Assembly (NCBI RefSeq): GCF_001447155.2
Contig: NZ_CP014754.1
Span: 3,906,001-3,970,000, forward strand
Reading direction: 5' to 3'
From: Marinobacter sp. LQ44
GTDB taxonomy: Bacteria > Pseudomonadota > Gammaproteobacteria > Pseudomonadales > Oleiphilaceae
DNA: 64,000 nt
Of the stretch, positions 1 to 64,000 are shown one piece after another. The position numbers were made by a program, and so were the translations under genes. Position 1 is the first letter of the stretch. Each line of letters starts with the position of its first letter. Under the pieces are notes generated by a model. The model was not told the origin of the DNA. It searched no databases and was given only the letters and a program-made list of their open reading frames with translations.

Positions 1-38
1 CGGATGTTGCATCTATCAAGCGCATGACCGCGTGCTGA
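1..38 (+). CDS. rpmI: 50S ribosomal protein L35, C-terminal end (partial)
   Basis: The first bases read in frame as DVASIKRMTAC followed by TGA at 36-38. This resembles the tail of ribosomal protein L35, whose gene normally sits directly upstream of rplT in the infC-rpmI-rplT operon. Only about a dozen codons are inside the window. The call rests on position before L20 and on the lysine/arginine-containing tail; the exact C-terminus differs from the usual RMLPYA-like ending, so confidence is moderate. Confidence 0.6.
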   Translation, partial: DVASIKRMTAC

Positions 39-88
39 TCCAGCCGCGCGAAACGTTCCTTAGAAAGTAAAGGTAGAAGGATTAAAGT

Positions 89-442
89 ATGGCTCGTGTA
101 AAGCGTGGCGTGGTAGCACGTCGTCGTCACAAGAAGATTCTCAAGCAGGCCAAGGGTTACTACGGCGCTCGTAGTCGTGTATTCCGCGTTGCCAAGCAGG
201 CGGTTATCAAGGCTGGTCAGTACGCCTACCGTGACCGTCGCAACCGTAAGCGCGCTTTCCGCGCTCTGTGGATTGCCCGTATCAACGCTGGCGCCCGTGC
301 AAACGGCCTGTCGTACAGCCGTCTGATCGCTGGCCTGAAGAAGGCGAATGTTGAAATCGATCGTAAGGTTCTGGCTGATCTGGCCATGAACGAGCAGCAG
401 GCGTTTGCCGCTGTGGTTGAGAAGGCCAAAGCATCCCTGTGA
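89..442 (+). CDS. rplT: 50S ribosomal protein L20
   Basis: A 117-residue, very basic protein beginning [16 protein letters not shown], the classic start of L20, with full family length. L20 binds 23S rRNA early in large-subunit assembly; in E. coli it also represses translation of its own operon, though the control site would lie upstream of this window. A purine-rich ribosome-binding stretch (aggtagaagga) precedes the ATG. It follows rpmI by 50 bases and is followed by a terminator-like hairpin before pheS. Confidence 0.98.
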
Positions 443-511
443 TCGCTTAAGCTCTTTCATCGATTACTGATCGATCCGGGTGCTTCATGTCATCGTGAAT
501 GCGCCCTCTGA

Positions 512-1579
<1,068 letters not shown>

Positions 1580-1651
1580 GCCCAAGGGCAGGACGACGTA
1601 CGCAGAGCTCAGAATCAACCGCATAAACCGCATCAGGACAAGGCAAGAACG

Positions 1652-4024
1652 ATGAAATTCAGTGAACAGTGGCTGCGCGAGTGGGTTAACCCGAACCTGG
1701 GGTCCCAGGAATTGATGGACCAGATCACTATGGCCGGGCTGGAAGTGGACGGCTTTGAGCCGGTGGCCGGGGAGTTCAGCGGTGTGGTGGTTGGCGAGGT
1801 GATTTCCGCCGAACCACACCCGGATGCTGACAAGCTGCGTGTGTGTCAGGTGAGTGACGGTACCAATACCGTTCAGGTGGTTTGTGGCGCTCCCAATGTG
1901 CGCGCCGGCCTGAAAGTACCGTTCGCGGTGGTTGGTGCGGTGTTGCCCGGTAACTTCAAAATCAAGAAGGCCAAGCTGCGTGGCCAGCCTTCCGAAGGCA
2001 TGCTCTGCTCCGAATCCGAACTGGCGCTGTCTGATAATCACGATGGCCTTATGGAATTGCCTGCTGATGCGCCGGTTGGTCAGGACGTAGCGGATTACCT
2101 GAGGCTCAACGACATCGCCATTGACGTTGACCTCACTCCAAACCGCAGTGATTGCTTGTCCATCAAGGGGTTGGCCCGGGAAGTGGGTGTTCTGAACAGC
2201 CTGCTGGTAGAGGCACCAGAGATTGCCCCGGTGGAAGCGGCACATTCGGAAGTGCCGGATATCCGCGTAGAGGCGCCGGAAGGTTGCCCCCGTTACCTGG
2301 GGCGCGTTCTGCGTAACGTAAACCTGCAGGCGGAAACTCCCTTGTGGATGCAGGAAAAGCTGCGCCGTTCCGGTATCCGGTCCATTGATGCCGCAGTGGA
2401 TGTCACCAATTACGTGATGCTGGAGCTTGGCCAGCCCATGCATGCCTTCGACCGTGACGAGATCAGTGGAGGCATCATTGTGCGCATGGCCAAGGCCGGC
2501 GAAAAACTGGTGCTGCTGGATGGTCAGGAAGTTGATCTGACTCCGGAAACCCTCCTGATTGCGGATCACCAGAAGCCGATTGCCATTGCCGGCGTTATGG
2601 GTGGGGAACACTCCGGGGTGAGCCCGAAAACCCGGGACCTGGTGCTGGAGTCGGCCTATTTCGATCCCATTACCCTGGCGGGTAAGGCCCGCGAATATGG
2701 TTTGCACACCGATGCCTCCCACCGTTTTGAGCGCGGTGTCGATTACCAGCTGGCTCGCGATGCCATGGAGCGGGCAACGCGCCTGCTGATGGACATTGTT
2801 GGTGGGGAGCCCGGAGAAATCGTGGAAGTGGCTAGCCAGGAGCACTTGCCGAAAGCGAGAGTGATCGATCTGAGGGAAAAGCGCCTGGCCGATGTGCTGG
2901 GCCTGGCGATTGACCGCACCACGGTGGAAGAAATCCTGTCTCGTCTTGGTCTGCATATCGACAAGTTACTGAAAGACGGCTGGCGCATCAGTGTACCCAG
3001 CTTCCGCCCGGACATTTCCATCGAAGAAGACCTGATCGAGGAAGTCGGTCGTATCTTCGGTTACAACAACCTGCCGGTGACCGAGCCAACGGGCTCCCTT
3101 GGCTTGCGGGCGAGAGAAGAGGCGGTACGGCCGTTGTCGGCCATTCGCAACTTCTTCGTGGCGCAGGGCTACCATGAAGCAGTTACCTACAGCTTTGTTG
3201 ATCCGAAGATACAACAGCTGATCGACCCAGAGCGGGAAGGCATTGCTCTGGCCAATCCGATTTCGGCGGATTTGTCAGTGATGCGTACCACCCTGTGGAG
3301 CGGCCTGTTGAAGACGGTGGTGCACAACCAGAACCGCCAGCAGCCCCGCATCCGTCTGTTTGAAACCGGTCTCAGGTTTGAGAAAAATGATGGTGAGATC
3401 GACCAGCAGCCGATGCTGGCCGGTGTGGTGGTGGGCAATCAGGCACCGGAAAACTGGGTAAACGGTCGCAGAACCGCGGACTTCTTTGATGTAAAAGGAG
3501 AGTTGGAAAGCCTGTTCCGTTTGCTGGGTATAGAGATTCAGTTCATCGCCAGCCAGCATCCGGCGCTTCACCCGGGCCAGACCGCTGAATTGTTGCGTGA
3601 CGGTGAGCATGTGGGCTGGTTGGGCACGTTGCACCCACAAGCTCAGAAAAATCTTGAACTTAATGGCACGATCCTGATGTTTGAGCTATTCTTGAACTCG
3701 ATCGTTACCGGATATGTGCCTAATTTCAAAGATATTTCAAAATTTCCGGAAGTTCGGCGGGATTTGGCTATTGTTATTGGGAGCGATGTGGCGTTCGCCC
3801 AGGTTGAGCATGTGGCCAGGAGGCATGCCGGTGAACACCTTACGGCGTTGCGTGTGTTTGATGTCTATGAAGGCGAAAGCCTGGGTGAAGGCAACCGAAG
3901 CCTGGCACTCAGCTTGTTCTGGCAGCATCCCGAACGCACGCTCAATGAAGATGAAGTGCATTCGCTCTTCAACGGCGTGATTGATGCCTTGAAAGAAGAG
4001 CTGGGGGCAACACTGAGGAGTTGA
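1652..4024 (+). CDS. pheT: Phenylalanine--tRNA ligase beta subunit
   Basis: A 790-residue protein of family length starting MKFSEQWLREWVNP. The N-terminal tRNA-binding OB domain (about residues 40-150; GEVISAEPHPDADKLRVC), B3/B4 editing domain, B5 domain, and C-terminal ferredoxin-fold anticodon-binding domain (about 695-790; FPEVRRDLAIV) appear in the expected order. It partners with PheS; the beta subunit hydrolyses mischarged Tyr-tRNA-Phe and binds the anticodon. It ends 3 bases before ihfA, the standard gammaproteobacterial arrangement, so the genes are probably co-transcribed. Confidence 0.98.
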   Translation: MKFSEQWLREWVNPNLGSQELMDQITMAGLEVDGFEPVAGEFSGVVVGEVISAEPHPDADKLRVCQVSDGTNTVQVVCGAPNVRAGLKVPFAVVGAVLPGNFKIKKAKLRGQPSEGMLCSESELALSDNHDGLMELPADAPVGQDVADYLRLNDIAIDVDLTPNRSDCLSIKGLAREVGVLNSLLVEAPEIAPVEAAHSEVPDIRVEAPEGCPRYLGRVLRNVNLQAETPLWMQEKLRRSGIRSIDAAVDVTNYVMLELGQPMHAFDRDEISGGIIVRMAKAGEKLVLLDGQEVDLTPETLLIADHQKPIAIAGVMGGEHSGVSPKTRDLVLESAYFDPITLAGKAREYGLHTDASHRFERGVDYQLARDAMERATRLLMDIVGGEPGEIVEVASQEHLPKARVIDLREKRLADVLGLAIDRTTVEEILSRLGLHIDKLLKDGWRISVPSFRPDISIEEDLIEEVGRIFGYNNLPVTEPTGSLGLRAREEAVRPLSAIRNFFVAQGYHEAVTYSFVDPKIQQLIDPEREGIALANPISADLSVMRTTLWSGLLKTVVHNQNRQQPRIRLFETGLRFEKNDGEIDQQPMLAGVVVGNQAPENWVNGRRTADFFDVKGELESLFRLLGIEIQFIASQHPALHPGQTAELLRDGEHVGWLGTLHPQAQKNLELNGTILMFELFLNSIVTGYVPNFKDISKFPEVRRDLAIVIGSDVAFAQVEHVARRHAGEHLTALRVFDVYEGESLGEGNRSLALSLFWQHPERTLNEDEVHSLFNGVIDALKEELGATLRS

Positions 4025-4027
4025 GAA

Positions 4028-4330
4028 ATGGCGGCTTTGACGAAAGCGGACATGGCAGAGCGCTTGTACGAGGAGTTAGGTCTTAACAAGCGTGAGGCCA
4101 AGGAAATGGTAGAAGCCTTCTTCGACGAAATCAGAGGCGCACTCAGCCACAACGAGCAGGTGAAGTTGTCGGGATTCGGCAACTTCGACCTCAGGGACAA
4201 GAAGCAGCGGCCGGGAAGGAACCCGAAAACGGGTGAGGAAATTCCTATCAGTGCCAGGCGTGTCGTGACTTTCCGGCCAGGCCAGAAACTCAAGCAAAAA
4301 GTAGAAACGTATGCTGGAACCGAGTCATAA
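4028..4330 (+). CDS. ihfA: Integration host factor subunit alpha
   Basis: A 100-residue HU/IHF-fold protein beginning [25 protein letters not shown], with the family signature [21 protein letters not shown] in the beta-arm region. IHF alpha pairs with IHF beta to bend DNA at specific sites, supporting recombination, replication and sigma-54 promoters. Its position straight after pheT, with a GAGTTGAGAA ribosome-binding stretch overlapping the pheT end, is the conserved order and separates it from HU genes. The 3' end overlaps the next gene by 20 bases. Confidence 0.97.
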
Positions 4331-4676
4331 CAACGAACTCCCCGCCATTCCGGGGAAGCGCTATTTCACCATTGGTGAAGTAGCCGATCTGTGTGCGGTG
4401 AAGGCCCATGTACTGCGGTACTGGGAACAGGAGTTTCCGCAGTTGTCGCCGGTAAAGCGCCGGGGTAACCGCCGTTATTACCAGCGTGCAGACGTTATCA
4501 CCATTCGCCAGATCCGCAGCCTGTTGTACGATCAGGGCTACACCATCGGTGGTGCCAAGCAGAAGCTGAGCAGCTCGGAAGTCAAAGACGACACCTCCCA
4601 GTACAAGCAGCTGATCCGGCAAATGATCACCGAGCTGGAAGAGGTACTGGATGTGCTGAATTCCCCCGCCCGGTAA
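4311..4676 (+). CDS. MerR-family transcriptional regulator (ihfA-linked)
   Basis: A 121-residue protein. An N-terminal MerR winged helix-turn-helix (about residues 17-85; [22 protein letters not shown] then [13 protein letters not shown]) is followed by a short helical tail suited to dimerisation. No metal-binding cysteine cluster is present, so a metal-sensing role is not supported. The gene overlaps ihfA by 20 bases and ends just before a strong hairpin, making it the last gene of the pheST-ihfA unit. This ihfA-merR pairing is common in Pseudomonas relatives; its target genes are not known to me. Confidence 0.93.
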
Positions 4677-4710
4677 GTGGCTTCGGGGAACACAGTGTAA
4701 GCCGTTGATG

Positions 4711-4743
4711 AAAGGCCGGAGTGGCGTGCCCACTCCGGCCTTT
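4711..4743. terminator. Strong bidirectional terminator hairpin
   Basis: A perfect 14-bp stem (AAAGGCCGGAGTGG / CCACTCCGGCCTTT) with a 5-base loop, flanked by A and T runs, lies between the convergent MerR gene and glycerate kinase gene. It can stop transcription from both sides. Confidence 0.9.
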
Positions 4744-4788
4744 ATCCTTTCTGGCTAGGGCTTCTGGAGGTTTGGGCATAAAGGCAGG

Positions 4789-5928
4789 CTAATCCCTGCC
4801 AGGTAAACTGTGCACAAGCCTGGCCAGCTGTTCGGCCGCCTGAGCAAGGTTTTTCTCGGCTCCGCTGTAGGCTTCTTGTAGTGGTATCGGCGCGGGCGTG
4901 ATGGAAAATGCGGCTGACAGGCCTAGTCTATGCAGTTCGGCCAGTTCGTCGCCCAGTTTCCCTGCCAGGCCAATCACCGGAACACCGTATTTTTTTGCCA
5001 GCGAAGCAACGCCGGCAGGGGTTTTGCCGTAGGCGCTCTGGGAGTCAATCGCCCCTTCGGCAGTGATCACCAGGTCCGCTTGGGCCAGATGGCTTTCCAG
5101 CTCCACGGTTTCCATCACCAGCTCTATACCCGGGCGCAGTTCCGCCCCCAGAATACCCGCGACCATGCCGCCGATTCCACCCGCTGCGCCACTGCCCGGA
5201 AAACTGGCAATATCCATTCCTTGCTGTTCCACCAGGCGGGCAAAGTGCCCCAGATTGCGATCCAGCTCCACCACTTGCCGGGAGTCAGCGCCTTTCTGCG
5301 GCCCGAACACCGCTGCCGCGCCATTCGGCCCCAACAGAGGGTTGTTGACGTCGCAGGCCACAACCAGCTTTACCCCGGCCAATCGCTCCAGAGCAGGGGC
5401 CAGGTCCAGGCTGGCCAGTTCTGCAAGGCCGGCACCGCCGCGCGGTATGGGGTGGCCACCGTCATCCAGAAGGCGCGCCCCGAGGGCTTGCAATATGCCA
5501 GCGCCACCATCGGTGGTGGCGCTGCCGCCCAGGCCCATGATCAGGGTTTTGGGTTTGTGCTCAAGGGCAGCCAGTATCAGCTCACCGGTGCCAATGCTGG
5601 ATGCAGTGGCGGCATTTCGGCTGCGGGCCGGCACGCAGTGCAGCCCGCTGGCCTCGGCGACCTCAACAATGGCAATCTCGCCATCATTAACCAGACCGTA
5701 GTGAGCTGAGACGAGTTCACCCATAGGCCCGGTGACCTTAACCGTGTGAAGCTGCCCCCGGCGCGCCTCCGTCAGAGCCCGGGTGGTGCCTTCACCGCCA
5801 TCGGCCAGCGGCACCGTCACAAGCTGGTCATCCGGGGCTGCCTGTCGCCAGCCCCGGGCAATCGCCTGGGCCACCTGTTCGGCGGCCAGGCATTCCTTGA
5901 AGGAGTCCGGAGCAATCACAATCCGCAT
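4789..5928 (-). CDS. Glycerate kinase (GlxK/GarK type)
   Basis: Starting at ATG 5928 (MRIVIAPDSFKECL, the canonical start of type-2 glycerate kinases) the protein is 379 residues. Glycine-rich family motifs DGGEGTTRAL, MGLGGSATTDGGAG and GAAGGIGGM are present. It phosphorylates D-glycerate, feeding photorespiratory-type or sugar-diacid carbon into glycolysis. An in-frame upstream ATG at 5967 would add 13 residues overlapping the permease gene and is less likely. It starts one base after the GntP permease stop, so the two are almost certainly co-transcribed, with the permease first. Whether the product is 2- or 3-phosphoglycerate cannot be read from sequence alone. Confidence 0.95.
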   Translation of the reverse strand: MRIVIAPDSFKECLAAEQVAQAIARGWRQAAPDDQLVTVPLADGGEGTTRALTEARRGQLHTVKVTGPMGELVSAHYGLVNDGEIAIVEVAEASGLHCVPARSRNAATASSIGTGELILAALEHKPKTLIMGLGGSATTDGGAGILQALGARLLDDGGHPIPRGGAGLAELASLDLAPALERLAGVKLVVACDVNNPLLGPNGAAAVFGPQKGADSRQVVELDRNLGHFARLVEQQGMDIASFPGSGAAGGIGGMVAGILGAELRPGIELVMETVELESHLAQADLVITAEGAIDSQSAYGKTPAGVASLAKKYGVPVIGLAGKLGDELAELHRLGLSAAFSITPAPIPLQEAYSGAEKNLAQAAEQLARLVHSLPGRD

Positions 5929-5929
5929 A

Positions 5930-7279
5930 TCAAAGTACCGCGAGAGAAGTGAGCCACACGGCGGCAATGGTCACAAGGCCCATGATCAGTGTTGCCGTCG
6001 TGTGGGACTTGTACGCCGTAGCGACGGTCATCTTGCTGAACTGGGACACGACCCAGAAGTAACTGTCGTTGGCATGGGACACGGTCATGGCGCCTGCGCC
6101 AACGGCCATGACCGTCAGTACCCGGCCCATGTCGGAATCCAGACCCAGTTGGGGCAGCAATGGCGCAACCAGTGCAGACGCGGTGACCAGTGCGACGGTT
6201 GAGGAGCCCTGGGCCGACTTCAGAGCGGCTGCCACAATGAATGGCATCAGAACGCCGAGGCCAAGAGTGGACAGCGTATCACCCAGGTAGTCGCCCAGGG
6301 GGGTGGCGGCCAGAACCGCACCGAAGGCACCACCGGCACCGGTAATCAGAATGATCGGTGCCGCAACTTCAAGACCTTTGCTGGTGTGGCGGCCGAACTC
6401 GTCCAGTTTGCCCTTGCCTTGCAGCAGGGTAAGGGCAAAGCCAAGGCCAATCAGCAGGGCATTAAGCGGTTTGCCCAGGAAATTCAGACTCTCGTAGAGC
6501 AGTCCGTCACCGAGCGGAGCGGTAGGGTAACTGGCGACCGAACCTACGCAGATCAACAGAATAGGCACAAAGATGGGAGCGAATGCCTTACCGGCAGAGG
6601 GTAGTTCGCCATAGTGTTGGCGCGCTTCTTCAAAGGCCTCTTCAGCCTGTTCCAGCTCGGTGCTGGTCATATTCTTGCAGCGGGAAGCCCAGAACAAACC
6701 GGCCAGCGCTGCGATGATGGCGAAGATCAGGCCAATACCTATGACCAGGCCAAGATTGTTCTCCAATCCAAGATTGCCGGCGGCGGCAATAGGGCCAGGT
6801 GTGGGCGGTACCAGGGTGTGGGTGGCAAACAGGCCGGTGGACAGGGCAACGGTCATGGCGACCGGGGATACGCTCAGGGTGCGGGCCATGGAGCGTTTGA
6901 GGCTGTTGAGAATGACATAGCCTGAATCGCAGAACACCGGTATCGATACGATAAAACCTACTAGAGACATCGTGAGCGTGGGGAACTTCTGGCCCAGCAG
7001 TTTAATGATGGTTTCCGCCATCACAATTGCGGCCCCCGTGCGCTCCAGAATAACCCCTATAATGGTGCCCAGAACAATCACCAGGCCGATGTAGCCCAGA
7101 ATGTTTCCAAAGCCGGCGCGGATGGTGGTTTCTATTTCAGACAGCGGCAGGCCAAAAGCGAATGCGGCCAGGAAAGACGCCAGCAGCAGGGTAATAAAGG
7201 GGTTCAGTTTCAGTCGGCTGGTGGCGAACACAATAAAAATTATGACTGCGACCAGAATCAGCACCAGATGCATTGGCAA
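5930..7279 (-). CDS. GntP-family permease, probably for glycerate or gluconate
   Basis: A 449-residue, highly hydrophobic protein with about 12 membrane segments. Features such as IGLVIVLGTIIGVILERTGAA, CDSGYVILNSL and HANDSYFWVVSQFSKM are characteristic of the GntP/GlxP gluconate-proton symporter family. It lies directly upstream of glycerate kinase, and a CdaR-type regulator follows on the same strand, so glycerate is the likelier substrate than gluconate; that is inference from context. Start MPMHLVLILV at 7279 sits in the inner membrane orientation typical of the family. Confidence 0.93.
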   Translation of the reverse strand: MPMHLVLILVAVIIFIVFATSRLKLNPFITLLLASFLAAFAFGLPLSEIETTIRAGFGNILGYIGLVIVLGTIIGVILERTGAAIVMAETIIKLLGQKFPTLTMSLVGFIVSIPVFCDSGYVILNSLKRSMARTLSVSPVAMTVALSTGLFATHTLVPPTPGPIAAAGNLGLENNLGLVIGIGLIFAIIAALAGLFWASRCKNMTSTELEQAEEAFEEARQHYGELPSAGKAFAPIFVPILLICVGSVASYPTAPLGDGLLYESLNFLGKPLNALLIGLGFALTLLQGKGKLDEFGRHTSKGLEVAAPIILITGAGGAFGAVLAATPLGDYLGDTLSTLGLGVLMPFIVAAALKSAQGSSTVALVTASALVAPLLPQLGLDSDMGRVLTVMAVGAGAMTVSHANDSYFWVVSQFSKMTVATAYKSHTTATLIMGLVTIAAVWLTSLAVL

Positions 7280-7425
7280 TCTCCAGAAAGGCTCTGTTTT
7301 TATCCGACTCTTTTGGTCGGTCTTGTGGTGCTAAGTGTAAAAGCTGATTGCCAATTGTTCGTTATGCATTTGCCCTAAGATGCTCTATTTTTGTGCGGCT
7401 AAACTGTGCAGGTGCACAATTTTGG

Positions 7426-8517
7426 TCAGCGGTTTTCCATAGCCATGTACAGAAACAGCAGGTCTTCCAGCCGAAAAGGGGACCAGCCGGTCAGGGTTTC
7501 AATGCCCTTGAGCCGGTAGCGAACGGAGTTCCGGTGTAGGTGCAGCTGGCTCGCGCAGCGTTGAATGTCTCCGTCTGCCTCTATAAAGGTTCTCAGGGTT
7601 TTGAGGTATTGCTCCCGGCGCGGGTGGGCCAGCAGGGGGCGAATGGCCTGGTTAAGCTGGAGTTGCTGCCAACCGGGGCTCAGACTTTGCCAGAGTGCTG
7701 CCAGTGGAAAATCCTGAAATGAGAAGTGCCCACCCGAGGGCTGGCGTTGGTTACCTGCTTTCAGGGTAGCTTCGGCAGACTCATAACAGGCTTTCAAATT
7801 GCTGTGAAATACCGTGCCGGTAGCGGCAGACACTGAATTCCGGCTCGTTGCAGGGATGCGGCCCAAGGCCGCATTCAAGGCCTCTGCCGCCGGGCGTTCG
7901 GTAAAGAAGAAGGCGAGATATCGCTGTCGGGTAAGTAACACCAGTGCCTCGGGCTCGGTGCGTTCGAGGTCTCTGGACAAAGTAGCCATATCGGGTGGCC
8001 AGGGTAAGGTCGGCTTATTCGCCGCCAGTACAACCGCAATTCTTGGCTTGTGAAGGTCCAGACCGATTTGTTGTGGCCAGTCCTCGGGAACCAGTTCACC
8101 GTCGAGCAGGGCCTGAAGGGTGTTCTGTATCTGGTTCCGGCGGTGACGAGTCACCTCGATCAGCGCCGCCTGCTCCAGAATCAGTTCTGCGGTAATTCGC
8201 AGCAGGTCGGCGTAGGGCGTTACTTTATCAGGGGTGCCGGAAATGCCGACAACGGCTACCACCGATCCGGACATCACTACGGGCAGGTTGACCCCGGGCC
8301 TGACCCCCGGGTATTCGCCCGCTTGGGCCTCATCTACCACCAGGGGGGTTCCGGTCCTGGCGACGGTTCTGGCTCCTTCGTGCATTTCTCCCACCCGCCG
8401 TGAGTCGCCAGAAGCAATGATGATGCCTTCCGGTGTCATCACGTTCACCGAGTGGCCAATGACGGGCATGGCCCGGTCCACGATCCGTTGGGCGGTGGCC
8501 TGGTCAAGAGTGTTCAT
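7426..8517 (-). CDS. cdaR: CdaR-family sugar-diacid/glycerate regulator
   Basis: A 363-residue protein with an N-terminal putative sugar-diacid recognition domain (about residues 1-135; AQRIVDRAMPVIGHSVNVM), a middle GGDEF-like CdaR domain, and a C-terminal PucR-type helix-turn-helix (FIEADGDIQRCASQLHLHRNSVRYRL). In E. coli CdaR activates glucarate, galactarate and glycerate genes. Here it is encoded 146 bases upstream, in transcriptional sense, of the permease-kinase pair and is the obvious candidate to activate it in response to glycerate. It sits 9 bases after the Lrp-type gene on the same strand. Confidence 0.92.
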   Translation of the reverse strand: MNTLDQATAQRIVDRAMPVIGHSVNVMTPEGIIIASGDSRRVGEMHEGARTVARTGTPLVVDEAQAGEYPGVRPGVNLPVVMSGSVVAVVGISGTPDKVTPYADLLRITAELILEQAALIEVTRHRRNQIQNTLQALLDGELVPEDWPQQIGLDLHKPRIAVVLAANKPTLPWPPDMATLSRDLERTEPEALVLLTRQRYLAFFFTERPAAEALNAALGRIPATSRNSVSAATGTVFHSNLKACYESAEATLKAGNQRQPSGGHFSFQDFPLAALWQSLSPGWQQLQLNQAIRPLLAHPRREQYLKTLRTFIEADGDIQRCASQLHLHRNSVRYRLKGIETLTGWSPFRLEDLLFLYMAMENR

Positions 8518-8526
8518 CGTTGTTCC

Positions 8527-8979
8527 TCACAGGCCGCGGTCTTTAACGCTTTCCATTACTACAAAAGTGCTGGTCTGCAGCACATGGGGCAGGCTGGAGA
8601 TCTGTTCGCCAAGCACTTGCCGGTACTCGGCCATGTTTTTGGTTCTGACTTTAAGAAGGTAGTCGAAGTTGGCAGCCATCATATGGCATTGCTCAACTGC
8701 AGAGATTTGCCGAACCGCCGTGTTGAACGCCGCCAGCGCCTTGCTGCTGGTGTCACTCAGGGTGACCTGGGCAAAAGCTACGTGCGACAAGCCAAGCTTG
8801 GTCTGGTTCACCATGGCGCTGTACCCGGTGATGTAGCCCTGCTCCTCCAGTCGCCGCATACGGATCTGGCAAGGGGTCTTGGAGAGGCCTACCCGGGAGG
8901 CAAGGTCTGTCACGGTTATGCGGCCGTTCTTCTGTAGTTCCCGGATGATCGAGAGGTCAATCCTGTCGAGATCCGCCAT
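8527..8979 (-). CDS. Lrp/AsnC-family regulator, probably of proline catabolism
   Basis: A 150-residue protein of family length: an N-terminal winged helix-turn-helix (about 1-60; LDRIDLSIIRELQKNGRITVTDLASRVGLSKT) and a C-terminal RAM/AsnC ligand domain (VEQCHMMAANFDYLLKVRT). It is transcribed away from putA across a 203-base AT-rich gap. The PutA here has no DNA-binding domain of its own, so this neighbour is the natural candidate for proline-responsive control, as PutR is in other proteobacteria. The assignment to proline is inferred from position. Confidence 0.93.
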   Translation of the reverse strand: MADLDRIDLSIIRELQKNGRITVTDLASRVGLSKTPCQIRMRRLEEQGYITGYSAMVNQTKLGLSHVAFAQVTLSDTSSKALAAFNTAVRQISAVEQCHMMAANFDYLLKVRTKNMAEYRQVLGEQISSLPHVLQTSTFVVMESVKDRGL

Positions 8980-9182
8980 GGCTGCTATCCTTTTAGAAAG
9001 TCGATCTGGTTTTTATGCCCAGGTAATAATTCCTGTTATTGGCCTGAATTAGGGGTAATAGATTCGTAATTTGAGCCTAAAAAAGGGAAAAGGTAAACCA
9101 ATTCCGGTCTGAATAGGTAAATAGTATATAGCGGCTTCGTTAAAATGCGGACAGTATTCCAATAAGCAGGAGGGCATCCCCC

Positions 9183-12100
9183 ATGAGTCCACAGCAATCC
9201 ATGACGCCAGAGCTTCATAACATTCGCAAGGCCATCCGTGCCAACTACCTGGCGGATGAGTATGAGGTTATTCATCGATTGATTGCTGATGCACAGCTCT
9301 CCGATGACGCCCGGGTGGCTATCTCCGCTCGGGCCGCCGACCTGGTGCGCAGCGTCCGCAGCAGCGCCCGCCCAACCATTATGGAAAAGTTCCTGTCCGA
9401 GTATGGGCTGACCACCAAAGAAGGTGTGGCTTTGATGTGTCTGGCGGAAGCGCTGTTGCGGGTGCCGGATAACCTGACTATCCATGACCTGATCGAAGAC
9501 AAGATTACATCCGGTAACTGGGGTGCCCACGTGGGCAAGGCCAAATCCGGCCTGATCAATTCCGCCACCCTGGCGCTGTTGATGACCAGCAACCTGTTGA
9601 AGGACTCCGAGCGCCAGAGCGTGGGGGATACCTTGCGCAAGCTGGTCAAGCGACTGGGCGAGCCGGTGGTTCGTACCGTGGCTGGGCAGGCCATGAAAGA
9701 AATGGGCCGACAGTTCGTGCTGGGCCGGGATATCGAAGAAGCGCAGGAGCGCGGCAAGGCCCAGGAAGCAAGAGGCTACACCTATTCCTATGACATGCTG
9801 GGCGAGGCTGCCCGCACCGATGCCGACGCCCAGCGTTACTACCAGGCGTACTCCGATGCGATTGATAGCATCAGCAAGCGCTGCGAAGGCGATGTGCGCA
9901 CCAATCCGGGTATTTCGGTAAAGCTGTCCGCACTGCTGGCCCGCTATGAGTACGGTAACAAAGAGCGGGTGATGAACGAGTTGATGCCCCGGGCCCTGAA
10001 ACTGGCCCAGAAGGCCGCAGCGGCCAACATGGGCTTCAATATTGACGCGGAAGAGCAGGACCGGCTTGATCTGTCCCTCGATGTGATCGAAGCGATTCTC
10101 TCGGAGCCGTCACTGAAAGGCTGGGATGGTTTTGGCGTGGTGGTTCAGGCCTTTGCCAAGCGAGCCTCCCAGACACTGGATTGGCTCTATGCATTGTCTG
10201 AGAAACTGGACCGGCGGATCATGGTGCGGTTGGTGAAAGGTGCCTATTGGGATGCCGAGATCAAACGGGCCCAGGTGATGGGGTTGTCAGACTTCCCGGT
10301 GTTTACCCGCAAGGCCTGCAGTGACGTGTCGTACCTGGCCTGTACCAAGCAGCTACTGGACATGACCGACCGGATTTACCCCCAGTTTGCCACCCACAAC
10401 GCCCATTCCGTCTCTGCGGTGCTGGAGTTGGCAGAAGGCCTGGGTCGAGACAAGTTTGAGTTCCAGCGGCTACACGGCATGGGTGAATCCCTGCACGACC
10501 AGGTACTTGAAGACAGTGGTGTACCTTGTCGGATCTATGCTCCCGTTGGTGCCCATAAAGATCTGTTGGCGTACCTGGTGCGCCGCCTGCTTGAGAACGG
10601 TGCCAACAGCTCTTTCGTGAACCAGATTGTGGACACCAGTATCACTCCGGAAGAGATTGCCAAAGACCCGATTGATGTGGTGAAGGCTCTGGGGCACAAC
10701 CTGTCCAGCAAGGTGATTGTGCATCCGTCGAAGCTCTTTGGTGAGCAACGCCGTAACTCCAAAGGTTGGGATATCACCGACCCGGTAACCGTTGAGGAAA
10801 TCGACGAGGGCCGTAATCGTTACAAGAGCCATCAATGGCAGGGTGGCCCCGTGCTCGCGGTTGAGCCCTCCAGTGATGAGGTGGTGGAAGTGCGCAATCC
10901 GGCCAACCCGGATGATCTGGTCGGCCACATCACCTACGCCTCCGAGGCGGACGTGTCTGCTGCCCTGGACGCAGCCCGGGACGGCTTCAAGCAGTGGTCG
11001 GCGCTGTCTGCAGAGGATCGCGCCGAGATGGTCCGCAAGGTAGGTGACCTGTATGAAGAGAACGCACACGAGCTCTTTGCACTGACCACCCGGGAAGCTG
11101 GTAAATCCCTGCTGGACGCGGTGGCGGAGATTCGTGAAGCGGTGGATTTCGCGATGTTCTACGCCAACGAAGGTGTCCGTTACAAAGACGCGGGTGAGGC
11201 CCTTGGCGTGGTTTGTTGTATATCCCCCTGGAACTTCCCACTGGCGATCTTTACTGGCCAGATCCTGGCGAACCTGGCGGCAGGCAATGCGGTCGTCGCC
11301 AAGCCGGCGGAGCAGACCTCACTGCTGGCGGTACGAGCTGTTGAGCTGATGCACCAGGCGGGCATTCCGAAGGCAGCTATCCAGTTGCTGCCGGGCACCG
11401 GCGCCACTGTGGGTGCTGGCCTGACCTCCGACGCCAGGGTGAATGGCGTTTGCTTCACCGGTTCCACCCTGACCGCCCAACGTATCAACAAAGCCATGGC
11501 CGAGCACATGGAGCCGGACGCGCCGCTGGTGGCGGAAACCGGTGGCCTGAATGCCATGATCGTGGATTCCACCGCGTTGCCCGAGCAAGTGGTTCGGGAC
11601 GTTCTGGCGTCGTCATTCCAGAGCGCTGGCCAGCGCTGTTCTGCTCTGCGTATGTTGTACGTGCAGAAAGACATCGCCGACAACCTGCTGGAAATGCTCT
11701 ATGGCGCCATGGAAGAGCTGGGCATTGGCGACCCCTGGCTGCTGTCTACGGACGTTGGCCCGGTGATCGATGAGAATGCCCGCAAGAAAATCAACGATCA
11801 TTGCCAGAAGTTCGAGCAGCAAGGCAAGCTGCTGAAGAAGATCAAGGTGCCCGAGAAAGGCCTGTTCGTTTCCCCGGCGGTGCTGCAGGTGAGTGGCATT
11901 GAGGAACTGGAAGAGGAAATCTTTGGTCCGGTTCTGCACGTGGCTACGTTCGAAGCCAAAGACATCGACAAGGTAGTGGATGCGGTGAACGCCAAGGGCT
12001 ATGGCCTGACCTTTGGTATCCACAGCCGGGTAGACAGCCGCATTGAGCATATTGCCAGCCGCATCAAGGTCGGCAACACCTACGTTAACCGGAACCAGAT

Positions 12101-12812
12101 TGGCGCCATCGTGGGCTCTCAGCCGTTTGGTGGCGAGGGCTTGTCTGGCACTGGCCCGAAGGCCGGCGGCCCGCAGTACGTGCGGCGCTTCCTGAGAGCG
12201 GAGGTGGCCCACAAGCGGTCTGAGTCCAGCAACAAGGTACTCGGGGCTGACAAGGTGCAGAAGCTGATCGACAAGCTGGAAAAGGTCGAGGTACCGGCGG
12301 CGGATCGCCGAAAAGAAGCCCTGCGCCCCTGGTTCAAGACCGTGCCGGCGCCGTTGGATCTTGGCTATGAAGAGATGCCCGGGCCTACAGGCGAACAAAA
12401 CCACCTATCCTGCCATGCCCGTGGCACCATTCTGTGCCTGGGGCCGGATGCGGAATCTGCGGTAGAGCAGGCTGGCACTGCGTTGTCACAGGGTAACAAG
12501 GTGGTTGTGATTGCACCTGGTGCCGAAAAAGCCCTGGCGGATGCCATCAAAGCCGGCTTGCCGGTGGTGGCCGCCGACGGCATGATCGCCCCGGACGCAC
12601 TGACCCAGCTTGAGGGCTATGCCGCCATTACCAGCGTGGCCGAAAAGCCTCTGCTCAAGCAATATCGCCAGGCCCTCGCCCGGCGCGATGGTGCGTTGCT
12701 GCCCATCATCACCGAGCACAAACTGGACCAGCGCTACGTGATCGAACGGCACCTGTGCATAGACACCACCGCCGCCGGCGGCAACGCCAGCCTGATCGCC
12801 TCTGCCGAATAG
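9183..12812 (+). CDS. putA: Bifunctional proline dehydrogenase / L-glutamate gamma-semialdehyde dehydrogenase
   Basis: A 1,209-residue PutA that oxidises proline to glutamate in two steps on one polypeptide, at the inner face of the membrane. The FAD-dependent PRODH domain spans roughly residues 200-510 (RLVKGAYWDAEI near 350; RIYAPVGAHKDLLAYLVRRLLENG). The NAD-dependent aldehyde dehydrogenase domain spans roughly 570-1010, with PWNFPLA near 682, ETGG near 784 and catalytic Cys in GQRCSA near 817. A C-terminal extension follows. The N-terminal ribbon-helix-helix DNA-binding domain of E. coli PutA is absent, so it is not its own repressor. GCAGGAGGG provides a good ribosome-binding site. The stop codon runs directly into a palindromic repeat. 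Confidence 0.97.
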   Translation: MSPQQSMTPELHNIRKAIRANYLADEYEVIHRLIADAQLSDDARVAISARAADLVRSVRSSARPTIMEKFLSEYGLTTKEGVALMCLAEALLRVPDNLTIHDLIEDKITSGNWGAHVGKAKSGLINSATLALLMTSNLLKDSERQSVGDTLRKLVKRLGEPVVRTVAGQAMKEMGRQFVLGRDIEEAQERGKAQEARGYTYSYDMLGEAARTDADAQRYYQAYSDAIDSISKRCEGDVRTNPGISVKLSALLARYEYGNKERVMNELMPRALKLAQKAAAANMGFNIDAEEQDRLDLSLDVIEAILSEPSLKGWDGFGVVVQAFAKRASQTLDWLYALSEKLDRRIMVRLVKGAYWDAEIKRAQVMGLSDFPVFTRKACSDVSYLACTKQLLDMTDRIYPQFATHNAHSVSAVLELAEGLGRDKFEFQRLHGMGESLHDQVLEDSGVPCRIYAPVGAHKDLLAYLVRRLLENGANSSFVNQIVDTSITPEEIAKDPIDVVKALGHNLSSKVIVHPSKLFGEQRRNSKGWDITDPVTVEEIDEGRNRYKSHQWQGGPVLAVEPSSDEVVEVRNPANPDDLVGHITYASEADVSAALDAARDGFKQWSALSAEDRAEMVRKVGDLYEENAHELFALTTREAGKSLLDAVAEIREAVDFAMFYANEGVRYKDAGEALGVVCCISPWNFPLAIFTGQILANLAAGNAVVAKPAEQTSLLAVRAVELMHQAGIPKAAIQLLPGTGATVGAGLTSDARVNGVCFTGSTLTAQRINKAMAEHMEPDAPLVAETGGLNAMIVDSTALPEQVVRDVLASSFQSAGQRCSALRMLYVQKDIADNLLEMLYGAMEELGIGDPWLLSTDVGPVIDENARKKINDHCQKFEQQGKLLKKIKVPEKGLFVSPAVLQVSGIEELEEEIFGPVLHVATFEAKDIDKVVDAVNAKGYGLTFGIHSRVDSRIEHIASRIKVGNTYVNRNQIGAIVGSQPFGGEGLSGTGPKAGGPQYVRRFLRAEVAHKRSESSNKVLGADKVQKLIDKLEKVEVPAADRRKEALRPWFKTVPAPLDLGYEEMPGPTGEQNHLSCHARGTILCLGPDAESAVEQAGTALSQGNKVVVIAPGAEKALADAIKAGLPVVAADGMIAPDALTQLEGYAAITSVAEKPLLKQYRQALARRDGALLPIITEHKLDQRYVIERHLCIDTTAAGGNASLIASAE

Positions 12813-13035
12813 GGTCTGCAAGGGTCTGTCCCCAAGGGTCTGTCCCCGCATGGGGACTGACCCCCTTTTACCTCGGCCCATCTCCAAACCCCGATACCTG
12901 GTGCGTTTGGGGTCAGTCCCCGTTCGGGGACAGACCCCGTATGGGGACTGACCCACTTTTACCTCGGCCCATCTCCCAACCCTGATACCTGGTGCGCTTG
13001 GGGTCAGTCCCCGTAGCCAGACCCCGTAGCCAGAC
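12813..13035. repeat. Cluster of REP-like palindromes (GGGGACTGACCCC type), two tandem units
   Basis: Immediately after the putA stop come copies of GGGTCTGTCCCC and then two tandem units of roughly 90 bases (about 12,849-12,938 and 12,939-13,025). Each starts with GGGGACTGACCC, has a shared interior (CTTTTACCTCGGCCCATCTC ... GATACCTGGTGCG), and ends with the inverted form GGGGTCAGTCCCC; the second unit decays at its end into repeated TAGCCAGACCCC. The outer 13-mers are reverse complements, so each unit can fold on itself. A second cluster with the same ends but another interior lies at 42,225-42,437. Such units are typical of REP elements mobilised by RAYT transposases; no RAYT gene is in this window. 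Confidence 0.9.
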
Positions 13036-13108
13036 CCCATAGTCAGCTCCCCATTCCCAAGCTACCATACCCACTCCTGAGTTCACTTCACCCATTACCG
13101 GAACACCA

Positions 13109-14299
13109 TTGAACACGCCCGCACCAAAACAGACCGCCGAAGCCGAAGCCACTCAAACCTTCTTCGCAGTCTGCCTGTCGCTGACGCTCTGTTTCGTGGT
13201 CTACTCCATGCTGATCGTCGTGGTACCGGTCTACGGCCTGCAGCTGGGCGCCTCTCCCCTGGTGCTTGGTGCCGTCCTGAGTGCCCAGTATCTGTTACCT
13301 CTGGCCCTGGCTATTCCGCTGGGTGGGGTAGTCAGCCGTTTTGGCGGTCGGGCAACACTGATAACCGGTGCCAGCCTGATGGTGGCGGGGCTTTTGGCCA
13401 TGCATTTCTGGCCTGGTTTTGGAGGGTTGGTCCTGGGGCAGCTTTTGGTTGGCCTGGCGCACCTGCAGATGGTTCTGGCGGCACAAACGATCATCGCCAA
13501 TCTCGGAACCGGCCCGCGGCTTGAGAAATACTTTGGTTGGTATTCCACCTGGCTCTCCGGTGGGCAGGTGATCGGCCCACTGCTGGCAGGACTGTTGCTG
13601 AACGCCAGCGGAACCGCCTACGTGTTTTTGGTGATGGCGGCGTTTGCGCTGGTAGCCGGCCTGGTTGGTTTGTGGTTGACCGGTCAGGCCACTGAACGCA
13701 TTCAGGTTACTCGAAAGCAGGCAGGGTTCCGGGCCCAGTGGGCTTTAATGCAATCCAATCGCGGCGTACAGCTGTCGGTTCTGGTGACCGTGTTGGGCAT
13801 GTTTGCCCTGGGTGTTTACGGCAGTTACCTTCCGGTTTATCTGGAGAGCCTTGCAATCAGCCCTGTGATAATCGGGGTACTGGTGAGCCTCAGAGCGGTT
13901 GTGTCCATGGTGATTCGTCCGTTCATGGCGTCGATCATCCAGCTCGCCGGCGGCCGTGTGAATACGGTGTTTTTGTCACTGGTCACTGTGTCTGCGGGGA
14001 TCGCGTTTCTGGGTGCAACGGAGCAGGTTGTCGTCATGGGACTGCTCGCAGTGCTGGTCGGTATCGGCTCAGGACTTACCCAGCCTTTGTCCATGGTTAT
14101 TCTTGCGGAGTCGGTTGACCGTGCCAAGCGCTCCGGTGCGCTGGGAATGCGACTGATGGCCAACCGCGCCATCCACTTTCTGGCACCGCTGATGTTTGGC
14201 CTTCTGCTGGAGTTGGGCGGTTTCGCCCTGGCGTTCGGCGCCTCCGGTGTTGCCATCGCCGCCGCGCTACCCATAGGGCGAAAGCTGTTCAAGCCGTAA
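13109..14299 (+). CDS. MFS transporter, substrate unknown
   Basis: A 396-residue protein with about 12 predicted membrane helices, in two halves of six joined by a basic loop (TERIQVTRKQAGFRAQ near 195-210). GGVVSRFGGRATLITGASL is the loop 2-3 signature of the major facilitator superfamily. The start is TTG at 13109. The gene lies just downstream of the repeat cluster, and no neighbour indicates a substrate. Members of this group are generally annotated as drug or metabolite efflux carriers, which cannot be confirmed here. Confidence 0.88.
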   Translation: MNTPAPKQTAEAEATQTFFAVCLSLTLCFVVYSMLIVVVPVYGLQLGASPLVLGAVLSAQYLLPLALAIPLGGVVSRFGGRATLITGASLMVAGLLAMHFWPGFGGLVLGQLLVGLAHLQMVLAAQTIIANLGTGPRLEKYFGWYSTWLSGGQVIGPLLAGLLLNASGTAYVFLVMAAFALVAGLVGLWLTGQATERIQVTRKQAGFRAQWALMQSNRGVQLSVLVTVLGMFALGVYGSYLPVYLESLAISPVIIGVLVSLRAVVSMVIRPFMASIIQLAGGRVNTVFLSLVTVSAGIAFLGATEQVVVMGLLAVLVGIGSGLTQPLSMVILAESVDRAKRSGALGMRLMANRAIHFLAPLMFGLLLELGGFALAFGASGVAIAAALPIGRKLFKP

Positions 14300-14367
14300 T
14301 CCATTGCAAATTGAACTTCGGTACTCGGGTGGTTACCATTCAGCCTGCAGAGATGAGGGGCTATTCC

Positions 14368-14823
14368 GTGACCAGACTACTGATTTTCTTGATTTCGGTT
14401 TTCGCAGCCAGTGCCGCGTACGCCAATGAGACTCGCTGGTTGCTGCAGACCAGTGTGTTCACCTCCCATCATAACCCCAAGCCGGAGCACAACAACGACC
14501 AGAAACTGGTGGGCCTGGAGTACACCCGCGAGAATGACTGGGTCGTTGGAGGCGCAAGTTTTCTGAATTCCTTCAGTCAGCGCTCGGCGTATGTCTTCAC
14601 AGGCCGATACTTTGATTTCGGGCCGGGGCCAGTGTTTGCCAAGGTGACCGGTGGGCTGATGCACGGCTATCGGGGCGAATATCGGGACAAGATTCCACTG
14701 AACCACCTTGGGGTAGCGCCCGCTATTATTCCTGCGGTGGGGGTTCGAGGGCAGTATGTATCCTCGGAGCTTTCGTTTCTGGGCGCCGCCGCAGTAATGA
14801 TAACCACCGGCTTGCAGTTCTAG
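14368..14823 (+). CDS. Small exported protein, probably outer-membrane beta-barrel; unknown function
   Basis: I prefer the GTG start at 14368, which has GAGGGG 7 bases upstream and gives a clean signal peptide (MTRLLIFLISVFAASAAYA, cleavage after AYA). A TTG at 14311 would put 19 extra residues before it. The mature protein (about 130 residues) has alternating aromatic/hydrophobic strands and glycine turns and ends in AAVMITTGLQF, a C-terminal aromatic typical of outer-membrane beta-barrels. It recalls small barrels of the PagP/PagL kind, but no catalytic signature could be assigned. It is monocistronic, between the MFS gene and tRNA-Pro. Confidence 0.7.
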   Translation: MTRLLIFLISVFAASAAYANETRWLLQTSVFTSHHNPKPEHNNDQKLVGLEYTRENDWVVGGASFLNSFSQRSAYVFTGRYFDFGPGPVFAKVTGGLMHGYRGEYRDKIPLNHLGVAPAIIPAVGVRGQYVSSELSFLGAAAVMITTGLQF

Positions 14824-14895
14824 TCAGTTGTCAAGGATTCCTTGACAGTTCAGGTTGGCACATAACGTTGTCAGAATTGATGAGCCAGAAACAAC

Positions 14896-14924
14896 AAAAC
14901 CCGGACCTTTCGGCCCGGGTTTTG
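14896..14924 (-). terminator. Terminator downstream of tRNA-Pro
   Basis: CAAAACCCGGACC TTTCG GGCCCGGGTTTTG-type hairpin. On the minus strand it ends in a T run and lies 13 bases past the tRNA 3' end, so it probably ends the tRNA-Pro transcript; read on the plus strand it could also stop the preceding gene. Confidence 0.82.
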
Positions 14925-14936
14925 TGTAGGGAATTC

Positions 14937-15477
<541 letters not shown>

Positions 15478-17070
15478 GTGGGCGAGGTAGTGAAAGACGA
15501 ATATCAGACGGATTACGTCGCAGGCCAGGACAACATAAGACCGTTTGGACTAGACCTCCATAACTGGGTATTCCCGGTCACATCAGTCATTGTTGTGCTG
15601 TTTGTCATAGCAACCCTGATGTTCCCGACAGCCGCCAAGGAAACGTTGGACGGCATGAAGTGGGACATTATCGGGTCCTTTGACTGGTTCTTCCTGATCA
15701 GTGCCAACATCTTTGTGGTGGTTTGCCTGGTCCTGATCTTCATGCCCGTGGGCAAAATACGGCTAGGCGGGCAAGACGCAAAACCTGAGTTCTCGACCCT
15801 GTCATGGTTCGCCATGCTGTTCGCCGCTGGCATGGGCATCGGCTTGATGTTCTGGGCTGTGGCGGAGCCGGTTGCTTACTATACAGGCTGGTACGAGACG
15901 CCATTCAATGTTGAGGCGAACTCGGCCGAAGCCCGTGACATGGCTATGGGCGCGACCCTTTACCACTGGGGCCTGCATCCATGGGCTATCTATGCGGTGG
16001 TTGCCTTATCGCTGGCATTTTTCGCCTTCAACAAGAACATGCCATTGACGATTCGCTCGGCCTTTTTCCCACTCCTGAAGGATAAAGTCTGGGGTTGGCC
16101 CGGTCATATCATCGATGTGCTGGCGGTTGTAGCGACTATCTTTGGTTTGGCAACTTCTCTGGGCTTCGGTGCGCAGCAGGCGGCTTCTGGGCTGGACTAC
16201 CTGTTTGGCATGGGCTCCGGTATCAATGTGCAGATGGCTATCATCGTTGGTGTAACGGCCTTGGCACTGATTTCGGTGCTTCGCGGTCTGGACGGCGGCG
16301 TCAAGGTGCTCAGTAACATCAACATGGTCACCGCGGGTGTGCTGCTGTTCTTTGTGATTTTTGCCGGCCCGACGCTGGCCATCGTGGAAACCATCTGGAT
16401 TACCTCATCCACCTACGTGGCGAACGTGGTGCCCCTGAGTAACCCGTTTGGTCGCGATGACCAGGCCTGGCTGCAAGGCTGGACCGTATTCTATTGGGCC
16501 TGGTGGATTTCCTGGTCACCGTTCGTCGGGATGTTTATCGCCCGGGTGTCCAAGGGCCGCACAGTGCGTGAATTCGTGACTGCAGTACTGATTATCCCGA
16601 CCCTGATTACCACCGTGTGGATGAGTGGGTTTGGTGGCGCGGCCCTGGAGCAGATTCAGCAGGGCATGGGAGCACTGGCAGAGGACGGCCTGACAGAAGT
16701 CTCGCTGGCGACTTTCCAGATGTTTGCGAACCTGCCACTGACTGGGATCATTTCCTTTGTGGGTATTGTTCTGGTGCTGGTGTTCTTCGTGACCTCATCG
16801 GATTCCGGCTCGCTGGTTATCGATAGCATTACTGCTGGTGGCAAGACCGATGCGCCCACCGCACAGCGTGTGTTCTGGGTAGTCATGGAAGGCGCGATTG
16901 CTGCTGCGCTGATCTTCGGCGGTGGTGATGATGCCCTGGGGGCCATTCAGGCCGTGGCCATCAGCGCTGGTCTGCCGTTCACGGTGGTGCTGCTGATCAT
17001 GACTTGGGGCCTGCTGAAAGGCCTTACCCATGAGCGGAAGTTGCTGCTGCAGCGGGGTGAATTGCTCTAA
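15478..17070 (+). CDS. BCCT-family betaine/carnitine/choline transporter
   Basis: A 530-residue protein with about 12 membrane helices. The family signature is clear: GMGIGLMFWAVAEPVAYYT near residue 120, and WAWWISWSPFVGMFIARVSKGRTVREF near 340-365, with the aromatic-rich segment that forms the trimethylammonium-binding site. These sodium- or proton-coupled carriers import glycine betaine, choline or carnitine, usually for osmoprotection in marine bacteria. Translation starts at GTG with CCAGGAGG six to seven bases upstream. It has no long cytoplasmic C-terminal tail, so osmosensing via such a tail is unlikely. It is monocistronic and ends at a strong terminator. Confidence 0.95.
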   Translation: MGEVVKDEYQTDYVAGQDNIRPFGLDLHNWVFPVTSVIVVLFVIATLMFPTAAKETLDGMKWDIIGSFDWFFLISANIFVVVCLVLIFMPVGKIRLGGQDAKPEFSTLSWFAMLFAAGMGIGLMFWAVAEPVAYYTGWYETPFNVEANSAEARDMAMGATLYHWGLHPWAIYAVVALSLAFFAFNKNMPLTIRSAFFPLLKDKVWGWPGHIIDVLAVVATIFGLATSLGFGAQQAASGLDYLFGMGSGINVQMAIIVGVTALALISVLRGLDGGVKVLSNINMVTAGVLLFFVIFAGPTLAIVETIWITSSTYVANVVPLSNPFGRDDQAWLQGWTVFYWAWWISWSPFVGMFIARVSKGRTVREFVTAVLIIPTLITTVWMSGFGGAALEQIQQGMGALAEDGLTEVSLATFQMFANLPLTGIISFVGIVLVLVFFVTSSDSGSLVIDSITAGGKTDAPTAQRVFWVVMEGAIAAALIFGGGDDALGAIQAVAISAGLPFTVVLLIMTWGLLKGLTHERKLLLQRGELL

Positions 17071-17091
17071 CAGGGAAGCCCATGCAGTTAC

Positions 17092-17124
17092 AAAAAAACC
17101 GGAGCCTGGTGCTCCGGTTTTTTT
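17092..17124. terminator. Bidirectional terminator between BCCT gene and ATP-grasp gene
   Basis: A perfect stem AAACCGGAGC / GCTCCGGTTT with loop CTGGT, flanked by long A and T runs, between two convergent genes. Confidence 0.93.
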
Positions 17125-17139
17125 GTGGCCAGCCGCCGG

Positions 17140-18087
17140 TCAGAATTTCCCGAAAGCTCCCATCGCGTACTGAACACGCTCCCTGGGGCTGAAATGGGGG
17201 CGCTTCAGGGCCTCAATGTTTCTCAGCCTGGGTAACAACCCTTCCCCGTTAGCCATCTGTATGGCCAGGCCGGGGCGGGCATTCAATTCCAACAGCAAGG
17301 GGCCTTTGTAGGCGTCTACCACCAGGTCTACGCCCATATAGCCTAATCCTGTGGCCTCGTAGCATCGAGAGGCCATTTCCAGCATGTCTTCCCAGCTGTC
17401 AATCTGGATGTTCTCCAGCGCCAGGCCGGTGTCGGGATGGAGTTTGATAGGGCGATTGAACTGCACCGCGTTGAGACTTCGGCCGGTGCCAACATCCAGG
17501 CCAACACCAACAGCACCCTGGTGCAGGTTTGCTTTACCGTCAGAATCCTTGGTGGCCAGCCTCAGCATGGCCATCACCGGATACCCCTGGAAGATGATGA
17601 TGCGTATATCCGGGACTCCCTGGAACGAATACCTGGCGAGGGAGGGGGTGGATTGCACCAGATCTTCCACAATGGCGACGTCTGGGGTTCCCGCCAGGGA
17701 ATAGAGGCCAGCCAGAATGTTGGTAAGGTGGCGTTCGAGCATGGCAACGGATATGCGAGCGCCAGAAGCTTTTATGTAATGGTCGCCGTCTCGACCGGTG
17801 ATCACCGTAATGCCCTTGCCACCGGAGCCCTTGGCGGGTTTGATCGCGAATCCCGCAAGCCCTTCGGCCATCTCTCGGAAATGGGAAATTTCGTGTTGCC
17901 GGCGGACAACCTGCAACAACTCCGGCGTTTTGACACCGTACTCGCTGACAGCAAGTTTGGTTTTGAGCTTGTTATCCACCAGTGGGTAAGACGCCCGTTC
18001 ATTATACCGGGCAATGTAGTCCACATTGCGCCGGTTCATGTTCAGGATGCCAAGCTTTCTGAGTTTTCTGGGGGAAATCCAGTCCAT
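17140..18087 (-). CDS. Alpha-L-glutamate ligase-like (RimK-type ATP-grasp) protein
   Basis: A 315-residue protein with an ATP-grasp fold. The ATP-binding glycine loop is PAKGSGGKGITVI near residues 103-115, and the metal-binding residues lie in GVDLVVDAYKGPLLLELNARPGL near 250-275. Family members resemble RimK and related enzymes that join amino acids, often glutamate, to a carboxylate. It is the last gene of a three-gene cluster, one base after the transglutaminase-like membrane gene. The trio recurs in gammaproteobacteria, implying one pathway, possibly peptide or cell-surface modification linked to the periplasmic protease; its substrate is unknown to me. Confidence 0.9.
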   Translation of the reverse strand: MDWISPRKLRKLGILNMNRRNVDYIARYNERASYPLVDNKLKTKLAVSEYGVKTPELLQVVRRQHEISHFREMAEGLAGFAIKPAKGSGGKGITVITGRDGDHYIKASGARISVAMLERHLTNILAGLYSLAGTPDVAIVEDLVQSTPSLARYSFQGVPDIRIIIFQGYPVMAMLRLATKDSDGKANLHQGAVGVGLDVGTGRSLNAVQFNRPIKLHPDTGLALENIQIDSWEDMLEMASRCYEATGLGYMGVDLVVDAYKGPLLLELNARPGLAIQMANGEGLLPRLRNIEALKRPHFSPRERVQYAMGAFGKF

Positions 18088-18088
18088 A

Positions 18089-19606
18089 TCAGTCGTAGGC
18101 CTTCATGGGGGTAAAGCGCCTTAACTCGCTCAGCTTGTAGCCGGTGTATTGCCCCATCAGCAGGATCAATCCCAGCACCACCAGGTGCAGTTCCGGGAAG
18201 TTGAATGTCAGGTGCCCGGCCAGCGACGTGTTCATGGCCAGATAGGCACAAATAGCGACAAACAGGCTGCCGCTGCCTTGTACCATCACCTCGCGGGCGC
18301 CTTCCTCTTCCCAGAGGATGGACATCCTCTCAATGGTCCAGGCAATGATCACCATCGGGAAGAAGGTCACTGTCATTCCGGTGTTGAAGCCCATCTGGTA
18401 GCCGATAATGCTAAGTCCGGCAGTGATGAAGATCACCAGGATAATCAGCGCAGATATTCGTGAAACCAGAAGCAGGTTGAGGCTGGAGAGGTAGCCTCGT
18501 AACAGCAGGCCAATAGCGACGACCGACAGGAAAGCGATCAGTCCGGGCACCAGGGTGGTCTGAACAAACGCCACGGCAATCAACACGGGCATGAAGGTTC
18601 CGGAGGTGCGAACCCCGATGACAATCCGCATAAAGGCCACGATCAGAGCCCCGATGGGCAGTAACAGCAGCATCCGGAACATGCTTTGCTCTTCGATCGG
18701 GAGTTGGTAGAACCCCAGCACGCCGAGGCCGTTCTTGTTGGCTTCCAGGGTGGCCAGCTGAAGTGCGGGCACTGTCTGCCGGAGCATGGAGAAGCTTACC
18801 TGGGAGTTGTCGCCGCCCACCACATCAAGCAGCGACTCCGACCCCTGGCGCCACAGCAGCAGGTTTTCCGGTACCCCCTGTTCGGCGGTTCTTGGGTCAA
18901 AGGTGAGCCAGCGGTCACCGTTATGTATCTGCAGGAACTGCATCAATTGCTGACGGCGGCGGGCATCTTCCAGTTTGAGTGCGTCGGCGGTACGGGCTGG
19001 GATGCCAGCATGATTCAGCATTCGAACCAGCAGTTGCAGGTAGTTGTCGTCAGCCACCAGCAGGGTGGTGTTCTGGGTTCGGCTGTCAGGCTGAAGCAGC
19101 CGGATTAGCTCCCGTGTCAGGCTTTCCGGAGAGCTGGAGCGTTCGTTAGCCTGACGCAGTACTTCGCGGACTGCGGTAGCCTGGGGTTCTTCCCAAAAGG
19201 TGGGGGTTGGCCTCGGTTTTCGTGACCGCGCGGATTCCCCGGCACTGTCATCAGGCACAAACTGGGCTTTGAAATAGAGTGTCTGGGGGCCGGAGACATC
19301 CCGCTTGGTCCACTCGGCGCGCCGGCTGCCAGAGGTTTCGATAATGGAGAAACCATAGCCCGGGGACGCTGCTTGTTCGGTGAGAATGCTGAACCCCGGC
19401 GGTTGCTCGGGAATGTGCAGGCTTATCTGTGCCGCCTCATCCTGGCCGACAAAGTCCACCCGGGCTTCGATCATCCAGACTGGCCTTTGCTCGCCCGTCA
19501 TCCAGGGGACACCAAGCTCGATGTGTCGCCAGGTGGCAATGGAAATGCCGGCGGCGATCAGCAGCAGAACAAAGGCGTAGAACGGCGCTCTGGAGCGGAC
19601 GGTCAT
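18089..19606 (-). CDS. Inactive transglutaminase-like protein fused to seven membrane helices
   Basis: A 505-residue membrane protein. Residues 8-26 form an N-terminal membrane anchor. A periplasmic stretch follows, containing a transglutaminase-like fold (about 155-260; VREVLRQANERSSSPESLTRELIRLLQP, RMLNHAGIPARTADALKL, GDRWLTFDPRT) in which the catalytic Cys is not in the expected place. The C-terminal half (about 305-490) holds seven hydrophobic helices. The family is usually described as inactive transglutaminase with 7TM. It overlaps the upstream protease gene by 4 bases (ATGA) and is 1 base from the ligase gene, so the three are translated together. Confidence 0.9.
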   Translation of the reverse strand: MTVRSRAPFYAFVLLLIAAGISIATWRHIELGVPWMTGEQRPVWMIEARVDFVGQDEAAQISLHIPEQPPGFSILTEQAASPGYGFSIIETSGSRRAEWTKRDVSGPQTLYFKAQFVPDDSAGESARSRKPRPTPTFWEEPQATAVREVLRQANERSSSPESLTRELIRLLQPDSRTQNTTLLVADDNYLQLLVRMLNHAGIPARTADALKLEDARRRQQLMQFLQIHNGDRWLTFDPRTAEQGVPENLLLWRQGSESLLDVVGGDNSQVSFSMLRQTVPALQLATLEANKNGLGVLGFYQLPIEEQSMFRMLLLLPIGALIVAFMRIVIGVRTSGTFMPVLIAVAFVQTTLVPGLIAFLSVVAIGLLLRGYLSSLNLLLVSRISALIILVIFITAGLSIIGYQMGFNTGMTVTFFPMVIIAWTIERMSILWEEEGAREVMVQGSGSLFVAICAYLAMNTSLAGHLTFNFPELHLVVLGLILLMGQYTGYKLSELRRFTPMKAYD

Positions 19607-20403
19607 GAGTCATCTCCGTTAACGGCTTGCCTGCGGTAGGAGTCAGGAAGTTCCGTGGCGTATTCCTTACCCACGTCAATGAGCATGACATCCCGCAAAA
19701 CGTTCCGGCCAATCAGTACCTCGTAGGTCAGGTTAGTCCTGTCGGCCAGGGTAAACTCGGCCACTTGCTGGTGGTCGCCGATGGCAAACTGGAGCTCCAC
19801 CACCACGCGCCGTTCGGCTTCTTCGGCACTGGCCTGAATGACCCGAACACGGCGCGATATCTCCCGCTCCATGGTGACCCATTCGCCGTCCGCACCGGGC
19901 ACGGGTACCTCAAAGCGTACCCAGTTGCTGCCATCCCGCTCGAAACGCTTGACGTTACGTGCGTGAATCGAGGATGTCTCTGCACCACTGTCAATGCGTG
20001 CGGTGTAGATGAGCCCAGGGCCGGCCAGGTAAAACTTCTCTATTTCCCCCACAATCACTTTGCCTTTGAGCCTGTCGGCGCGCCCCTGGTTCTCTGCAAC
20101 TGCAGGGCAAACCGGTGCTGCGGCCGGCGGGCAAACGGGCCTTTCAACCTGGGTGGCGATGGCATCGAGAATGGTTTGTGTGGCAGCGTCGCTTTTGTGG
20201 AGGAGTTGCTCATGCCGCACGGTGGCGTTGTTTTCCATCGTCACCTGCGTGGCTCTCTGGGTTTGTACCGATGTTCTCAGGTCTTCCATGTTATGTTTGG
20301 GGACCATGAAGTAACGATCTGCCGAGCAGCCGGTGATCACAAGCGCCATGGTTGGAATAACGAACATCAGGAAGCGCCGAGGCTGGAAGAACCTGTAACC
20401 CAT
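19603..20403 (-). CDS. Retropepsin-like aspartic protease lipoprotein ('ATP-dependent zinc protease' family)
   Basis: A 266-residue protein with a lipoprotein signal (MALVITGCSADR, lipobox Cys about residue 26), an alpha-helical linker, and a C-terminal retropepsin-like domain. The domain has the active-site-like motif RIDSGAETSSIHA (about 137-150) and the later GRNVLRDVMLIDVG. Many databases call this family an ATP-dependent zinc protease, but the visible D-S-G motif points to an aspartic protease fold. AGGGGA lies five bases before the ATG. It is the first gene of the ligase/transglutaminase/protease trio and would work in the periplasm, anchored by lipid. A single D-S-G motif implies dimerisation. 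Confidence 0.88.
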   Translation of the reverse strand: MGYRFFQPRRFLMFVIPTMALVITGCSADRYFMVPKHNMEDLRTSVQTQRATQVTMENNATVRHEQLLHKSDAATQTILDAIATQVERPVCPPAAAPVCPAVAENQGRADRLKGKVIVGEIEKFYLAGPGLIYTARIDSGAETSSIHARNVKRFERDGSNWVRFEVPVPGADGEWVTMEREISRRVRVIQASAEEAERRVVVELQFAIGDHQQVAEFTLADRTNLTYEVLIGRNVLRDVMLIDVGKEYATELPDSYRRQAVNGDDS

Positions 20404-20549
20404 TGATTTCCCCTGAGCTGGCTGCGGAAGCGGTTTCTGCGACCGATTATGAATGCAGCCTGTGAATGTGTTTCTGAATCAGGCGCCAAAGTATACTACA
20501 CGTGACCTGTGTGAATACTTTACAGTTGGTTAAGGCCTTGAAAATCGAC

Positions 20550-20936
20550 TTAGGGTGAAATCAGCTGTTCCCGGCCGAGGGCAGTTTCAGAACGGAGAAA
20601 TTCCTGGATCACCGGGGAGCAATTCAGATAGAACAGCAACAGTTCGCGCTGGATATCCTGATCCTGAATGCGGGTGGCAAAGCCTACGATGTCTTTCAGC
20701 GTCTGATCGCTCACAGCACTGTGTTCATTTGTGGGCACTGACTGGCCATAGCGAGAGTTGAGAAGTTGGGTCAGGCGCTCAAGGTGAAATTCGCCGGTGT
20801 GGGTGATGTGCGGCAACACCCGTACAGATTCGCGCCCCGAGTGCTCATCTGAGGTGCAAAATTCGTCATCAATGCATCCCGCGCCTTTTGCCGGCATGGT
20901 ATCTACACCCAGTTTTCTCCAGAATGCCTTGAGCAT
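20550..20936 (-). CDS. Hypothetical protein, 128 residues
   Basis: MLKAFWRKLGVDTMPAKGAG begins a 128-residue soluble protein with acidic and polar composition, no membrane segment and no signal peptide. The second half looks alpha-helical (LERLTQLLNS, QTLKDIVGFATRIQDQDIQRELLLFYL). The initiator is preceded, in sense, by GCCAAGGCAGGAACAGCAC, giving an AGGAA ribosome-binding site. I do not recognise a family. It stands alone between the retropepsin gene and rmuC. Codon use looks native rather than foreign. Confidence 0.62.
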   Translation of the reverse strand: MLKAFWRKLGVDTMPAKGAGCIDDEFCTSDEHSGRESVRVLPHITHTGEFHLERLTQLLNSRYGQSVPTNEHSAVSDQTLKDIVGFATRIQDQDIQRELLLFYLNCSPVIQEFLRSETALGREQLISP

Positions 20937-21205
20937 GTGCTGTTCCTGCCTTGGCGCGCTCCTGGTGTCGGAACCCTGCGCCGTTGAGAGATCCTTTTAA
21001 TCCTTGTAGAGCAATTTACGTTGGCCGTAAAGAACCGGATTCTGTCACTTTCCGAAAATGCCAATCAGTCGAGGGCGGAATTGAAATCGACGAAGGTAAT
21101 GAGGGTTTAACGGGAAAAAAGTTCCGCGCATGGGGTAGACTGCTCAGCACACGCTAAGCATCGCAAATCTTTTGTTTTATTACGCTGCAAAAGGAGTTTT
21201 TCGTT

Positions 21206-22873
21206 GTGGTCGATGCCTTGACCAATCTCATGGAATCACGCCCCGAATGGCTGGCCGGCTGGATTATCACGCTTGTGGTGGCGTGCGTCGCCTTGTTTGC
21301 TGGGCTGGTCTGGGCCGCTTTGACGGTGCGCAAAGTTCGTGCTGCGCTGGATCTGAAGGCACAGGAACTGTCTGATCAGGATGCCCGGTTGCGCGAATCG
21401 GATCAGGCTCAGGCGTTACACCATCAACAGGTAAGCCATCTGGAACAGCAGATAGAACAGCAGCGGCAAACCCTGCTGGAGCGGGATAACAGTCTCGAGA
21501 CCTGGCGCCAGAAAGCCACCGGTCTGGAAAACCGATTGGCCTCTGCAGATTCGGAGTTGGCCAGTCGCCGGGACCGGTTAAGCCAGTTGGAGCAGGAGAA
21601 CCGGGATCTCCGGCTGCGGGCTGAGAGCCTGAGCGATGAGTTCAACCAGCTGAAAGTGGAGCTCCGGGAGCAACAGGTGACGCTGGACAAAGAGCGCCGC
21701 TCGGCAGCGGAAAAAATGGAGTTGCTTGAGAAAAACCGCGACGCTCTCAAACAGGAGTTTGAGAACCTGGCCAACCGCATCTTTGACCAGAAAAGTGAGC
21801 GCTTCAGTCAGCAGTCGAAGACCAGCCTGGATTCCCTGCTCAATCCGTTCCGGGACCAGCTCCAGGACTTCCGCAAACGGGTTGAGGATGTATACACCAC
21901 CGAAACCCGGGACCGCCAGGCCCTGCGAAGCGAAATCAAATCGCTGCAGGATCTGAACCGCCAGATTACCGAGGAAGCCGCCAACCTGACTCGCGCCCTC
22001 AAAGGTGACAAGAAAGTACAGGGCAACTGGGGGGAATTGATTCTTGAGCGAGTGTTGGAACGCTCAGGCTTGCGCAAAGGCGTGGAATACGAAACCCAGG
22101 GCAGCTACCGGGACGAAGACAACCAGTTACTGCGCCCCGATGTCATCGTACATCTGCCGGACCAACGCAACCTGGTGGTGGATTCGAAAGTATCACTGCT
22201 GGCATACCAGCAGTGGGTAGTGGCCGAGGAAGACAGCGCCCGTGACGAAGCCCTCAAACAACACGTAGAGGCGGTGCGCAGCCATATCCGAAGCCTCAGT
22301 GAGAAAGACTACAGCCAGCTTAATGGCCTGCATTCTCCGGATTTCGTGCTGCTGTTCATGCCAATCGAGCCGGCCTTTGTGGCAGCATTCCAGCAAGACG
22401 AGAACCTGTTCGCAGAAGCCTTCGAGCGAAAGATTATTGTGGTGACTCCCACCACCCTGCTGGCGACCCTCAGGACGATTGAAAATATCTGGCGTTACGA
22501 GCGGCAAAGCCAGAATGCCCGGCGGATTGCTGACCGGGCTGGCGCCGTTTACGACAAACTTCGGGTGTTTGTGGAGGCTATGGAGCGTTTGGGCACCCAG
22601 CTGCACACGGCTCAGGGCACCTACGATAACGCCATGAATACGCTGACTCGCGGCCGTGGTAATCTGATCTCCCAGGCCAACCGGTTTGTGGAACTTGGGG
22701 TTCGGGTAAAGAAGGAACTGCCCAAGGCCATTGTGGAACAGGCCGAGGTGGATGCGGATGACGAAGATGCCGATTCCGGCGAGCCGAAGCATACCGAGCT
22801 TGGCGCGCCTACAGACGCAGGTAGCGACGCACCCGAGGTGGCGGAAGAAGGCACAAATGGCAATCAGGAGTAG
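21206..22873 (+). CDS. rmuC: DNA recombination protein RmuC
   Basis: A 555-residue protein with an N-terminal membrane helix (about 15-40), a long coiled coil (about 45-200), and the C-terminal RmuC domain (about 240-480) with GNWGELILERVLERSGLRKG and RPDVIVHLPDQRNLVVDSKVSL. The domain belongs to the PD-D/EXK nuclease group (D...DSK). RmuC limits inversion at short inverted repeats in E. coli. The start is GTG at 21206 with AAAGGAG nine bases upstream. The C-terminal tail after about 500 is acidic and disordered. The stop overlaps the ribosome-binding site of the next gene, so the two are probably co-expressed. Confidence 0.95.
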   Translation: MVDALTNLMESRPEWLAGWIITLVVACVALFAGLVWAALTVRKVRAALDLKAQELSDQDARLRESDQAQALHHQQVSHLEQQIEQQRQTLLERDNSLETWRQKATGLENRLASADSELASRRDRLSQLEQENRDLRLRAESLSDEFNQLKVELREQQVTLDKERRSAAEKMELLEKNRDALKQEFENLANRIFDQKSERFSQQSKTSLDSLLNPFRDQLQDFRKRVEDVYTTETRDRQALRSEIKSLQDLNRQITEEAANLTRALKGDKKVQGNWGELILERVLERSGLRKGVEYETQGSYRDEDNQLLRPDVIVHLPDQRNLVVDSKVSLLAYQQWVVAEEDSARDEALKQHVEAVRSHIRSLSEKDYSQLNGLHSPDFVLLFMPIEPAFVAAFQQDENLFAEAFERKIIVVTPTTLLATLRTIENIWRYERQSQNARRIADRAGAVYDKLRVFVEAMERLGTQLHTAQGTYDNAMNTLTRGRGNLISQANRFVELGVRVKKELPKAIVEQAEVDADDEDADSGEPKHTELGAPTDAGSDAPEVAEEGTNGNQE

Positions 22874-22877
22874 CGGT

Positions 22878-23759
22878 ATGTTGTCACCCAGAATTTTAAG
22901 CCTGGCCGGTGGACGGTCATTCATGGCAGGCCTGGCAATGGTGGCCTCGCTGGCAGCGGTTTCTGCCCACGGGCAGTCGTTGGCACCGGAGCATGAGATC
23001 CGTCGCCTGATGCTGGCCACCGAAGAGGCCGTTGCGGCAGAGCGCTGGGGTGAGGCGAGCGAATACCTGAACCGTCTGCAGAAGATGGAAACCGAAAAGC
23101 CGGCGGATTATTTCTACTACCGTGGCCGAGCAATGTTGCAGGCCGGCCACCTCAACGAGGCACGGGCGGCCCTGGAAGCTTATGTGAGCAGGGCTGGAGT
23201 GGATGGGCAGCACTACCAGCAGTCACTGAAGCTGATCACCGATATTGAGAAAGAAAATCGCGCCAACGTACGGGCGCTGGCCAACGGCAATGGCGAAGCC
23301 AAAGAGCCCGTGGCCATCATCGAACCTGCGGGCGGCCAGGAGCTGAAAAGCCTGCGACAGCTGTACCTGGCCGACTCAGACCGGGAGGCGTTGACCATCC
23401 ATCTCAATGCCCTCTTGGAAACCGCCGGCTGGCGTAGGGACAAAACGGTGGTGCGGTTGGACCGGCCAGCAGACATCCGGTACCGGGTGAGCGTTGCCAA
23501 CGGTAACCTGAACATTCAGGAGATCACCCGGAACACTGATGATACAACTGTCCGGAAGTCTGTCTCACTGCCGGTATTTGGCGTAAACCCGCAGCCCCGA
23601 TGGGACTGTGAGCCCGCTGTGGGTGCCTGCTGGATTTACGATCCCAGGGATGGCTCCCGGCTGTTCCAGCTGGCCCAGAACCGCAACCAGGTGAACGAGA
23701 TTGCCCTGACCCTGGGCCGGCTGATTCGTAACCTGCAGCAGGGCAGTTCCGGCTCCTGA
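22878..23759 (+). CDS. Exported TPR-like protein of unknown function
   Basis: Starting at ATG 22878, where AGGAG (22,866-22,870) sits 7 bases upstream next to the rmuC stop, the protein is 293 residues. It has a signal-peptide-like start (GLAMVASLAAVSAHGQS). An earlier in-frame ATG at 22857 is possible but poorly placed. Residues about 35-125 look like one to two TPR helical pairs (AERWGEASEYLNRLQ, GRAMLQAGHLNEARAALEAYV). The rest is mixed alpha/beta with a pair of cysteines (WDCEPAVGACWIYD) that could form a periplasmic disulphide. It probably acts in the periplasm as a protein-interaction module; nothing fixes its partner. Confidence 0.8.
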   Translation: MLSPRILSLAGGRSFMAGLAMVASLAAVSAHGQSLAPEHEIRRLMLATEEAVAAERWGEASEYLNRLQKMETEKPADYFYYRGRAMLQAGHLNEARAALEAYVSRAGVDGQHYQQSLKLITDIEKENRANVRALANGNGEAKEPVAIIEPAGGQELKSLRQLYLADSDREALTIHLNALLETAGWRRDKTVVRLDRPADIRYRVSVANGNLNIQEITRNTDDTTVRKSVSLPVFGVNPQPRWDCEPAVGACWIYDPRDGSRLFQLAQNRNQVNEIALTLGRLIRNLQQGSSGS

Positions 23760-23786
23760 TCCGCACTGATTGCAAGGCCCTGGCCG

Positions 23787-24818
23787 TTATTCGGCCAGGT
23801 CACCCCGTTCGCCCTCCCGCCAGGCGCCCGGGGTGACGCCGGTCCACTTCTTGAAGGCCCGGTGAAACGTTGAAGGCTCCGTAAAGCCCACCCGCTCGGC
23901 AATATCGTTGATCGGCAACTCCTGATGGCTCAGATAGTAAATGGCCATATCCCGCCGCAACAGATCCTTGATCTCCTGGAACGACGTATTTTCCTGCTTC
24001 AGCCGCCGCCTGAGCGTTTGCGGGCTGGTGTGAAGCTCCTGGGCAATCCAGTCAAAATCCGGCATGGGCTTGGAAAAATCCCGGCCAATCAACCCCCGGA
24101 TTCGGCCCGTCCAGGTGTTGCTTTCGTCCGGCCGGGATAACAGATCTGCCGGCGAGGTTTTCAGAAACTGGCGCATCTCCGGCTTGTCCCGGATCACCGG
24201 GGCGGAGAGAAAGCGCTTGCTGAAGGTGAGGGCGGTGCAGTCGGAGTCAAATGTCAGTGGGCAATGGAAGATATGGCGGTACTCATCGCCATGCTCGGGC
24301 CTTGGGTAGCTGAATTCGGCCTTCTCCAGCTCCACCGGCTGGCCAATCAGCCAGCTGCCCAGGCGGTGCCAGATCACCAGGATGCTCTCGCGCAGGAAAT
24401 AGCTTGGGTCGTGAATCTCGCCCTCGATACGGGCTACCAGCCGGGCGTTGTCCTCGTTAATTTCCAGTTCCATGCTCACCATGGGCTCAAACAGGCGGGA
24501 GAACCGGAACGCCTGCTCGTAGACTTCTTCCAGCGTCTGGCAGTTAATCACCAGGGCGCACATGGTGGCAAAGGTGCCTGTGCGGGCCTTACGCGGCCCC
24601 ATGCCCATAAACTCGTCACCGGTGCGGTTCCAGATCGCCTGCATCAGCCCGCTGAACTGGTCGCTGCTTACCCGGGCCATGTCTATGCGCAGCAAATCCG
24701 GCGAAATGCCGGCCTCCTGCAGCAGTGCACGGCTATCTAGCCCCAGGCGCTCCGCGCCGGAGAGGGATGCTTCAACAAAATGCTTTGAAACCGTAAGGGT
24801 AGACATAACCGGTGCCAT
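23787..24818 (-). CDS. AraC-family transcriptional regulator
   Basis: A 343-residue protein: an N-terminal arabinose-binding-like (OruR-type) sensor domain (about 20-205) and a C-terminal double helix-turn-helix (about 240-335; PQTLRRRLKQENTSFQEIKDLLR ... DIAERVGFTEPSTFHRAFKKWTGVTPGAWR). An in-frame ATG at 24806 is an alternative start. It is divergent from the alpha-methylacyl-CoA racemase-like gene, separated by 177 bases, so it is the likely activator of that gene in response to a fatty acyl or related ligand; that is inference. Confidence 0.92.
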   Translation of the reverse strand: MAPVMSTLTVSKHFVEASLSGAERLGLDSRALLQEAGISPDLLRIDMARVSSDQFSGLMQAIWNRTGDEFMGMGPRKARTGTFATMCALVINCQTLEEVYEQAFRFSRLFEPMVSMELEINEDNARLVARIEGEIHDPSYFLRESILVIWHRLGSWLIGQPVELEKAEFSYPRPEHGDEYRHIFHCPLTFDSDCTALTFSKRFLSAPVIRDKPEMRQFLKTSPADLLSRPDESNTWTGRIRGLIGRDFSKPMPDFDWIAQELHTSPQTLRRRLKQENTSFQEIKDLLRRDMAIYYLSHQELPINDIAERVGFTEPSTFHRAFKKWTGVTPGAWREGERGDLAE

Positions 24819-24995
24819 TGATGGAAACGATGTTCATCATAAGTGCCCCGAGGGACAATGCAACCATCTGATTTCGCGAAAGATGGAAGATTCTGCCAAT
24901 GGGAATGAAGGAACCGGCAGTTGGCCCCCTCTGCAAAACCCGGCAGCATGAGCCACAGTACTCACAATACCTCAGATCAACCAATGGAGACGACC

Positions 24996-26075
24996 ATGGC
25001 AGGCCCACTGAACACCCTGAAAATACTCGATTTCAGCACCCTGTTACCCGGCCCCTACGCCACCATGATGCTCGCCGACATGGGCGCGGAAGTGCTGCGT
25101 GTGGAAGCGCCGGACAGGGTAGACCTGGCCAAGGTAATGCCCCCGTTTGATGGCAAATTCAGCACCACCTTTTCATATCTCAGCCGTGGCAAACAGACAC
25201 TCCAGCTCAACCTGAAACAGCCCGAGAGCGTGGAGAAGGTAAAAGAGCTGGTCAAAGACTATGACATCGTTGTGGAGCAATTCCGCCCGGGCGTGATGGA
25301 CCGGCTGGGCATTGGCTATGAAACCCTCAAAGCCATTAACCCGAATCTGATTTACTGTGCCATCACCGGCTACGGCCAGACCGGCCCCTACAAAGACCGC
25401 GCCGGCCACGACATCAACTACCTGGCCATCTCCGGCGTCGCCAGCCACTGCGGCCGCGCCGACAGCGGCCCGCCTCCCATGGGGATCCAGATTGCCGACG
25501 TCGCCGGCGGCTCTCACCACGCGGTGATGGGCATTCTCGCTGCGGTCATTCAGCGCCAGCAAACCGGGCAGGGAGCCTTCATCGATATCAGCATGACCGA
25601 CGCCGCCTTCGCCCTCAACGCCATGGCCGGTGCCGCCGCCCTGGCCGGCGGCCAGCCCCAGAAGCCGGAGGGTGGAATGCTCAACGGCGGCACCTTCTAC
25701 GATTACTACCAGACCAGCGATGGCCGGTGGTTGTCTGTCGGGAGCCTGGAACCGCAGTTCTCCGCACGGTTATGTGACACACTCGGACTCAGCGAGATGA
25801 AGAGCTTTGCGCTGAGTCAGAACCCTGAACATCAGCAGAAGTTGAAGGCAGCTATTAAAGAGAAGATTGCGGCGAAGACTTTTGCCGAGTGGCGAGCGGT
25901 TTTCGCGGAGGTGGATGCCTGTGTGGAGCCGGTGCTGACGATCGAGGAGGCGGCGGAGCATCCGCAGATTAAGGCTCGGCGGATGGTGGTTGAGAGGGAT
26001 CGGGGGGATGGTTGTAGTCAGCAACAACTTGGAGTTCCCGTCAAGTTAGGTCCTACGCCATGGGCGGGACGCTAG
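24996..26075 (+). CDS. CaiB/BaiF-type alpha-methylacyl-CoA racemase, C-terminus possibly altered
   Basis: Starting at ATG 24996 (GGAG six bases upstream) the protein is 359 residues of class III CoA-transferase fold. LLPGPYATMMLADMGAEVLRVE, GYGQTGPYKDRAGHDINYLAISG (with the Asp of the family) and GGTFYDYYQTSDGRWLSVGSLEPQF closely match alpha-methylacyl-CoA racemases, which epimerise 2-methyl-branched acyl-CoAs ahead of beta-oxidation. The end, VPVKLGPTPWAGR then TAG, is slightly short. A one-base shift in the last codons would continue as LAEAGVASNV to TGA at 26,104, which looks more like a natural tail, so a terminal frameshift is possible. An IS element begins 55 bases after the stop. Confidence 0.88.
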   Translation: MAGPLNTLKILDFSTLLPGPYATMMLADMGAEVLRVEAPDRVDLAKVMPPFDGKFSTTFSYLSRGKQTLQLNLKQPESVEKVKELVKDYDIVVEQFRPGVMDRLGIGYETLKAINPNLIYCAITGYGQTGPYKDRAGHDINYLAISGVASHCGRADSGPPPMGIQIADVAGGSHHAVMGILAAVIQRQQTGQGAFIDISMTDAAFALNAMAGAAALAGGQPQKPEGGMLNGGTFYDYYQTSDGRWLSVGSLEPQFSARLCDTLGLSEMKSFALSQNPEHQQKLKAAIKEKIAAKTFAEWRAVFAEVDACVEPVLTIEEAAEHPQIKARRMVVERDRGDGCSQQQLGVPVKLGPTPWAGR

Positions 26076-26129
26076 CGGAAGCGGGCGTCGCTAGCAACGT
26101 GTGAAGCTTTTTATCGCGAATTAAATGAA

Positions 26130-26201
26130 AATAAAAAACCCCGGAACATGTCCGGGGTTTCAGACTGCTGACAAACCCTCGCCATTTCGGCGGGGGTTTG
26201 T
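26130..26201. repeat. Left terminal inverted repeat of the IS with two hairpins
   Basis: The first hairpin, ACCCCGGAACATGTCCGGGGT (about 26,138-26,158), is followed by a T run. The second, at 26,171-26,201, pairs ACAAACCCTCGCC with GGCGGGGGTTTGT over 13 positions including one G-T pair. Both resemble terminators and would stop outside transcription from entering the transposase gene. Confidence 0.88.
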
Positions 26202-26236
26202 TGTAATTGGGGTATCGACTTTTCAGAGGCTGCCCC

Positions 26237-27721
26237 ATGCTCAAAGAGCCGTCCCCGCAACAACACGAACTCGAGATGGTCAGTCTCGAATCGCTGGTCC
26301 CCGACAACCACCTTCTCCGCAATATTGATCAGTACATCGATTTCGAATTTATTCGTGACCGGGTTCGACATTTGTACTGCTCGAACAATGGCCGGCCGGC
26401 ACTCGATCCGGTGGTGCTGTTCAAGATGCTGTTTCTGGGCTATCTGTTCGGCATTCGCAGTGAGCGTCAACTGGTGCGGGAGATACAGGTTAACGTGGCG
26501 TATCGTTGGTTCTTGCGCTTCAACCTGACCGACAAGATTCCGGACGCCTCTACTCTGAGCCAGAACCGCCGGCGGCGTTTCCAGGACAGTACCATCTATC
26601 AGGACATCTTTGATGAGATCGTGCTCCAAGCCATGGGCTATGGCCTCGTGGGCGGCGAAGTGTTGTACACCGACAGCACGCACCTCAAGGCCAACGCCAA
26701 CAAGAACAAGTACGATCTGAAACAGGCGGAGGAGAAGGTGGCGGCCTACCTGAACAGCCTGGAAGATGCCATCGAAGGCGATCGCAAAGCCCAGGGCAAA
26801 AAGCCCTTGAAAACGAAGCTGTCCGAGCAGCCAGCCAAGACCAAAGACACCAAGATCAGCCGTACCGATCCGGACAGTGGCTATATGGTTCGGGAAGGCA
26901 AGCCCAAGGGCTTCTTCTACCTTGATCACCGCACCGTCGATGGCCGCAACGCCATCATCACCGACAGCTACGCCACGCCGGCCAACCTGCACGACAGCCG
27001 CCCCTACCTCGACCGGCTCGATCGACAATGTGAGCGATTTGGCTTCGATGTCTGGGGTGTGGGCCTGGATGCGGGTTACTACACGGCAGGTATCTGCAAG
27101 GGCCTGGAAGACCGGGGCATCTATGGGGTCATGGGTTACCGGCGACCAAACAAGCCAAAGGGCTATCTCCCAAAGCGGGCCTTCACCTATGACGCTGAAA
27201 CGAATACGTATCGCTGCCCGCAAGGTCAGCAACTGATCTACGCCACGACCAATCGGCTGGGCTACCGTGAGTACAAGTCCAATCCGGCTCACTGCAAAGA
27301 CTGCCCACTATTAAGTCAATGTACGCGCAGCGCCAACCACGTCAAAGTGCTTACCCGGCATGTCTGGCAGGACAGCAAAGACCGAACAGATAGTTACCGG
27401 TTAACCCCGTGGGGCAAGGCGCTCTACAAACGACGACAGGAAACCGTGGAGCGGTCGTTCGCCGATGCCAAACAGTTGCATGGTCATCGTTACGCTCGAT
27501 TGCGAGGGCTCTCGAAAGTGCGTGAACAGTGCCTGTTGGCCGCCGCTGCCCAGAATATGAAGAAGATCGCGCAGATCCTGGCGCGTCTTTTATGGCTCAA
27601 ATCCCTTGGTATACCTGGGTTACAGAGGCCAATCCGGAAATGGGCCCAAAAACTGGCCGATCTGGAGTGCTGGGAATCCGGTCGGGATTATTGGACTCAA
27701 TCCACCGCCAACGGAATTTAA
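26237..27721 (+). CDS. IS1182-family transposase
   Basis: From ATG 26237 (MLKEPSPQQHELEMVSLESLVP) the protein is 494 residues, the usual length. An N-terminal IS5/IS1182 DUF772-like domain (NNGRPALDPVVLFKMLFLGYLFGIRSERQL) precedes the DDE catalytic region: first Asp in VLYTDSTHLKANANKNK near 140-150, second in WGVGLDAGYYT, and Glu in RRQETVERSFADAKQLHGHRYARLRG. Four cysteines (YRCPQ, HCKDCPLLSQCT) form the typical zinc-binding insert. It appears intact and could be active. A TTG at 26207 would add ten residues and is unlikely. Confidence 0.95.
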   Translation: MLKEPSPQQHELEMVSLESLVPDNHLLRNIDQYIDFEFIRDRVRHLYCSNNGRPALDPVVLFKMLFLGYLFGIRSERQLVREIQVNVAYRWFLRFNLTDKIPDASTLSQNRRRRFQDSTIYQDIFDEIVLQAMGYGLVGGEVLYTDSTHLKANANKNKYDLKQAEEKVAAYLNSLEDAIEGDRKAQGKKPLKTKLSEQPAKTKDTKISRTDPDSGYMVREGKPKGFFYLDHRTVDGRNAIITDSYATPANLHDSRPYLDRLDRQCERFGFDVWGVGLDAGYYTAGICKGLEDRGIYGVMGYRRPNKPKGYLPKRAFTYDAETNTYRCPQGQQLIYATTNRLGYREYKSNPAHCKDCPLLSQCTRSANHVKVLTRHVWQDSKDRTDSYRLTPWGKALYKRRQETVERSFADAKQLHGHRYARLRGLSKVREQCLLAAAAQNMKKIAQILARLLWLKSLGIPGLQRPIRKWAQKLADLECWESGRDYWTQSTANGI

Positions 27722-27736
27722 CAGCATCCAAACGCA

Positions 27737-27804
27737 ACGAACCCCGGAAAAACCGGGGTTCGTCAGCAATCTGAAACCCCGGAACATGTCCGGGGTTTTT
27801 TATT
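27737..27804. repeat. Right terminal inverted repeat of the IS with two hairpins
   Basis: The inner hairpin ACGAACCCCGG-AAAAA-CCGGGGTTCGT (27,737-27,763) has a perfect 11-bp stem. The outer hairpin, CCCCGGAACATGTCCGGGG (about 27,777-27,795) plus TTTTTT, mirrors the left end. Together they close the element and also form a terminator for the lipase gene's convergent side. Confidence 0.88.
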
Positions 27805-27819
27805 ACCCTAAGCGATCAA

Positions 27820-30660
27820 TCATGGATTCGCTGGAGTTGGGTCGTTCTGTTTTACGAAGCTGCCATTGTTAAAGCCGATCGCTCCACCATCATTTGCAAA
27901 GAAGGAGATGATGTTGGTTGCCATGTCAGCAAACACGGCTGTCCCCGCAGCATCCGTCGGGCGGATGATGGTGGTGTGAGTGCCAGCCTCAAAGCGAACA
28001 ACGTTCGCGCCAGCCTCAGTGGCTCCATCGCCAGTGATAGTCGCTGCCTCAAGCTGCATGATTAACGGCTCCGTGCCAGCCAGCGGTGCCGGCAAAGCCA
28101 TTCCTAGCGGGGCAGTGTAGGTGCCGGCATAGGCCACGTCTGCAGCTACAGGGATGGTCTGGTCCTGAGTTGCACGATCTGCACCATCACCGTATATCTC
28201 GTTCAAGTACACCTGAGTGCCACTGTTCAAAAGAGATGCAGCGAAGTTGTGCGGCTCAACACTGTCCAATGACGCCTGAGACACGTTGAAGAAGAGTTCC
28301 AGGTTGCTGGTCCCCTGCGTGAGGCCTGATTGAGCGAGTCCCGCCAGTACTCTTGAGCCAATCGACGGAGAGTTCTCAAGGAGTTTGGCTATTCCTGCGC
28401 CAGGCGTTACGAATGCAGCGGCGGTGAACTGGACGATATTGCCATTACCGATCGTTTCGTCTGTAGCAGCACCGTTAACGAGCGTTACGAGCGATGTGCC
28501 GAGAATACCTCCCAGTGAGTGGCCCACAAAGTAGACGTTTGAACCGCCCGAGCCGTCGGCTTGTACATCAACATCAGCTATGGCCTGAGTCGAAGGATCG
28601 TTATCGCCATCAAAGTTATCTAGGTCAATAGCGTTCAGGTTTACCAGACTGGCATTCAAGTTAAGCAGATCGACAACGCCTTGTCTGTTATTGTCACGTG
28701 CGGCGGGCAGGTTCGCCAGGTTAAGGAAAAATTGAGCGGAAGACCCTAGCGCTTCTTCAACGTTCGTCGAATACTGCATGCGAGCAGGTGCTCCGGTAGA
28801 TGTCTGCCCCCAACCAAAGTGCCTTTCGCTCATTGGCAGAGGGCTGTCTACAAACTCTCCATCCACAAGAACCTTGTCGACACTTAATCCCAGGGATGGG
28901 TCAAGCTCACCTGTTGCCAGCTTGGGTGCGATACCGTGATGCGGTAGGTCAATTGCTACGGTTACGAAGCATTGGCTGCCCAGTTGGTTGCCCAGTGCCA
29001 AGCTGTGGGAGCGATTTCCAAAAATTCCGTGTTGATAAACCACCACGTCCCATGGTTTGGCCAAACCACATGTCACGCCTTCTGGCTGCCCGGGAACTTG
29101 TGCGTCGGGATCAGGAACCGAGACGAGTACAGGTGCATTGACGGTGGTCACCTGCCCAGCGAACGGATAACGATAGGTGACTTTGTCGGATGGAGGAGTG
29201 GTTCCCGCATCATTCCCTTGTGAGGCGTCTATCAGAGTGCCGACGGTGGTTGAAGCTTTCCAGGTCGCGCTCAGGTTAGAGGGATCTGTCTCGGTGGGAA
29301 CCGGCAGATAGTACGGCAGTTCAATGCCCGCCTGGAATATTGTGCCGGAGTTCGCAGATTCGCCGAGCACTGCCTGCGAAGGGACTCGGGTAGGCTCGAA
29401 CGGCGTGATAGTTCTCGGCGCAGGATTGATAAAGTCCGCTCCATTGCCTGCAAGGTTGGCTGCCGTTCCAGCCGCGATCTGTTTCAGCGAGGGAGTTGCT
29501 TCTTCTGCATCCTGTTGAGCCTGGCCGGCGACCTGCGCCAGCGTTCCATACTGCTGTGTTGGAGACAGCTGTTCAAAAGCGTCAGCATTCTCAGCAAGGT
29601 AGCGTGCAATGGCTTCCTGGCGAGTGGACACAATTGAATTCTTATAGAAGAACTGTGCTGGAGACGTTGCAGCTTCCAGAACATCCTCAGTTCCGCCAGT
29701 AGTAAAGGTCAGCGACAGGGCAATGTTGTCCGCTGTTAATGGCGGTAGGCCGGCAGCTGCACGGCTATTATTGGTCAGAGCGCTAAAGTAGCCAGATGCC
29801 AGTCGCTCCCAGCCCTGAATGGCGCCACGGACGGGTGCCAGAGCGGAGTTTCCAAGCGGCTCATCTGGGTTGCTGATGTTTTGATAAGACGGTGAACCAA
29901 CAATGCGATCACCAGCGTTATCTTTGATCTCATCGGTCACAACAACCAGATACTTCTTCTTCGGATCAAGCGGTCGCAGTGGAGTGATGCGAAGTACGTT
30001 ATCCGTGCCGCCGTTCAAAGATACAACTTCAGCCCGGAATTCATTATTGAAATCGAATACCGCGCCAACGGTTTCGGCACCGGGGTTGGCCTGGGCTGCC
30101 TGAAAGGCGAGGCCGATGTCAAATGTGGGTGTTTCACCAGGGAATGACGTCCGCTCCGGAGCAGGAATCTCATTATTTTTAACCAGTTTTTCGATCAGCG
30201 CAGTGTAATGCGCGCCGCTGTTCAGCAATGAGTCACGGCCGGGAAAGTCCAGAGAGAGAAGAAAAACGTTCTGTTGCGGATTCGGAACTGGTGCTCCGCC
30301 CTCTCCCTGCAACACAGGCGTAAAGTTTATTGAATCAGGGTCAATAGAACCGGACAAGGCGATATCGAACTGGGCGGTAGTTGAAGAGCCGTCCATGAAG
30401 TCCAGTGCATTGGTGATCGGGTTCTCTGCAGAGCCATTTAGCGTTCCATCCGCTCCCGGCCCCTGTGCGAACTGAAGATCAGATGGCACAGGCAGTTCGC
30501 TTGTAAGAGGGTTGAACACTGGCCAGGTCTTTCCAGTGAATGCTGGGTTGTTAATTTTGTAATTGGGATTCGCATTACCCCCATCGCCGGCGCTATCGAA
30601 GCAGCCAGTCAACCCAAGGGAAGAAGCCACGGCAAGACTTATTAGAGTTTTCTTGAACAT
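27820..30660 (-). CDS. Large extracellular lipase-like lipoprotein (Pla-1/cef family)
   Basis: The better start is ATG 30660 (MFKKTLISLAVASSLGLTGCFDS), which gives a lipoprotein signal with lipobox LTGC and a 946-residue product; the upstream-extended frame would bury that signal. The N-terminal two-thirds resemble the bacterial virulence-factor lipase N-terminal domain with Ig-like segments (RITPLRPLDPKKKYLVVVTDEI). An alpha/beta-hydrolase domain follows, with an early VVVYQHGIFGNRS oxyanion-type loop, the nucleophile elbow FVGHSLGG (Ser about 714) and a late EAGTHTTII that may supply the His. It is anchored by lipid to a membrane or surface. Its 3' end is 15 bases from the IS. Confidence 0.88.
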   Translation of the reverse strand: MFKKTLISLAVASSLGLTGCFDSAGDGGNANPNYKINNPAFTGKTWPVFNPLTSELPVPSDLQFAQGPGADGTLNGSAENPITNALDFMDGSSTTAQFDIALSGSIDPDSINFTPVLQGEGGAPVPNPQQNVFLLSLDFPGRDSLLNSGAHYTALIEKLVKNNEIPAPERTSFPGETPTFDIGLAFQAAQANPGAETVGAVFDFNNEFRAEVVSLNGGTDNVLRITPLRPLDPKKKYLVVVTDEIKDNAGDRIVGSPSYQNISNPDEPLGNSALAPVRGAIQGWERLASGYFSALTNNSRAAAGLPPLTADNIALSLTFTTGGTEDVLEAATSPAQFFYKNSIVSTRQEAIARYLAENADAFEQLSPTQQYGTLAQVAGQAQQDAEEATPSLKQIAAGTAANLAGNGADFINPAPRTITPFEPTRVPSQAVLGESANSGTIFQAGIELPYYLPVPTETDPSNLSATWKASTTVGTLIDASQGNDAGTTPPSDKVTYRYPFAGQVTTVNAPVLVSVPDPDAQVPGQPEGVTCGLAKPWDVVVYQHGIFGNRSHSLALGNQLGSQCFVTVAIDLPHHGIAPKLATGELDPSLGLSVDKVLVDGEFVDSPLPMSERHFGWGQTSTGAPARMQYSTNVEEALGSSAQFFLNLANLPAARDNNRQGVVDLLNLNASLVNLNAIDLDNFDGDNDPSTQAIADVDVQADGSGGSNVYFVGHSLGGILGTSLVTLVNGAATDETIGNGNIVQFTAAAFVTPGAGIAKLLENSPSIGSRVLAGLAQSGLTQGTSNLELFFNVSQASLDSVEPHNFAASLLNSGTQVYLNEIYGDGADRATQDQTIPVAADVAYAGTYTAPLGMALPAPLAGTEPLIMQLEAATITGDGATEAGANVVRFEAGTHTTIIRPTDAAGTAVFADMATNIISFFANDGGAIGFNNGSFVKQNDPTPANP

Positions 30661-31037
30661 GGGTGGAACCTTTTCCTGTTGTTGTGTCGTTATATCCGGC
30701 GTAGACGGAACCGGTCGGCCCCTGAATTCCGTGCTTTTGCCTGTTCTGCTTTTATGAATTCGTTCGTTGTCTGAAATTGTAGCCAGCACTTGAGCCAATT
30801 TCTGTAGCTTTGACTATAGCGACAGTCTGGCAAGTGTTGATCAGCCAAAAGTGTGATTCTGCTTTCGGAATCCCTCCCCGCACAGTCGGAGTGGCCTTTC
30901 TGAAAAATAGTGGGCACCGGCGGGTTTGTCGAGTCCTATCGGGTTCATTTCTGGTAAACTCACGCTTCCTTATATAAGCAGGGGCTGCCTGGGTGGCTCC
31001 GCACACTTCCGATAATCAGAAAGCTGATGAGGCGACT
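30661..31037. other. Divergent intergenic region between lipase and fumarase genes
   Basis: 377 bases, moderately AT-rich around 30,740-30,860, presumably carrying both promoters. I see no RNA gene and no convincing operator palindrome. Frames across it do not look like protein. Confidence 0.5.
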
Positions 31038-32552
31038 ATGACCACTGTTATCCGCCAGGACGACCTGATCGAAAGCGTAGCCGATGCGCTGCAGTTTATT
31101 TCCTACTATCACCCCAAGGATTTTATTCAGGCTGTGTACGAGGCCTATCAGCGCGAAGAGTCCCAGGCTGCCAAGGATGCCATGGCCCAGATCCTGATTA
31201 ATTCCCGGATGTGTGCCCAGGGCCATCGCCCGATCTGCCAGGACACCGGCATCGTGACCGTATTCGTGAACATTGGCATGGATGTGAAATTCGAGTGCGA
31301 CATGCCGCTGGACGACGTGATCAACGAAGGCGTGCGCCGTGCTTACACCCACCCGGACAATGTTCTTCGTGCCTCCGTGCTGGCAGACCCGGACGGCAAG
31401 CGCCAGAACACCAAGGACAACACCCCCGCCATCATCCATTACAAGATGGTTCCCGGTAACACGGTAGACGTGCACGTGGCAGCCAAGGGCGGCGGCTCTG
31501 AAGCCAAGTCCAAGTTTGCCATGCTGAACCCGTCTGACTCGGTGGTGGACTGGGTGCTGAAGATGGTGCCGCAGATGGGTGCCGGCTGGTGTCCGCCGGG
31601 TATGCTGGGTATTGGTATTGGCGGTACTGCCGAGAAGGCGATGGAGCTGGCGAAAGAAGCCCTTCTGGACCCGATCGACATTCACGATCTGCAGGCCCGT
31701 GGCGCGTCCAACCGCTCTGAAGAATTGCGCCTGGAGCTGTTCGAGAAGGTCAACGAGCTGGGTATTGGCGCCCAGGGTCTGGGTGGTCTGACCACGGTTC
31801 TGGATGTGAAGGTTAAGGATTTTCCGACACATGCGGCCAACAAGCCGGTGGCGATTATTCCGAACTGTGCCGCCACCCGCCACGCGCATTTTGTGTTGGA
31901 TGGCTCTGGCCCGTCCCTGCAGACACCACCGAGCCTGGACGACTGGCCGGAAATCACCTGGGAAGTGGGCGAGAACGTGCGCCGCGTGAACCTGGACACC
32001 GTGACTCCGGAAGACGTTAAAGACTGGCAGCCCGGTGAAACCGTTCTTCTGTCTGGCAAAATGCTGACTGGCCGTGACGCCGCCCACAAGAAGATGGTGG
32101 ATATGATCGAACGTGGCGAAGAGCTGCCGGTGGATCTGAAAGGCCGCTTCATCTATTACGTAGGCCCGGTTGATCCGGTGCGCGAAGAGGTGGTTGGCCC
32201 GGCTGGCCCCACCACGGCCACCCGTATGGACAAGTTCACCGACACCATGTTGGAGAAAACCGGCCTGACCGGCATGATCGGTAAGGCCGAGCGTGGCCAG
32301 GTCGCCATTGACGCAATCAAGAAGCACGGCGCGGTATACCTGATGGCGGTGGGCGGTGCGGCTTACCTGGTGTCTAAGGCGATCAAGGGTGCCGAGGTGG
32401 TGGCCTTCGAAGAGCTGGGCATGGAAGCCATCTACGAGTTCGAAGTGGAAGACATGCCGGTAACCGTAGCGGTGGATTCCCGCGGCAGCTCCGTGCACCA
32501 GACCGGCCCGGTCGAGTGGCACGACAAGATCATTGCTGCCAAAGCGGTTTGA
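31038..32552 (+). CDS. Class I fumarate hydratase (iron-sulphur)
   Basis: From ATG 31038 (TGAGG just upstream) the protein is 504 residues, matching the Pseudomonas-type class I fumarase. N-terminal alpha region: INSRMCAQGHRPICQDTGIVTVFV, with cysteines of the [4Fe-4S] cluster. Later signatures are KGGGSEAKSKFAMLNPSD and WCPPGMLGIGIGGTAEKAM. The C-terminal beta domain contains RDAAHKKMVDMIERGEELP. It catalyses fumarate to malate in the TCA cycle and is oxygen-sensitive. An in-frame ATG-less extension to 30,993 lacks a ribosome-binding site. Monocistronic, with about 210 bases before the next gene. Confidence 0.95.
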   Translation: MTTVIRQDDLIESVADALQFISYYHPKDFIQAVYEAYQREESQAAKDAMAQILINSRMCAQGHRPICQDTGIVTVFVNIGMDVKFECDMPLDDVINEGVRRAYTHPDNVLRASVLADPDGKRQNTKDNTPAIIHYKMVPGNTVDVHVAAKGGGSEAKSKFAMLNPSDSVVDWVLKMVPQMGAGWCPPGMLGIGIGGTAEKAMELAKEALLDPIDIHDLQARGASNRSEELRLELFEKVNELGIGAQGLGGLTTVLDVKVKDFPTHAANKPVAIIPNCAATRHAHFVLDGSGPSLQTPPSLDDWPEITWEVGENVRRVNLDTVTPEDVKDWQPGETVLLSGKMLTGRDAAHKKMVDMIERGEELPVDLKGRFIYYVGPVDPVREEVVGPAGPTTATRMDKFTDTMLEKTGLTGMIGKAERGQVAIDAIKKHGAVYLMAVGGAAYLVSKAIKGAEVVAFEELGMEAIYEFEVEDMPVTVAVDSRGSSVHQTGPVEWHDKIIAAKAV

Positions 32553-32764
32553 TCTGAGCCTGCGGTAGTACCAGTGCAGCCCTCGGCGTTTTGCTCAGGG
32601 CTGCCACTGAAATCAATTTCAAGGTTTTCCTGCACGTTTCTTCTCTCCCGTCCCTAAAGTTTTCCGATTAGAATTTGCACTCTAAATATAGTCAAAGAAG
32701 ATTTTTTTAGCGCGATCTACACATTTTCTTTTTTGCTGATTAGATGATGTGCTAGTTTTAACCT

Positions 32765-33523
32765 ATGAGCAGATTTTCACGACACCAGGTACTCAAACGT
32801 TTGCAGGCTGAACTGCCCCGAGGCGGGCCTTTCGATTTGTCTGTGCTGGCCCGGTTTGGAGTTTCACCGCAGCTGGCGGCGCAGTATGCAGAGGCCGGTT
32901 GGCTCGTTCGTTTGGGGCACGGGGTCTATGCTTTCCCCAACGACGATTTTGATATCTTCGGCGGCTTGAAGCTGTTGCAGAACCGAGTTGCAGGGTTGCA
33001 CATCGGCGGAAAGAGCGCTTTGGCGCTGCAGGGGGTTCGGCATAATCTGGGCAGTACGGAGAGCTGTGTGCTGTGGGGAGATAAGCGTTATACCTTGCCA
33101 GACTGGTTTACCTCCCGTTTCCCTTCACGATACTGCCATGCGCGATTGTTTGAGTGGTCGGATAACGAGCTGGCAACAAAGACTCTCACCACGCCGCCGG
33201 GATTGCCCGAGCATGTGGTTGTCGCGTGTCCGGAGCGAGCGGTTCTTGAGCTTCTTTATGAAGTCGGTGTGAAACAGAGTCTCGAGGAAGCCCGTAATCT
33301 CTTCGATGGTCTGCGCTCACCCAGAAAGCAGGTTCTCGGTGATCTGCTTTCCTGTTGCACGAGCGTTAAAGCGGTGCGCCTGTATCTTACCTGGGCAAGA
33401 GAAACTGAATTAGTGAATGTTGATGCTTTGTTGGAGGACTTTCCGGTTCGTACCGGCAGTTCCTCCCGCTGGATGACCAGGCTGGATGATGGCACATTGC
33501 TCAGCCTCAACCCCCAAGGATAG
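32765..33523 (+). CDS. abiEi: AbiEi-type antitoxin (type IV toxin-antitoxin / abortive infection)
   Basis: A 252-residue protein with an N-terminal winged-helix region (FDLSVLARFGVSPQLAAQYAEAGWLVRLGHGVYAFPND) and a C-terminal AbiEi antitoxin domain (GLHIGGKSALALQGVRHNLG; CPERAVLELLYEVG). In characterised AbiE pairs, AbiEi represses its own operon and neutralises the nucleotidyltransferase toxin encoded next to it, here 8 bases downstream. The 120 bases upstream are markedly AT-rich compared with the surroundings, a sign of horizontal transfer, and include a small inverted repeat TTAGA...TCTAA (32,668-32,685) that might be an operator. Confidence 0.9.
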   Translation: MSRFSRHQVLKRLQAELPRGGPFDLSVLARFGVSPQLAAQYAEAGWLVRLGHGVYAFPNDDFDIFGGLKLLQNRVAGLHIGGKSALALQGVRHNLGSTESCVLWGDKRYTLPDWFTSRFPSRYCHARLFEWSDNELATKTLTTPPGLPEHVVVACPERAVLELLYEVGVKQSLEEARNLFDGLRSPRKQVLGDLLSCCTSVKAVRLYLTWARETELVNVDALLEDFPVRTGSSSRWMTRLDDGTLLSLNPQG

Positions 33524-33531
33524 GGATTAGT

Positions 33532-34452
33532 ATGGACAAAACATACGCTGACACGGTGCGCCTGTTATTAACCGTGGCGCCGGAGGTGTTTGCCAACGAT
33601 ATATTCGCGATGAAAGGTGGCACTGCCATCAATCTGTTTCTTCGGGATATGCCCCGGTTATCGGTTGATATTGATGTTGTTTATCTTCCACGGGAGAAAT
33701 CCCGGGATGAGGCTTTGCGAGACGTCAACCAGCAGCTGGCGGCCATCAGTGAACGCATTTTTAAGCTCGGGCTGCATGCGCGACTGATTCCTGCCCGAAA
33801 TCTTGGCGATACCAAGCTGATCGTCGAAAGCGAAACCAGCCAGGTCAAAATCGAAGTCAACGTCGTCTTTCGTGGTAGCGTGTTGCCTCCAGAGCGGCGC
33901 CGGTTGAGTGAGCGCACGAGCGATCGGTTTAGCGTTGAGTTCGATCTTCCAATACTGGCGCCAGATGAGCTTTACGGGGGCAAGCTGGTCGCTGCGCTTG
34001 ATCGACAGCACCCTCGGGATTTGTTTGACGTTTGGCAGCTGTATGAATCCGGCGGCATCACCGAGGGGATGATTGAGTGCTTTGTCGTCTATCTTGCGGG
34101 GCATAACCGCCCATCCCACGAAGTTATTTTCTGTAATGAGAAGAATATCGCCAATGAATTCGAGAGAGCATTTGTTGGTATGAGCGAAGTCGAATGCTCG
34201 CTAGAAACCCTGACTGAGACCCGGGCTCGGTTGCAGCGAGAGCTGGTTGTGAGGTTAACGGACTCACAAAGGCAGTTTCTGATTGGCTTGGCTCGTGCTG
34301 AGCCAGATTGGTCGCTTTTGACGTGTCGTCACGCACAAGAATTGCCAGCACTGCGTTGGAAACTCAGCAACCTTGAGATGTTTCGAAAGAAGCGTCCTGA
34401 AGATTTTGAGGCTCAGGCCAGGGCGCTTGAATCGGGCTTGGGGCAGGCCTGA
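33532..34452 (+). CDS. abiEii: AbiEii-type nucleotidyltransferase toxin
   Basis: A 306-residue protein of the AbiEii/DNA polymerase beta-like nucleotidyltransferase family. The diagnostic motifs are present near the N-terminus: FAMKGGTAINLFLRDMPRLSVDIDVVY (Gly-Gly-Thr...Asn and D-x-D, about residues 25-51). Further on are QVKIEVNV, the third acidic position, and ELYGGKLVAALDRQHPRDLFDVWQL, with the family's K...D motif. Such toxins modify RNA ends or use GTP to arrest growth when phage infection upsets the antitoxin. With intact catalytic residues it appears functional. The pair lies as a cassette between fumarase and the alkyltransferase-like gene. Confidence 0.92.
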   Translation: MDKTYADTVRLLLTVAPEVFANDIFAMKGGTAINLFLRDMPRLSVDIDVVYLPREKSRDEALRDVNQQLAAISERIFKLGLHARLIPARNLGDTKLIVESETSQVKIEVNVVFRGSVLPPERRRLSERTSDRFSVEFDLPILAPDELYGGKLVAALDRQHPRDLFDVWQLYESGGITEGMIECFVVYLAGHNRPSHEVIFCNEKNIANEFERAFVGMSEVECSLETLTETRARLQRELVVRLTDSQRQFLIGLARAEPDWSLLTCRHAQELPALRWKLSNLEMFRKKRPEDFEAQARALESGLGQA

Positions 34453-34459
34453 GTGGTTC

Positions 34460-34783
34460 CTAAGGCTGCCACTGAAAGTCCTTCATCTTTACCCTTCCTT
34501 TATACACGTCCACCCCTTCCAGTCTCAGCTTCTCGGTTTGAAGCTGGCAGGTTTCTGTGCCTTCAGGAAAAGCAATCTGGCCGTTGCTGCGGATCACCCG
34601 GTGCCAGGGGATGCTGTGGCCAGCGGGCAGTTTGCCCAGGGCTCGGCCAACAAAGCGCGCCTGGCGGCCCAGGCCGGCCATGGCGGCGACCTGGCCGTAG
34701 CTGGCCACCCGTCCTTGCGGAATGGCGGCCACTACCTGCCAGATCTTTTGCTCTTTTGTCGGTTCTTTGTCGAACTCGTCCAT
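34460..34783 (-). CDS. Alkyltransferase-like protein (Atl, MGMT family)
   Basis: A 107-residue protein with the O6-alkylguanine transferase C-terminal fold (VVAAIPQGRVASYGQVAAMAGLGRQARFVGRAL). The active-site motif that is PCHRV in true methyltransferases reads PWHRVI here, with Trp in place of the reactive Cys. It therefore cannot accept alkyl groups itself. Known Atl proteins bind O6-alkylguanine and hand lesions to nucleotide excision repair. Length and motif both fit eAtl/YbaZ. It is 23 bases downstream of the SDR gene on the same strand. Confidence 0.93.
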   Translation of the reverse strand: MDEFDKEPTKEQKIWQVVAAIPQGRVASYGQVAAMAGLGRQARFVGRALGKLPAGHSIPWHRVIRSNGQIAFPEGTETCQLQTEKLRLEGVDVYKGRVKMKDFQWQP

Positions 34784-34806
34784 TCAGAGCCTCATGCGTC
34801 TGCGCA

Positions 34807-35568
34807 CTAGAGACGCAGGGCGCCGTCTACTTCGATCATACGTCCGGAGACATAGTCGTTCTCGAAGATGAACGCCACGGCAGAGGCAATCTCTTCGGGC
34901 TTGCCCATGCGCTTGAGCGGGATGCCGGCAGTCATTTTCTCCAGGGCTTCCGGTTTCATGGAGGCGGTCATTTCGGTTTCGATGAAGCCGGGGGCGATGC
35001 CCATGCAGCGGATGCCATAGCGGGCCAGCTCTTTGGCCCATACCGGCACCAGGGCCGATACGCCAGCCTTGGCGGCGGAGTAGTTGCTCTGGCCCATGTT
35101 GCCAGCGCGGGAGATGGAGGCGATGTTGATGATCACGCCCTGATCGCCGTTTTCGATCATTCGGGTAGCGGCTTCACGGCCACACAGGAACACGCCGGTG
35201 AGGTTGACGTCGATAACGGACTGCCACTGGGCTAGTTCCATGCGCTTTTCCAGTTTGCCGTCCTTGAATTTCACCATCAGGCCGTCGCGCAGAATGCCAG
35301 CGTTGTTCACCAGGCCGTTCAGGTGGCCAAAGTCGTTGATGATGGCCTGGAAGGTTTTCTCAACATCGTTTTCTTTAGCGACGTTGCAGACATAGGTTTT
35401 TGCATCGCCACCGGCTTGTTTGCAGGCGTCGGCGGCTTCCGCCAGTTTGTCTTCCATCAGGTCGATGAGCGCGAGCTTGGCGCCTTTGGCTGCCAGGTAT
35501 TCTGCCATGGCGCGGCCGAGGCCCTGGCCGCCGCCGGTGATTGCGATCACTGAATCTTGAAGTTTCAT
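34807..35568 (-). CDS. SDR-family 3-oxoacyl-ACP reductase-like enzyme
   Basis: A 253-residue classical short-chain dehydrogenase. Cofactor loop: [31 protein letters not shown]; the Asp after the second strand suggests NADH preference. NNAG lies near residue 90, and the catalytic Ser-Tyr-Lys in [22 protein letters not shown] around 147-165. Annotated FabG-like proteins of this type often serve beta-hydroxyacyl or alcohol metabolism rather than core fatty-acid synthesis. Its partner gene downstream, the alkyltransferase-like protein, gives no hint. The actual substrate is undetermined. Confidence 0.9.
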
Positions 35569-35640
35569 GGTTTGCCCTAATTAAGTTCAGAGGTGGTTTA
35601 CGTTCTCTGTGTGTCTGCATCGTTTTTATAAGGAGGCATT

Positions 35641-36210
35641 TTGCCCGTTTTCCTTTTTCTTTTCATTATTCTGCCCATCGCCGAGATGGTGGTTCTGATC
35701 AAGGTCGGCGGCCTGATCGGGGTGTTGAACACCATCGGGCTGGTGCTGCTGACCGCCGTCATTGGCGCCTGGTTGTTGCGCCAGCAGGGGTTGGCCACGT
35801 TGTTGCGGGCGAACCAGCGCTTGAACAGCGGCGAATTGCCGGCGAAGGAAGTGGCCGAGGGGCTGATTCTGGCCGTGGGCGGGGCCTTGTTGCTGACACC
35901 GGGGTTTATTACCGATGCGGTGGGGTTTGCCTGTTTGCTGCCGGGGTCCCGGCACTGGCTCGCGGCGAAGGCTTTGAAGCGAATGACGGTAGCCGGCCAG
36001 AGTCGGAGCTTTTATTTTGGCACAGGCGGTGGTGCCGGGCCATTCGGGCAGGGTCCGTTTGAAGGGCATGGACCGTTCCGGCCGCAGCGGCCGTTTGATC
36101 GGGATGCCAATGGCGACATTATTGAAGGTGAATACCAGGATCAGACGGAGAGCGATCGGGAACGCCTTGAGCGGGCACGGGAGCGCGGTGAGGGCGACGA
36201 AAAAAAGTGA
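35641..36210 (+). CDS. fxsA: FxsA family membrane protein
   Basis: A 189-residue protein with the FxsA fold: two to three N-terminal membrane helices (LFLFIILPIAEMVVLIKVGGLIG; GLVLLTAVIGAWLLRQQG), then GGALLLTPGFITDAVGFACLLPGSR, and a hydrophilic, charged, probably disordered tail from about residue 105. E. coli FxsA, when overproduced, overcomes F-plasmid exclusion of phage T7. Its position just upstream of groES is a conserved arrangement. Translation starts at TTG, justified by an AAGGAGG ribosome-binding site at 35,631-35,637, 3-4 bases before it. Confidence 0.93.
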   Translation: MPVFLFLFIILPIAEMVVLIKVGGLIGVLNTIGLVLLTAVIGAWLLRQQGLATLLRANQRLNSGELPAKEVAEGLILAVGGALLLTPGFITDAVGFACLLPGSRHWLAAKALKRMTVAGQSRSFYFGTGGGAGPFGQGPFEGHGPFRPQRPFDRDANGDIIEGEYQDQTESDRERLERARERGEGDEKK

Positions 36211-36229
36211 AATTTTTTTCGCTCCGGGT

Positions 36230-36257
36230 GTTGAAAACGTTGGTGACAACCCCATTA
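36230..36257 (+). promoter_or_regulatory. Sigma-32 heat-shock promoter for groESL
   Basis: GTTGAAA (36,230-36,236), a 13-base spacer, then CCCCATTA (36,250-36,257) match the RpoH consensus CTTGAAA-N13-CCCCATNT in all but one or two positions. It lies about 150 bases before the groES start and just after fxsA. No CIRCE element is visible, so control looks RpoH-type rather than HrcA-type. Confidence 0.88.
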
Positions 36258-36406
36258 ACTCACCACAGATTCGTCTCGGGCTGAAAACTGCTGTCTATCA
36301 GTGGCTTGGATGCCGGGGCAATTTGTCCGGTCCGGGGTTCCGGCCAGACACTTTTAACATGCAATTGTCATTGCCACATTAATCTGACTATTGGAGAAAC
36401 CGAGCA

Positions 36407-36694
36407 ATGAAAATTCGTCCGCTACACGATCGTGTTGTCGTACGCCGTAAGGAAGAAGAAGAGAAAACTGCGGGTGGCATCGTGCTGCCGGGTAACGCCA
36501 AAGAGAAGCCTTCCCAGGGTGAGGTAGTTGCTGTGGGCAATGGCCGTATTCTGGATAACGGCGAAACCCGTGCACTGGCGGTCAAGGTGGGTGACACCGT
36601 GGTCTTCGGTCAGTATGCCGGTAACACCGTAAAGGTTGACGGTGAAGAGCTGCTCATCATGAGCGAAAGCGAAATCTACGGCGTGCTTGAGTGA
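36407..36694 (+). CDS. groES: Co-chaperonin GroES
   Basis: A 95-residue protein starting [20 protein letters not shown] with the mobile loop [21 protein letters not shown] (about 17-36) and the C-terminal strand [15 protein letters not shown], all as in type I co-chaperonins. It forms the heptameric lid over GroEL. GGAGAAACCGAGCA precedes the ATG. It is followed after 76 bases by groEL, with the heat-shock promoter upstream. Confidence 0.99.
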
Positions 36695-36752
36695 TCGCAG
36701 CAGCGTTAAGTACGAACGCTCATTAATCCGATCTTATTCAACTTCGGTTTAA

Positions 36753-38420
<1,668 letters not shown>

Positions 38421-38477
38421 TGCCGGCCAAGTCCCGACCAGATCTCAGTTTCTGAGGTCTGGCCCGATCTACCCCTG

Positions 38478-38516
38478 AAAAACCCCGCGCTGGTTCACAC
38501 TGGTGCGGGGTTTTTC
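38478..38516 (+). terminator. Terminator after groEL
   Basis: AAAAACCCCGC ... GCGGGGTTTTT stem with an inner CTGGTTCACACTGG that can also pair partly, ending in a T run. Confidence 0.9.
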
Positions 38517-38588
38517 GTTATTTTTGTCATGAAGTTGCCCAATGGCTTTGTTAGACTCGGTTACCCGTTCATTAACGTGCAAAACTCA

Positions 38589-39380
38589 ATGACTGAACCC
38601 CAAGCCAAGCCTTTCCTGCGCCCTGCCAAGATCCTGCTGCTGTTGCTGCTTGGCTTCCTGGTGTATGGGGTGGTGCTGGTGCTGTTGGTGCCGGCGGGGT
38701 GGGTTTGGCACCAGGCTTCCCGGCATATCCAGTTACCGCCGCAGGTAGTGGTGCAACAGGTGTCGGGTAGGCTCTGGGATGGCGCCGCAGGCGTTGTGGT
38801 TGCCGGTTTTCCAGCCCGGGTGCAGTGGACGTTGGGGTGGCCCTCGCTGACCGGGTTGGAGTTACCGATTGGATTTTCCCTGGTGTCGTCACAATCCCGG
38901 GTGGAGGGAACTGCTAGTATCGGTTGGCCGGGTAACCTGGATGTGACGGCCCGCGGCCGGATAGCGGTCGAGGAATTCGAAGATCTGATTCGTCAGAGTG
39001 GCGGAGCCATGATTGAAGGGGACGTCAGTATCGATCGACTGCGTCTGGTCTTCGCGGATAACCGATTGCAGCAAGCCGACGGTGTAGGGCGCTGGAATGG
39101 CGGGCTGGTTACCTGGCCTATGGGGAATCAGACCGGGCAGGCAGAGTTCCCGCCTATGCAGGCCAATATAGATACCACCGAGGGTGGCGTTGCGTTGACG
39201 GTATCGGAGCAGGGCGGCGATGGCCCCGCCGCAGATGCCAGTATTCTTTGGGACGGCATGATGGAGCTCAGGGTGTATAAGCGCATGGTTGACCTGGCGC
39301 AGCAGCCATGGCCCGACAGTGCGCGCCCGGGTGATGTAGTGTTCCGTGTTCGTCAGCCAATACTGCCGGGAGGGTTCTGA
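38589..39380 (+). CDS. gspN: Type II secretion system protein N
   Basis: From ATG 38589 (MTEPQAKPFLRPAKILLLLLLGFLVYG) the protein is 263 residues. One N-terminal membrane helix (about 14-37) precedes a periplasmic beta-rich domain with the family features ASRHIQLPPQVVVQQVSGRLWDGAAGVVV and WTLGWPSLTGLELPIGF. GspN is an accessory inner-membrane component linked to GspC. An upstream in-frame start at 38529 adds 20 residues overlapping the groEL terminator and is unlikely. It ends one base before gspC, forming the first gene of N-C-D. Confidence 0.88.
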   Translation: MTEPQAKPFLRPAKILLLLLLGFLVYGVVLVLLVPAGWVWHQASRHIQLPPQVVVQQVSGRLWDGAAGVVVAGFPARVQWTLGWPSLTGLELPIGFSLVSSQSRVEGTASIGWPGNLDVTARGRIAVEEFEDLIRQSGGAMIEGDVSIDRLRLVFADNRLQQADGVGRWNGGLVTWPMGNQTGQAEFPPMQANIDTTEGGVALTVSEQGGDGPAADASILWDGMMELRVYKRMVDLAQQPWPDSARPGDVVFRVRQPILPGGF

Positions 39381-39381
39381 C

Positions 39382-40236
39382 GTGGCAGGATTGGCAGTAC
39401 ATCATCAGGAGCGTCTATCCAGAGCCCTTGCAAACATTATTCTGGTCGCCCTGGTGGTTTATCTCAGTAGTTCGGCGGCCAAACTGACCTGGCTGTATGC
39501 ATGGTCTGATCGGCCGGTTCCGGATGTACCGGCACAGTTGGGTGGCCAACCTGGTGCCCAGAACCGGGTGCCCCAGGCTTCCATCGCCGGTTACGAACTC
39601 TTCGGCCGGCCAGAGCAGCAGGCCGGTGTGGCAGAGGTTGTTCGCCGCAGCGCACCGGAAACCGGGTTACGGTTGCGCCTTGAGGGGGTGCTGATAGGGC
39701 AGCGGCCGGAAGACTCCGGTGCTATAGTTGCCGGAAGCAATGGTGAAACCGAGTATTACCGGGTAGGTGAAACCCTGCCCGGTAATGCAGAGCTGGCCGA
39801 GGTGGAATCAGACCGCATTCTGATTCGGCGTGGCGGCCGCTATGAGTCACTCGCATTTGAAGAACAGCTGGACTCTTCGGTAATGGTTGCGGACGCACAG
39901 GTTCAGGCGGCAGAATCGCCCGATGATTTCCTGGCCGGGGCCAGGCAGCAGCTGGATGCAGAAGGGGCTGCGGCACTGGCGGCTTATGGCTTGCGGCCAG
40001 CGGATGACAGCGGCGCTTCTGGGTATGTGTACGATGGCTCCAACCCGATGCTCAATGCGGTCAATCTGCGCCAGGGCGATGTCATTACTGCCATTAACGG
40101 TCAGCGCCTGGGTGATGTAGAACAGGATAAATCCCTGCTGGAAGACTGGCGCAGCCAGGCCCAGCTGGATATCGAGATAGAACGAGACGGCTCCATACTG
40201 ACCGTTAGCTATGCCATACCCGAGCAGTGGCGCTGA
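39382..40236 (+). CDS. gspC: Type II secretion system protein C
   Basis: GTG at 39382, with GGGAGG eight bases upstream, gives 284 residues. A short cytoplasmic start is followed by a membrane helix (IILVALVVYLSSSAAKLTWL), the periplasmic HR domain (about 85-150; GLRLRLEGVLIGQRPEDSGAIVAGSNGETEYYRVGETLPG), and a C-terminal PDZ-like domain (about 195-280; NAVNLRQGDVITAINGQRL). GspC connects the inner-membrane platform to the GspD secretin through its HR domain. It overlaps the extended gspD frame, but the chosen gspD start leaves a 32-base gap. Confidence 0.92.
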   Translation: MAGLAVHHQERLSRALANIILVALVVYLSSSAAKLTWLYAWSDRPVPDVPAQLGGQPGAQNRVPQASIAGYELFGRPEQQAGVAEVVRRSAPETGLRLRLEGVLIGQRPEDSGAIVAGSNGETEYYRVGETLPGNAELAEVESDRILIRRGGRYESLAFEEQLDSSVMVADAQVQAAESPDDFLAGARQQLDAEGAAALAAYGLRPADDSGASGYVYDGSNPMLNAVNLRQGDVITAINGQRLGDVEQDKSLLEDWRSQAQLDIEIERDGSILTVSYAIPEQWR

Positions 40237-40268
40237 TCGGGAACATTACAACAGGACGATATCGCCAG

Positions 40269-42224
40269 ATGTATAACCACAAGACCAACGTACTCCGGAC
40301 CCTCGTGTTTCTTCTGCTGTTGCCGATCCTATCGGTGGCTCAGGCACAGGATGAAACCTGGCGGTTGAACCTCAAGGATGCGGACATCCGGGCCTTTGTC
40401 ACTCAGGTGGCGGATATTACCGGGTACAGTTTTGTGGTGGACCCCAGGGTAAAGGGCAAGGTGACCGTGCTGTCCAGTGCGCCCATGAACAAGCACGAAA
40501 TCTATGATCTGTTTCTGGCGGTATTGAATGTGCACGGTTTCACCGCCATTCCCGGGGAAGAAGTCATCAAGATTATCCAGCAGGTGGATGCAAAGCAGTC
40601 TGCCGAGATTCTGGATCGATTCGAGGTTACCCCATCTGAACAGCTGATTACCCGGGTTATCCAGATTGATAATGCCAATGCCCTGGAGTTGGTGCCGATC
40701 CTGCGGCCGCTGGTGGCCAAGTATGGTCATCTGGCCGGTGTGGCTGCGGCAAATGCCCTGATTGTCAGTGATCATTCATCGAACATTCAGCGAATTGAGC
40801 AGATTGTTCGCGAACTCGACAGCCCTTCCAAATACGAGGTTGAAGTTATCCAGCTCAGGGAAGCCTGGGTGGGTGACATGGTCAAACTCCTGCAGGAGCT
40901 CGCGCCCGATGAATTGCGTCGTGGCAGCGGTGACAGTTCCGCGAGAAAGTACAGCGTGACGGCGGATGAGCGGAGCAATCGGCTGATTCTCAGGGGCGAC
41001 GAGACTTTTCGTGACAAAATGCGGGGCTTGATTCGTCAGCTTGATCAGCCCTCGGCAACTGGCGGCACGACAAAAGTCATCCGACTCAAGCACGCTGACT
41101 CCAAAGCCCTGACCGAAATTCTAAAGGGCGTGATGGGCGAAGTGGTGCGGGAATCGAGTACCGGCGGTGGCTCCGGGGGCAGTGGCTCATCGGGTAGCCG
41201 TTCGGCAAGCTTCTCGGTGTTCGCCGATGAAGGTTTGAATGCGCTGGTTGTCCGTGGCGAGCCGTCGTTGATGCAGGAGGCCGAGCAGATTGTGGCCGCT
41301 CTGGATGTGCGCCGGGCTCAGGTGATGATTGAAGCGGCGATTGTCGAGATCAGTGACGAGCTGGGCGATCAGTTGGGTGTGCAGCTGGCGGCGGGTGATG
41401 AGTCTGCCAACGCCTTCCCGGTGATGGGCACTAACCTTACCAGTGGTGAGGGCATGCTGGGGCTGAACTCGGTGATTGGTGCGCTGGTAGGCGATACCCT
41501 GCCGCAGTTGGGCGGCGGCATTACCGTTGGCGCTGGCCAGCGGGATCGGGACGGTCTCACCTGGGGGATTCTGATTCAGGCGCTGTCTTCCTCATCCGCT
41601 GCCAACCTGCTTTCGACACCGAGCATCATTACCCTGGATAATCAGGAATCCGAGATTATTGTGGGCCAGAACGTGCCGTTCAGAACGGGGCAGTCGACGG
41701 TCACCGGTGATGGAACCACCAACCCGTTTACCACCATTGAACGCCGTGACGTTGGTCTCTCCCTCAAGGTAACACCGACCATCAGTGCCGACGGCCTGGT
41801 TCGGCTGGTGGTCGAGCAGACCACCGAGGATATCTCTACCACGACGGTCTCGGGCGCTTCCGATCTGATCACCAACAAACGTGAAATCAAAACCACCGTG
41901 CTTGCCGATGACGGTGAAACCGTGGTTCTGGGCGGGCTGATCAAGGATGACTTCCAGGTCAACAAGAGTAAGGTACCGCTGCTGGGAGATATCCCATTGC
42001 TTGGGCGCCTGTTCTCCTCGGAGTCTGAAACCCGCATCAAGCGTAACCTGCTGGTCTTCCTGAGGCCGACCATCATGCTCGGCAAAGACGAGAGCGTGGC
42101 TGCCACTACCGAGAAGTTTAACCAGCTGTGGGACGTAAACCTTGAAGTCCGCGAAAAGCTCGGCCTGCCCGCCCCGGAAGACCAGCCCTCGGTGGATATG
42201 CTGTTCCAGGGGCGCAGGCAATAG
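40269..42224 (+). CDS. gspD: Type II secretion system secretin GspD
   Basis: From ATG 40269 (MYNHKTNVLRTLVFLLLLPILSVAQAQ, a signal peptide cut near AQA) the protein is 651 residues. N0 domain: WRLNLKDADIRAFVTQVADITGYSFVVDPRVKG; N1-N3 domains follow, with a Gly/Ser-rich loop (GGGSGGSGSSGSR) inside N3. The secretin core has LLSTPSIITLDNQESEIIVGQNVPF and VPLLGDIPLLGRLFSS. It forms the outer-membrane channel for folded exoproteins, plausibly including the lipase here. The remaining gsp genes (E-M) are not in this window. Its stop runs straight into palindromic repeats. Confidence 0.97.
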   Translation: MYNHKTNVLRTLVFLLLLPILSVAQAQDETWRLNLKDADIRAFVTQVADITGYSFVVDPRVKGKVTVLSSAPMNKHEIYDLFLAVLNVHGFTAIPGEEVIKIIQQVDAKQSAEILDRFEVTPSEQLITRVIQIDNANALELVPILRPLVAKYGHLAGVAAANALIVSDHSSNIQRIEQIVRELDSPSKYEVEVIQLREAWVGDMVKLLQELAPDELRRGSGDSSARKYSVTADERSNRLILRGDETFRDKMRGLIRQLDQPSATGGTTKVIRLKHADSKALTEILKGVMGEVVRESSTGGGSGGSGSSGSRSASFSVFADEGLNALVVRGEPSLMQEAEQIVAALDVRRAQVMIEAAIVEISDELGDQLGVQLAAGDESANAFPVMGTNLTSGEGMLGLNSVIGALVGDTLPQLGGGITVGAGQRDRDGLTWGILIQALSSSSAANLLSTPSIITLDNQESEIIVGQNVPFRTGQSTVTGDGTTNPFTTIERRDVGLSLKVTPTISADGLVRLVVEQTTEDISTTTVSGASDLITNKREIKTTVLADDGETVVLGGLIKDDFQVNKSKVPLLGDIPLLGRLFSSESETRIKRNLLVFLRPTIMLGKDESVAATTEKFNQLWDVNLEVREKLGLPAPEDQPSVDMLFQGRRQ

Positions 42225-42437
42225 GGTCAAGGGGTCTGTCCCCAAAGGGGACTGACCCATTTTGGCAGGCTAGGTACGTGGTTAGACTTGGGTGCAACAG
42301 ACGGGCAAAAGTGGGTCTGTCCTCCAGGGTCTGTCCCCGCATGGGGACTGACCCATTTTGGAAGACTAGGTACGTGGTCAGGCTTGGTTGCCGCAGACGG
42401 GCAAAGGTGGGTCAGTCCCCGTTCGGGGACAGACCCC
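42225..42437. repeat. Second cluster of REP-like palindromes, two tandem units
   Basis: Directly after the gspD stop comes a near-perfect hairpin GGGTCTGTCCCC-AAA-GGGGACTGACCC (about 42,231-42,258). Two tandem units of about 95 bases follow (42,247-42,339 and 42,341-42,437). They share the ends of the cluster at 12,813 but have a different interior (CATTTTGG...GACTAGGTACGTGGTNAG...CAGACGGGCAAA). The last 26 bases lie inside the end of the convergent protease gene. Confidence 0.9.
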
Positions 42438-44409
42438 TTAGTGGCATCGGGCAATCCAGCTGGTCTGCTACCAGCCGCATTAACTCATACTCCCGCACAT
42501 CCACCTTGCCATCGTGGGTCACGCAGTAGCCGCAGGCGTCGATGACGGCGGGCTTCAGCAGCGGCGACAGCCGATTCAGTATTTCCAGCGCTTCTCTCAG
42601 TTCCCGCATGGACACCTTTCCGGCTCTGCTTTCTTCCTGACCGGTACCAAAGCCGGCCATGGCTTCGAGATACAGCTTGTCCGCATCCTCAGGGGTGTCG
42701 GTGCCGGCCCGGGCAAACAGGCTGAGCAGGCGCCGCAGGGCCGGCATCACCTGGCGATAATTCCGGTATTTGACCGGTACAACCTGTTCTGCGCCAAGCC
42801 CGAGATGCCGGTTCAGGAAGGTGGTCAGGGCCAGCTCGAACAGGCTGACCCGGTTGTCGGCTGCGACCAGCTTCTGAACGTTTTCAAGCAGGGCGTCGCG
42901 TTCGTCCGGGTCCAGTTTCCGCAATGCCGGCATGGCCAGTTCCAGTACCGGGAAGCGTGCAGTTTCACCCAGTCTTGCCAGGGCCGGCAGCATCTTGTCC
43001 AGCAGGTCTGGCTGAGCGCCCAGTAGCGGGTGATCGGTTAACAGCGCCAGCCGTTGTTTCTGGATGCTCGGCGAAAGATCAAAGATCAGCAGGGCATAGC
43101 ACAGCTGAATTGCGCCGGCGCGGGTGTAGAGCAGGTTACGGAAGGTGGATGGCAATTGTTCCAGAAGCTGGACGGCAAAGGCTTCGCTCTGGGCGCTGAC
43201 GGTGCCTACCCGTGTGGACAACTTTTCAGCCAGCTGTGGAGTGTCGGGTGCCAGGGAAGAGCGCACCGGTGATGAGCTACCACGGCCCCTGGCAGGCGCG
43301 ACAACTTGGTTGACCAGATCGTTCAGGCCAGCCTTGCCGGCCGGCCTCGCGGTGCTCTGGCGCTGCTTTTGGCTTGGTTCCGTGTCTCTCAGGCGGCTGC
43401 GCAGGCGAGCCAGCATGCCGGGCTGGATGGCATTGATGCGTTCGTTGATGGGCGGGTGGGACGCGAGCAGGGTGCTGAACTTCATCCGTGCCGACTCGCC
43501 AAAACACATGTGGTTCATATCGCTGGCATGGCTGGTGGTGTCCAGGTAGCCGCCCTTCATGCCAATTTTGAACAGGGCGCTGCCTATGCCCTCGGGGTTA
43601 CGGGTAAATTGTACGGAGGAGGCGTCCGCCAGCATTTCCCTTTGCCGGGATACCGCAGCCTGAATCAGCCGGCCGAAGAACACACCCACATAGCCGATGA
43701 TCATCAGGGCCAAACCGATCAGGCCCATTGCAGCCTGCGCACGGCCATCCCGATTTCGGCTTCGGCCGCCGCTGTAGAAACCTGCCCGAAGCAGGAACTG
43801 GCCAATCTGACCAAGCATCAGAATGCCGGCCAGCAGCGCAATCAGCCGGACGTTAATGCGCATATCGCCATTCAATATATGGCTGAACTCGTGCCCCACC
43901 ACGCCCTGAAGCTCGTCTCTGGTGAGGTGGGTAAGTGCGCCGTGGGTAACCACCATAACGGCCTCACCAGGCGTGTAGCCGGCCACAAAGGCGTTGATGC
44001 TGGTTTCGTTGTCCATCACGTACAGGTCTGGCACGGGCACGCCACTGGCGATGGCCATTTCCTCCACGATGTTGCGAAGCTTGCGTTCTTCAGGATCGTT
44101 GGTGTCGGGCTCAATCGGGCGGGCGCCCACCATTTTGGCCACCCGGCTACCGCCACCGGCCAGGTCTGCCCAGCGAACCAGCGAGCCGACCCCTATAAGC
44201 AACACCACCGCAAGTGCGGTGGTGAGCCCGTGGCTGGAGGTGAGCCAGTAATGGAAGGGTAGAGCCGAGGTTTGGCTGCGGGTGACCAGATACCCGACCA
44301 GGCAAACAGCCAGGGTAATCAATGTGACGGCTGTCAGAAACAGGACGATTAACAGGCCGGTATTGCGCCGGGCATGGGCCTGGCGCTGGAAGAAACCGGG
44401 GTTTGCCAT
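42412..44409 (-). CDS. M48-family (HtpX-like) membrane metalloprotease with C-terminal extension
   Basis: A 665-residue protein. Two membrane helices (about 17-40, 58-75) precede an M48 peptidase domain with the zinc motif GHEFSH near residue 173 and the third ligand in REMLADASSVQF near 260. Two more membrane helices lie between (RLIALLAGILMLGQIG; GLIGLALMIIGYVGVFFG). A long C-terminal helical domain (about 370-660), including a TerB-like end (VDACGYCVTHDGKVDVREYELMRLVAD), is unusual for HtpX. The last residues, LRGLSPNGD, are encoded by the palindromic repeat. LemA is encoded 10 bases upstream in sense, a common M48 partner. Confidence 0.9.
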   Translation of the reverse strand: MANPGFFQRQAHARRNTGLLIVLFLTAVTLITLAVCLVGYLVTRSQTSALPFHYWLTSSHGLTTALAVVLLIGVGSLVRWADLAGGGSRVAKMVGARPIEPDTNDPEERKLRNIVEEMAIASGVPVPDLYVMDNETSINAFVAGYTPGEAVMVVTHGALTHLTRDELQGVVGHEFSHILNGDMRINVRLIALLAGILMLGQIGQFLLRAGFYSGGRSRNRDGRAQAAMGLIGLALMIIGYVGVFFGRLIQAAVSRQREMLADASSVQFTRNPEGIGSALFKIGMKGGYLDTTSHASDMNHMCFGESARMKFSTLLASHPPINERINAIQPGMLARLRSRLRDTEPSQKQRQSTARPAGKAGLNDLVNQVVAPARGRGSSSPVRSSLAPDTPQLAEKLSTRVGTVSAQSEAFAVQLLEQLPSTFRNLLYTRAGAIQLCYALLIFDLSPSIQKQRLALLTDHPLLGAQPDLLDKMLPALARLGETARFPVLELAMPALRKLDPDERDALLENVQKLVAADNRVSLFELALTTFLNRHLGLGAEQVVPVKYRNYRQVMPALRRLLSLFARAGTDTPEDADKLYLEAMAGFGTGQEESRAGKVSMRELREALEILNRLSPLLKPAVIDACGYCVTHDGKVDVREYELMRLVADQLDCPMPLRGLSPNGD

Positions 44410-44419
44410 GATTCAGGCC

Positions 44420-45007
44420 TCAGAAGCTGACTTTTGGTACCTGGCGCGCTTCCGGGGTTTCCAGTTGCAGCTGGGCGGTTTCCTTGAAGGCAAACATGCC
44501 GGCAACAATATTGTTCGGGAACTTCTCGCGGAAAATGTTGTAGGTCATCACGCCGTCATTGTAGGCCTGGCGGGCAAAGGCCACCCGGTTTTCGGTGCTG
44601 GAGAGTTCTTCCATCAGTTGCTGGATGGTTTCGTTGGCTTTCAGTTCCGGGTAGTTTTCAGAAACGGCGTAGAAGTTTGCCAGGGCTTTGGTCAGCAGGT
44701 TCTCGGCACTGCCCAAACGCTGGATCTTGGTGCCGTCCCCCGGGTCTTTCGCCGCGTCTTTCTGGGCGCTGACGGCGTTGTTGCGGGCTTCCATCACCTG
44801 GGTCAGCGTCGATTTTTCGTGAACAAGGTAGGCCTTGGCGGCTTCCACCAGGTTGGGAATCAGGTCATGGCGGCGCTGTAGCTGCACATCAATCTGCGCA
44901 AAGCCATTCTTGAACTGATTACGCAGCGATACCAGGTTGTTGTAGATAAACACCAGGTACAGTATGACAACGGCAATAACAACAAGGCCGATGACGGTCG
45001 TTCCCAT
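44420..45007 (-). CDS. lemA: LemA family protein
   Basis: A 195-residue protein: an N-terminal membrane helix (about 3-25; TVIGLVVIAVVILYLVFIYNNLV) and a long helical-hairpin LemA domain containing LRNQFKNGFAQIDVQLQRRHDLIPNLVEAAKAY and SENYPELKANETIQQLMEEL, the family hallmark. LemA proteins show their helical domain outside or in the periplasm and are often paired with HtpX-type proteases; here it lies 10 bases before the M48 gene and 23 bases after the EAL gene on the same strand. The sensor kinase also once called LemA is unrelated. Confidence 0.95.
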   Translation of the reverse strand: MGTTVIGLVVIAVVILYLVFIYNNLVSLRNQFKNGFAQIDVQLQRRHDLIPNLVEAAKAYLVHEKSTLTQVMEARNNAVSAQKDAAKDPGDGTKIQRLGSAENLLTKALANFYAVSENYPELKANETIQQLMEELSSTENRVAFARQAYNDGVMTYNIFREKFPNNIVAGMFAFKETAQLQLETPEARQVPKVSF

Positions 45008-45030
45008 GACTACTCCTCAGGGTGAAAGGT

Positions 45031-47091
45031 TCAGGCGTTATTTTCCACGATACGGGCATGGAAAGTCTGTACAAACGTCTCAAATTCCTTGGGTGGCAGT
45101 GGCTTGCTGAAAAAGTACCCCTGGGCCAGTTTACAACCACGCTGGCTCAGATAGTACTCTTGCTCAGCGGTTTCAACCCCTTCGGCCACAACGGTGAGGT
45201 TCAGGCTTTTGCCAAGATCAATGATGGTGTTGGCAATTCGTGTGTCTTCCTCGTTGACCAGCAAGTCCCGAATGAACTGCTTGTCGATTTTCAGGTGCTG
45301 AACCGGCATCTGCTTCAGGTAGGTGAGAGACGAGTATCCGGTGCCAAAATCGTCCACCGCGATGCTGATGCCTGCCCGATGCAGGCGATGCAGCTTGGCC
45401 ACGGCGTCGGTGAGATTGGTCATGAAGCTGGTTTCGGTGACCTCAAGCTCTAGCCGGCCGGCGGGAATGTTGTGGCGTTTCAGGGTGTTCAGGATGTCAT
45501 CGACGATGGATTCCTGGCGAAGCTGAACAGCAGACAGGTTCACGGCAATTCTGAGGGGAGAACCTTCACTGGCCCATCGAGCGGCTTGCCAGCAGGCCTG
45601 GTCCAGTACCCATTGGCCAATCTCGACGATGGCGCCATTGGACTCGGCAACGGGGATGAAGTGATCAGGAGGAATCATGCCTCGCTCGGGATGTTCCCAG
45701 CGCAGCAGTGCTTCGGCACCGATAATGCGTTTGGTCTCGAGGTTGATCTGAGGCTGGTAAACCAGATGGAACTCGTGGTTTGCCAGTGCGTTACTCAGGT
45801 CTTTCTCAAGCTGTTTGCGCTCCCGGATCTCCTGATCAATGCTGGCTACGTAGAACTGGAAATGATTGTGTCCGTTCTGTTTGGCCAGTGCCATGGTCTG
45901 TTCTGCGCTTTGCAGAAGCCGGTCGGCCTGGTCAGCATCGGAGGGGAACAGGGCAATACCCAGGGTAGCCGTCATGGATATGCGATGGTTGCCGGCGTTG
46001 ATCGGGGTGGCGAAGCTGCCCAGAATCTTTTCGGCGGTATCGGCTGCCTGAAATCCATCGCGAAGCCGCTTCTCGACAACGACAAACTGGTCGCTGCCCA
46101 GCCGGGCAACACTGAACCGTTCCGAAGGCAGGTTGGCGGTCAGGCGACTGGCGACCGTCTGCAATATGGTGTCGCCAGTTCGGAAGCCGCACTGTTCGTT
46201 CACGGATTTGAAGTCATCAATGCCGCAAACCATCAATGCCAGTGTGCCATGGGATTCCCTGGCAGACACGATGTCGTGTTGCAGGTCTTCCATGAATGCA
46301 TCGCGGCTGGGCAGCCCGGTCAGAGTGTCATAGCGTGCCAGGCGGTTGACCCGATCTTCGGCTTCCTGATGCCTTTTCTGGCTCTCAGCGATAGAGACCA
46401 GAAGATTATTGGTGGCGTTCACCCATAGCCCAAGCTCGTCTGCCCGATGTCCGTCCGGAACCGCAATCAGCCGGTCGTCGGGCCGTGCCGGGTCGACTTT
46501 GCGAACGGATTGTACAATGCGTAAAAGGGGGCGGGTAAGCACCAGATGGAACACCACGAACAGTACAAGGCCCAGAATCAGTGCCAGTGCAATGCCCGAA
46601 CCAAAGGTGATCAATGCGCGGTTCAGCCAGTTCTCAGCGATAGGGGCAGTGTCGTAGCGCACTTCAAGGTAGCCGTAGATCGTGTCTGGGCTGGTGCCTC
46701 GGTGCAGGCTTTCGCGGTATTCACGAATGCTGCCGAAAATGGGGTCGGTAATTGGGCGGAATGCCCGGTTTTGCAGTGGCCTGAGCCGGCCGCCCAATTG
46801 GTCGCCATCCGGGTGAGAAATGCGAGCCAGGTGAATGGGCTCCAGCGCGAAAAGGCCATCAACCACTTGCTGGGCCAGGGTGTCATCAATACTGAAAGCG
46901 GACTGGGTGGCGGCGTAACGAACCATTGCCATGGTCTGGTTGGCCTGGCGTTCCAGTTCCATGGATACCCGCCTGGCGTCGAGAGCAACCTGAACGGTGC
47001 TGACCAGGATGCCTGTCAACAGGGCGACAATCAGCACCCAGCGCAGGATTCGGTATCCCAGGTGATTTTCAACTTTGAAGGCAGTTTGCAT
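45031..47091 (-). CDS. Membrane GGDEF-EAL protein; EAL phosphodiesterase with degenerate GGDEF
   Basis: A 686-residue protein: membrane helix (about 14-36), periplasmic sensor region (about 37-155), second helix (about 163-187), HAMP (about 188-240), GGDEF domain (about 250-415) and EAL domain (about 425-675). The cyclase motif reads LGSDQF where GGDEF is required, so cyclic di-GMP synthesis is unlikely. The EAL domain keeps AEALLRW (near 460), NLSAVQL, ELEVTE, DDFGTGYSSL, KIDKQF and AEGVET, so cyclic di-GMP hydrolysis is expected. It is the first gene of an EAL-lemA-M48 cluster, linking second-messenger turnover to envelope proteolysis, at least by position. Confidence 0.93.
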   Translation of the reverse strand: MQTAFKVENHLGYRILRWVLIVALLTGILVSTVQVALDARRVSMELERQANQTMAMVRYAATQSAFSIDDTLAQQVVDGLFALEPIHLARISHPDGDQLGGRLRPLQNRAFRPITDPIFGSIREYRESLHRGTSPDTIYGYLEVRYDTAPIAENWLNRALITFGSGIALALILGLVLFVVFHLVLTRPLLRIVQSVRKVDPARPDDRLIAVPDGHRADELGLWVNATNNLLVSIAESQKRHQEAEDRVNRLARYDTLTGLPSRDAFMEDLQHDIVSARESHGTLALMVCGIDDFKSVNEQCGFRTGDTILQTVASRLTANLPSERFSVARLGSDQFVVVEKRLRDGFQAADTAEKILGSFATPINAGNHRISMTATLGIALFPSDADQADRLLQSAEQTMALAKQNGHNHFQFYVASIDQEIRERKQLEKDLSNALANHEFHLVYQPQINLETKRIIGAEALLRWEHPERGMIPPDHFIPVAESNGAIVEIGQWVLDQACWQAARWASEGSPLRIAVNLSAVQLRQESIVDDILNTLKRHNIPAGRLELEVTETSFMTNLTDAVAKLHRLHRAGISIAVDDFGTGYSSLTYLKQMPVQHLKIDKQFIRDLLVNEEDTRIANTIIDLGKSLNLTVVAEGVETAEQEYYLSQRGCKLAQGYFFSKPLPPKEFETFVQTFHARIVENNA

Positions 47092-47267
47092 TCCGAGTCT
47101 TGTGGCTCATCTGTCCGGATTGTTCTTGAGTGCCGGCGCCGGGGTCAGGCCTGCCGTTTACGACAGTATGGTTCAGATTTTTTGCAACTGCATGGAGTAT
47201 GGCCGATTTTTTCAAATAATCATGGGTGGGCGTGTATCGATTTGTTGCGGTTTTGTCGCATCTGGAT

Positions 47268-47300
47268 ACAGAAACGCCCGCCAGGCTGACCTGGCGGGCG
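47268..47300 (-). terminator. Terminator of sodB
   Basis: A perfect 11-bp GC stem (CGCCCGCCAGG / CCTGGCGGGCG, loop CTGA, 47,275-47,300) lies 47 bases past the sodB stop in its sense; on that strand it is followed by TTTCTGT, a weak T run. Confidence 0.75.
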
Positions 47301-47346
47301 TTCAGGCGGAAGCGGCCGGGCAGCTTCCGATGGCACTACTCTGTGA

Positions 47347-47925
47347 TCAGGCCAGATTTTCGTTAACGAAATTCCAGTTGACCAGGTTCCAGAAGCCTTC
47401 GAGGTAGTTCGGGCGGCTGTTCCGGTAGTCGATGTAGTAGGCGTGTTCCCAGACGTCAACGGTCAGTACCGGCTTGTCAGCGCCGGTCAGCGGAGTTTCC
47501 GCATTGCTGGTATTGACGATGGCTACGCTGCCGTCGGCCTTCTTCACCAGCCAGGTCCAGCCTGAGCCGAAGTTGTTGGCGGCTTTGTCGTTGAATTCTT
47601 TCTTGAACTCTTCGAAAGAACCAAATGCCTTCTCGATCGCCTCTTTGGCAGCGCCAGTGGGCTCGCCACCGCCGTTCGGGCTCAGGCAGTTCCAGAAGAA
47701 GGTGTGGTTCCATACCTGCGCAGCGTTGTTAAACAGTGGGCCGCTCGCGCTCTTGATAATGTCTTCCAGGGATTTGCTGGCATTATCGGTGCCGTCGATC
47801 AGGCCATTCAGCTTGGTGACGTAGGTCTGGTGATGCTTGCCGTAATGGTATTCCAGGGTTTCCTGGGACATGTGCGGTTCCAGTGCGTTTTTTTCGTAAG
47901 GCAGTGCGGGAAGTTCAAATGCCAT
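47347..47925 (-). CDS. sodB: Superoxide dismutase, iron type
   Basis: A 192-residue cytoplasmic enzyme starting MAFELPALPYEKNALEPHMS. Metal ligands are visible in LEYHYGKHHQTYV (His 27), NHTFFWNCL (His 74), and VDVWEHAYYIDYRN (Asp and His). AAQVWNHTFFW and the FGSGWTWLV region favour the iron form over manganese. It converts superoxide to hydrogen peroxide and oxygen. AGGGAGAACGACCTC precedes the ATG. It stands alone with its own terminator. Confidence 0.97.
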   Translation of the reverse strand: MAFELPALPYEKNALEPHMSQETLEYHYGKHHQTYVTKLNGLIDGTDNASKSLEDIIKSASGPLFNNAAQVWNHTFFWNCLSPNGGGEPTGAAKEAIEKAFGSFEEFKKEFNDKAANNFGSGWTWLVKKADGSVAIVNTSNAETPLTGADKPVLTVDVWEHAYYIDYRNSRPNYLEGFWNLVNWNFVNENLA

Positions 47926-47999
47926 GAGGTCGTTCTCCCTGTCTCTCTGTTTATGTTGAATGTGTACGTCACAGCAATATAAGGGCGATTTGAGCTAAA

Positions 48000-49118
48000 T
48001 CAACCCCTTGGTGTAAGAGTACTTGTAAACTCGGGGCTGCCGGGCAGGAACTGTGCGCAGTTCCGGACCCGCCAAACCAGCTCTTCATAGCTGTCGGCCA
48101 GAATATTTACATGCCCCAGCTTGCGCCCCGGGCGCTCACCTTTATTGTAGAGGTGAACATGAGCGTAGGGCAGTTCCAGTATGCGTTCAATGTCTCCATG
48201 CTCGCCGATGATGTTTATCATGCAGCTAAGCCCCCGGGCTTCCACATTACCCAGGGCATGGCCGCTGACAGCGCGAATGTGGTTTTCAAACTGACTGGTC
48301 ATGGCGCCTTCGATGGTCCAGTGCCCGGAGTTGTGCACTCGCGGCGCCATTTCGTTGGCGACCAGCCCGTCATTGGTTTCAAAAAGCTCGAGGGTTAATA
48401 CGCCCACGTAGTTCAATTCGTTCAGCAGAGATTTGATGTATTTCTCTGCGTCTTGCTGAATGTGTGCCTGAAGGGCAGGCGCGGGAGCAATGGAATAACG
48501 AAGGATGCCTTCGTGGTGGGTGTTCTCGGCGATGGGGTAGAAGGCCAGGTCGCCGTCCTCGGCGCGCACGGCAATAATCGATACTTCACGTTTGAAGTTG
48601 ACGAACTTTTCGACGATCACCCGTGGGTGCCCGATGCTGCTCCAGGCGGCTTGTGCTTCTTCCGGTGTTTTCAGGACGGCCTGGCCTTTGCCGTCGTAGC
48701 CTTCGGTGATGGACTTGGCAATCACCGGGCAGCCGAGTTCTTCGGCAGCGGCTTTGAGTGACTCGGCGCTGTCTGCAATTTGCCATTGGGGTGTGGGGAT
48801 GCCCAGGCGGCCGAACAGGGTCTTTTCGGCTTCGCGGTTCTGGCAAACTTCCAGGGCTCTGGGGCAGGGATGCACGGGTTTGTGTTTGGCGAGTTCTTCT
48901 GCCACGGTGACGGGCAGGTGTTCGAATTCGTAGGTAACGCGGTCCACCCGGGAGATGAAGTCGTCCAGGTATTGGCCGTCACGGTCGATGATCACTTCGC
49001 CAAGGCCGGCGCTGGGGCTGCCGGACATGTCATAGAGCACGAAGTCTTTGGCCAGGGGGTAGCCTGCGAGGGCTAGCATGCGGCCTAGCTGGCCGGCGCC
49101 AAGTACACCAATTCTCAT
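48000..49118 (-). CDS. purK: 5-(carboxyamino)imidazole ribonucleotide synthase
   Basis: A 372-residue ATP-grasp enzyme. The start MRIGVLGAGQLGRMLALAGYPL is diagnostic for PurK; further motifs are KSITEGYDGKGQAVLK and NEMAPRVHNSGHWTIEGAMTSQFENHIRA. It carboxylates AIR to N5-CAIR with ATP and bicarbonate in purine synthesis, and its product is the substrate of PurE, encoded 174 bases upstream in sense. A long inverted repeat sits in that gap. Confidence 0.98.
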   Translation of the reverse strand: MRIGVLGAGQLGRMLALAGYPLAKDFVLYDMSGSPSAGLGEVIIDRDGQYLDDFISRVDRVTYEFEHLPVTVAEELAKHKPVHPCPRALEVCQNREAEKTLFGRLGIPTPQWQIADSAESLKAAAEELGCPVIAKSITEGYDGKGQAVLKTPEEAQAAWSSIGHPRVIVEKFVNFKREVSIIAVRAEDGDLAFYPIAENTHHEGILRYSIAPAPALQAHIQQDAEKYIKSLLNELNYVGVLTLELFETNDGLVANEMAPRVHNSGHWTIEGAMTSQFENHIRAVSGHALGNVEARGLSCMINIIGEHGDIERILELPYAHVHLYNKGERPGRKLGHVNILADSYEELVWRVRNCAQFLPGSPEFTSTLTPRG

Positions 49119-49161
49119 GTAATTTCTCCTGCCACTGTTTCGGCTCTGACATTGGTGGTGT

Positions 49162-49271
49162 GAGCAGTTCGGGGAAGGCTTTCCAAAACACGCTCAAGCC
49201 CATCCATGGGGCGCTTGGGCTTCGCCATCCATGGCTCCGCACAGTTTTGGAAAGCCTTCCCCGAACTGCTC
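49162..49271. repeat. Perfect 28-bp inverted repeat flanking a 54-base core, between purE and purK
   Basis: The left arm (49,162-49,189) begins GAGCAGTTCGGGGAAGG; the right arm (49,244-49,271) is its exact reverse complement. The 54-base core contains two near copies of CGCC/CCCATCCATGG and GCTTGGGC. An uninterrupted 28-bp stem is longer than a terminator needs and has no T run. It could be a small non-autonomous mobile repeat, an RNA-processing stem in the purE-purK mRNA, or both. Confidence 0.93.
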
Positions 49272-49292
49272 ATCCAGCCTTTGGAGTTGGCT

Positions 49293-49784
49293 TCACTGAT
49301 CTCTGGGATCAGGGTTATCCAGAATTGTTTGTGTCTGTTTCGCTCTGAACTCGTCAACAGCCTTGCGGACGCCATCATCAGACGTGCCGATAATCTGTGC
49401 TGCCAGCAGACCAGCGTTGGTTGCCCCGGCTTTGCCGATAGCCAGGGTGCCAACGGCGATGCCGCCGGGCATCTGTACGATAGACAGCAGTGAATCCAGG
49501 CCGTTCAGGGCCTTTGATTGTACCGGAACGCCCAGTACTGGCAGAGAGGTCTGGGAGGCAACCATGCCGGGCAGGTGCGCGGCACCGCCGGCGCCTGCAA
49601 TGATGACTTTCAGGCCGCGGTCGGCTGCGGTTTTGGCGTAGTCAAAGAGCAGGTCGGGGGTGCGGTGGGCGGAGACCACCCGGGTTTCGTAGGCGACGCC
49701 GAGTTTCTCGAGCATGTCGGCGGCGTGTTCCATGGTGGGCCAGTCGGATTTCGAGCCCATGATGAGTCCTACAAGCGGCTGCAT
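49293..49784 (-). CDS. purE: N5-carboxyaminoimidazole ribonucleotide mutase
   Basis: From ATG 49784 ([25 protein letters not shown] about eight bases upstream) the protein is 163 residues, normal for class I Pur[35 protein letters not shown] and [25 protein letters not shown] are family signatures. It shifts the carboxylate of N5-CAIR to give CAIR. An upstream in-frame ATG at 49820 would add 12 unconserved residues. It is first of the purE-purK pair. Confidence 0.97.
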
Positions 49785-49957
49785 ATGCAACTGTCCTGTG
49801 ATAATTGGAAAGCCGGCCATTGTATGTTTTGCCTACCTACCATGCAACACAGGGTGGGCGTGGTTCCGGTAATCTTTAAAAGGCTTCATTTTAACGGATT
49901 GTTAAGTGCGGGTATTATCGTGGCTGACATTTTGACCATCCCGATTCAGGAGTAGTA

Positions 49958-50914
49958 ATGGAACCCATTCGCCCGGACGATGACGAGCTGAGAGCTGAGC
50001 CCCCTATTGGTGGCGCCGAGCCCAGAAAACCTGATGGGCAAAAGAGGAAATCGGCCAGTAAACGGCAGAAGCCCCCAAAGCCGCCGAAACCGGAGAAGAC
50101 GTCTGGCGGTGGCGGCCCGGGAGGTGGGTTGTTGATGTGGCTTTTGTTGGTGGTCGTGGCCGCAGGCGCGGGTGCCGGCTGGTATGTTCAGAATGAGCGT
50201 ATTGAAGCCCTGGAGGGGCAGCTGGAAGAGGCCGATTACTGGGCTCGGCAGAGTAAGCTGGCGCTGGCCCGTTTTGAGGGTGAATTATCGGAAACCGGGG
50301 AGTCGCTGCAGGAGCGGGGAGCTTCCCTGGAGGAGAAGATTGCAGCTAATGACAAGCGCCTGGATTCAGCAGACAGTGAAATCCGTAAGCTCTGGGTGGT
50401 TGCCAACGAACGCAATAAGAAGCGTCTCGATGAGCATCAGCAAAGGTTGGCGGAGGTTGATGATCAGCTTGCCCAGGCAAACAAGTTGGTGGCTGATCTG
50501 ACCGCATCGTTGGAGCAGGCGCGCAACGGTTTGTCAGCAGATGTGGCGCAGGTGCGGCAGCGACTTGACGATTCCGTTGCTTCGCTGGAGCGGGCCAACC
50601 AGGAGGCGACGCAGCAGTTGACGCGGCTGAGCCAACAGATCGGGGATGTGGATCAGGTTGTTGAGAGCCGGATAAGGCGGTTTGAGCAGGAACAGAAGCT
50701 GGGGATCAGTGGCATGGAGGGCCAGATTGCCGTGCTGGAGCAGAAGATGGACGCCATGGCGGGCGACGGCGAGGTCCGGGCTTTGAGGAATCAGCTGTCT
50801 GAGCTCAAGAAAACCGTTGATGCGGTGGATGCGTCGCGGTCTCAGCTTACTTCCCGGCTGGTCAGGCTGTCGGAGGAGGTAAACCAGCTTCGCTCGCAGG
50901 TTTCCGGAAACTAG
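49958..50914 (+). CDS. Single-pass membrane protein with long coiled coil, unknown function
   Basis: A 318-residue protein in three parts. Residues 1-50 are a charged, Lys/Pro-rich cytoplasmic tail (KRKSASKRQKPPKPPKPEK) with a glycine stretch; residues about 57-77 form one membrane helix (LLMWLLLVVVAAGAGAGWYV); and residues about 80-315 are almost continuous coiled coil rich in Glu, Gln, Leu and Arg. A BLAST-type hit would probably be to conserved hypothetical proteins in Marinobacter relatives. Architecture suggests a periplasmic tethering or scaffold role; no enzyme motif is present. It is separate from the lipoprotein gene downstream by 148 bases. Confidence 0.8.
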   Translation: MEPIRPDDDELRAEPPIGGAEPRKPDGQKRKSASKRQKPPKPPKPEKTSGGGGPGGGLLMWLLLVVVAAGAGAGWYVQNERIEALEGQLEEADYWARQSKLALARFEGELSETGESLQERGASLEEKIAANDKRLDSADSEIRKLWVVANERNKKRLDEHQQRLAEVDDQLAQANKLVADLTASLEQARNGLSADVAQVRQRLDDSVASLERANQEATQQLTRLSQQIGDVDQVVESRIRRFEQEQKLGISGMEGQIAVLEQKMDAMAGDGEVRALRNQLSELKKTVDAVDASRSQLTSRLVRLSEEVNQLRSQVSGN

Positions 50915-51062
50915 ACCCTCTTGTTCCTGCGAAGGCTTGGCTTCCAGGGTGCTTTGGGGGTGAATGTAACGATTTGTATTCATCCCTTGCGGTAGCTCTC
51001 ATTTCTATTGAGTGGCAGTTGATATCATCGGCTAACTCGATAGGGATGAAGAGTGCATAACA

Positions 51063-51920
51063 ATGAAAAAACGAGTGCCTTACCTTCGGAACGCTATCGC
51101 CCTGTTGTGTGTGGTGGCGCTCTCCGGTTGTACCATCTATCAATCTATTGGCAAGAGCGTGGGAGCTTTCCTGCATCCTGTGTCGGGGCATGACTTTGTC
51201 CATATCGACACCGATGCCTGGGACCAGAGCAATGCCGTGTTGTACTTTTATCGCACCCACTCCCAATGGGCGGCGGATGAGATCGAGTCTCCCAGCGTCT
51301 ACATTGACGACAAGCACTACTTCAATATACGCAACAACAGCTACACCTGGCTTGAAGTGAAACCCGGTGATCGGCACATCGCCATGCGGCGGCCACTGCT
51401 GGGGCTTGAAGGGCTGAATTCGTTCAGCTTGAGCCTGATTGCCGATGCCACACTGCGGGTTGAGCCCGGCAAGATCTATTACCTGCGTTACAACGAGCTG
51501 ACCGAGCCGGAGCGGCGCCATCCGGATCTGGACCCGGATCATCCTCTGGCCAGTGGCGATCTGCAGCTGGTGACCCGTGACTACGCCATGCAGTCTGGTC
51601 AGATTGTTTCGACTCTGTTCCTCAACAGCGATCTGCTGGCGCCGAATCATGCTGGTGCTTCCATTGTTGAGGTCAATGAAGACATGGATTACAAGAAGCG
51701 AAAGGCGGCGTTGGAGGAAGAGCGGGAGCTTGAGATTGAGCAGCTGAAACAACAGGGTAAGTATGAGTCTGCCTCCTGGTACTGGCCGTTCGGTGGTGGC
51801 CCCACAGAGCCCCTTGAGGCGGATCAGAAGCTGGAGGCGCTGGAGCGGGATTACGCAAAGCTGGAATTGGAACGTAAGCAGCGGCGTGAAGAGGAATCCG
51901 GCGGCTGGTGGATTTTCTGA
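51063..51920 (+). CDS. Lipoprotein with DUF2846-like domain
   Basis: A 285-residue protein with a lipoprotein signal (IALLCVVALSGCTIYQS, lipidated Cys about residue 23). Residues about 55-165 look like a DUF2846 domain (NAVLYFYRTHSQWAADEIESPSVYIDDKHYFNIRNNSYTWLEVKPGDRHI ... LRVEPGKIYYLRY). A C-terminal charged coiled coil (about 215-280; KKRKAALEEERELEIEQLKQQ) follows. Its function is unknown; members are envelope proteins often seen near secretion or stress genes. A small ORF starts 49 bases downstream and may share its transcript. Confidence 0.83.
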   Translation: MKKRVPYLRNAIALLCVVALSGCTIYQSIGKSVGAFLHPVSGHDFVHIDTDAWDQSNAVLYFYRTHSQWAADEIESPSVYIDDKHYFNIRNNSYTWLEVKPGDRHIAMRRPLLGLEGLNSFSLSLIADATLRVEPGKIYYLRYNELTEPERRHPDLDPDHPLASGDLQLVTRDYAMQSGQIVSTLFLNSDLLAPNHAGASIVEVNEDMDYKKRKAALEEERELEIEQLKQQGKYESASWYWPFGGGPTEPLEADQKLEALERDYAKLELERKQRREEESGGWWIF

Positions 51921-51969
51921 GCGAGGGTTGTCTACACTGGAGTTGGTTGACTGCGGTGAGATAAAAACA

Positions 51970-52227
51970 ATGTCGCTCAAAGATAATCTGGTAGTTCGAT
52001 TCGAGAAAGTGGCGGGGCGCCTGGTGCCCTATCTGGAAGAGTCCTGGCGGGATGTCATGGTTAAGCTGGATGATCTCAACCGTTCGCTGGCCAGTCAGGC
52101 GATTCCGAATGAACGGCGAGACAAAGTCAGTGAGTTGGCGTTGCGTCAGAAGGGCGAGCAGGCGGGCCAGAAAACCGGGGAGGTGCGCGACTTTCCTGGC
52201 GGGCGCAAACGGCACACAAGCTCCTGA
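51970..52227 (+). CDS. Small hypothetical protein, 85 residues
   Basis: The ATG at 51970 begins MSLKDNLVVRFEKVAGRLVPYLEESWRDVM, an 85-residue soluble protein, helical in its first two-thirds, with a polar tail rich in Gly, Arg and Lys. An in-frame extension upstream overlaps the lipoprotein gene and lacks sense. It lies 49 bases after that gene and before the tRNA cluster. I do not recognise a family; codon use is consistent with coding. Confidence 0.6.
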   Translation: MSLKDNLVVRFEKVAGRLVPYLEESWRDVMVKLDDLNRSLASQAIPNERRDKVSELALRQKGEQAGQKTGEVRDFPGGRKRHTSS

Positions 52228-52417
52228 TTTTGATTAATAAATGCTCAGGTAATGCCGGGTCAGAAAAAATTCATGAATTTTCCGGAAAACATTTGACACG
52301 GTGAGTGAAATGCTTAAAATGCGCGTCTCACTTGGTTGATGCAGCAAGGCTGAATCAACAAGCGCCAAGCGCAACAAGTGACCGCTTTGAGCCTGAAGAA
52401 CAGTAAGGCCACGAAGT

Positions 52418-52493
52418 GGGTGGTTAGCTCAGCTGGGAGAGCATCGCCCTTACAAGGCGAGGGTCGCAGGTTCGATCCCTGCACCACCCACCA
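52418..52493 (+). tRNA. tRNA-Val(TAC), copy 1
   Basis: A 76-base cloverleaf with encoded CCA. The acceptor GGGTGGT pairs ACCACCC. The anticodon stem TCGCC/GGCGA encloses CTTACAA, giving TAC. Identical in sequence to the copy at 52,631. Confidence 0.98.
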
Positions 52494-52543
52494 TTTTCAA
52501 GCGGTTTCAGGTTCGGCGTTTATTTACAGCGTTGAATCGATGC

Positions 52544-52620
52544 GGAGCGGTAGTTCAGTTGGTTAGAATACCGGCCTGTCACGCCGGGGGTCGCGGGTTC
52601 GAGTCCCGTCCGCTCCGCCA
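52544..52620 (+). tRNA. tRNA-Asp(GTC)
   Basis: A 77-base cloverleaf with encoded CCA. The acceptor GGAGCGG pairs CCGCTCC. The anticodon loop CTGTCAC gives GTC for aspartate codons. It lies between two tRNA-Val copies. Confidence 0.98.
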
Positions 52621-52630
52621 ACTTTTTCCC

Positions 52631-52706
52631 GGGTGGTTAGCTCAGCTGGGAGAGCATCGCCCTTACAAGGCGAGGGTCGCAGGTTCGATCCCTGCACCAC
52701 CCACCA
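52631..52706 (+). tRNA. tRNA-Val(TAC), copy 2
   Basis: A 76-base cloverleaf identical to the gene at 52,418-52,493, 10 bases after tRNA-Asp. The Val-Asp-Val run probably comes from one transcript. Confidence 0.98.
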
Positions 52707-52719
52707 GATGTGAAGAAAA

Positions 52720-52747
52720 GCAGATCCAAGCGGATCTGTTTTTTTTC
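52720..52747 (+). terminator. Terminator of the tRNA Val-Asp-Val operon
   Basis: CAGATCC-AAGC-GGATCTG followed by eight T residues, 13 bases after the last tRNA. Confidence 0.92.
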
Positions 52748-52780
52748 GCCTGAAGGAAAGTCTGATCGTTTCCCTGATAC

Positions 52781-52810
52781 AAAAAACCGGGAGCTCAATG
52801 CCCCCGGTTT
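52781..52810 (-). terminator. Terminator of the long FabG-like gene
   Basis: On the minus strand AAACCGGGGG ... CCCGGTTTTTT forms a stem followed by six T residues, about 30 bases after the stop of the 468-residue reductase gene. Confidence 0.88.
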
Positions 52811-52841
52811 CTCGTCGTTCAGGCTTTTGCAAGGCCCGGCA

Positions 52842-54248
52842 TCATTTGCCGATCAGCGACTGCCCGCACACCCGCACAACGTTGCCGTTAACGCCGGCAG
52901 AAGCCGGGTTGCAGTACCAGGCAATGGCTTCTGCCACGTCTACGGGTTGTCCGCCCTGAGACAGACTGTTCATGCGCCGGCCCGCTTCGCGGATGGTGAA
53001 TGGCATGGCGGCGGTCATCTGGGTTTCGATGAAGCCGGGGGCAATGGCGTTGATGGTTATGCCGTTTTTCAGGTGCTTCGCCATAGACTCTACATAACCG
53101 ATCACACCGCTCTTGGCGCAGGAATAGTTGGTCTGGCCGAAGTTGCCGGCAATACCGCTGATGGAGGAAATGCACACAATACGGCCGTTGTCGCGCATCA
53201 GCTTGCGCTCGGCCAGTTCTTCATCGATCAACTCTTCAGCAGTCAGGTTGACAGCGATCGTCATATCCCAGAAGTGCTCTGGCATGTTTCCGAGGGTTTT
53301 GTCGCGGGTAATGCCGGCGTTGTGAACCACAAAATCAACCCCGCCGGTTTCTTTTTCGATGAAATCTGCTATCAGCTTGGGTGCCTTTTCTTCCGTAATG
53401 TCGCAGGCCAGCGCCTTGCCTTTGGTGGCGTCGGTTACTTTCTGCAGTTCCTCCAATGCCGGGGGGATATCCAGGCCGATAACGGTTGCGCCGTCACGGG
53501 CCAGGGTTTCTGCAATGGCTGCGCCAATGCCCCGGGAGGCGCCAGTGACCAGGGCTACTTTGCCGGCCAGCGGAGCCACCGGGTTGGTGGCTTTGGCCTC
53601 CTCTGCTTTGCCAATACGCACCGCCTGGCCGGAAACATAAGCCGAGCGTGCAGACAGGAAGAAGCGAACCGTGGAATCCAGCTGGTTCTCGGCGTTCGGA
53701 GCCATCCATACCAGGTTGGCCGTGCAGCCCTTCTTGCCGATTTCCTTGCCAACGGCGCGGACAAAGCCTTCAAGGGCTTGCTGGGCGGCGGCCTGGGGTG
53801 CCTTCCGGCAGGTGTGAGGGTCCTGGCCTATCACCAGCACTCGGCCATTGGACGCCAGTTTGCGGATGGTCGGATGGAAAAAGTCGTACAGGGCGCGCAG
53901 TTCCTGAGGGGTTTTGAGACCGGTCGCATCGAATACCAGGGCTGAGAACTTTCCGTTCACTTCGCCGGACACATCCAGCGCCTTGGCTTTGTTGCCCGCC
54001 TGAGCGGAGTCCGCCAGGGTTTCGATGCCCGTGGCATGGTGCAGGCCCGCCGGGCTGGCGCCAATGATTGAGCCGAGCGTGGCGATAGCGCGGGCACCGG
54101 CGCCTGCACCAATCAATACGTCGCCTTCAATAAATGGCTGGTCGACCCGCTTCAGGCGGTTGAGGGGCGCCGGGGAGGGCAAGCCCAGCGACTGTGCAGC
54201 GGTTTTGCCAACCGGAGTGTTAACCAGTTTCAGGTAGAGGTCAGACAT
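52842..54248 (-). CDS. High-molecular-weight FabG-type 3-oxoacyl reductase
   Basis: A 468-residue protein, nearly twice the usual FabG length. Residues about 1-205 form a degenerate, NAD-site-lacking domain (VDQPFIEGDVLIGAGAGARAIATLG). Residues about 210-468 are a complete SDR: GKVALVTGASRGIGAAIAETLARDGATVIGLD, NAGITRDKTLGNM, and Ser-Tyr-Lys in CISSISGIAGNFGQTNYSCAKSG. This matches the long FabG4-like reductases, which act on longer-chain beta-ketoacyl-CoA. It is divergent from a thiolase 189 bases away, so the pair likely serves acyl-CoA elongation or degradation. Confidence 0.92.
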   Translation of the reverse strand: MSDLYLKLVNTPVGKTAAQSLGLPSPAPLNRLKRVDQPFIEGDVLIGAGAGARAIATLGSIIGASPAGLHHATGIETLADSAQAGNKAKALDVSGEVNGKFSALVFDATGLKTPQELRALYDFFHPTIRKLASNGRVLVIGQDPHTCRKAPQAAAQQALEGFVRAVGKEIGKKGCTANLVWMAPNAENQLDSTVRFFLSARSAYVSGQAVRIGKAEEAKATNPVAPLAGKVALVTGASRGIGAAIAETLARDGATVIGLDIPPALEELQKVTDATKGKALACDITEEKAPKLIADFIEKETGGVDFVVHNAGITRDKTLGNMPEHFWDMTIAVNLTAEELIDEELAERKLMRDNGRIVCISSISGIAGNFGQTNYSCAKSGVIGYVESMAKHLKNGITINAIAPGFIETQMTAAMPFTIREAGRRMNSLSQGGQPVDVAEAIAWYCNPASAGVNGNVVRVCGQSLIGK

Positions 54249-54437
54249 GATGTTCTTCCTTGTGAGTTTGGTTGAGTATGAAATAGCCCAAAGGGTAAAG
54301 CTTCTGCCAGTTATTGGATTGACTCAACTCAGTCATGGCGTTGTCAGAGTTGCCAATGAGCAACGGGCGCCAGGCGCTAGACTCTGGGCTAACCTGAATC
54401 AAACCACTTATGATCACCACTGAAGGGACAGTTTGCT

Positions 54438-55775
54438 ATGGCACAGGCACCAAAAACCACTCGTACTGGCACGGAATCCGGTTCTCGGGCTACCAAAAAA
54501 GCGCCCGGCATTCGCCGCGTTGCCGTTATTGGCGGTAATCGCACGCCATTTGCCCGCTCCAACACCGCCTACAGTAAAATCAGTAATCAGGAGCTGCTGA
54601 CATCCACACTTCGGGGCCTGGTGGATCGCTACAACCTCCAGGGCATGAGGCTGGGCGAGGTGGTCGCTGGCGCGGTGATCAAACACTCCCGGGACTTCAA
54701 CCTTACCCGTGAGTCGGTGTTGAGCTCGGGCCTGGCGCCGGAAACGCCGGCCTACGACATCCAGCAGGCCTGTGGTACCGGGCTTGAGGCCGCCATTCTG
54801 GTGGCGAACAAAATTGCTCTTGGGCAAATTGAATGCGGTATCGCCGGCGGTACCGATACCACGTCGGATGCGCCCATCGGTGTGGGTGAGGGCTTGCGGG
54901 AAATTCTTCTGGACCTGAACCGTGCCAAAACCGCCAAGGAACGCCTCAAGATTCTCGGCCGTTTCCGTCCGGGCCATCTGATGCCGGAGATTCCGGAGAA
55001 TGGCGAGCCGCGTACCGGACTGTCCATGGGGGATCACTGTCAGGTCACGGCGAAGGAGTGGAATATTGCCCGTGAGGACCAGGATCGCCTGGCCTGGGAA
55101 AGCCACCAGAAGCTGGCCAAGGCCTATGACGAGGGCTTCTTTGAGGATCTTCTGACACCGATGGCGGGTCTGGATAAAGACAACATCCTGCGCCCGGATA
55201 CCACCCTTGAAAAATTGGCTACATTGAAGCCCTGTTTTGATCGTGAAAACGGCACCATGACTGCTGCCAACAGCACCGCCCTGACGGATGGCGCCTCCTG
55301 CGTGTTGCTGGCAAGTGAAGAGTGGGCCGAGGCCAATAAGATGGAAGTGAAGGCCTGGCTGACGTTCTCTGAAGTGGCAGCGGTGGACTTCGTGGACAAG
55401 AAAGAGGGCCTGCTGATGGCGCCGGCCTATGCCGTGCCGCGTATGCTGGAGAAGGCAGGTCTGACCCTGCAGGATTTCGACTTCTACGAAATTCACGAAG
55501 CCTTCGCCGCCCAGGTATTGTCTACCCTCAAGGCGTGGGAAGATCCGGTCTTTTGCAAGGAGCGCCTGGGTCTGGACAAGCCGTTGGGCAGTATTGACCG
55601 GGCAAAGATGAACGTGAAAGGCTCGAGCCTGGCAACCGGCCACCCGTTTGCCGCCACTGGCGGTCGTATCGTCGCAACCCTGGCCAAATTGCTGGAAGAA
55701 AAGGGCAGTGGTCGAGGCCTGATTTCCATCTGTGCGGCGGGCGGTCAGGGCGTGACGGCGATTCTGGAGCGCTAA
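54438..55775 (+). CDS. Acetyl-CoA acyl/acetyltransferase (thiolase)
   Basis: A 445-residue thiolase. The nucleophilic Cys is in QQACGTGLEAA (about residue 113), with NHEAF-type HEAFAA near 355, GHPFAATGGR near 397 and the second catalytic Cys in ICAAGGQGVTA near 435. Residues 1-27 are a Thr/Ser/Arg-rich extension not needed for the core fold. It either cleaves 3-ketoacyl-CoA or condenses acetyl-CoA units; direction cannot be told. AAGGGACAG precedes the ATG. It is divergent from the FabG-like gene. Confidence 0.94.
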   Translation: MAQAPKTTRTGTESGSRATKKAPGIRRVAVIGGNRTPFARSNTAYSKISNQELLTSTLRGLVDRYNLQGMRLGEVVAGAVIKHSRDFNLTRESVLSSGLAPETPAYDIQQACGTGLEAAILVANKIALGQIECGIAGGTDTTSDAPIGVGEGLREILLDLNRAKTAKERLKILGRFRPGHLMPEIPENGEPRTGLSMGDHCQVTAKEWNIAREDQDRLAWESHQKLAKAYDEGFFEDLLTPMAGLDKDNILRPDTTLEKLATLKPCFDRENGTMTAANSTALTDGASCVLLASEEWAEANKMEVKAWLTFSEVAAVDFVDKKEGLLMAPAYAVPRMLEKAGLTLQDFDFYEIHEAFAAQVLSTLKAWEDPVFCKERLGLDKPLGSIDRAKMNVKGSSLATGHPFAATGGRIVATLAKLLEEKGSGRGLISICAAGGQGVTAILER

Positions 55776-55872
55776 GTTACGGGAAAACCGTAATTTCCTT
55801 TGACAGGGGCAACTTCACGCCGTATTATTCGCGCCACGTTGATCGGGGTGACCCGGTAAACAACCAGTTTGA

Positions 55873-55949
<77 letters not shown>

Positions 55950-55957
55950 TATAAAAG

Positions 55958-55994
55958 AAAGGCAGATCAGTAACTTACTGGTCTGCCTTTTTTG
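55958..55994 (+). terminator. Terminator after initiator tRNA
   Basis: AAAGGCAGATCAG ... CTGGTCTGCCTTTTTT, a 13-bp stem with one G-T pair and a T run, 9 bases after the tRNA. Confidence 0.9.
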
Positions 55995-56196
55995 TTTTTG
56001 CGGCGACCAAATTCCCCTGTGACGTATATGTGACACATATGTGCCAATCCCTGTGACATCCTATTTTGATGGTTGGGTGAGATTGACCGTAAGTCTTTCT
56101 ATGTCACACGCCAAATAATCCCTCAGCGGACGACTCGGTCATCCCTCATTTAGCAATCCCCTCCCTGGAATTATCTTGGCTATCTTTAATTTTTAC

Positions 56197-56403
56197 CTAT
56201 TGGTCTTCCTGAAACTCCAGCAGATCGCTGACCTCACATTTGAATAATTTACAGAGTTTGTCGAGCGCATCAAGATCGATCCGTTGAGCGGTCTCTTTGT
56301 AAAGCAGAGTCACCGTGTTGCGGTTCAGGCCGGTCTCTCGCGCCACATCCACGATCTTCATTTTGTGCTCGCCCATAATGCGGGCCAGGTGGCATCGAAT
56401 CAT
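56197..56403 (-). CDS. Cro/C1-type (HTH_26-like) repressor of the integrase module
   Basis: A 68-residue protein that is essentially one helix-turn-helix: KIVDVARETGLNRNTVTLLYKETAQRIDLDALDKLCKLFKCEVSDLLE. Single-domain XRE proteins of this kind act as repressors on mobile elements. It is divergent from the excisionase-like gene; the 153-base gap holds two matching 17-base operators around a promoter. No protease or dimerisation domain is present, so how it would be inactivated is unclear. Confidence 0.87.
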   Translation of the reverse strand: MIRCHLARIMGEHKMKIVDVARETGLNRNTVTLLYKETAQRIDLDALDKLCKLFKCEVSDLLEFQEDQ

Positions 56404-56428
56404 CTCTAATTTATCCTTAATGAAAAAA

Positions 56429-56445
56429 TATCATCCAGGATGACA
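56429..56445. promoter_or_regulatory. Operator copy 1
   Basis: TATCATCCAGGATGACA, with the perfect inner palindrome TCATCC-A-GGATGA. It lies on the repressor side of the integrase promoter and matches operator copy 2 in 13 of 17 positions. Confidence 0.75.
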
Positions 56446-56453
56446 AAAAGCGC

Positions 56454-56481
56454 TTGCAAGTGTTCTTTTGTTGCATAAAAT
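56454..56481 (+). promoter_or_regulatory. Sigma-70-type promoter for the excisionase-integrase operon
   Basis: TTGCAA (-35), a 16-base spacer, then TAAAAT (-10). It sits between the two operators; the -10 touches the second, so repressor binding would exclude RNA polymerase. Confidence 0.65.
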
Positions 56482-56497
56482 GTCATTTAGGATGGCA
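56481..56497. promoter_or_regulatory. Operator copy 2
   Basis: TGTCATTTAGGATGGCA, an imperfect palindrome matching copy 1 (shared TCAT..AGGATG.CA). It overlaps the end of the -10 box. Confidence 0.75.
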
Positions 56498-56556
56498 TTC
56501 TGATATAGGGGATGTCTTTTGTTGATCTAGCGTATCGCAACGGAAGGAATTTTTCG

Positions 56557-56802
56557 ATGGAAAACTCTTACACCTATCTGACCACTGAAGAACTGGCTGG
56601 TCGAATCAAATATGACTGTCGGACCATTCGCCAGTGTCTGAAAGACACGGTTCTCCTAGAGGGCAAGCACTACATCAAGCCGTTCGGCCGCCGCAAGATT
56701 CTTTTTCTTTGGGAGGAAGTCGAAAAGGAAATGTTAGACGGTGCCCGGGAGAATGAGTTTTTGGCAATTCCTATGGCGAACGGGGTGGTTTGTCATGGGT
56801 AA
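56557..56802 (+). CDS. Excisionase-like small HTH protein
   Basis: From ATG 56557 (AAGGAA seven bases upstream) the product is 81 residues: MENSYTYLTTEELAGRIKYD, where the TTEELAGRI...CRTIRQC pattern is a MerR/excisionase-like winged helix, followed by KPFGRRKILFLWEEVEKEM, as in Xis-type proteins that bind tyrosine integrases. An upstream ATG at 56512 would overlap the promoter region. It overlaps the integrase gene by 8 bases, so the two are translationally coupled. Excisionase function is inferred from size, fold and position. Confidence 0.75.
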   Translation: MENSYTYLTTEELAGRIKYDCRTIRQCLKDTVLLEGKHYIKPFGRRKILFLWEEVEKEMLDGARENEFLAIPMANGVVCHG

Positions 56803-58018
56803 GGTGAGGGCAAGGAAAGAGACAGGAAAGCTGTATTTGGACTTTATGTACGCAGGTCACCGGTGTCGTGAACAAACGGCACTGCCGGACACGCTTGTAA
56901 ACCGCAAACGTGTAAACGCACTTTTGCAGAAAGTTGAGGCCATGATTCTCTTGGGTGACTTCAACTATGCGGAGTATTTCCCTGATAGTCGTAACCTCAA
57001 GAAGGTTCAAGCCAACCAGGCAGGTGCTGGGACTGGCAGCAACTCAGAAAATGGCAAAGCATCTGATACTCCTCTGTTCGCAGACTTCGCTGACCAGTGG
57101 TTCCTCGAATCGAAAATCCAGTGGCGGAACTCCCACACTCGTAATGTGGAATCCATTCTGGCCAGCTCTCTGAAGCCAGCCTTCAAGGATAAACGGGTAG
57201 GCGAGATTTCCAAACCAGACATTTTGGCTGCGCGTAACAAGATGGCTCGGCGGAAGGGAAGGGGGGCAAGTGGTTTGATGGCGCCCAAAACCATCAACAG
57301 CCACATGACCATTCTGCGGATGATTCTGACGGAGGCGGCGGAGCGGTTTGACTTCACTAATCCCTACCTGAACATCAAGCCGCTGAAGCAGCAGAAGGTA
57401 CACATCGAGCCCTTCTCCCTGAATGAGGTAGAAAAGATCCTCGAAACAGTCAGGGAAGATTACCGCAACTACTACCTGGTGCGTTTCTACACCGGCATGC
57501 GCACAGGGGAAGTTGACGGCCTCAAGTGGGAGCATGTGGATTTCGATAAACGGGAAATCCTGGTGCGAGAAACCCTCATTCATGGCCAGACCGAGTACAC
57601 CAAAACAGATGGCTCTCAGCGGGAAATTCCCATGTTTGGCCCGGTGTACGATGCACTCAAGGCCCAGTACGAGGCCACCGGCAAGCTCAGCAAGTTCGTA
57701 TTTTGCAACCGGCTGGGTGAGCCACTTGACCATAACAACGTGACTAAGCGTGTCTGGTACCCGCTGCTGGAGCATCTCAAGCTAAAAAAACGCCGTCCCT
57801 ACCAGACGCGGCACACAGCGGCGACGTTGCTCCTCGCCTCCGGTGAGAACCCGGAGTGGGTGGCCAGAACTCTCGGCCATTCTTCAACGGAAATGCTGTT
57901 TAAAGTGTATTCCCGATACATCCCGAACCTGACTCGTATGGATGGCAGCGCCTTTGAGCGTCTGATTCAGAGTCGGGTCATCGAAAACGATAAGGAGGCA
58001 GGTGATGAAACTGAATGA
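56795..58018 (+). CDS. Tyrosine recombinase (integrase)
   Basis: From ATG 56795 the product is 407 residues. The N-terminus (MGKVRARKETGKLYLDFMYAGHRCREQT) is an arm-binding DUF3596-type domain; then a SAM-like core-binding domain (about 110-195) and the catalytic domain. The active site is complete: Arg in YTGMRTGEVDGLKWEHV (about 235), Lys in the beta-turn (about 270), His-x-x-Arg as RHTAATLL... (TRH about 338), LGHSS (about 361) and Tyr in KVYSRYIP (about 372). Such enzymes integrate islands at tRNA 3' ends, and an initiator tRNA lies upstream. It overlaps the HD gene by 14 bases. Confidence 0.94.
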   Translation: MGKVRARKETGKLYLDFMYAGHRCREQTALPDTLVNRKRVNALLQKVEAMILLGDFNYAEYFPDSRNLKKVQANQAGAGTGSNSENGKASDTPLFADFADQWFLESKIQWRNSHTRNVESILASSLKPAFKDKRVGEISKPDILAARNKMARRKGRGASGLMAPKTINSHMTILRMILTEAAERFDFTNPYLNIKPLKQQKVHIEPFSLNEVEKILETVREDYRNYYLVRFYTGMRTGEVDGLKWEHVDFDKREILVRETLIHGQTEYTKTDGSQREIPMFGPVYDALKAQYEATGKLSKFVFCNRLGEPLDHNNVTKRVWYPLLEHLKLKKRRPYQTRHTAATLLLASGENPEWVARTLGHSSTEMLFKVYSRYIPNLTRMDGSAFERLIQSRVIENDKEAGDETE

Positions 58019-58958
58019 TCTGCGCCCGTTGACCCAGGAAACGTTCAAAGGCACCTACCGTCTGACAGGGCGTGTTGCTTGTTTTGATGATGAGGGTATC
58101 CCGTATCTGAAACTTCGCTTGAGCAGTTGTGCCAGCGACATTGTTGTATTGGCGGTGATCGGCTCTATCGTGATCCCAGAGCATCTCGGGCATATGGATC
58201 TAGTTGTAGTCAAAGGACAGGCCTGTGTTGGTACGGAGGAAAGTGAGATTTTGCTGACCGATATCCGTCGCCCGTTGCAGGCAGACGTTGCCGGCTTGCC
58301 GGCACTGCAGACTTTGCCACGAACGTTCTGCCCTAAGCCGGAGGCACTGGATCAGCTGGTGGCTGCGGTACGGTCTTTGCGGTCAGCCCCATTACAGATG
58401 TTCATTAAGCGAGTATTGGAGCGCCGTGACAGATTGGAGGTTTTCCTGAAAGCTCCGGCAAGCAGGAATTACCATCACAGTGAGCCCGGTGGTCTGCTGG
58501 CTCATTCCCTGGAGGTGGCGAAGAACGTTCTGGTCATGACGAAGGCCAATGAACCCGAGATGCCTTGGGAGCTTCAGGAGCTCGGTTTCGTCGCTGGTTT
58601 GTTGCACGATATTGGCAAGACCTACACCTATGATACGTGGGGTAAGCCGACAGCAACTGCAAGGTTGTGCGACCATGCCGACATGACTTTAGAGGCCTGC
58701 GCCTACGGCCTGGCTTATCTTGACAAGGTAGACCCTGATGCGGCTCTTGCACTCCGGCACATTTGGACCTGTGCCTCGCCCGGTGCTCGCTACGGTGTCA
58801 GCCCTGCGATGACGCTTGCCCGTTATGTTCGGGACGCCGATGCCCAGAGTGCCATGGCTGACAATCAGCGGAAGGCCTATCGAAAGCGCCAGCCAATCGG
58901 TTTTGGGCGGCTCGGAAACAACACATATTGGCGGCCATCGATAGAAGCTCACGGATGA
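58005..58958 (+). CDS. HD-domain protein, TraI_2/MobH-like, coupled to the integrase
   Basis: ATG 58005 has AAGGAGG six bases upstream; GTG 58002 is an alternative. The product is 317 residues. Residues about 1-110 are beta-rich, suggestive of an OB-like nucleic-acid-binding part. A metal-dependent HD domain follows: YHHSEPGGLLAHSLEVAKNV near 156, FVAGLLHDIGK near 199 and LCDHADMTLEAC near 222. The spacing matches the TraI_2 domain of MobH relaxases and YhaM-type exonucleases, but no relaxase tail is present. A phosphohydrolase or nuclease role is likely. Its start inside the integrase gene means co-expression with excision. Confidence 0.85.
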   Translation: MKLNDLRPLTQETFKGTYRLTGRVACFDDEGIPYLKLRLSSCASDIVVLAVIGSIVIPEHLGHMDLVVVKGQACVGTEESEILLTDIRRPLQADVAGLPALQTLPRTFCPKPEALDQLVAAVRSLRSAPLQMFIKRVLERRDRLEVFLKAPASRNYHHSEPGGLLAHSLEVAKNVLVMTKANEPEMPWELQELGFVAGLLHDIGKTYTYDTWGKPTATARLCDHADMTLEACAYGLAYLDKVDPDAALALRHIWTCASPGARYGVSPAMTLARYVRDADAQSAMADNQRKAYRKRQPIGFGRLGNNTYWRPSIEAHG

Positions 58959-59113
58959 GGCGGATGAAAACTACAGTGAGGGGTGTGAGCACGTTGCGGC
59001 CACACCCCTTTTTTATTCGATGTTGTGTGAGGACAGCAGCTGGGCCGTGAAACAGGCATTTACCCGGCAACGGTGCTAAGGTCAGGAAAAATATAGCCTC
59101 CAGAGCGAAGGAT

Positions 59114-59656
59114 ATGCTGAAGATATACTACCTCCACGGCTTCGCCAGTCACTTCGATATCACCAGCGACAAACTCAAAACGCTCGCCAGGCTTGGCCCT
59201 GTCTATGGTCACGACATCGATTACACCCAAGGCTCGGAAGACGTTATCGAAGAGAGCTTGGACAAACTGATGCAAGTAAACCCAGACCTTCTGGTTGGGA
59301 CTTCGATGGGGGGATGGCTTGCGGGTATTCTGGGTGCCGAATCCGGCATTCCGTTTGTCGCCATCAACCCGGTGACGGATCCTGGTCACACTCTCAAGCC
59401 CTGGATAGGGCAGGGTGTTGATCATCAGGGGCAGGCCTATCAACTGACGGACGAAGTGGTTTCTAGCTACTATCCTTTCACCCACTATGGTAGCGGGTTG
59501 GTACTGCTGGATCAGGGGGATGAACTGCTTCCGTGGAACGACACCGTAAGGGCGCTTGGGGACTATTTTCCGGTTCATAGCTTTGAGGGCGGCAGCCATC
59601 GGTTTGAGCACATGGAAGAAGCGCTAGACCTTGTTCGGGAGCATGTGAAGGATTAA
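59114..59656 (+). CDS. YqiA/YcfP-like alpha/beta-hydrolase (UPF0227)
   Basis: A 180-residue protein: MLKIYYLHGFASHFDITSDKLK, nucleophile elbow VGTSMGGWLAG (Ser about 64), acid in LVLLDQGDELLP, and a terminal His in GGSHRFEHM. The size and these motifs match YqiA/YcfP esterases, which are active on short-chain esters in vitro and lack a known biological substrate. It has its own ribosome-binding site (GAGCGAAGGAT). Neighbouring genes do not obviously act with it. Confidence 0.88.
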   Translation: MLKIYYLHGFASHFDITSDKLKTLARLGPVYGHDIDYTQGSEDVIEESLDKLMQVNPDLLVGTSMGGWLAGILGAESGIPFVAINPVTDPGHTLKPWIGQGVDHQGQAYQLTDEVVSSYYPFTHYGSGLVLLDQGDELLPWNDTVRALGDYFPVHSFEGGSHRFEHMEEALDLVREHVKD

Positions 59657-59673
59657 TGCTACGAGGGGCGGCG

Positions 59674-59832
59674 TTAACGACAGTGCGACTGTTCCTCACT
59701 CGGCTTAGGTGCGACCGAATGTGTCAGAGCGCGACCTAACACGTAACCGGCTGCCACACCCACCAGCGCCGTCACCGGCCCGATCAGGCCGCCCAATAAG
59801 CCGCCAATAAACATCAGTATTACGCTTTTCAT
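59674..59832 (-). CDS. Tiny membrane protein with glycine-zipper helix, 52 residues
   Basis: ATG 59832 has GGGAGGAG about 6 bases upstream in sense. MKSVILMFIGGLLGGLIGPVTALVGVAAGYVLGRALTH is one or two hydrophobic helices with repeated small residues (glycine zipper), then a short polar tail (APKPSEEQSHCR). No known family. It is divergent from umuD, with the SOS box between the two starts, so it may share LexA control. A longer frame to 59,925 crosses the SOS box and is unlikely. Confidence 0.68.
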   Translation of the reverse strand: MKSVILMFIGGLLGGLIGPVTALVGVAAGYVLGRALTHSVAPKPSEEQSHCR

Positions 59833-59927
59833 ACAGACTCCTCCCACCTTCCTGGCAGCTGCACTATTCCGAGTATAAGGCATTGTGCCCAGCGATGGGT
59901 TGACCTGCTGATATTGTCTCGCCAAAA

Positions 59928-59947
59928 TACTGTATATTCAGACAGTA
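59928..59947. promoter_or_regulatory. LexA binding site (SOS box)
   Basis: TACTGTATATTCAGACAGTA keeps CTGT and ACAG at the proper spacing with T/A ends, close to the E. coli consensus. It ends 13 bases before the umuD ATG and lies 96 bases from the divergent small gene, so LexA could repress one or both. Confidence 0.93.
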
Positions 59948-59960
59948 TCCGGTGTAAAGC

Positions 59961-60404
59961 ATGTCCTGCATTCTGCTTGGTGACTTTGAGTCCTTCTCTC
60001 GCCTGAACATTCCGATGTTTCTGGAGCGGGTCTCCGCTGGCTTCCCATCGCCGGCGGAGGACTACGTTGAGAAAACCATTGACCTGAACGAGCTGTGCAT
60101 CCAGCACCCGGCTGCCACGTTCTTTGTGCGAGTTCAGGGGGAGTCTATGGTTGAGGCGGGCATCTATCCCGGCGATGTCCTGGTGGTAGACCGATCACTG
60201 CGGGCCAGGCATGGAGATATCATCATCGCCAGCCTGGAAAGCGAGATGACGGTCAAGCAGTTGCATTTGACGCCACCGCCCGTTCGCCTCCTTCCAAGGA
60301 ATTCAGCGTACCGGCCTATTACCGTCGAGGGCGATATGGTGATGGAGGTGTTTGGTGTGATCACCAATGTCATCCGGTCACTCAAGCGGGGAGGGCAGGG
60401 ATGA
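59961..60404 (+). CDS. umuD: UmuD-like self-cleaving S24 protein
   Basis: A 147-residue S24 peptidase. Cleavage site VSAGFPSP (Ala26-Gly27), catalytic Ser62 in VQGESMVEAG and Lys99 in MTVKQLHL are in register with E. coli UmuD (24/25, Ser60, Lys97). UmuD' joins UmuC to form polymerase V for error-prone bypass. No umuC follows; instead the next gene overlaps by ATGA. A SOS box stands directly upstream. The start ATG 59961 has only a weak ribosome-binding site, so initiation at Met19 is an alternative, but that would remove little before the cleavage site. Confidence 0.92.
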   Translation: MSCILLGDFESFSRLNIPMFLERVSAGFPSPAEDYVEKTIDLNELCIQHPAATFFVRVQGESMVEAGIYPGDVLVVDRSLRARHGDIIIASLESEMTVKQLHLTPPPVRLLPRNSAYRPITVEGDMVMEVFGVITNVIRSLKRGGQG

Positions 60405-61150
60405 CACCTGAATCGGCAGTCTCCTTTGTCACCGTAAGACGACGGTTCGATTTTCGCAGCATCGAGGTCGGACGCTGGGTGACGCCCCAGGAGCGGGACC
60501 GGGCATCCGGCCGGTTCGATCAGGCGCTGTGTGATTTGATGACGATCCTGCGAGGACCGGAGCCATTGATCTCCCTGAGGAGCACGCTGGGCCTGCAGTA
60601 TGGCATCGGCGGCCGGCTGGGCGTGGCCGCGCACTACATTCCCGCCACCCGGCAACTGGCGCTGGCCAAGAACGCTGGTGCGGGTAGCCTGGCGCATGAA
60701 TGGTTTCACGCCTTTGATCACTACATGGGTGGCAAAGCTTACCGGAATGCCGGACCGTGCGGCTTCGCTTCAAGTGCCTGGCTGAACAGCGTAAGCAGTA
60801 AACCGCATCCACTGAATGAACGGCTAGCCGCCTGCTTCCAGGCCATCATGCTGACGGAGGACGGCACTGCACCCAGCACTTTGTTCCGGGCCTCCCAGGT
60901 GGCTGATCAGCACTTGAAAACGGTTTATTACGCCAAACCGGAGGAGCTGTGCGCCCGCGCCTTTGAAGCTTTTATTGAAGACAGTCAGCCGTGTAACCGA
61001 TTTCTGGTAAACGGAACCGTTCACTCTGATGAAGCCAAGGCGGGTCTGTATCCGCAGGGCGAGCATCGCCAGCGGATCAATGACACCTTTCAGTGTTACT
61101 TTGCGGCGCTCGGGGCTGCGTTGTACCGGGAACAGGCCAAAGCCGGATGA
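60401..61150 (+). CDS. CLCA_X / LPD1-like protein with HExxH zinc motif, coupled to umuD
   Basis: A 249-residue protein overlapping umuD by 4 bases (ATGA). Residues 96-110 read SLAHEWFHAFDHYMG, an HExxH motif with aromatic/acid spacing seen in LPD1 domains of phage-associated large polyvalent proteins and in the CLCA_X group. A downstream ELCARAFEAFIED (about 187-199) offers a third metal ligand. The rest (GLQYGIGGRLGVAAHYIPATRQLALAKN) is mixed alpha/beta. It is probably a metallopeptidase or metal-dependent binding protein induced after DNA damage. Its substrate is unknown. Confidence 0.82.
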   Translation: MTPESAVSFVTVRRRFDFRSIEVGRWVTPQERDRASGRFDQALCDLMTILRGPEPLISLRSTLGLQYGIGGRLGVAAHYIPATRQLALAKNAGAGSLAHEWFHAFDHYMGGKAYRNAGPCGFASSAWLNSVSSKPHPLNERLAACFQAIMLTEDGTAPSTLFRASQVADQHLKTVYYAKPEELCARAFEAFIEDSQPCNRFLVNGTVHSDEAKAGLYPQGEHRQRINDTFQCYFAALGAALYREQAKAG

Positions 61151-61403
61151 GGAAGCCTGTGTTCGCCTTGGTGGATTGCAATAATTCCGGGGCTTTACTA
61201 ACAGTTAGATGCGATTTTTTCTAGAGAATACAATCGGTTAGGCTAGGTAGCTTTTTTCACGTTTTTTGTTTTTGAGGTGGTCGTCGCACGTTAATCGGGC
61301 TCTGCCCATCCGCTATCCATGTGGCTCCAAAGATCAGGCATGGAAGGGCATGGCAGGACTCCACGCGGCAATCGAGTTTCTGGCTGGGTATTACACAGAC
61401 TTG
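61151..61403. other. Intergenic region, AT-rich then foreign-looking
   Basis: About 250 bases after the HExxH gene. The first 120 are AT-rich (TTTTTTCTAGAG, TTTTTTCACGTTTTTTG); no hairpin good enough for a terminator was found. The rest leads into transposon remnants. No supported ORF. Confidence 0.5.
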
Positions 61404-61484
61404 CCCGCCCGTTTGCATCCGACCTGACCAGTCCTTTGGGCCGGATTCGACCAGCACGCTTCTTGATCATGACCGGCAGAAGAC
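61404..61484 (-). mobile_element. Remnant of IS21-like element end
   Basis: On the minus strand the stretch CGGTCATGATCAAGAAGCG, then TGCTGGTC, AATCCG and TGGTCAGGTCGGATGCAAA matches, base for base over most of about 60 positions, the plus-strand sequence at 63,156-63,235. Repeated TGGTCA...TGCA units are typical of IS21 terminal repeats. No transposase gene remains. Confidence 0.7.
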
Positions 61485-61497
61485 GACCCATTGCTGC

Positions 61498-61597
61498 CGG
61501 TTGCGACAGGCAGCAATGGGCCAATCTCTCTCGTCCGCTGCGTCGGCAGCCGTGTCAGCACATCTTTGAGATAGGCATACGGATCATGCCCATTCAT
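61498..61597 (-). pseudogene. IS66-family TnpC transposase, C-terminal remnant
   Basis: The frame NGHDPYAYLKDVLTRLPTQ followed by REIGPLLP is the nearly invariant C-terminal end of IS66 transposases (TnpC). Everything upstream of it in the gene, including the DDE core, is missing; the remnant begins at 61597 and runs out of homology near 61498, where a 12-bp perfect inverted repeat (CCCATTGCTGCC / GGCAGCAATGGG, 61,487-61,520) marks the junction with the IS21-like scrap. Confidence 0.85.
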
Positions 61598-61603
61598 GCA
61601 TGC

Positions 61604-62614
61604 TTAGATATCCAGGCAAATTTTGCCGAAATGCTGGTTGGTTTCCTGATACTTGAACGCTTCGACAATCTCGCTCAAAAGGAAATGACGATCAATAATC
61701 GGGCGCATGCCATTAGCATTGATGGCTCGGATCATGTCTTGCTGCTGGCTGCGGCTACCCACCAATACACCCTGCAGACGCACTTGCTTGATCAGTGCCG
61801 GTACAAAATTCATTGCACCGCTTACGCCACTCAATATCCCGATGACGGAGATGTGACCAGCAACCCGAATTGCAATCATCGATTGCTCAAGCGTCGCAGG
61901 GCCGCCGACTTCGATGATGTGGTCAACACCACGGCCACCCGTTAGAGCGCGTGCAGTTTCGCCCCAGTTAAGGTCTCTGCGGTAATTGATCACATGATCA
62001 GCGCCTAGCGCTTTCAGACGTTCAAGTTTTTCGTCGCTTGAAGAGGTAGCAATGACGGTAGCACCGGCCATTTTAGCGAACTGCAGGGCGAAAATTGAAA
62101 CGCCACCAGTGCCTTGGACGAGCACGGTGTCGCCCGGCTTGAGTGAGTCATCGGCCATCAGGGCGCGCCATGCAGTAAGGCCGGCGGTGGTAAGCGTCGA
62201 CGCTTCAGCATGGCTGTAGCCAGTAGGCGCGAGGGTGAACGATGTGGCTTTGGCCGTCACTTGCTCGCGAGCGTAGCCGTCAATGCCATCACCTGGCACG
62301 CTAACAAAGCCTTCAACCAGTGGCGCACCGTTGATCCACTCCGGGAAGAAGGTGCTGACGACCGAGTCACCCACCTTGAATTCAGTGACATCTGGGCCGA
62401 CAGCAATGACTTCACCTGCACCATCGGCCATGGGGATGCGTTTTTCGGCAGGGCCCCATATACCGGTGACCACCGCGAAGTCGTGGTAGTTGAGCGAGTT
62501 GGCGTGAAGGCGTACGGTGATTTCGCCACGCGCTGCGGCTCGGACTTCGCTGCTGCCAACCACAACCTTTTCATAGCCGCCACCGGGTTGGACGAAGATA
62601 GCTTTGCTGCTCAT
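61604..62614 (-). CDS. Zinc-independent MDR-type NAD(P)-dependent oxidoreductase (quinone/enoyl reductase-like)
   Basis: A 336-residue medium-chain dehydrogenase/reductase. GroES-like N-domain: LHANSLNYHDFAVVTGIWG, then PMADGAGEVIAVGPDVTEFKVGDSV; Rossmann domain: GDTVLVQGTGGVSIFALQFAKMAGATVIATSSSDEKLERLKALGADHVINYR. The Cys/His ligands of catalytic zinc are not evident, favouring a quinone or enoyl reductase over an alcohol dehydrogenase. It follows an ArsR-type regulator by 55 bases and is boxed in by inverted IS remnants. Confidence 0.9.
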   Translation of the reverse strand: MSSKAIFVQPGGGYEKVVVGSSEVRAAARGEITVRLHANSLNYHDFAVVTGIWGPAEKRIPMADGAGEVIAVGPDVTEFKVGDSVVSTFFPEWINGAPLVEGFVSVPGDGIDGYAREQVTAKATSFTLAPTGYSHAEASTLTTAGLTAWRALMADDSLKPGDTVLVQGTGGVSIFALQFAKMAGATVIATSSSDEKLERLKALGADHVINYRRDLNWGETARALTGGRGVDHIIEVGGPATLEQSMIAIRVAGHISVIGILSGVSGAMNFVPALIKQVRLQGVLVGSRSQQQDMIRAINANGMRPIIDRHFLLSEIVEAFKYQETNQHFGKICLDI

Positions 62615-62669
62615 AGGGGTTTCCTTATGTTTTCTAATTACGCGAAATAACGAAATGAAAGTTTAAAAA

Positions 62670-62975
62670 TTACAATTCGATGATCAACCTACCCGCAAAG
62701 TCATCAATCGCCTGCTCATTGCGCCGGTAGTAAGTCCACTTTCCGATGCGGGTGGTTAGCACGAAGCCTGCACGTTGCAAGATAGCTAAATGTGCAGACG
62801 CGGCAGAAGGTGAAAGCCCGGCCTTGTGCTGCAAATGGGTTACGCACACTCCTATCGCAGGATCGCCATGATCCTGAGGTGGGAAATTACTGAGTGGGTC
62901 TTTGAGCCACTCCATCATTTGCATGCGAGTGTCATTGCCCAGGGCTTTGAGCTGTTCAAGTATCATGGTCGGCAA
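62670..62975 (-). CDS. ArsR-family winged-helix regulator
   Basis: A 101-residue regulator: MILEQLKALGNDTRMQMMEWLKDP ... VCVTHLQHKAGLSPSAASAHLAILQRAGFVLTTRIGKWTYYRRNE. It is a classic winged helix, with recognition helix SPSAASAHLAIL. The ELCVC arsenic-binding motif is absent; only one Cys (GVCVTH) is there, so it may sense an organic or redox signal. It is transcribed with the oxidoreductase and probably represses the pair. Confidence 0.92.
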   Translation of the reverse strand: MPTMILEQLKALGNDTRMQMMEWLKDPLSNFPPQDHGDPAIGVCVTHLQHKAGLSPSAASAHLAILQRAGFVLTTRIGKWTYYRRNEQAIDDFAGRLIIEL

Positions 62976-63155
62976 TGTTACGCTTTTTTACGAAATGTTC
63001 AATAAGTAATCTATTACCCTTCGCAAGGGTTTGAAATCAAAAAAACGCATCCAGCTGAATCGCCCCTACTTTTGTAGACGCATTGAATGACTGCTTGGAC
63101 TACCCCGCTCTGGTAGACATCCCCGGTCTATGCTTGAACGTCCGCTTCTGGCCGT
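62976..63155. other. Intergenic region upstream of the ArsR gene
   Basis: The first 45 bases upstream of the ArsR start are AT-rich and should hold its promoter (TTTTTTACGAAATG, TTCAATAAGTAATCTATT). No gene or hairpin of note. It runs into the second IS21-like scrap. Confidence 0.45.
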
Positions 63156-63250
63156 TCTCTGTCGGTCATGGCCACTAAGCGTGCTGGTCAAATCCGATGC
63201 AATCGGTGGTCAGGTCGAATGCAAAGGTGGTCACGTGAAATGCAATTTCG
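63156..63250 (+). mobile_element. Second remnant of IS21-like element end
   Basis: Three repeated units on the plus strand: GTGCTGGTCAAATCCGATGC, GGTGGTCAGGTCGAATGCAA and GGTGGTCACGTGAAATGCAA. This tandem of GGTCA...ATGCAA boxes is how IS21-type ends look. Its first 60 bases match 61,404-61,484 in inverted orientation. Confidence 0.75.
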
Positions 63251-63296
63251 CATCTGGCGGCTCGGAACAAAAATTACAGGCCGTTTGATCTGTGGG

Positions 63297-63704
63297 TCAC
63301 GTTTTGTGGGAGGGCAGGGCTACTATTTTAAGGTCACCGCTTCTTGCTTTTAGGGCTCGCAGTTCTGCCATCAGAACTTCATTAATCGACGCGAGGTCAG
63401 CGGTTTTCAGGCGTAGCTCTTCTAGTTCTTGGCGGAGCAGTTTATTTTTCTCGCGTTCCGCTATGAGATCCTGATGCTTTACGTCGCGTTGGGCACGACT
63501 GGAGCGGCCCTGAGCCTCGCGGATTGCCTCGGCCACATTCGGGTAGTGGTTATGGATCAACGCCGTTGAGACGCCCGCCTCACGAGCTACTGCGGCAATA
63601 GTGACTTTGGTCTCACCTGTATGGGGTCGGCCACGTTGAATGCGAGCTAACGCAAGACGTAGATCTCGCTCTCGACTGTCGGATGTCTTGCGTGTTGTTT
63701 TCAT
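63297..63704 (-). CDS. TetR-like HTH protein with coiled-coil tail (mobile-element associated)
   Basis: A 135-residue protein. Residues about 1-60 form a TetR-type helix-turn-helix (GETKVTIAAVAREAGVSTALIHNHYPNVAEAIREAQG); instead of a ligand domain there is a coiled coil (about 70-120; DLIAEREKNKLLRQELEELRLKTADLASINEVLMAELRAL). Short proteins of this layout usually lie next to integrase genes of mobile islands. Its ATG overlaps the stop of the upstream cysteine-containing frame by 4 bases (ATGA). Confidence 0.85.
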   Translation of the reverse strand: MKTTRKTSDSRERDLRLALARIQRGRPHTGETKVTIAAVAREAGVSTALIHNHYPNVAEAIREAQGRSSRAQRDVKHQDLIAEREKNKLLRQELEELRLKTADLASINEVLMAELRALKARSGDLKIVALPSHKT

Positions 63705-63910
63705 TCGTCAGCGGTCTCAGGTTCAAATTCAAGCTGTTCCAGTACATTCCGACAACGATCCAAATCACGCAGAACGCGCTGTCGACCACCTTCGCCGATG
63801 TCTTTACAGTCCAACAATCCTTTTAGGTTGTTGAAGAGACCTTGGTAGACCCCAGCGTGCTGGACACCAATCACAGAGCTGTCGCAGCCGCCACAGCGCG
63901 TTCTTTCCAT
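63701..63910 (-). CDS. Cysteine-containing small protein or C-terminal part of a frameshifted recombinase gene
   Basis: A 69-residue frame from ATG 63910: MERTRCGGCDSSVIGVQHAG ... CKDIGEGGRQRVLRDLDRCRNVLEQLEFE. CGGC could be half of a zinc ribbon; the tail is alpha-helical. The same frame stays open and protein-like about 80 bases further upstream, to a TGA near 63,989-63,991, with no good start codon, and a +1 frame there continues to the window edge. The gene may thus be the end of a longer protein broken by a single-base change in GACCC. It overlaps the TetR-like gene (ATGA). Confidence 0.6.
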   Translation of the reverse strand: MERTRCGGCDSSVIGVQHAGVYQGLFNNLKGLLDCKDIGEGGRQRVLRDLDRCRNVLEQLEFEPETADE

Positions 63911-64000
63911 TGTATTGCCGACGCGGCAGCCAGAACCAACATGCGTCTGCCATACCCCAACGATGAGGTGATCGCCGGCGGTCTTGGGTCAAAGATCAAC

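Follow-up and report, generated by a model that had tools for sequence, protein, structure and literature searches.

The locus lies in a 64-kb stretch of the Marinobacter sp. LQ44 genome, referred to here as the window, and is read on the forward strand. It begins with a LexA (SOS) box, CTGTATATTCAGACAG, at 59930..59945, which is the single exact CTGT-N8-ACAG match of the window; matches with one mismatch numbered 16 versus 21.8 expected, which is not above chance. The box ends 15 nt before the start of umuD (59961..60404), whose product of 147 amino acids (aa) scored 159.3 bits against NF007621 (cut-off, 110), has an S24 domain that starts at residue 19 (Pfam) and, by a residue check, retains the A26-G27 cleavage site, S62, and K99. 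Overlapping the end of umuD by ATGA is a second gene, called X here (60401..61150), which encodes a 249-aa CLCA_X protein, a predicted zincin metallopeptidase that scored 333.1 bits against NF041907 (cut-off, 260) and has a C-terminal LPD1 domain at residues 169 to 240 (PF18796, 92.8 versus a cut-off of 27). X in turn overlaps, again by ATGA, a stub made up of nucleotides 1 to 38 of umuC (61147..61184). A 52-aa glycine-rich membrane-type protein is encoded divergently on the reverse strand at 59674..59832, with its start 97 nt from the LexA box, and a tRNA-Met gene and a tyrosine integrase gene are located upstream of the locus on the forward strand (55873..58018). A preliminary description, made from the letters of the window alone, had named a near-consensus LexA box ahead of umuD, a UmuD with Ala26-Gly27, Ser62, and Lys99 intact, and a 249-residue HEWFH protein, CLCA_X/LPD1-like and overlapping umuD by ATGA, and each of these was confirmed.

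Throughout the LQ44 genome, the LexA-box pattern gave 52 matches, versus 14 with a reversed control. Similar boxes were found upstream of imuA (208 bits; cut-off, 150), dinB (479; cut-off, 256), and recN (553; cut-off, 418), of a yebG-like gene (36.7 bits, below the cut-off of 161), and of a lexA-like gene whose identity was read from its sequence. Because similar boxes precede these genes, the type of box found in the window is credible in this genome. Judged by its box, the umuD-X promoter would be a member of the LexA regulon, for which LexA binding and induction by damage are predicted. Elsewhere in the genome, a LexA-box-like site (L015, genome 3120367-3120382) lies across the start of an ORF, as read in its longest frame; this ORF scored 613.8 bits against the ISCR clade Ia transposase family, below the cut-off of 925.

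The LQ44 genome (4.44 Mb, one contig, 99.97% complete) contains one match over the cut-off of the UmuD profile, which is the umuD of the window; lesser matches to this profile were a LexA-like protein (82 bits) and a 1310-aa frame (21 bits). Two Y-family polymerase matches were found, DinB and a 543-aa frame downstream of imuA that we take for ImuB. The DUF4113 profile had no match in the whole LQ44 genome, and a search with the full UmuC of a relative gave nothing beyond the DinB gene (28%) and, where X ends, a stub of 16 residues, in keeping with the original observation that no umuC lies beside the pair. The umuC stub is 95% identical to the intact umuC of a related locus (L094). Nucleotide identity to that locus (95% from 57058 on) spans X and ends 38 nt into umuC at 61184; beyond this point the DNA has no umuC match, and the reading frame of the stub continues to a stop at 61222-61224. 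Because the identity passes X and stops 38 nt into umuC, the alignment indicates that umuC is cut off in the window and that X is not its replacement, making the locus a truncated umuD-X-umuC operon. The preliminary description had placed X where umuC should be, a reading that is ruled out by the 38-nt stub behind X and by the umuD-X-umuC order of relatives. In Pseudomonas, the umuC homologue rulB is described as a known insertion hotspot for integron-like elements (PMC4542609); visual inspection of the 2.8 kb that follow the stub revealed no integrase. The product of the window umuD is a UmuD by sequence, and its partner UmuC is found in relatives and not in the LQ44 genome. With pol V missing, the LQ44 UmuD may act only via other partners, such as DinB or RecA.

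The active-site motif of X is H99-E100-x-x-H103 (HEWFH). Of 113 family members, 112 carry HExxH, 111 of them by a pattern match and L191 by a separate check; in L164, a relative from the wider group, it is replaced by HEWFR. Six residues, H99, E100, H103, D106, E182, and E189, were invariant in a 50-row alignment. D106 is separated from HExxH by two residues (HEWFHAFD), versus three in the HExxHxxxD printed in PMC3650047. The invariant E182 and E189 are both in modelled helix 180-193 and are candidate third metal ligands; Glu187, which had been proposed for this role, has to be discarded, residue 187 being Ala by a residue check. The model of X (pLDDT 90.9) has a zincin-like core around the HExxH helix and zincin structural matches. 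Among PDB structures, the anthrax lethal factor protease domain headed the 50 rows shown in the VIA-align table, a resemblance of fold only, and SprT or IrrE structures were absent from these 50 rows. In the viral structural table, SprT-like and IrrE-like phage proteins appeared at weak E-values (0.18 and 0.20), and the best matches, as well as the distant relatives of X, were phage and plasmid polyvalent proteins. A Pfam scan of X at E 0.1 returned LPD1 alone, with no SprT-like and no DUF955 (ImmA/IrrE-like) domain, and a sequence search for relatives of solved structure at E 1 returned none. Because HExxH and Glu are conserved and the model is confidently zincin-like, X is, most likely, a zinc peptidase of the cytosol. 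The family was founded on Marinobacter Maqu_3852 in PMC3650047, where its metallopeptidase activity is given as a prediction and just 12 of 115 representative members are reported to be without hits to mobile elements; LPD1-LPD40 and the polyvalent metallopeptidases were introduced in PMC5512222.

The X protein of LQ44 is 96% identical to that of Marinobacter vinifirmus. For X, dN/dS was 0.04 to 0.19 in 17 of 17 pairs, solo loci included (two pairs had saturated dS >2), and 0.04 to 0.17 for the window gene versus relatives; for the window umuD versus three relatives, it was 0.04 to 0.07. Left out of these ranges is a umuD value of 0.84 for L313 versus L319, which was treated as an artefact, the in-frame stop of one copy having probably upset the codon alignment. 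The dN/dS values indicate that X is under purifying selection.

We compared 61 X genes of what we call the SOS lineage. Besides the gene of the window, these comprise all 60 members of the lineage that exceeded the family cut-off in a search of 124 genomes. Lineage was assigned by score; G443:C3, a further match over the cut-off, about 60% identical, was left out because it is broken into two pieces and of unsettled lineage, and L329 was included, the TGA with which it is listed falling outside the part aligned to the window X. The 61 genes group in a single clade (SH-aLRT 86), and a second clade (95) is made up of 31 genes of a sister lineage. Both umuD and umuC flank X at 10 of the 61 loci (the umuD of L307 and L318 runs into contig ends); umuD occurs with a umuC relic at three (the window, L313, and L319) and without umuC at one (L328), and the umuD copies of L319 and L328 have an in-frame stop. 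A umuD relic only was found at six loci, relics on both sides at one (L340), a umuC relic only at one (L311, a weak case of 42 nt at 80% that extends over the end of X and may be a chance match), and a mostly complete umuC without umuD at one (L327); at the remaining 38, neither gene is beside X. The relics of umuD, which lie between the box and X at seven loci, have four kinds of breakpoint (L312; L322 and L332; L337, L340, and L341; and L339), and umuC relics occur at five loci, the window included. The order umuD-X-umuC is found in genomes G032, G031, G013, and G022, and the L094, L095, and L096 operons have 4-nt overlaps at both the umuD/X and the X/umuC junctions. The pairing of an SOS-boxed umuD with a putative metallopeptidase, as first described for the window, was borne out in the genus, umuD being directly upstream of X in 14 of the 61 cases. 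Genome G499 has two SOS-lineage X genes, one before an internally deleted umuC without umuD (L327) and one behind a stop-bearing umuD (L328), and G032 carries, besides an intact umuD-X-umuC operon, a condensed relic (L355, G032:C11, ~850175-850560) in which parts of umuD and X and, on visual inspection, of umuC can be made out.

For each of the 61 genes, 700 nt upstream was scanned for a strict LexA box, defined as CTG...CAG with at least 12 of 16 consensus bases. Such a box was found upstream of X or umuD in 54 cases, 12 of them preceding umuD (at -470 or -471) and the other 42 no more than 132 nt from X, while only 6 of 1,445 control windows of 250 nt, taken from 80 named loci, reached the strict score. 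The seven genes without a strict box were L307 and L318, at contig ends, and L106, L308, L321, L327, and L348, which amounts to 5 of the 59 loci having enough upstream sequence; near-boxes were seen by eye in L308 and L348. In the sister lineage, none of 31 loci had a strict box (295 nt scanned; 31 of 36 such genes read). With a DUF4113 match used as a proxy for umuC, 34 of the 55 genomes with an SOS-lineage X had none, although a fragment of DUF4113 is present in one of these, G003; a Fisher's test of X versus umuC (odds ratio, 2.7; p 0.025), uncorrected for kinship, is not relied on. Because boxes are found in 54 of 61 cases and 34 of 55 genomes have no DUF4113 match, the gene X is separable from UmuDC as judged from these genomes. 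Dependence of X on UmuD was rejected on the 47 of 61 X genes without a full umuD upstream and on the same 34 genomes, and the earlier suggestion that UmuD regulates or partners X is to that extent unsupported, as far as a necessary partner is meant. The preliminary description had held that homologues mostly without umuD or a LexA box would speak against the coupling; in this genus most X genes do lack a full umuD upstream, but 42 of these 47 still have a strict box at most 132 nt from X.

A wider contig search, which covered partly the same assemblies as the other genome sample, was read by script for the best 80 of 457 confirmed loci. Among these best 80, 6 were umuD-X-umuC (including Thalassolituus marinus and a Saccharospirillaceae MAG), 2 were umuD-X, 16 had X behind a strict box, 55 had none of these, and 1, in Marinospirillum celere, had a umuD fragment ~700 nt upstream. 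Of the two non-Marinobacter operons, a strict box before umuD was scored only in L233; the match of L221 began late in umuD, and its promoter was not properly scanned. In a tree of 113 proteins, the loci with a box or umuD directly upstream were all in one 61-row group (SH-aLRT 100), except for the boxed Mangrovitalea L205, which is outside it. The same group holds 16 Marinomonas genes and a plasmid gene of M. nanhaiticus that have no strict box; the scan covered 220 nt at the 16 Marinomonas loci, and four plasmid copies (three from Vibrio and that of M. nanhaiticus) were all without one. A link to the SOS response general to CLCA_X was rejected, given strict boxes at 0 of 31 sister-lineage, 0 of 4 plasmid, and 0 of 16 Marinomonas loci. 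Because strict boxes are rare outside the SOS lineage (L205 is the sole exception among the best 80 loci) and the recurrent neighbours there are, by eye, unlike repair genes, these surveys indicate that the CLCA_X family is not repair-specific as such. LQ44 itself has a second CLCA_X gene (L008:8589-9362, genome 2408589-2409362), 58% identical and of the sister lineage, which has no strict LexA box and whose neighbours were read as nrdA- and nrdB-like genes (a ribonucleotide reductase pair) and a D-lactate dehydrogenase gene; members of this lineage are found repeatedly in the genus. A umuDC pair is located 1.1 kb downstream of X in Marinomonas flavescens (L191), where a LexA-box-like site lies shortly after X.

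The operon form umuD-X-umuC occurs in several separate branches of the X tree, a quick tree with many weak forks. In a quick UmuD tree of 42 rows, the 16 UmuD proteins with an adjoining X were all on one side, with at least six changes (L285, which is cut by a contig end, was counted as without X). Because two operons of this X-bearing UmuD lineage that have no X (L279 and L280) retain its last 27 nt, X must also have been lost at times while umuD and umuC stayed. Scans seeded with X give no measure of how often this happened, and X may be kept no more strictly than umuD or umuC.

At seven loci (L098:6991-8964, L099, L101, L102, L103, L310, and L330), the box and X are followed in a row by genes for an SbcD-like phosphoesterase and a Rad50/SMC-like ATPase, possibly forming an SOS-controlled Mre11-Rad50-like operon. 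This link counts only about once because all of these loci are close kin within one branch of the X tree. The E. coli SbcD/Rad50-like counterpart is described as cutting next to a protein block (PMC6265447).

The divergent 52-residue protein had been put forward as a third member of the unit. Its ORF exists, and relatives were found in umuD/X/umuC loci of nine other genomes, in some of which the gene is kept even after loss of umuD or X, but it is absent from others; it is possibly an accessory member of the locus. On the upstream side, 55873-58958 holds the tRNA-Met gene, then the tyrosine integrase gene, and then a gene for a TraI_2/MobH-like HD protein, and relatives have parts of the stretch from tRNA-Met to the umuC stub in common. 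The flank is matched at ~84-85% up to 59654 in G031 and M. vinifirmus, in which other DNA intervenes before umuD. The tRNA-Met/integrase stretch is a possible entry point of an island; no exact repeat of at least 14 nt of the tRNA-Met stretch was found within the window and the next 15 kb.

In the established SOS pathway, DNA damage causes LexA to be cleaved, and UmuD is made and matures itself. We propose that LexA represses umuD-X and that its damage-triggered cleavage would induce both genes, as their box implies, with translation continuing via the ATGA overlaps from umuD into X and formerly into umuC. X would then be a zinc peptidase with a part in damage tolerance that requires neither UmuD nor UmuC, because genomes devoid of both still have it downstream of LexA boxes and because, in one lineage, it directly precedes the SbcD-like/Rad50-like pair. 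Its substrate would be a protein attached to or stalled on damaged DNA, since the two kinds of partner seen beside X, a translesion polymerase and the SbcD-like/Rad50-like pair, both work where DNA is blocked. Taken together, the results show that the SOS arrangement is real, recurrent, and, as far as our searches reach, unreported, with a truncated version in the window. On balance, X is probably an SOS-induced zinc peptidase recruited to damage tolerance within what was a umuD-X-umuC operon, of which the present locus is a truncated form. More speculative, and a proposal we hold only tentatively, is that CLCA_X clears or trims a protein stuck on DNA so that pol V can pass or the SbcD-like/Rad50-like nuclease can cut behind it; by analogy, such an X would, just as tentatively, be a bacterial counterpart, in function and not in descent, of SPRTN with its translesion polymerases and MRN.

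Of the other explanations, the one that fares best, although we think it unlikely, is that X is a protein of mobile-element conflict (an anti-phage, anti-plasmid, or establishment factor) that has acquired an SOS promoter and has phage or host proteins as its targets once damage stirs prophages or plasmids. The polyvalent proteins of phages and plasmids (PMC5512222, PMC3650047) that make up its distant relatives and best viral structural matches would fit this, as would the integrase and tRNA-Met genes that adjoin the locus; yet many of the solo loci are in three recurring neighbourhoods (7, 9, and 9 loci), which looks like inheritance in place, X has no PADLOC match at E 0.1, and it is linked to pol V and to the SbcD-like/Rad50-like pair. 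Dependence of X on UmuD survives only within another, less likely account, in which X is a dedicated regulator of pol V that would set the length of mutagenesis by trimming UmuC or by cutting UmuD, either to UmuD' or until it is destroyed, the solo genes being leftovers. The finding that X is boxed and under purifying selection at loci without umuD and umuC is at odds with this account, as is its presence in genomes without a DUF4113 match, and some operons of the same UmuD lineage exist without X, even though X sits between umuD and umuC, overlaps both in separate branches of its tree, and has its operons all in one UmuD lineage. Least probable is that the window pair is decaying debris, with pol V dead and umuD and X on their way out: umuC is indeed cut off, G032 has a relic made up of umuD and X fragments (and, by eye, one of umuC), and two other X-adjacent umuD copies carry stops, but in the window both ORFs are intact with key residues present, dN/dS is low for each, and the LexA box is unbroken.

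Pol V operons are among the best-studied SOS loci, and one lineage of them has a built-in putative zinc peptidase that is also able to stand alone behind a box. That X, as the SOS-induced peptidase we favour, often stays behind a LexA switch even at loci that have lost the polymerase genes suggests that bacterial damage tolerance includes a protein-cutting step not recognised so far. If X does remove proteins from DNA, lesion bypass in bacteria would be preceded by an induced step of proteolysis. In addition, the LQ44 genome, in which UmuD is intact and no UmuC was found, is a natural test of solo UmuD action. Among the matches listed in the open-licence literature, no title or abstract start concerned umuD-X-umuC or a LexA-boxed CLCA_X.

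Compared with known systems, the locus resembles a umuDC (pol V) operon in its LexA box, its self-cleaving UmuD, and the downstream umuC of relatives of the window but differs in having a peptidase gene between umuD and umuC and, in the window, only a stub of umuC. X resembles the CLCA_X family (NF041907), being above its curated cut-off and having HExxH and then a conserved Asp, but its lineage is LexA boxed, and the word UmuD does not occur in PMC3650047 or PMC5512222. A survey of umuDC and imu neighbourhoods reported SRAP and DUF955 zincins (PMC3765255), in passages that do not name CLCA_X; like X, the DUF955 zincin is a zincin recruited to an SOS polymerase operon, although X has no Pfam match to DUF955 and the operon is another one. 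A review of crosslink repair describes proteolysis by SPRTN and then polymerase bypass (PMC10815813), and X may work like Wss1/SPRTN in the sense of a metalloprotease teamed with a translesion polymerase and an Mre11-Rad50-type nuclease; X has no Pfam SprT match, and this parallel is one of function only. Finally, the UmuDAb protein of Acinetobacter is likewise a homologue of UmuD whose role is not that of serving UmuC (PMC4807011, PMC11332147). UmuDAb is described in these sources as needing its N-terminal domain for repression, whereas the UmuD of LQ44, at 147 aa and with S24 from residue 19, has no extra N-terminal DNA-binding domain, and its genome, in a further difference from the UmuDAb system, contains a LexA-like protein.
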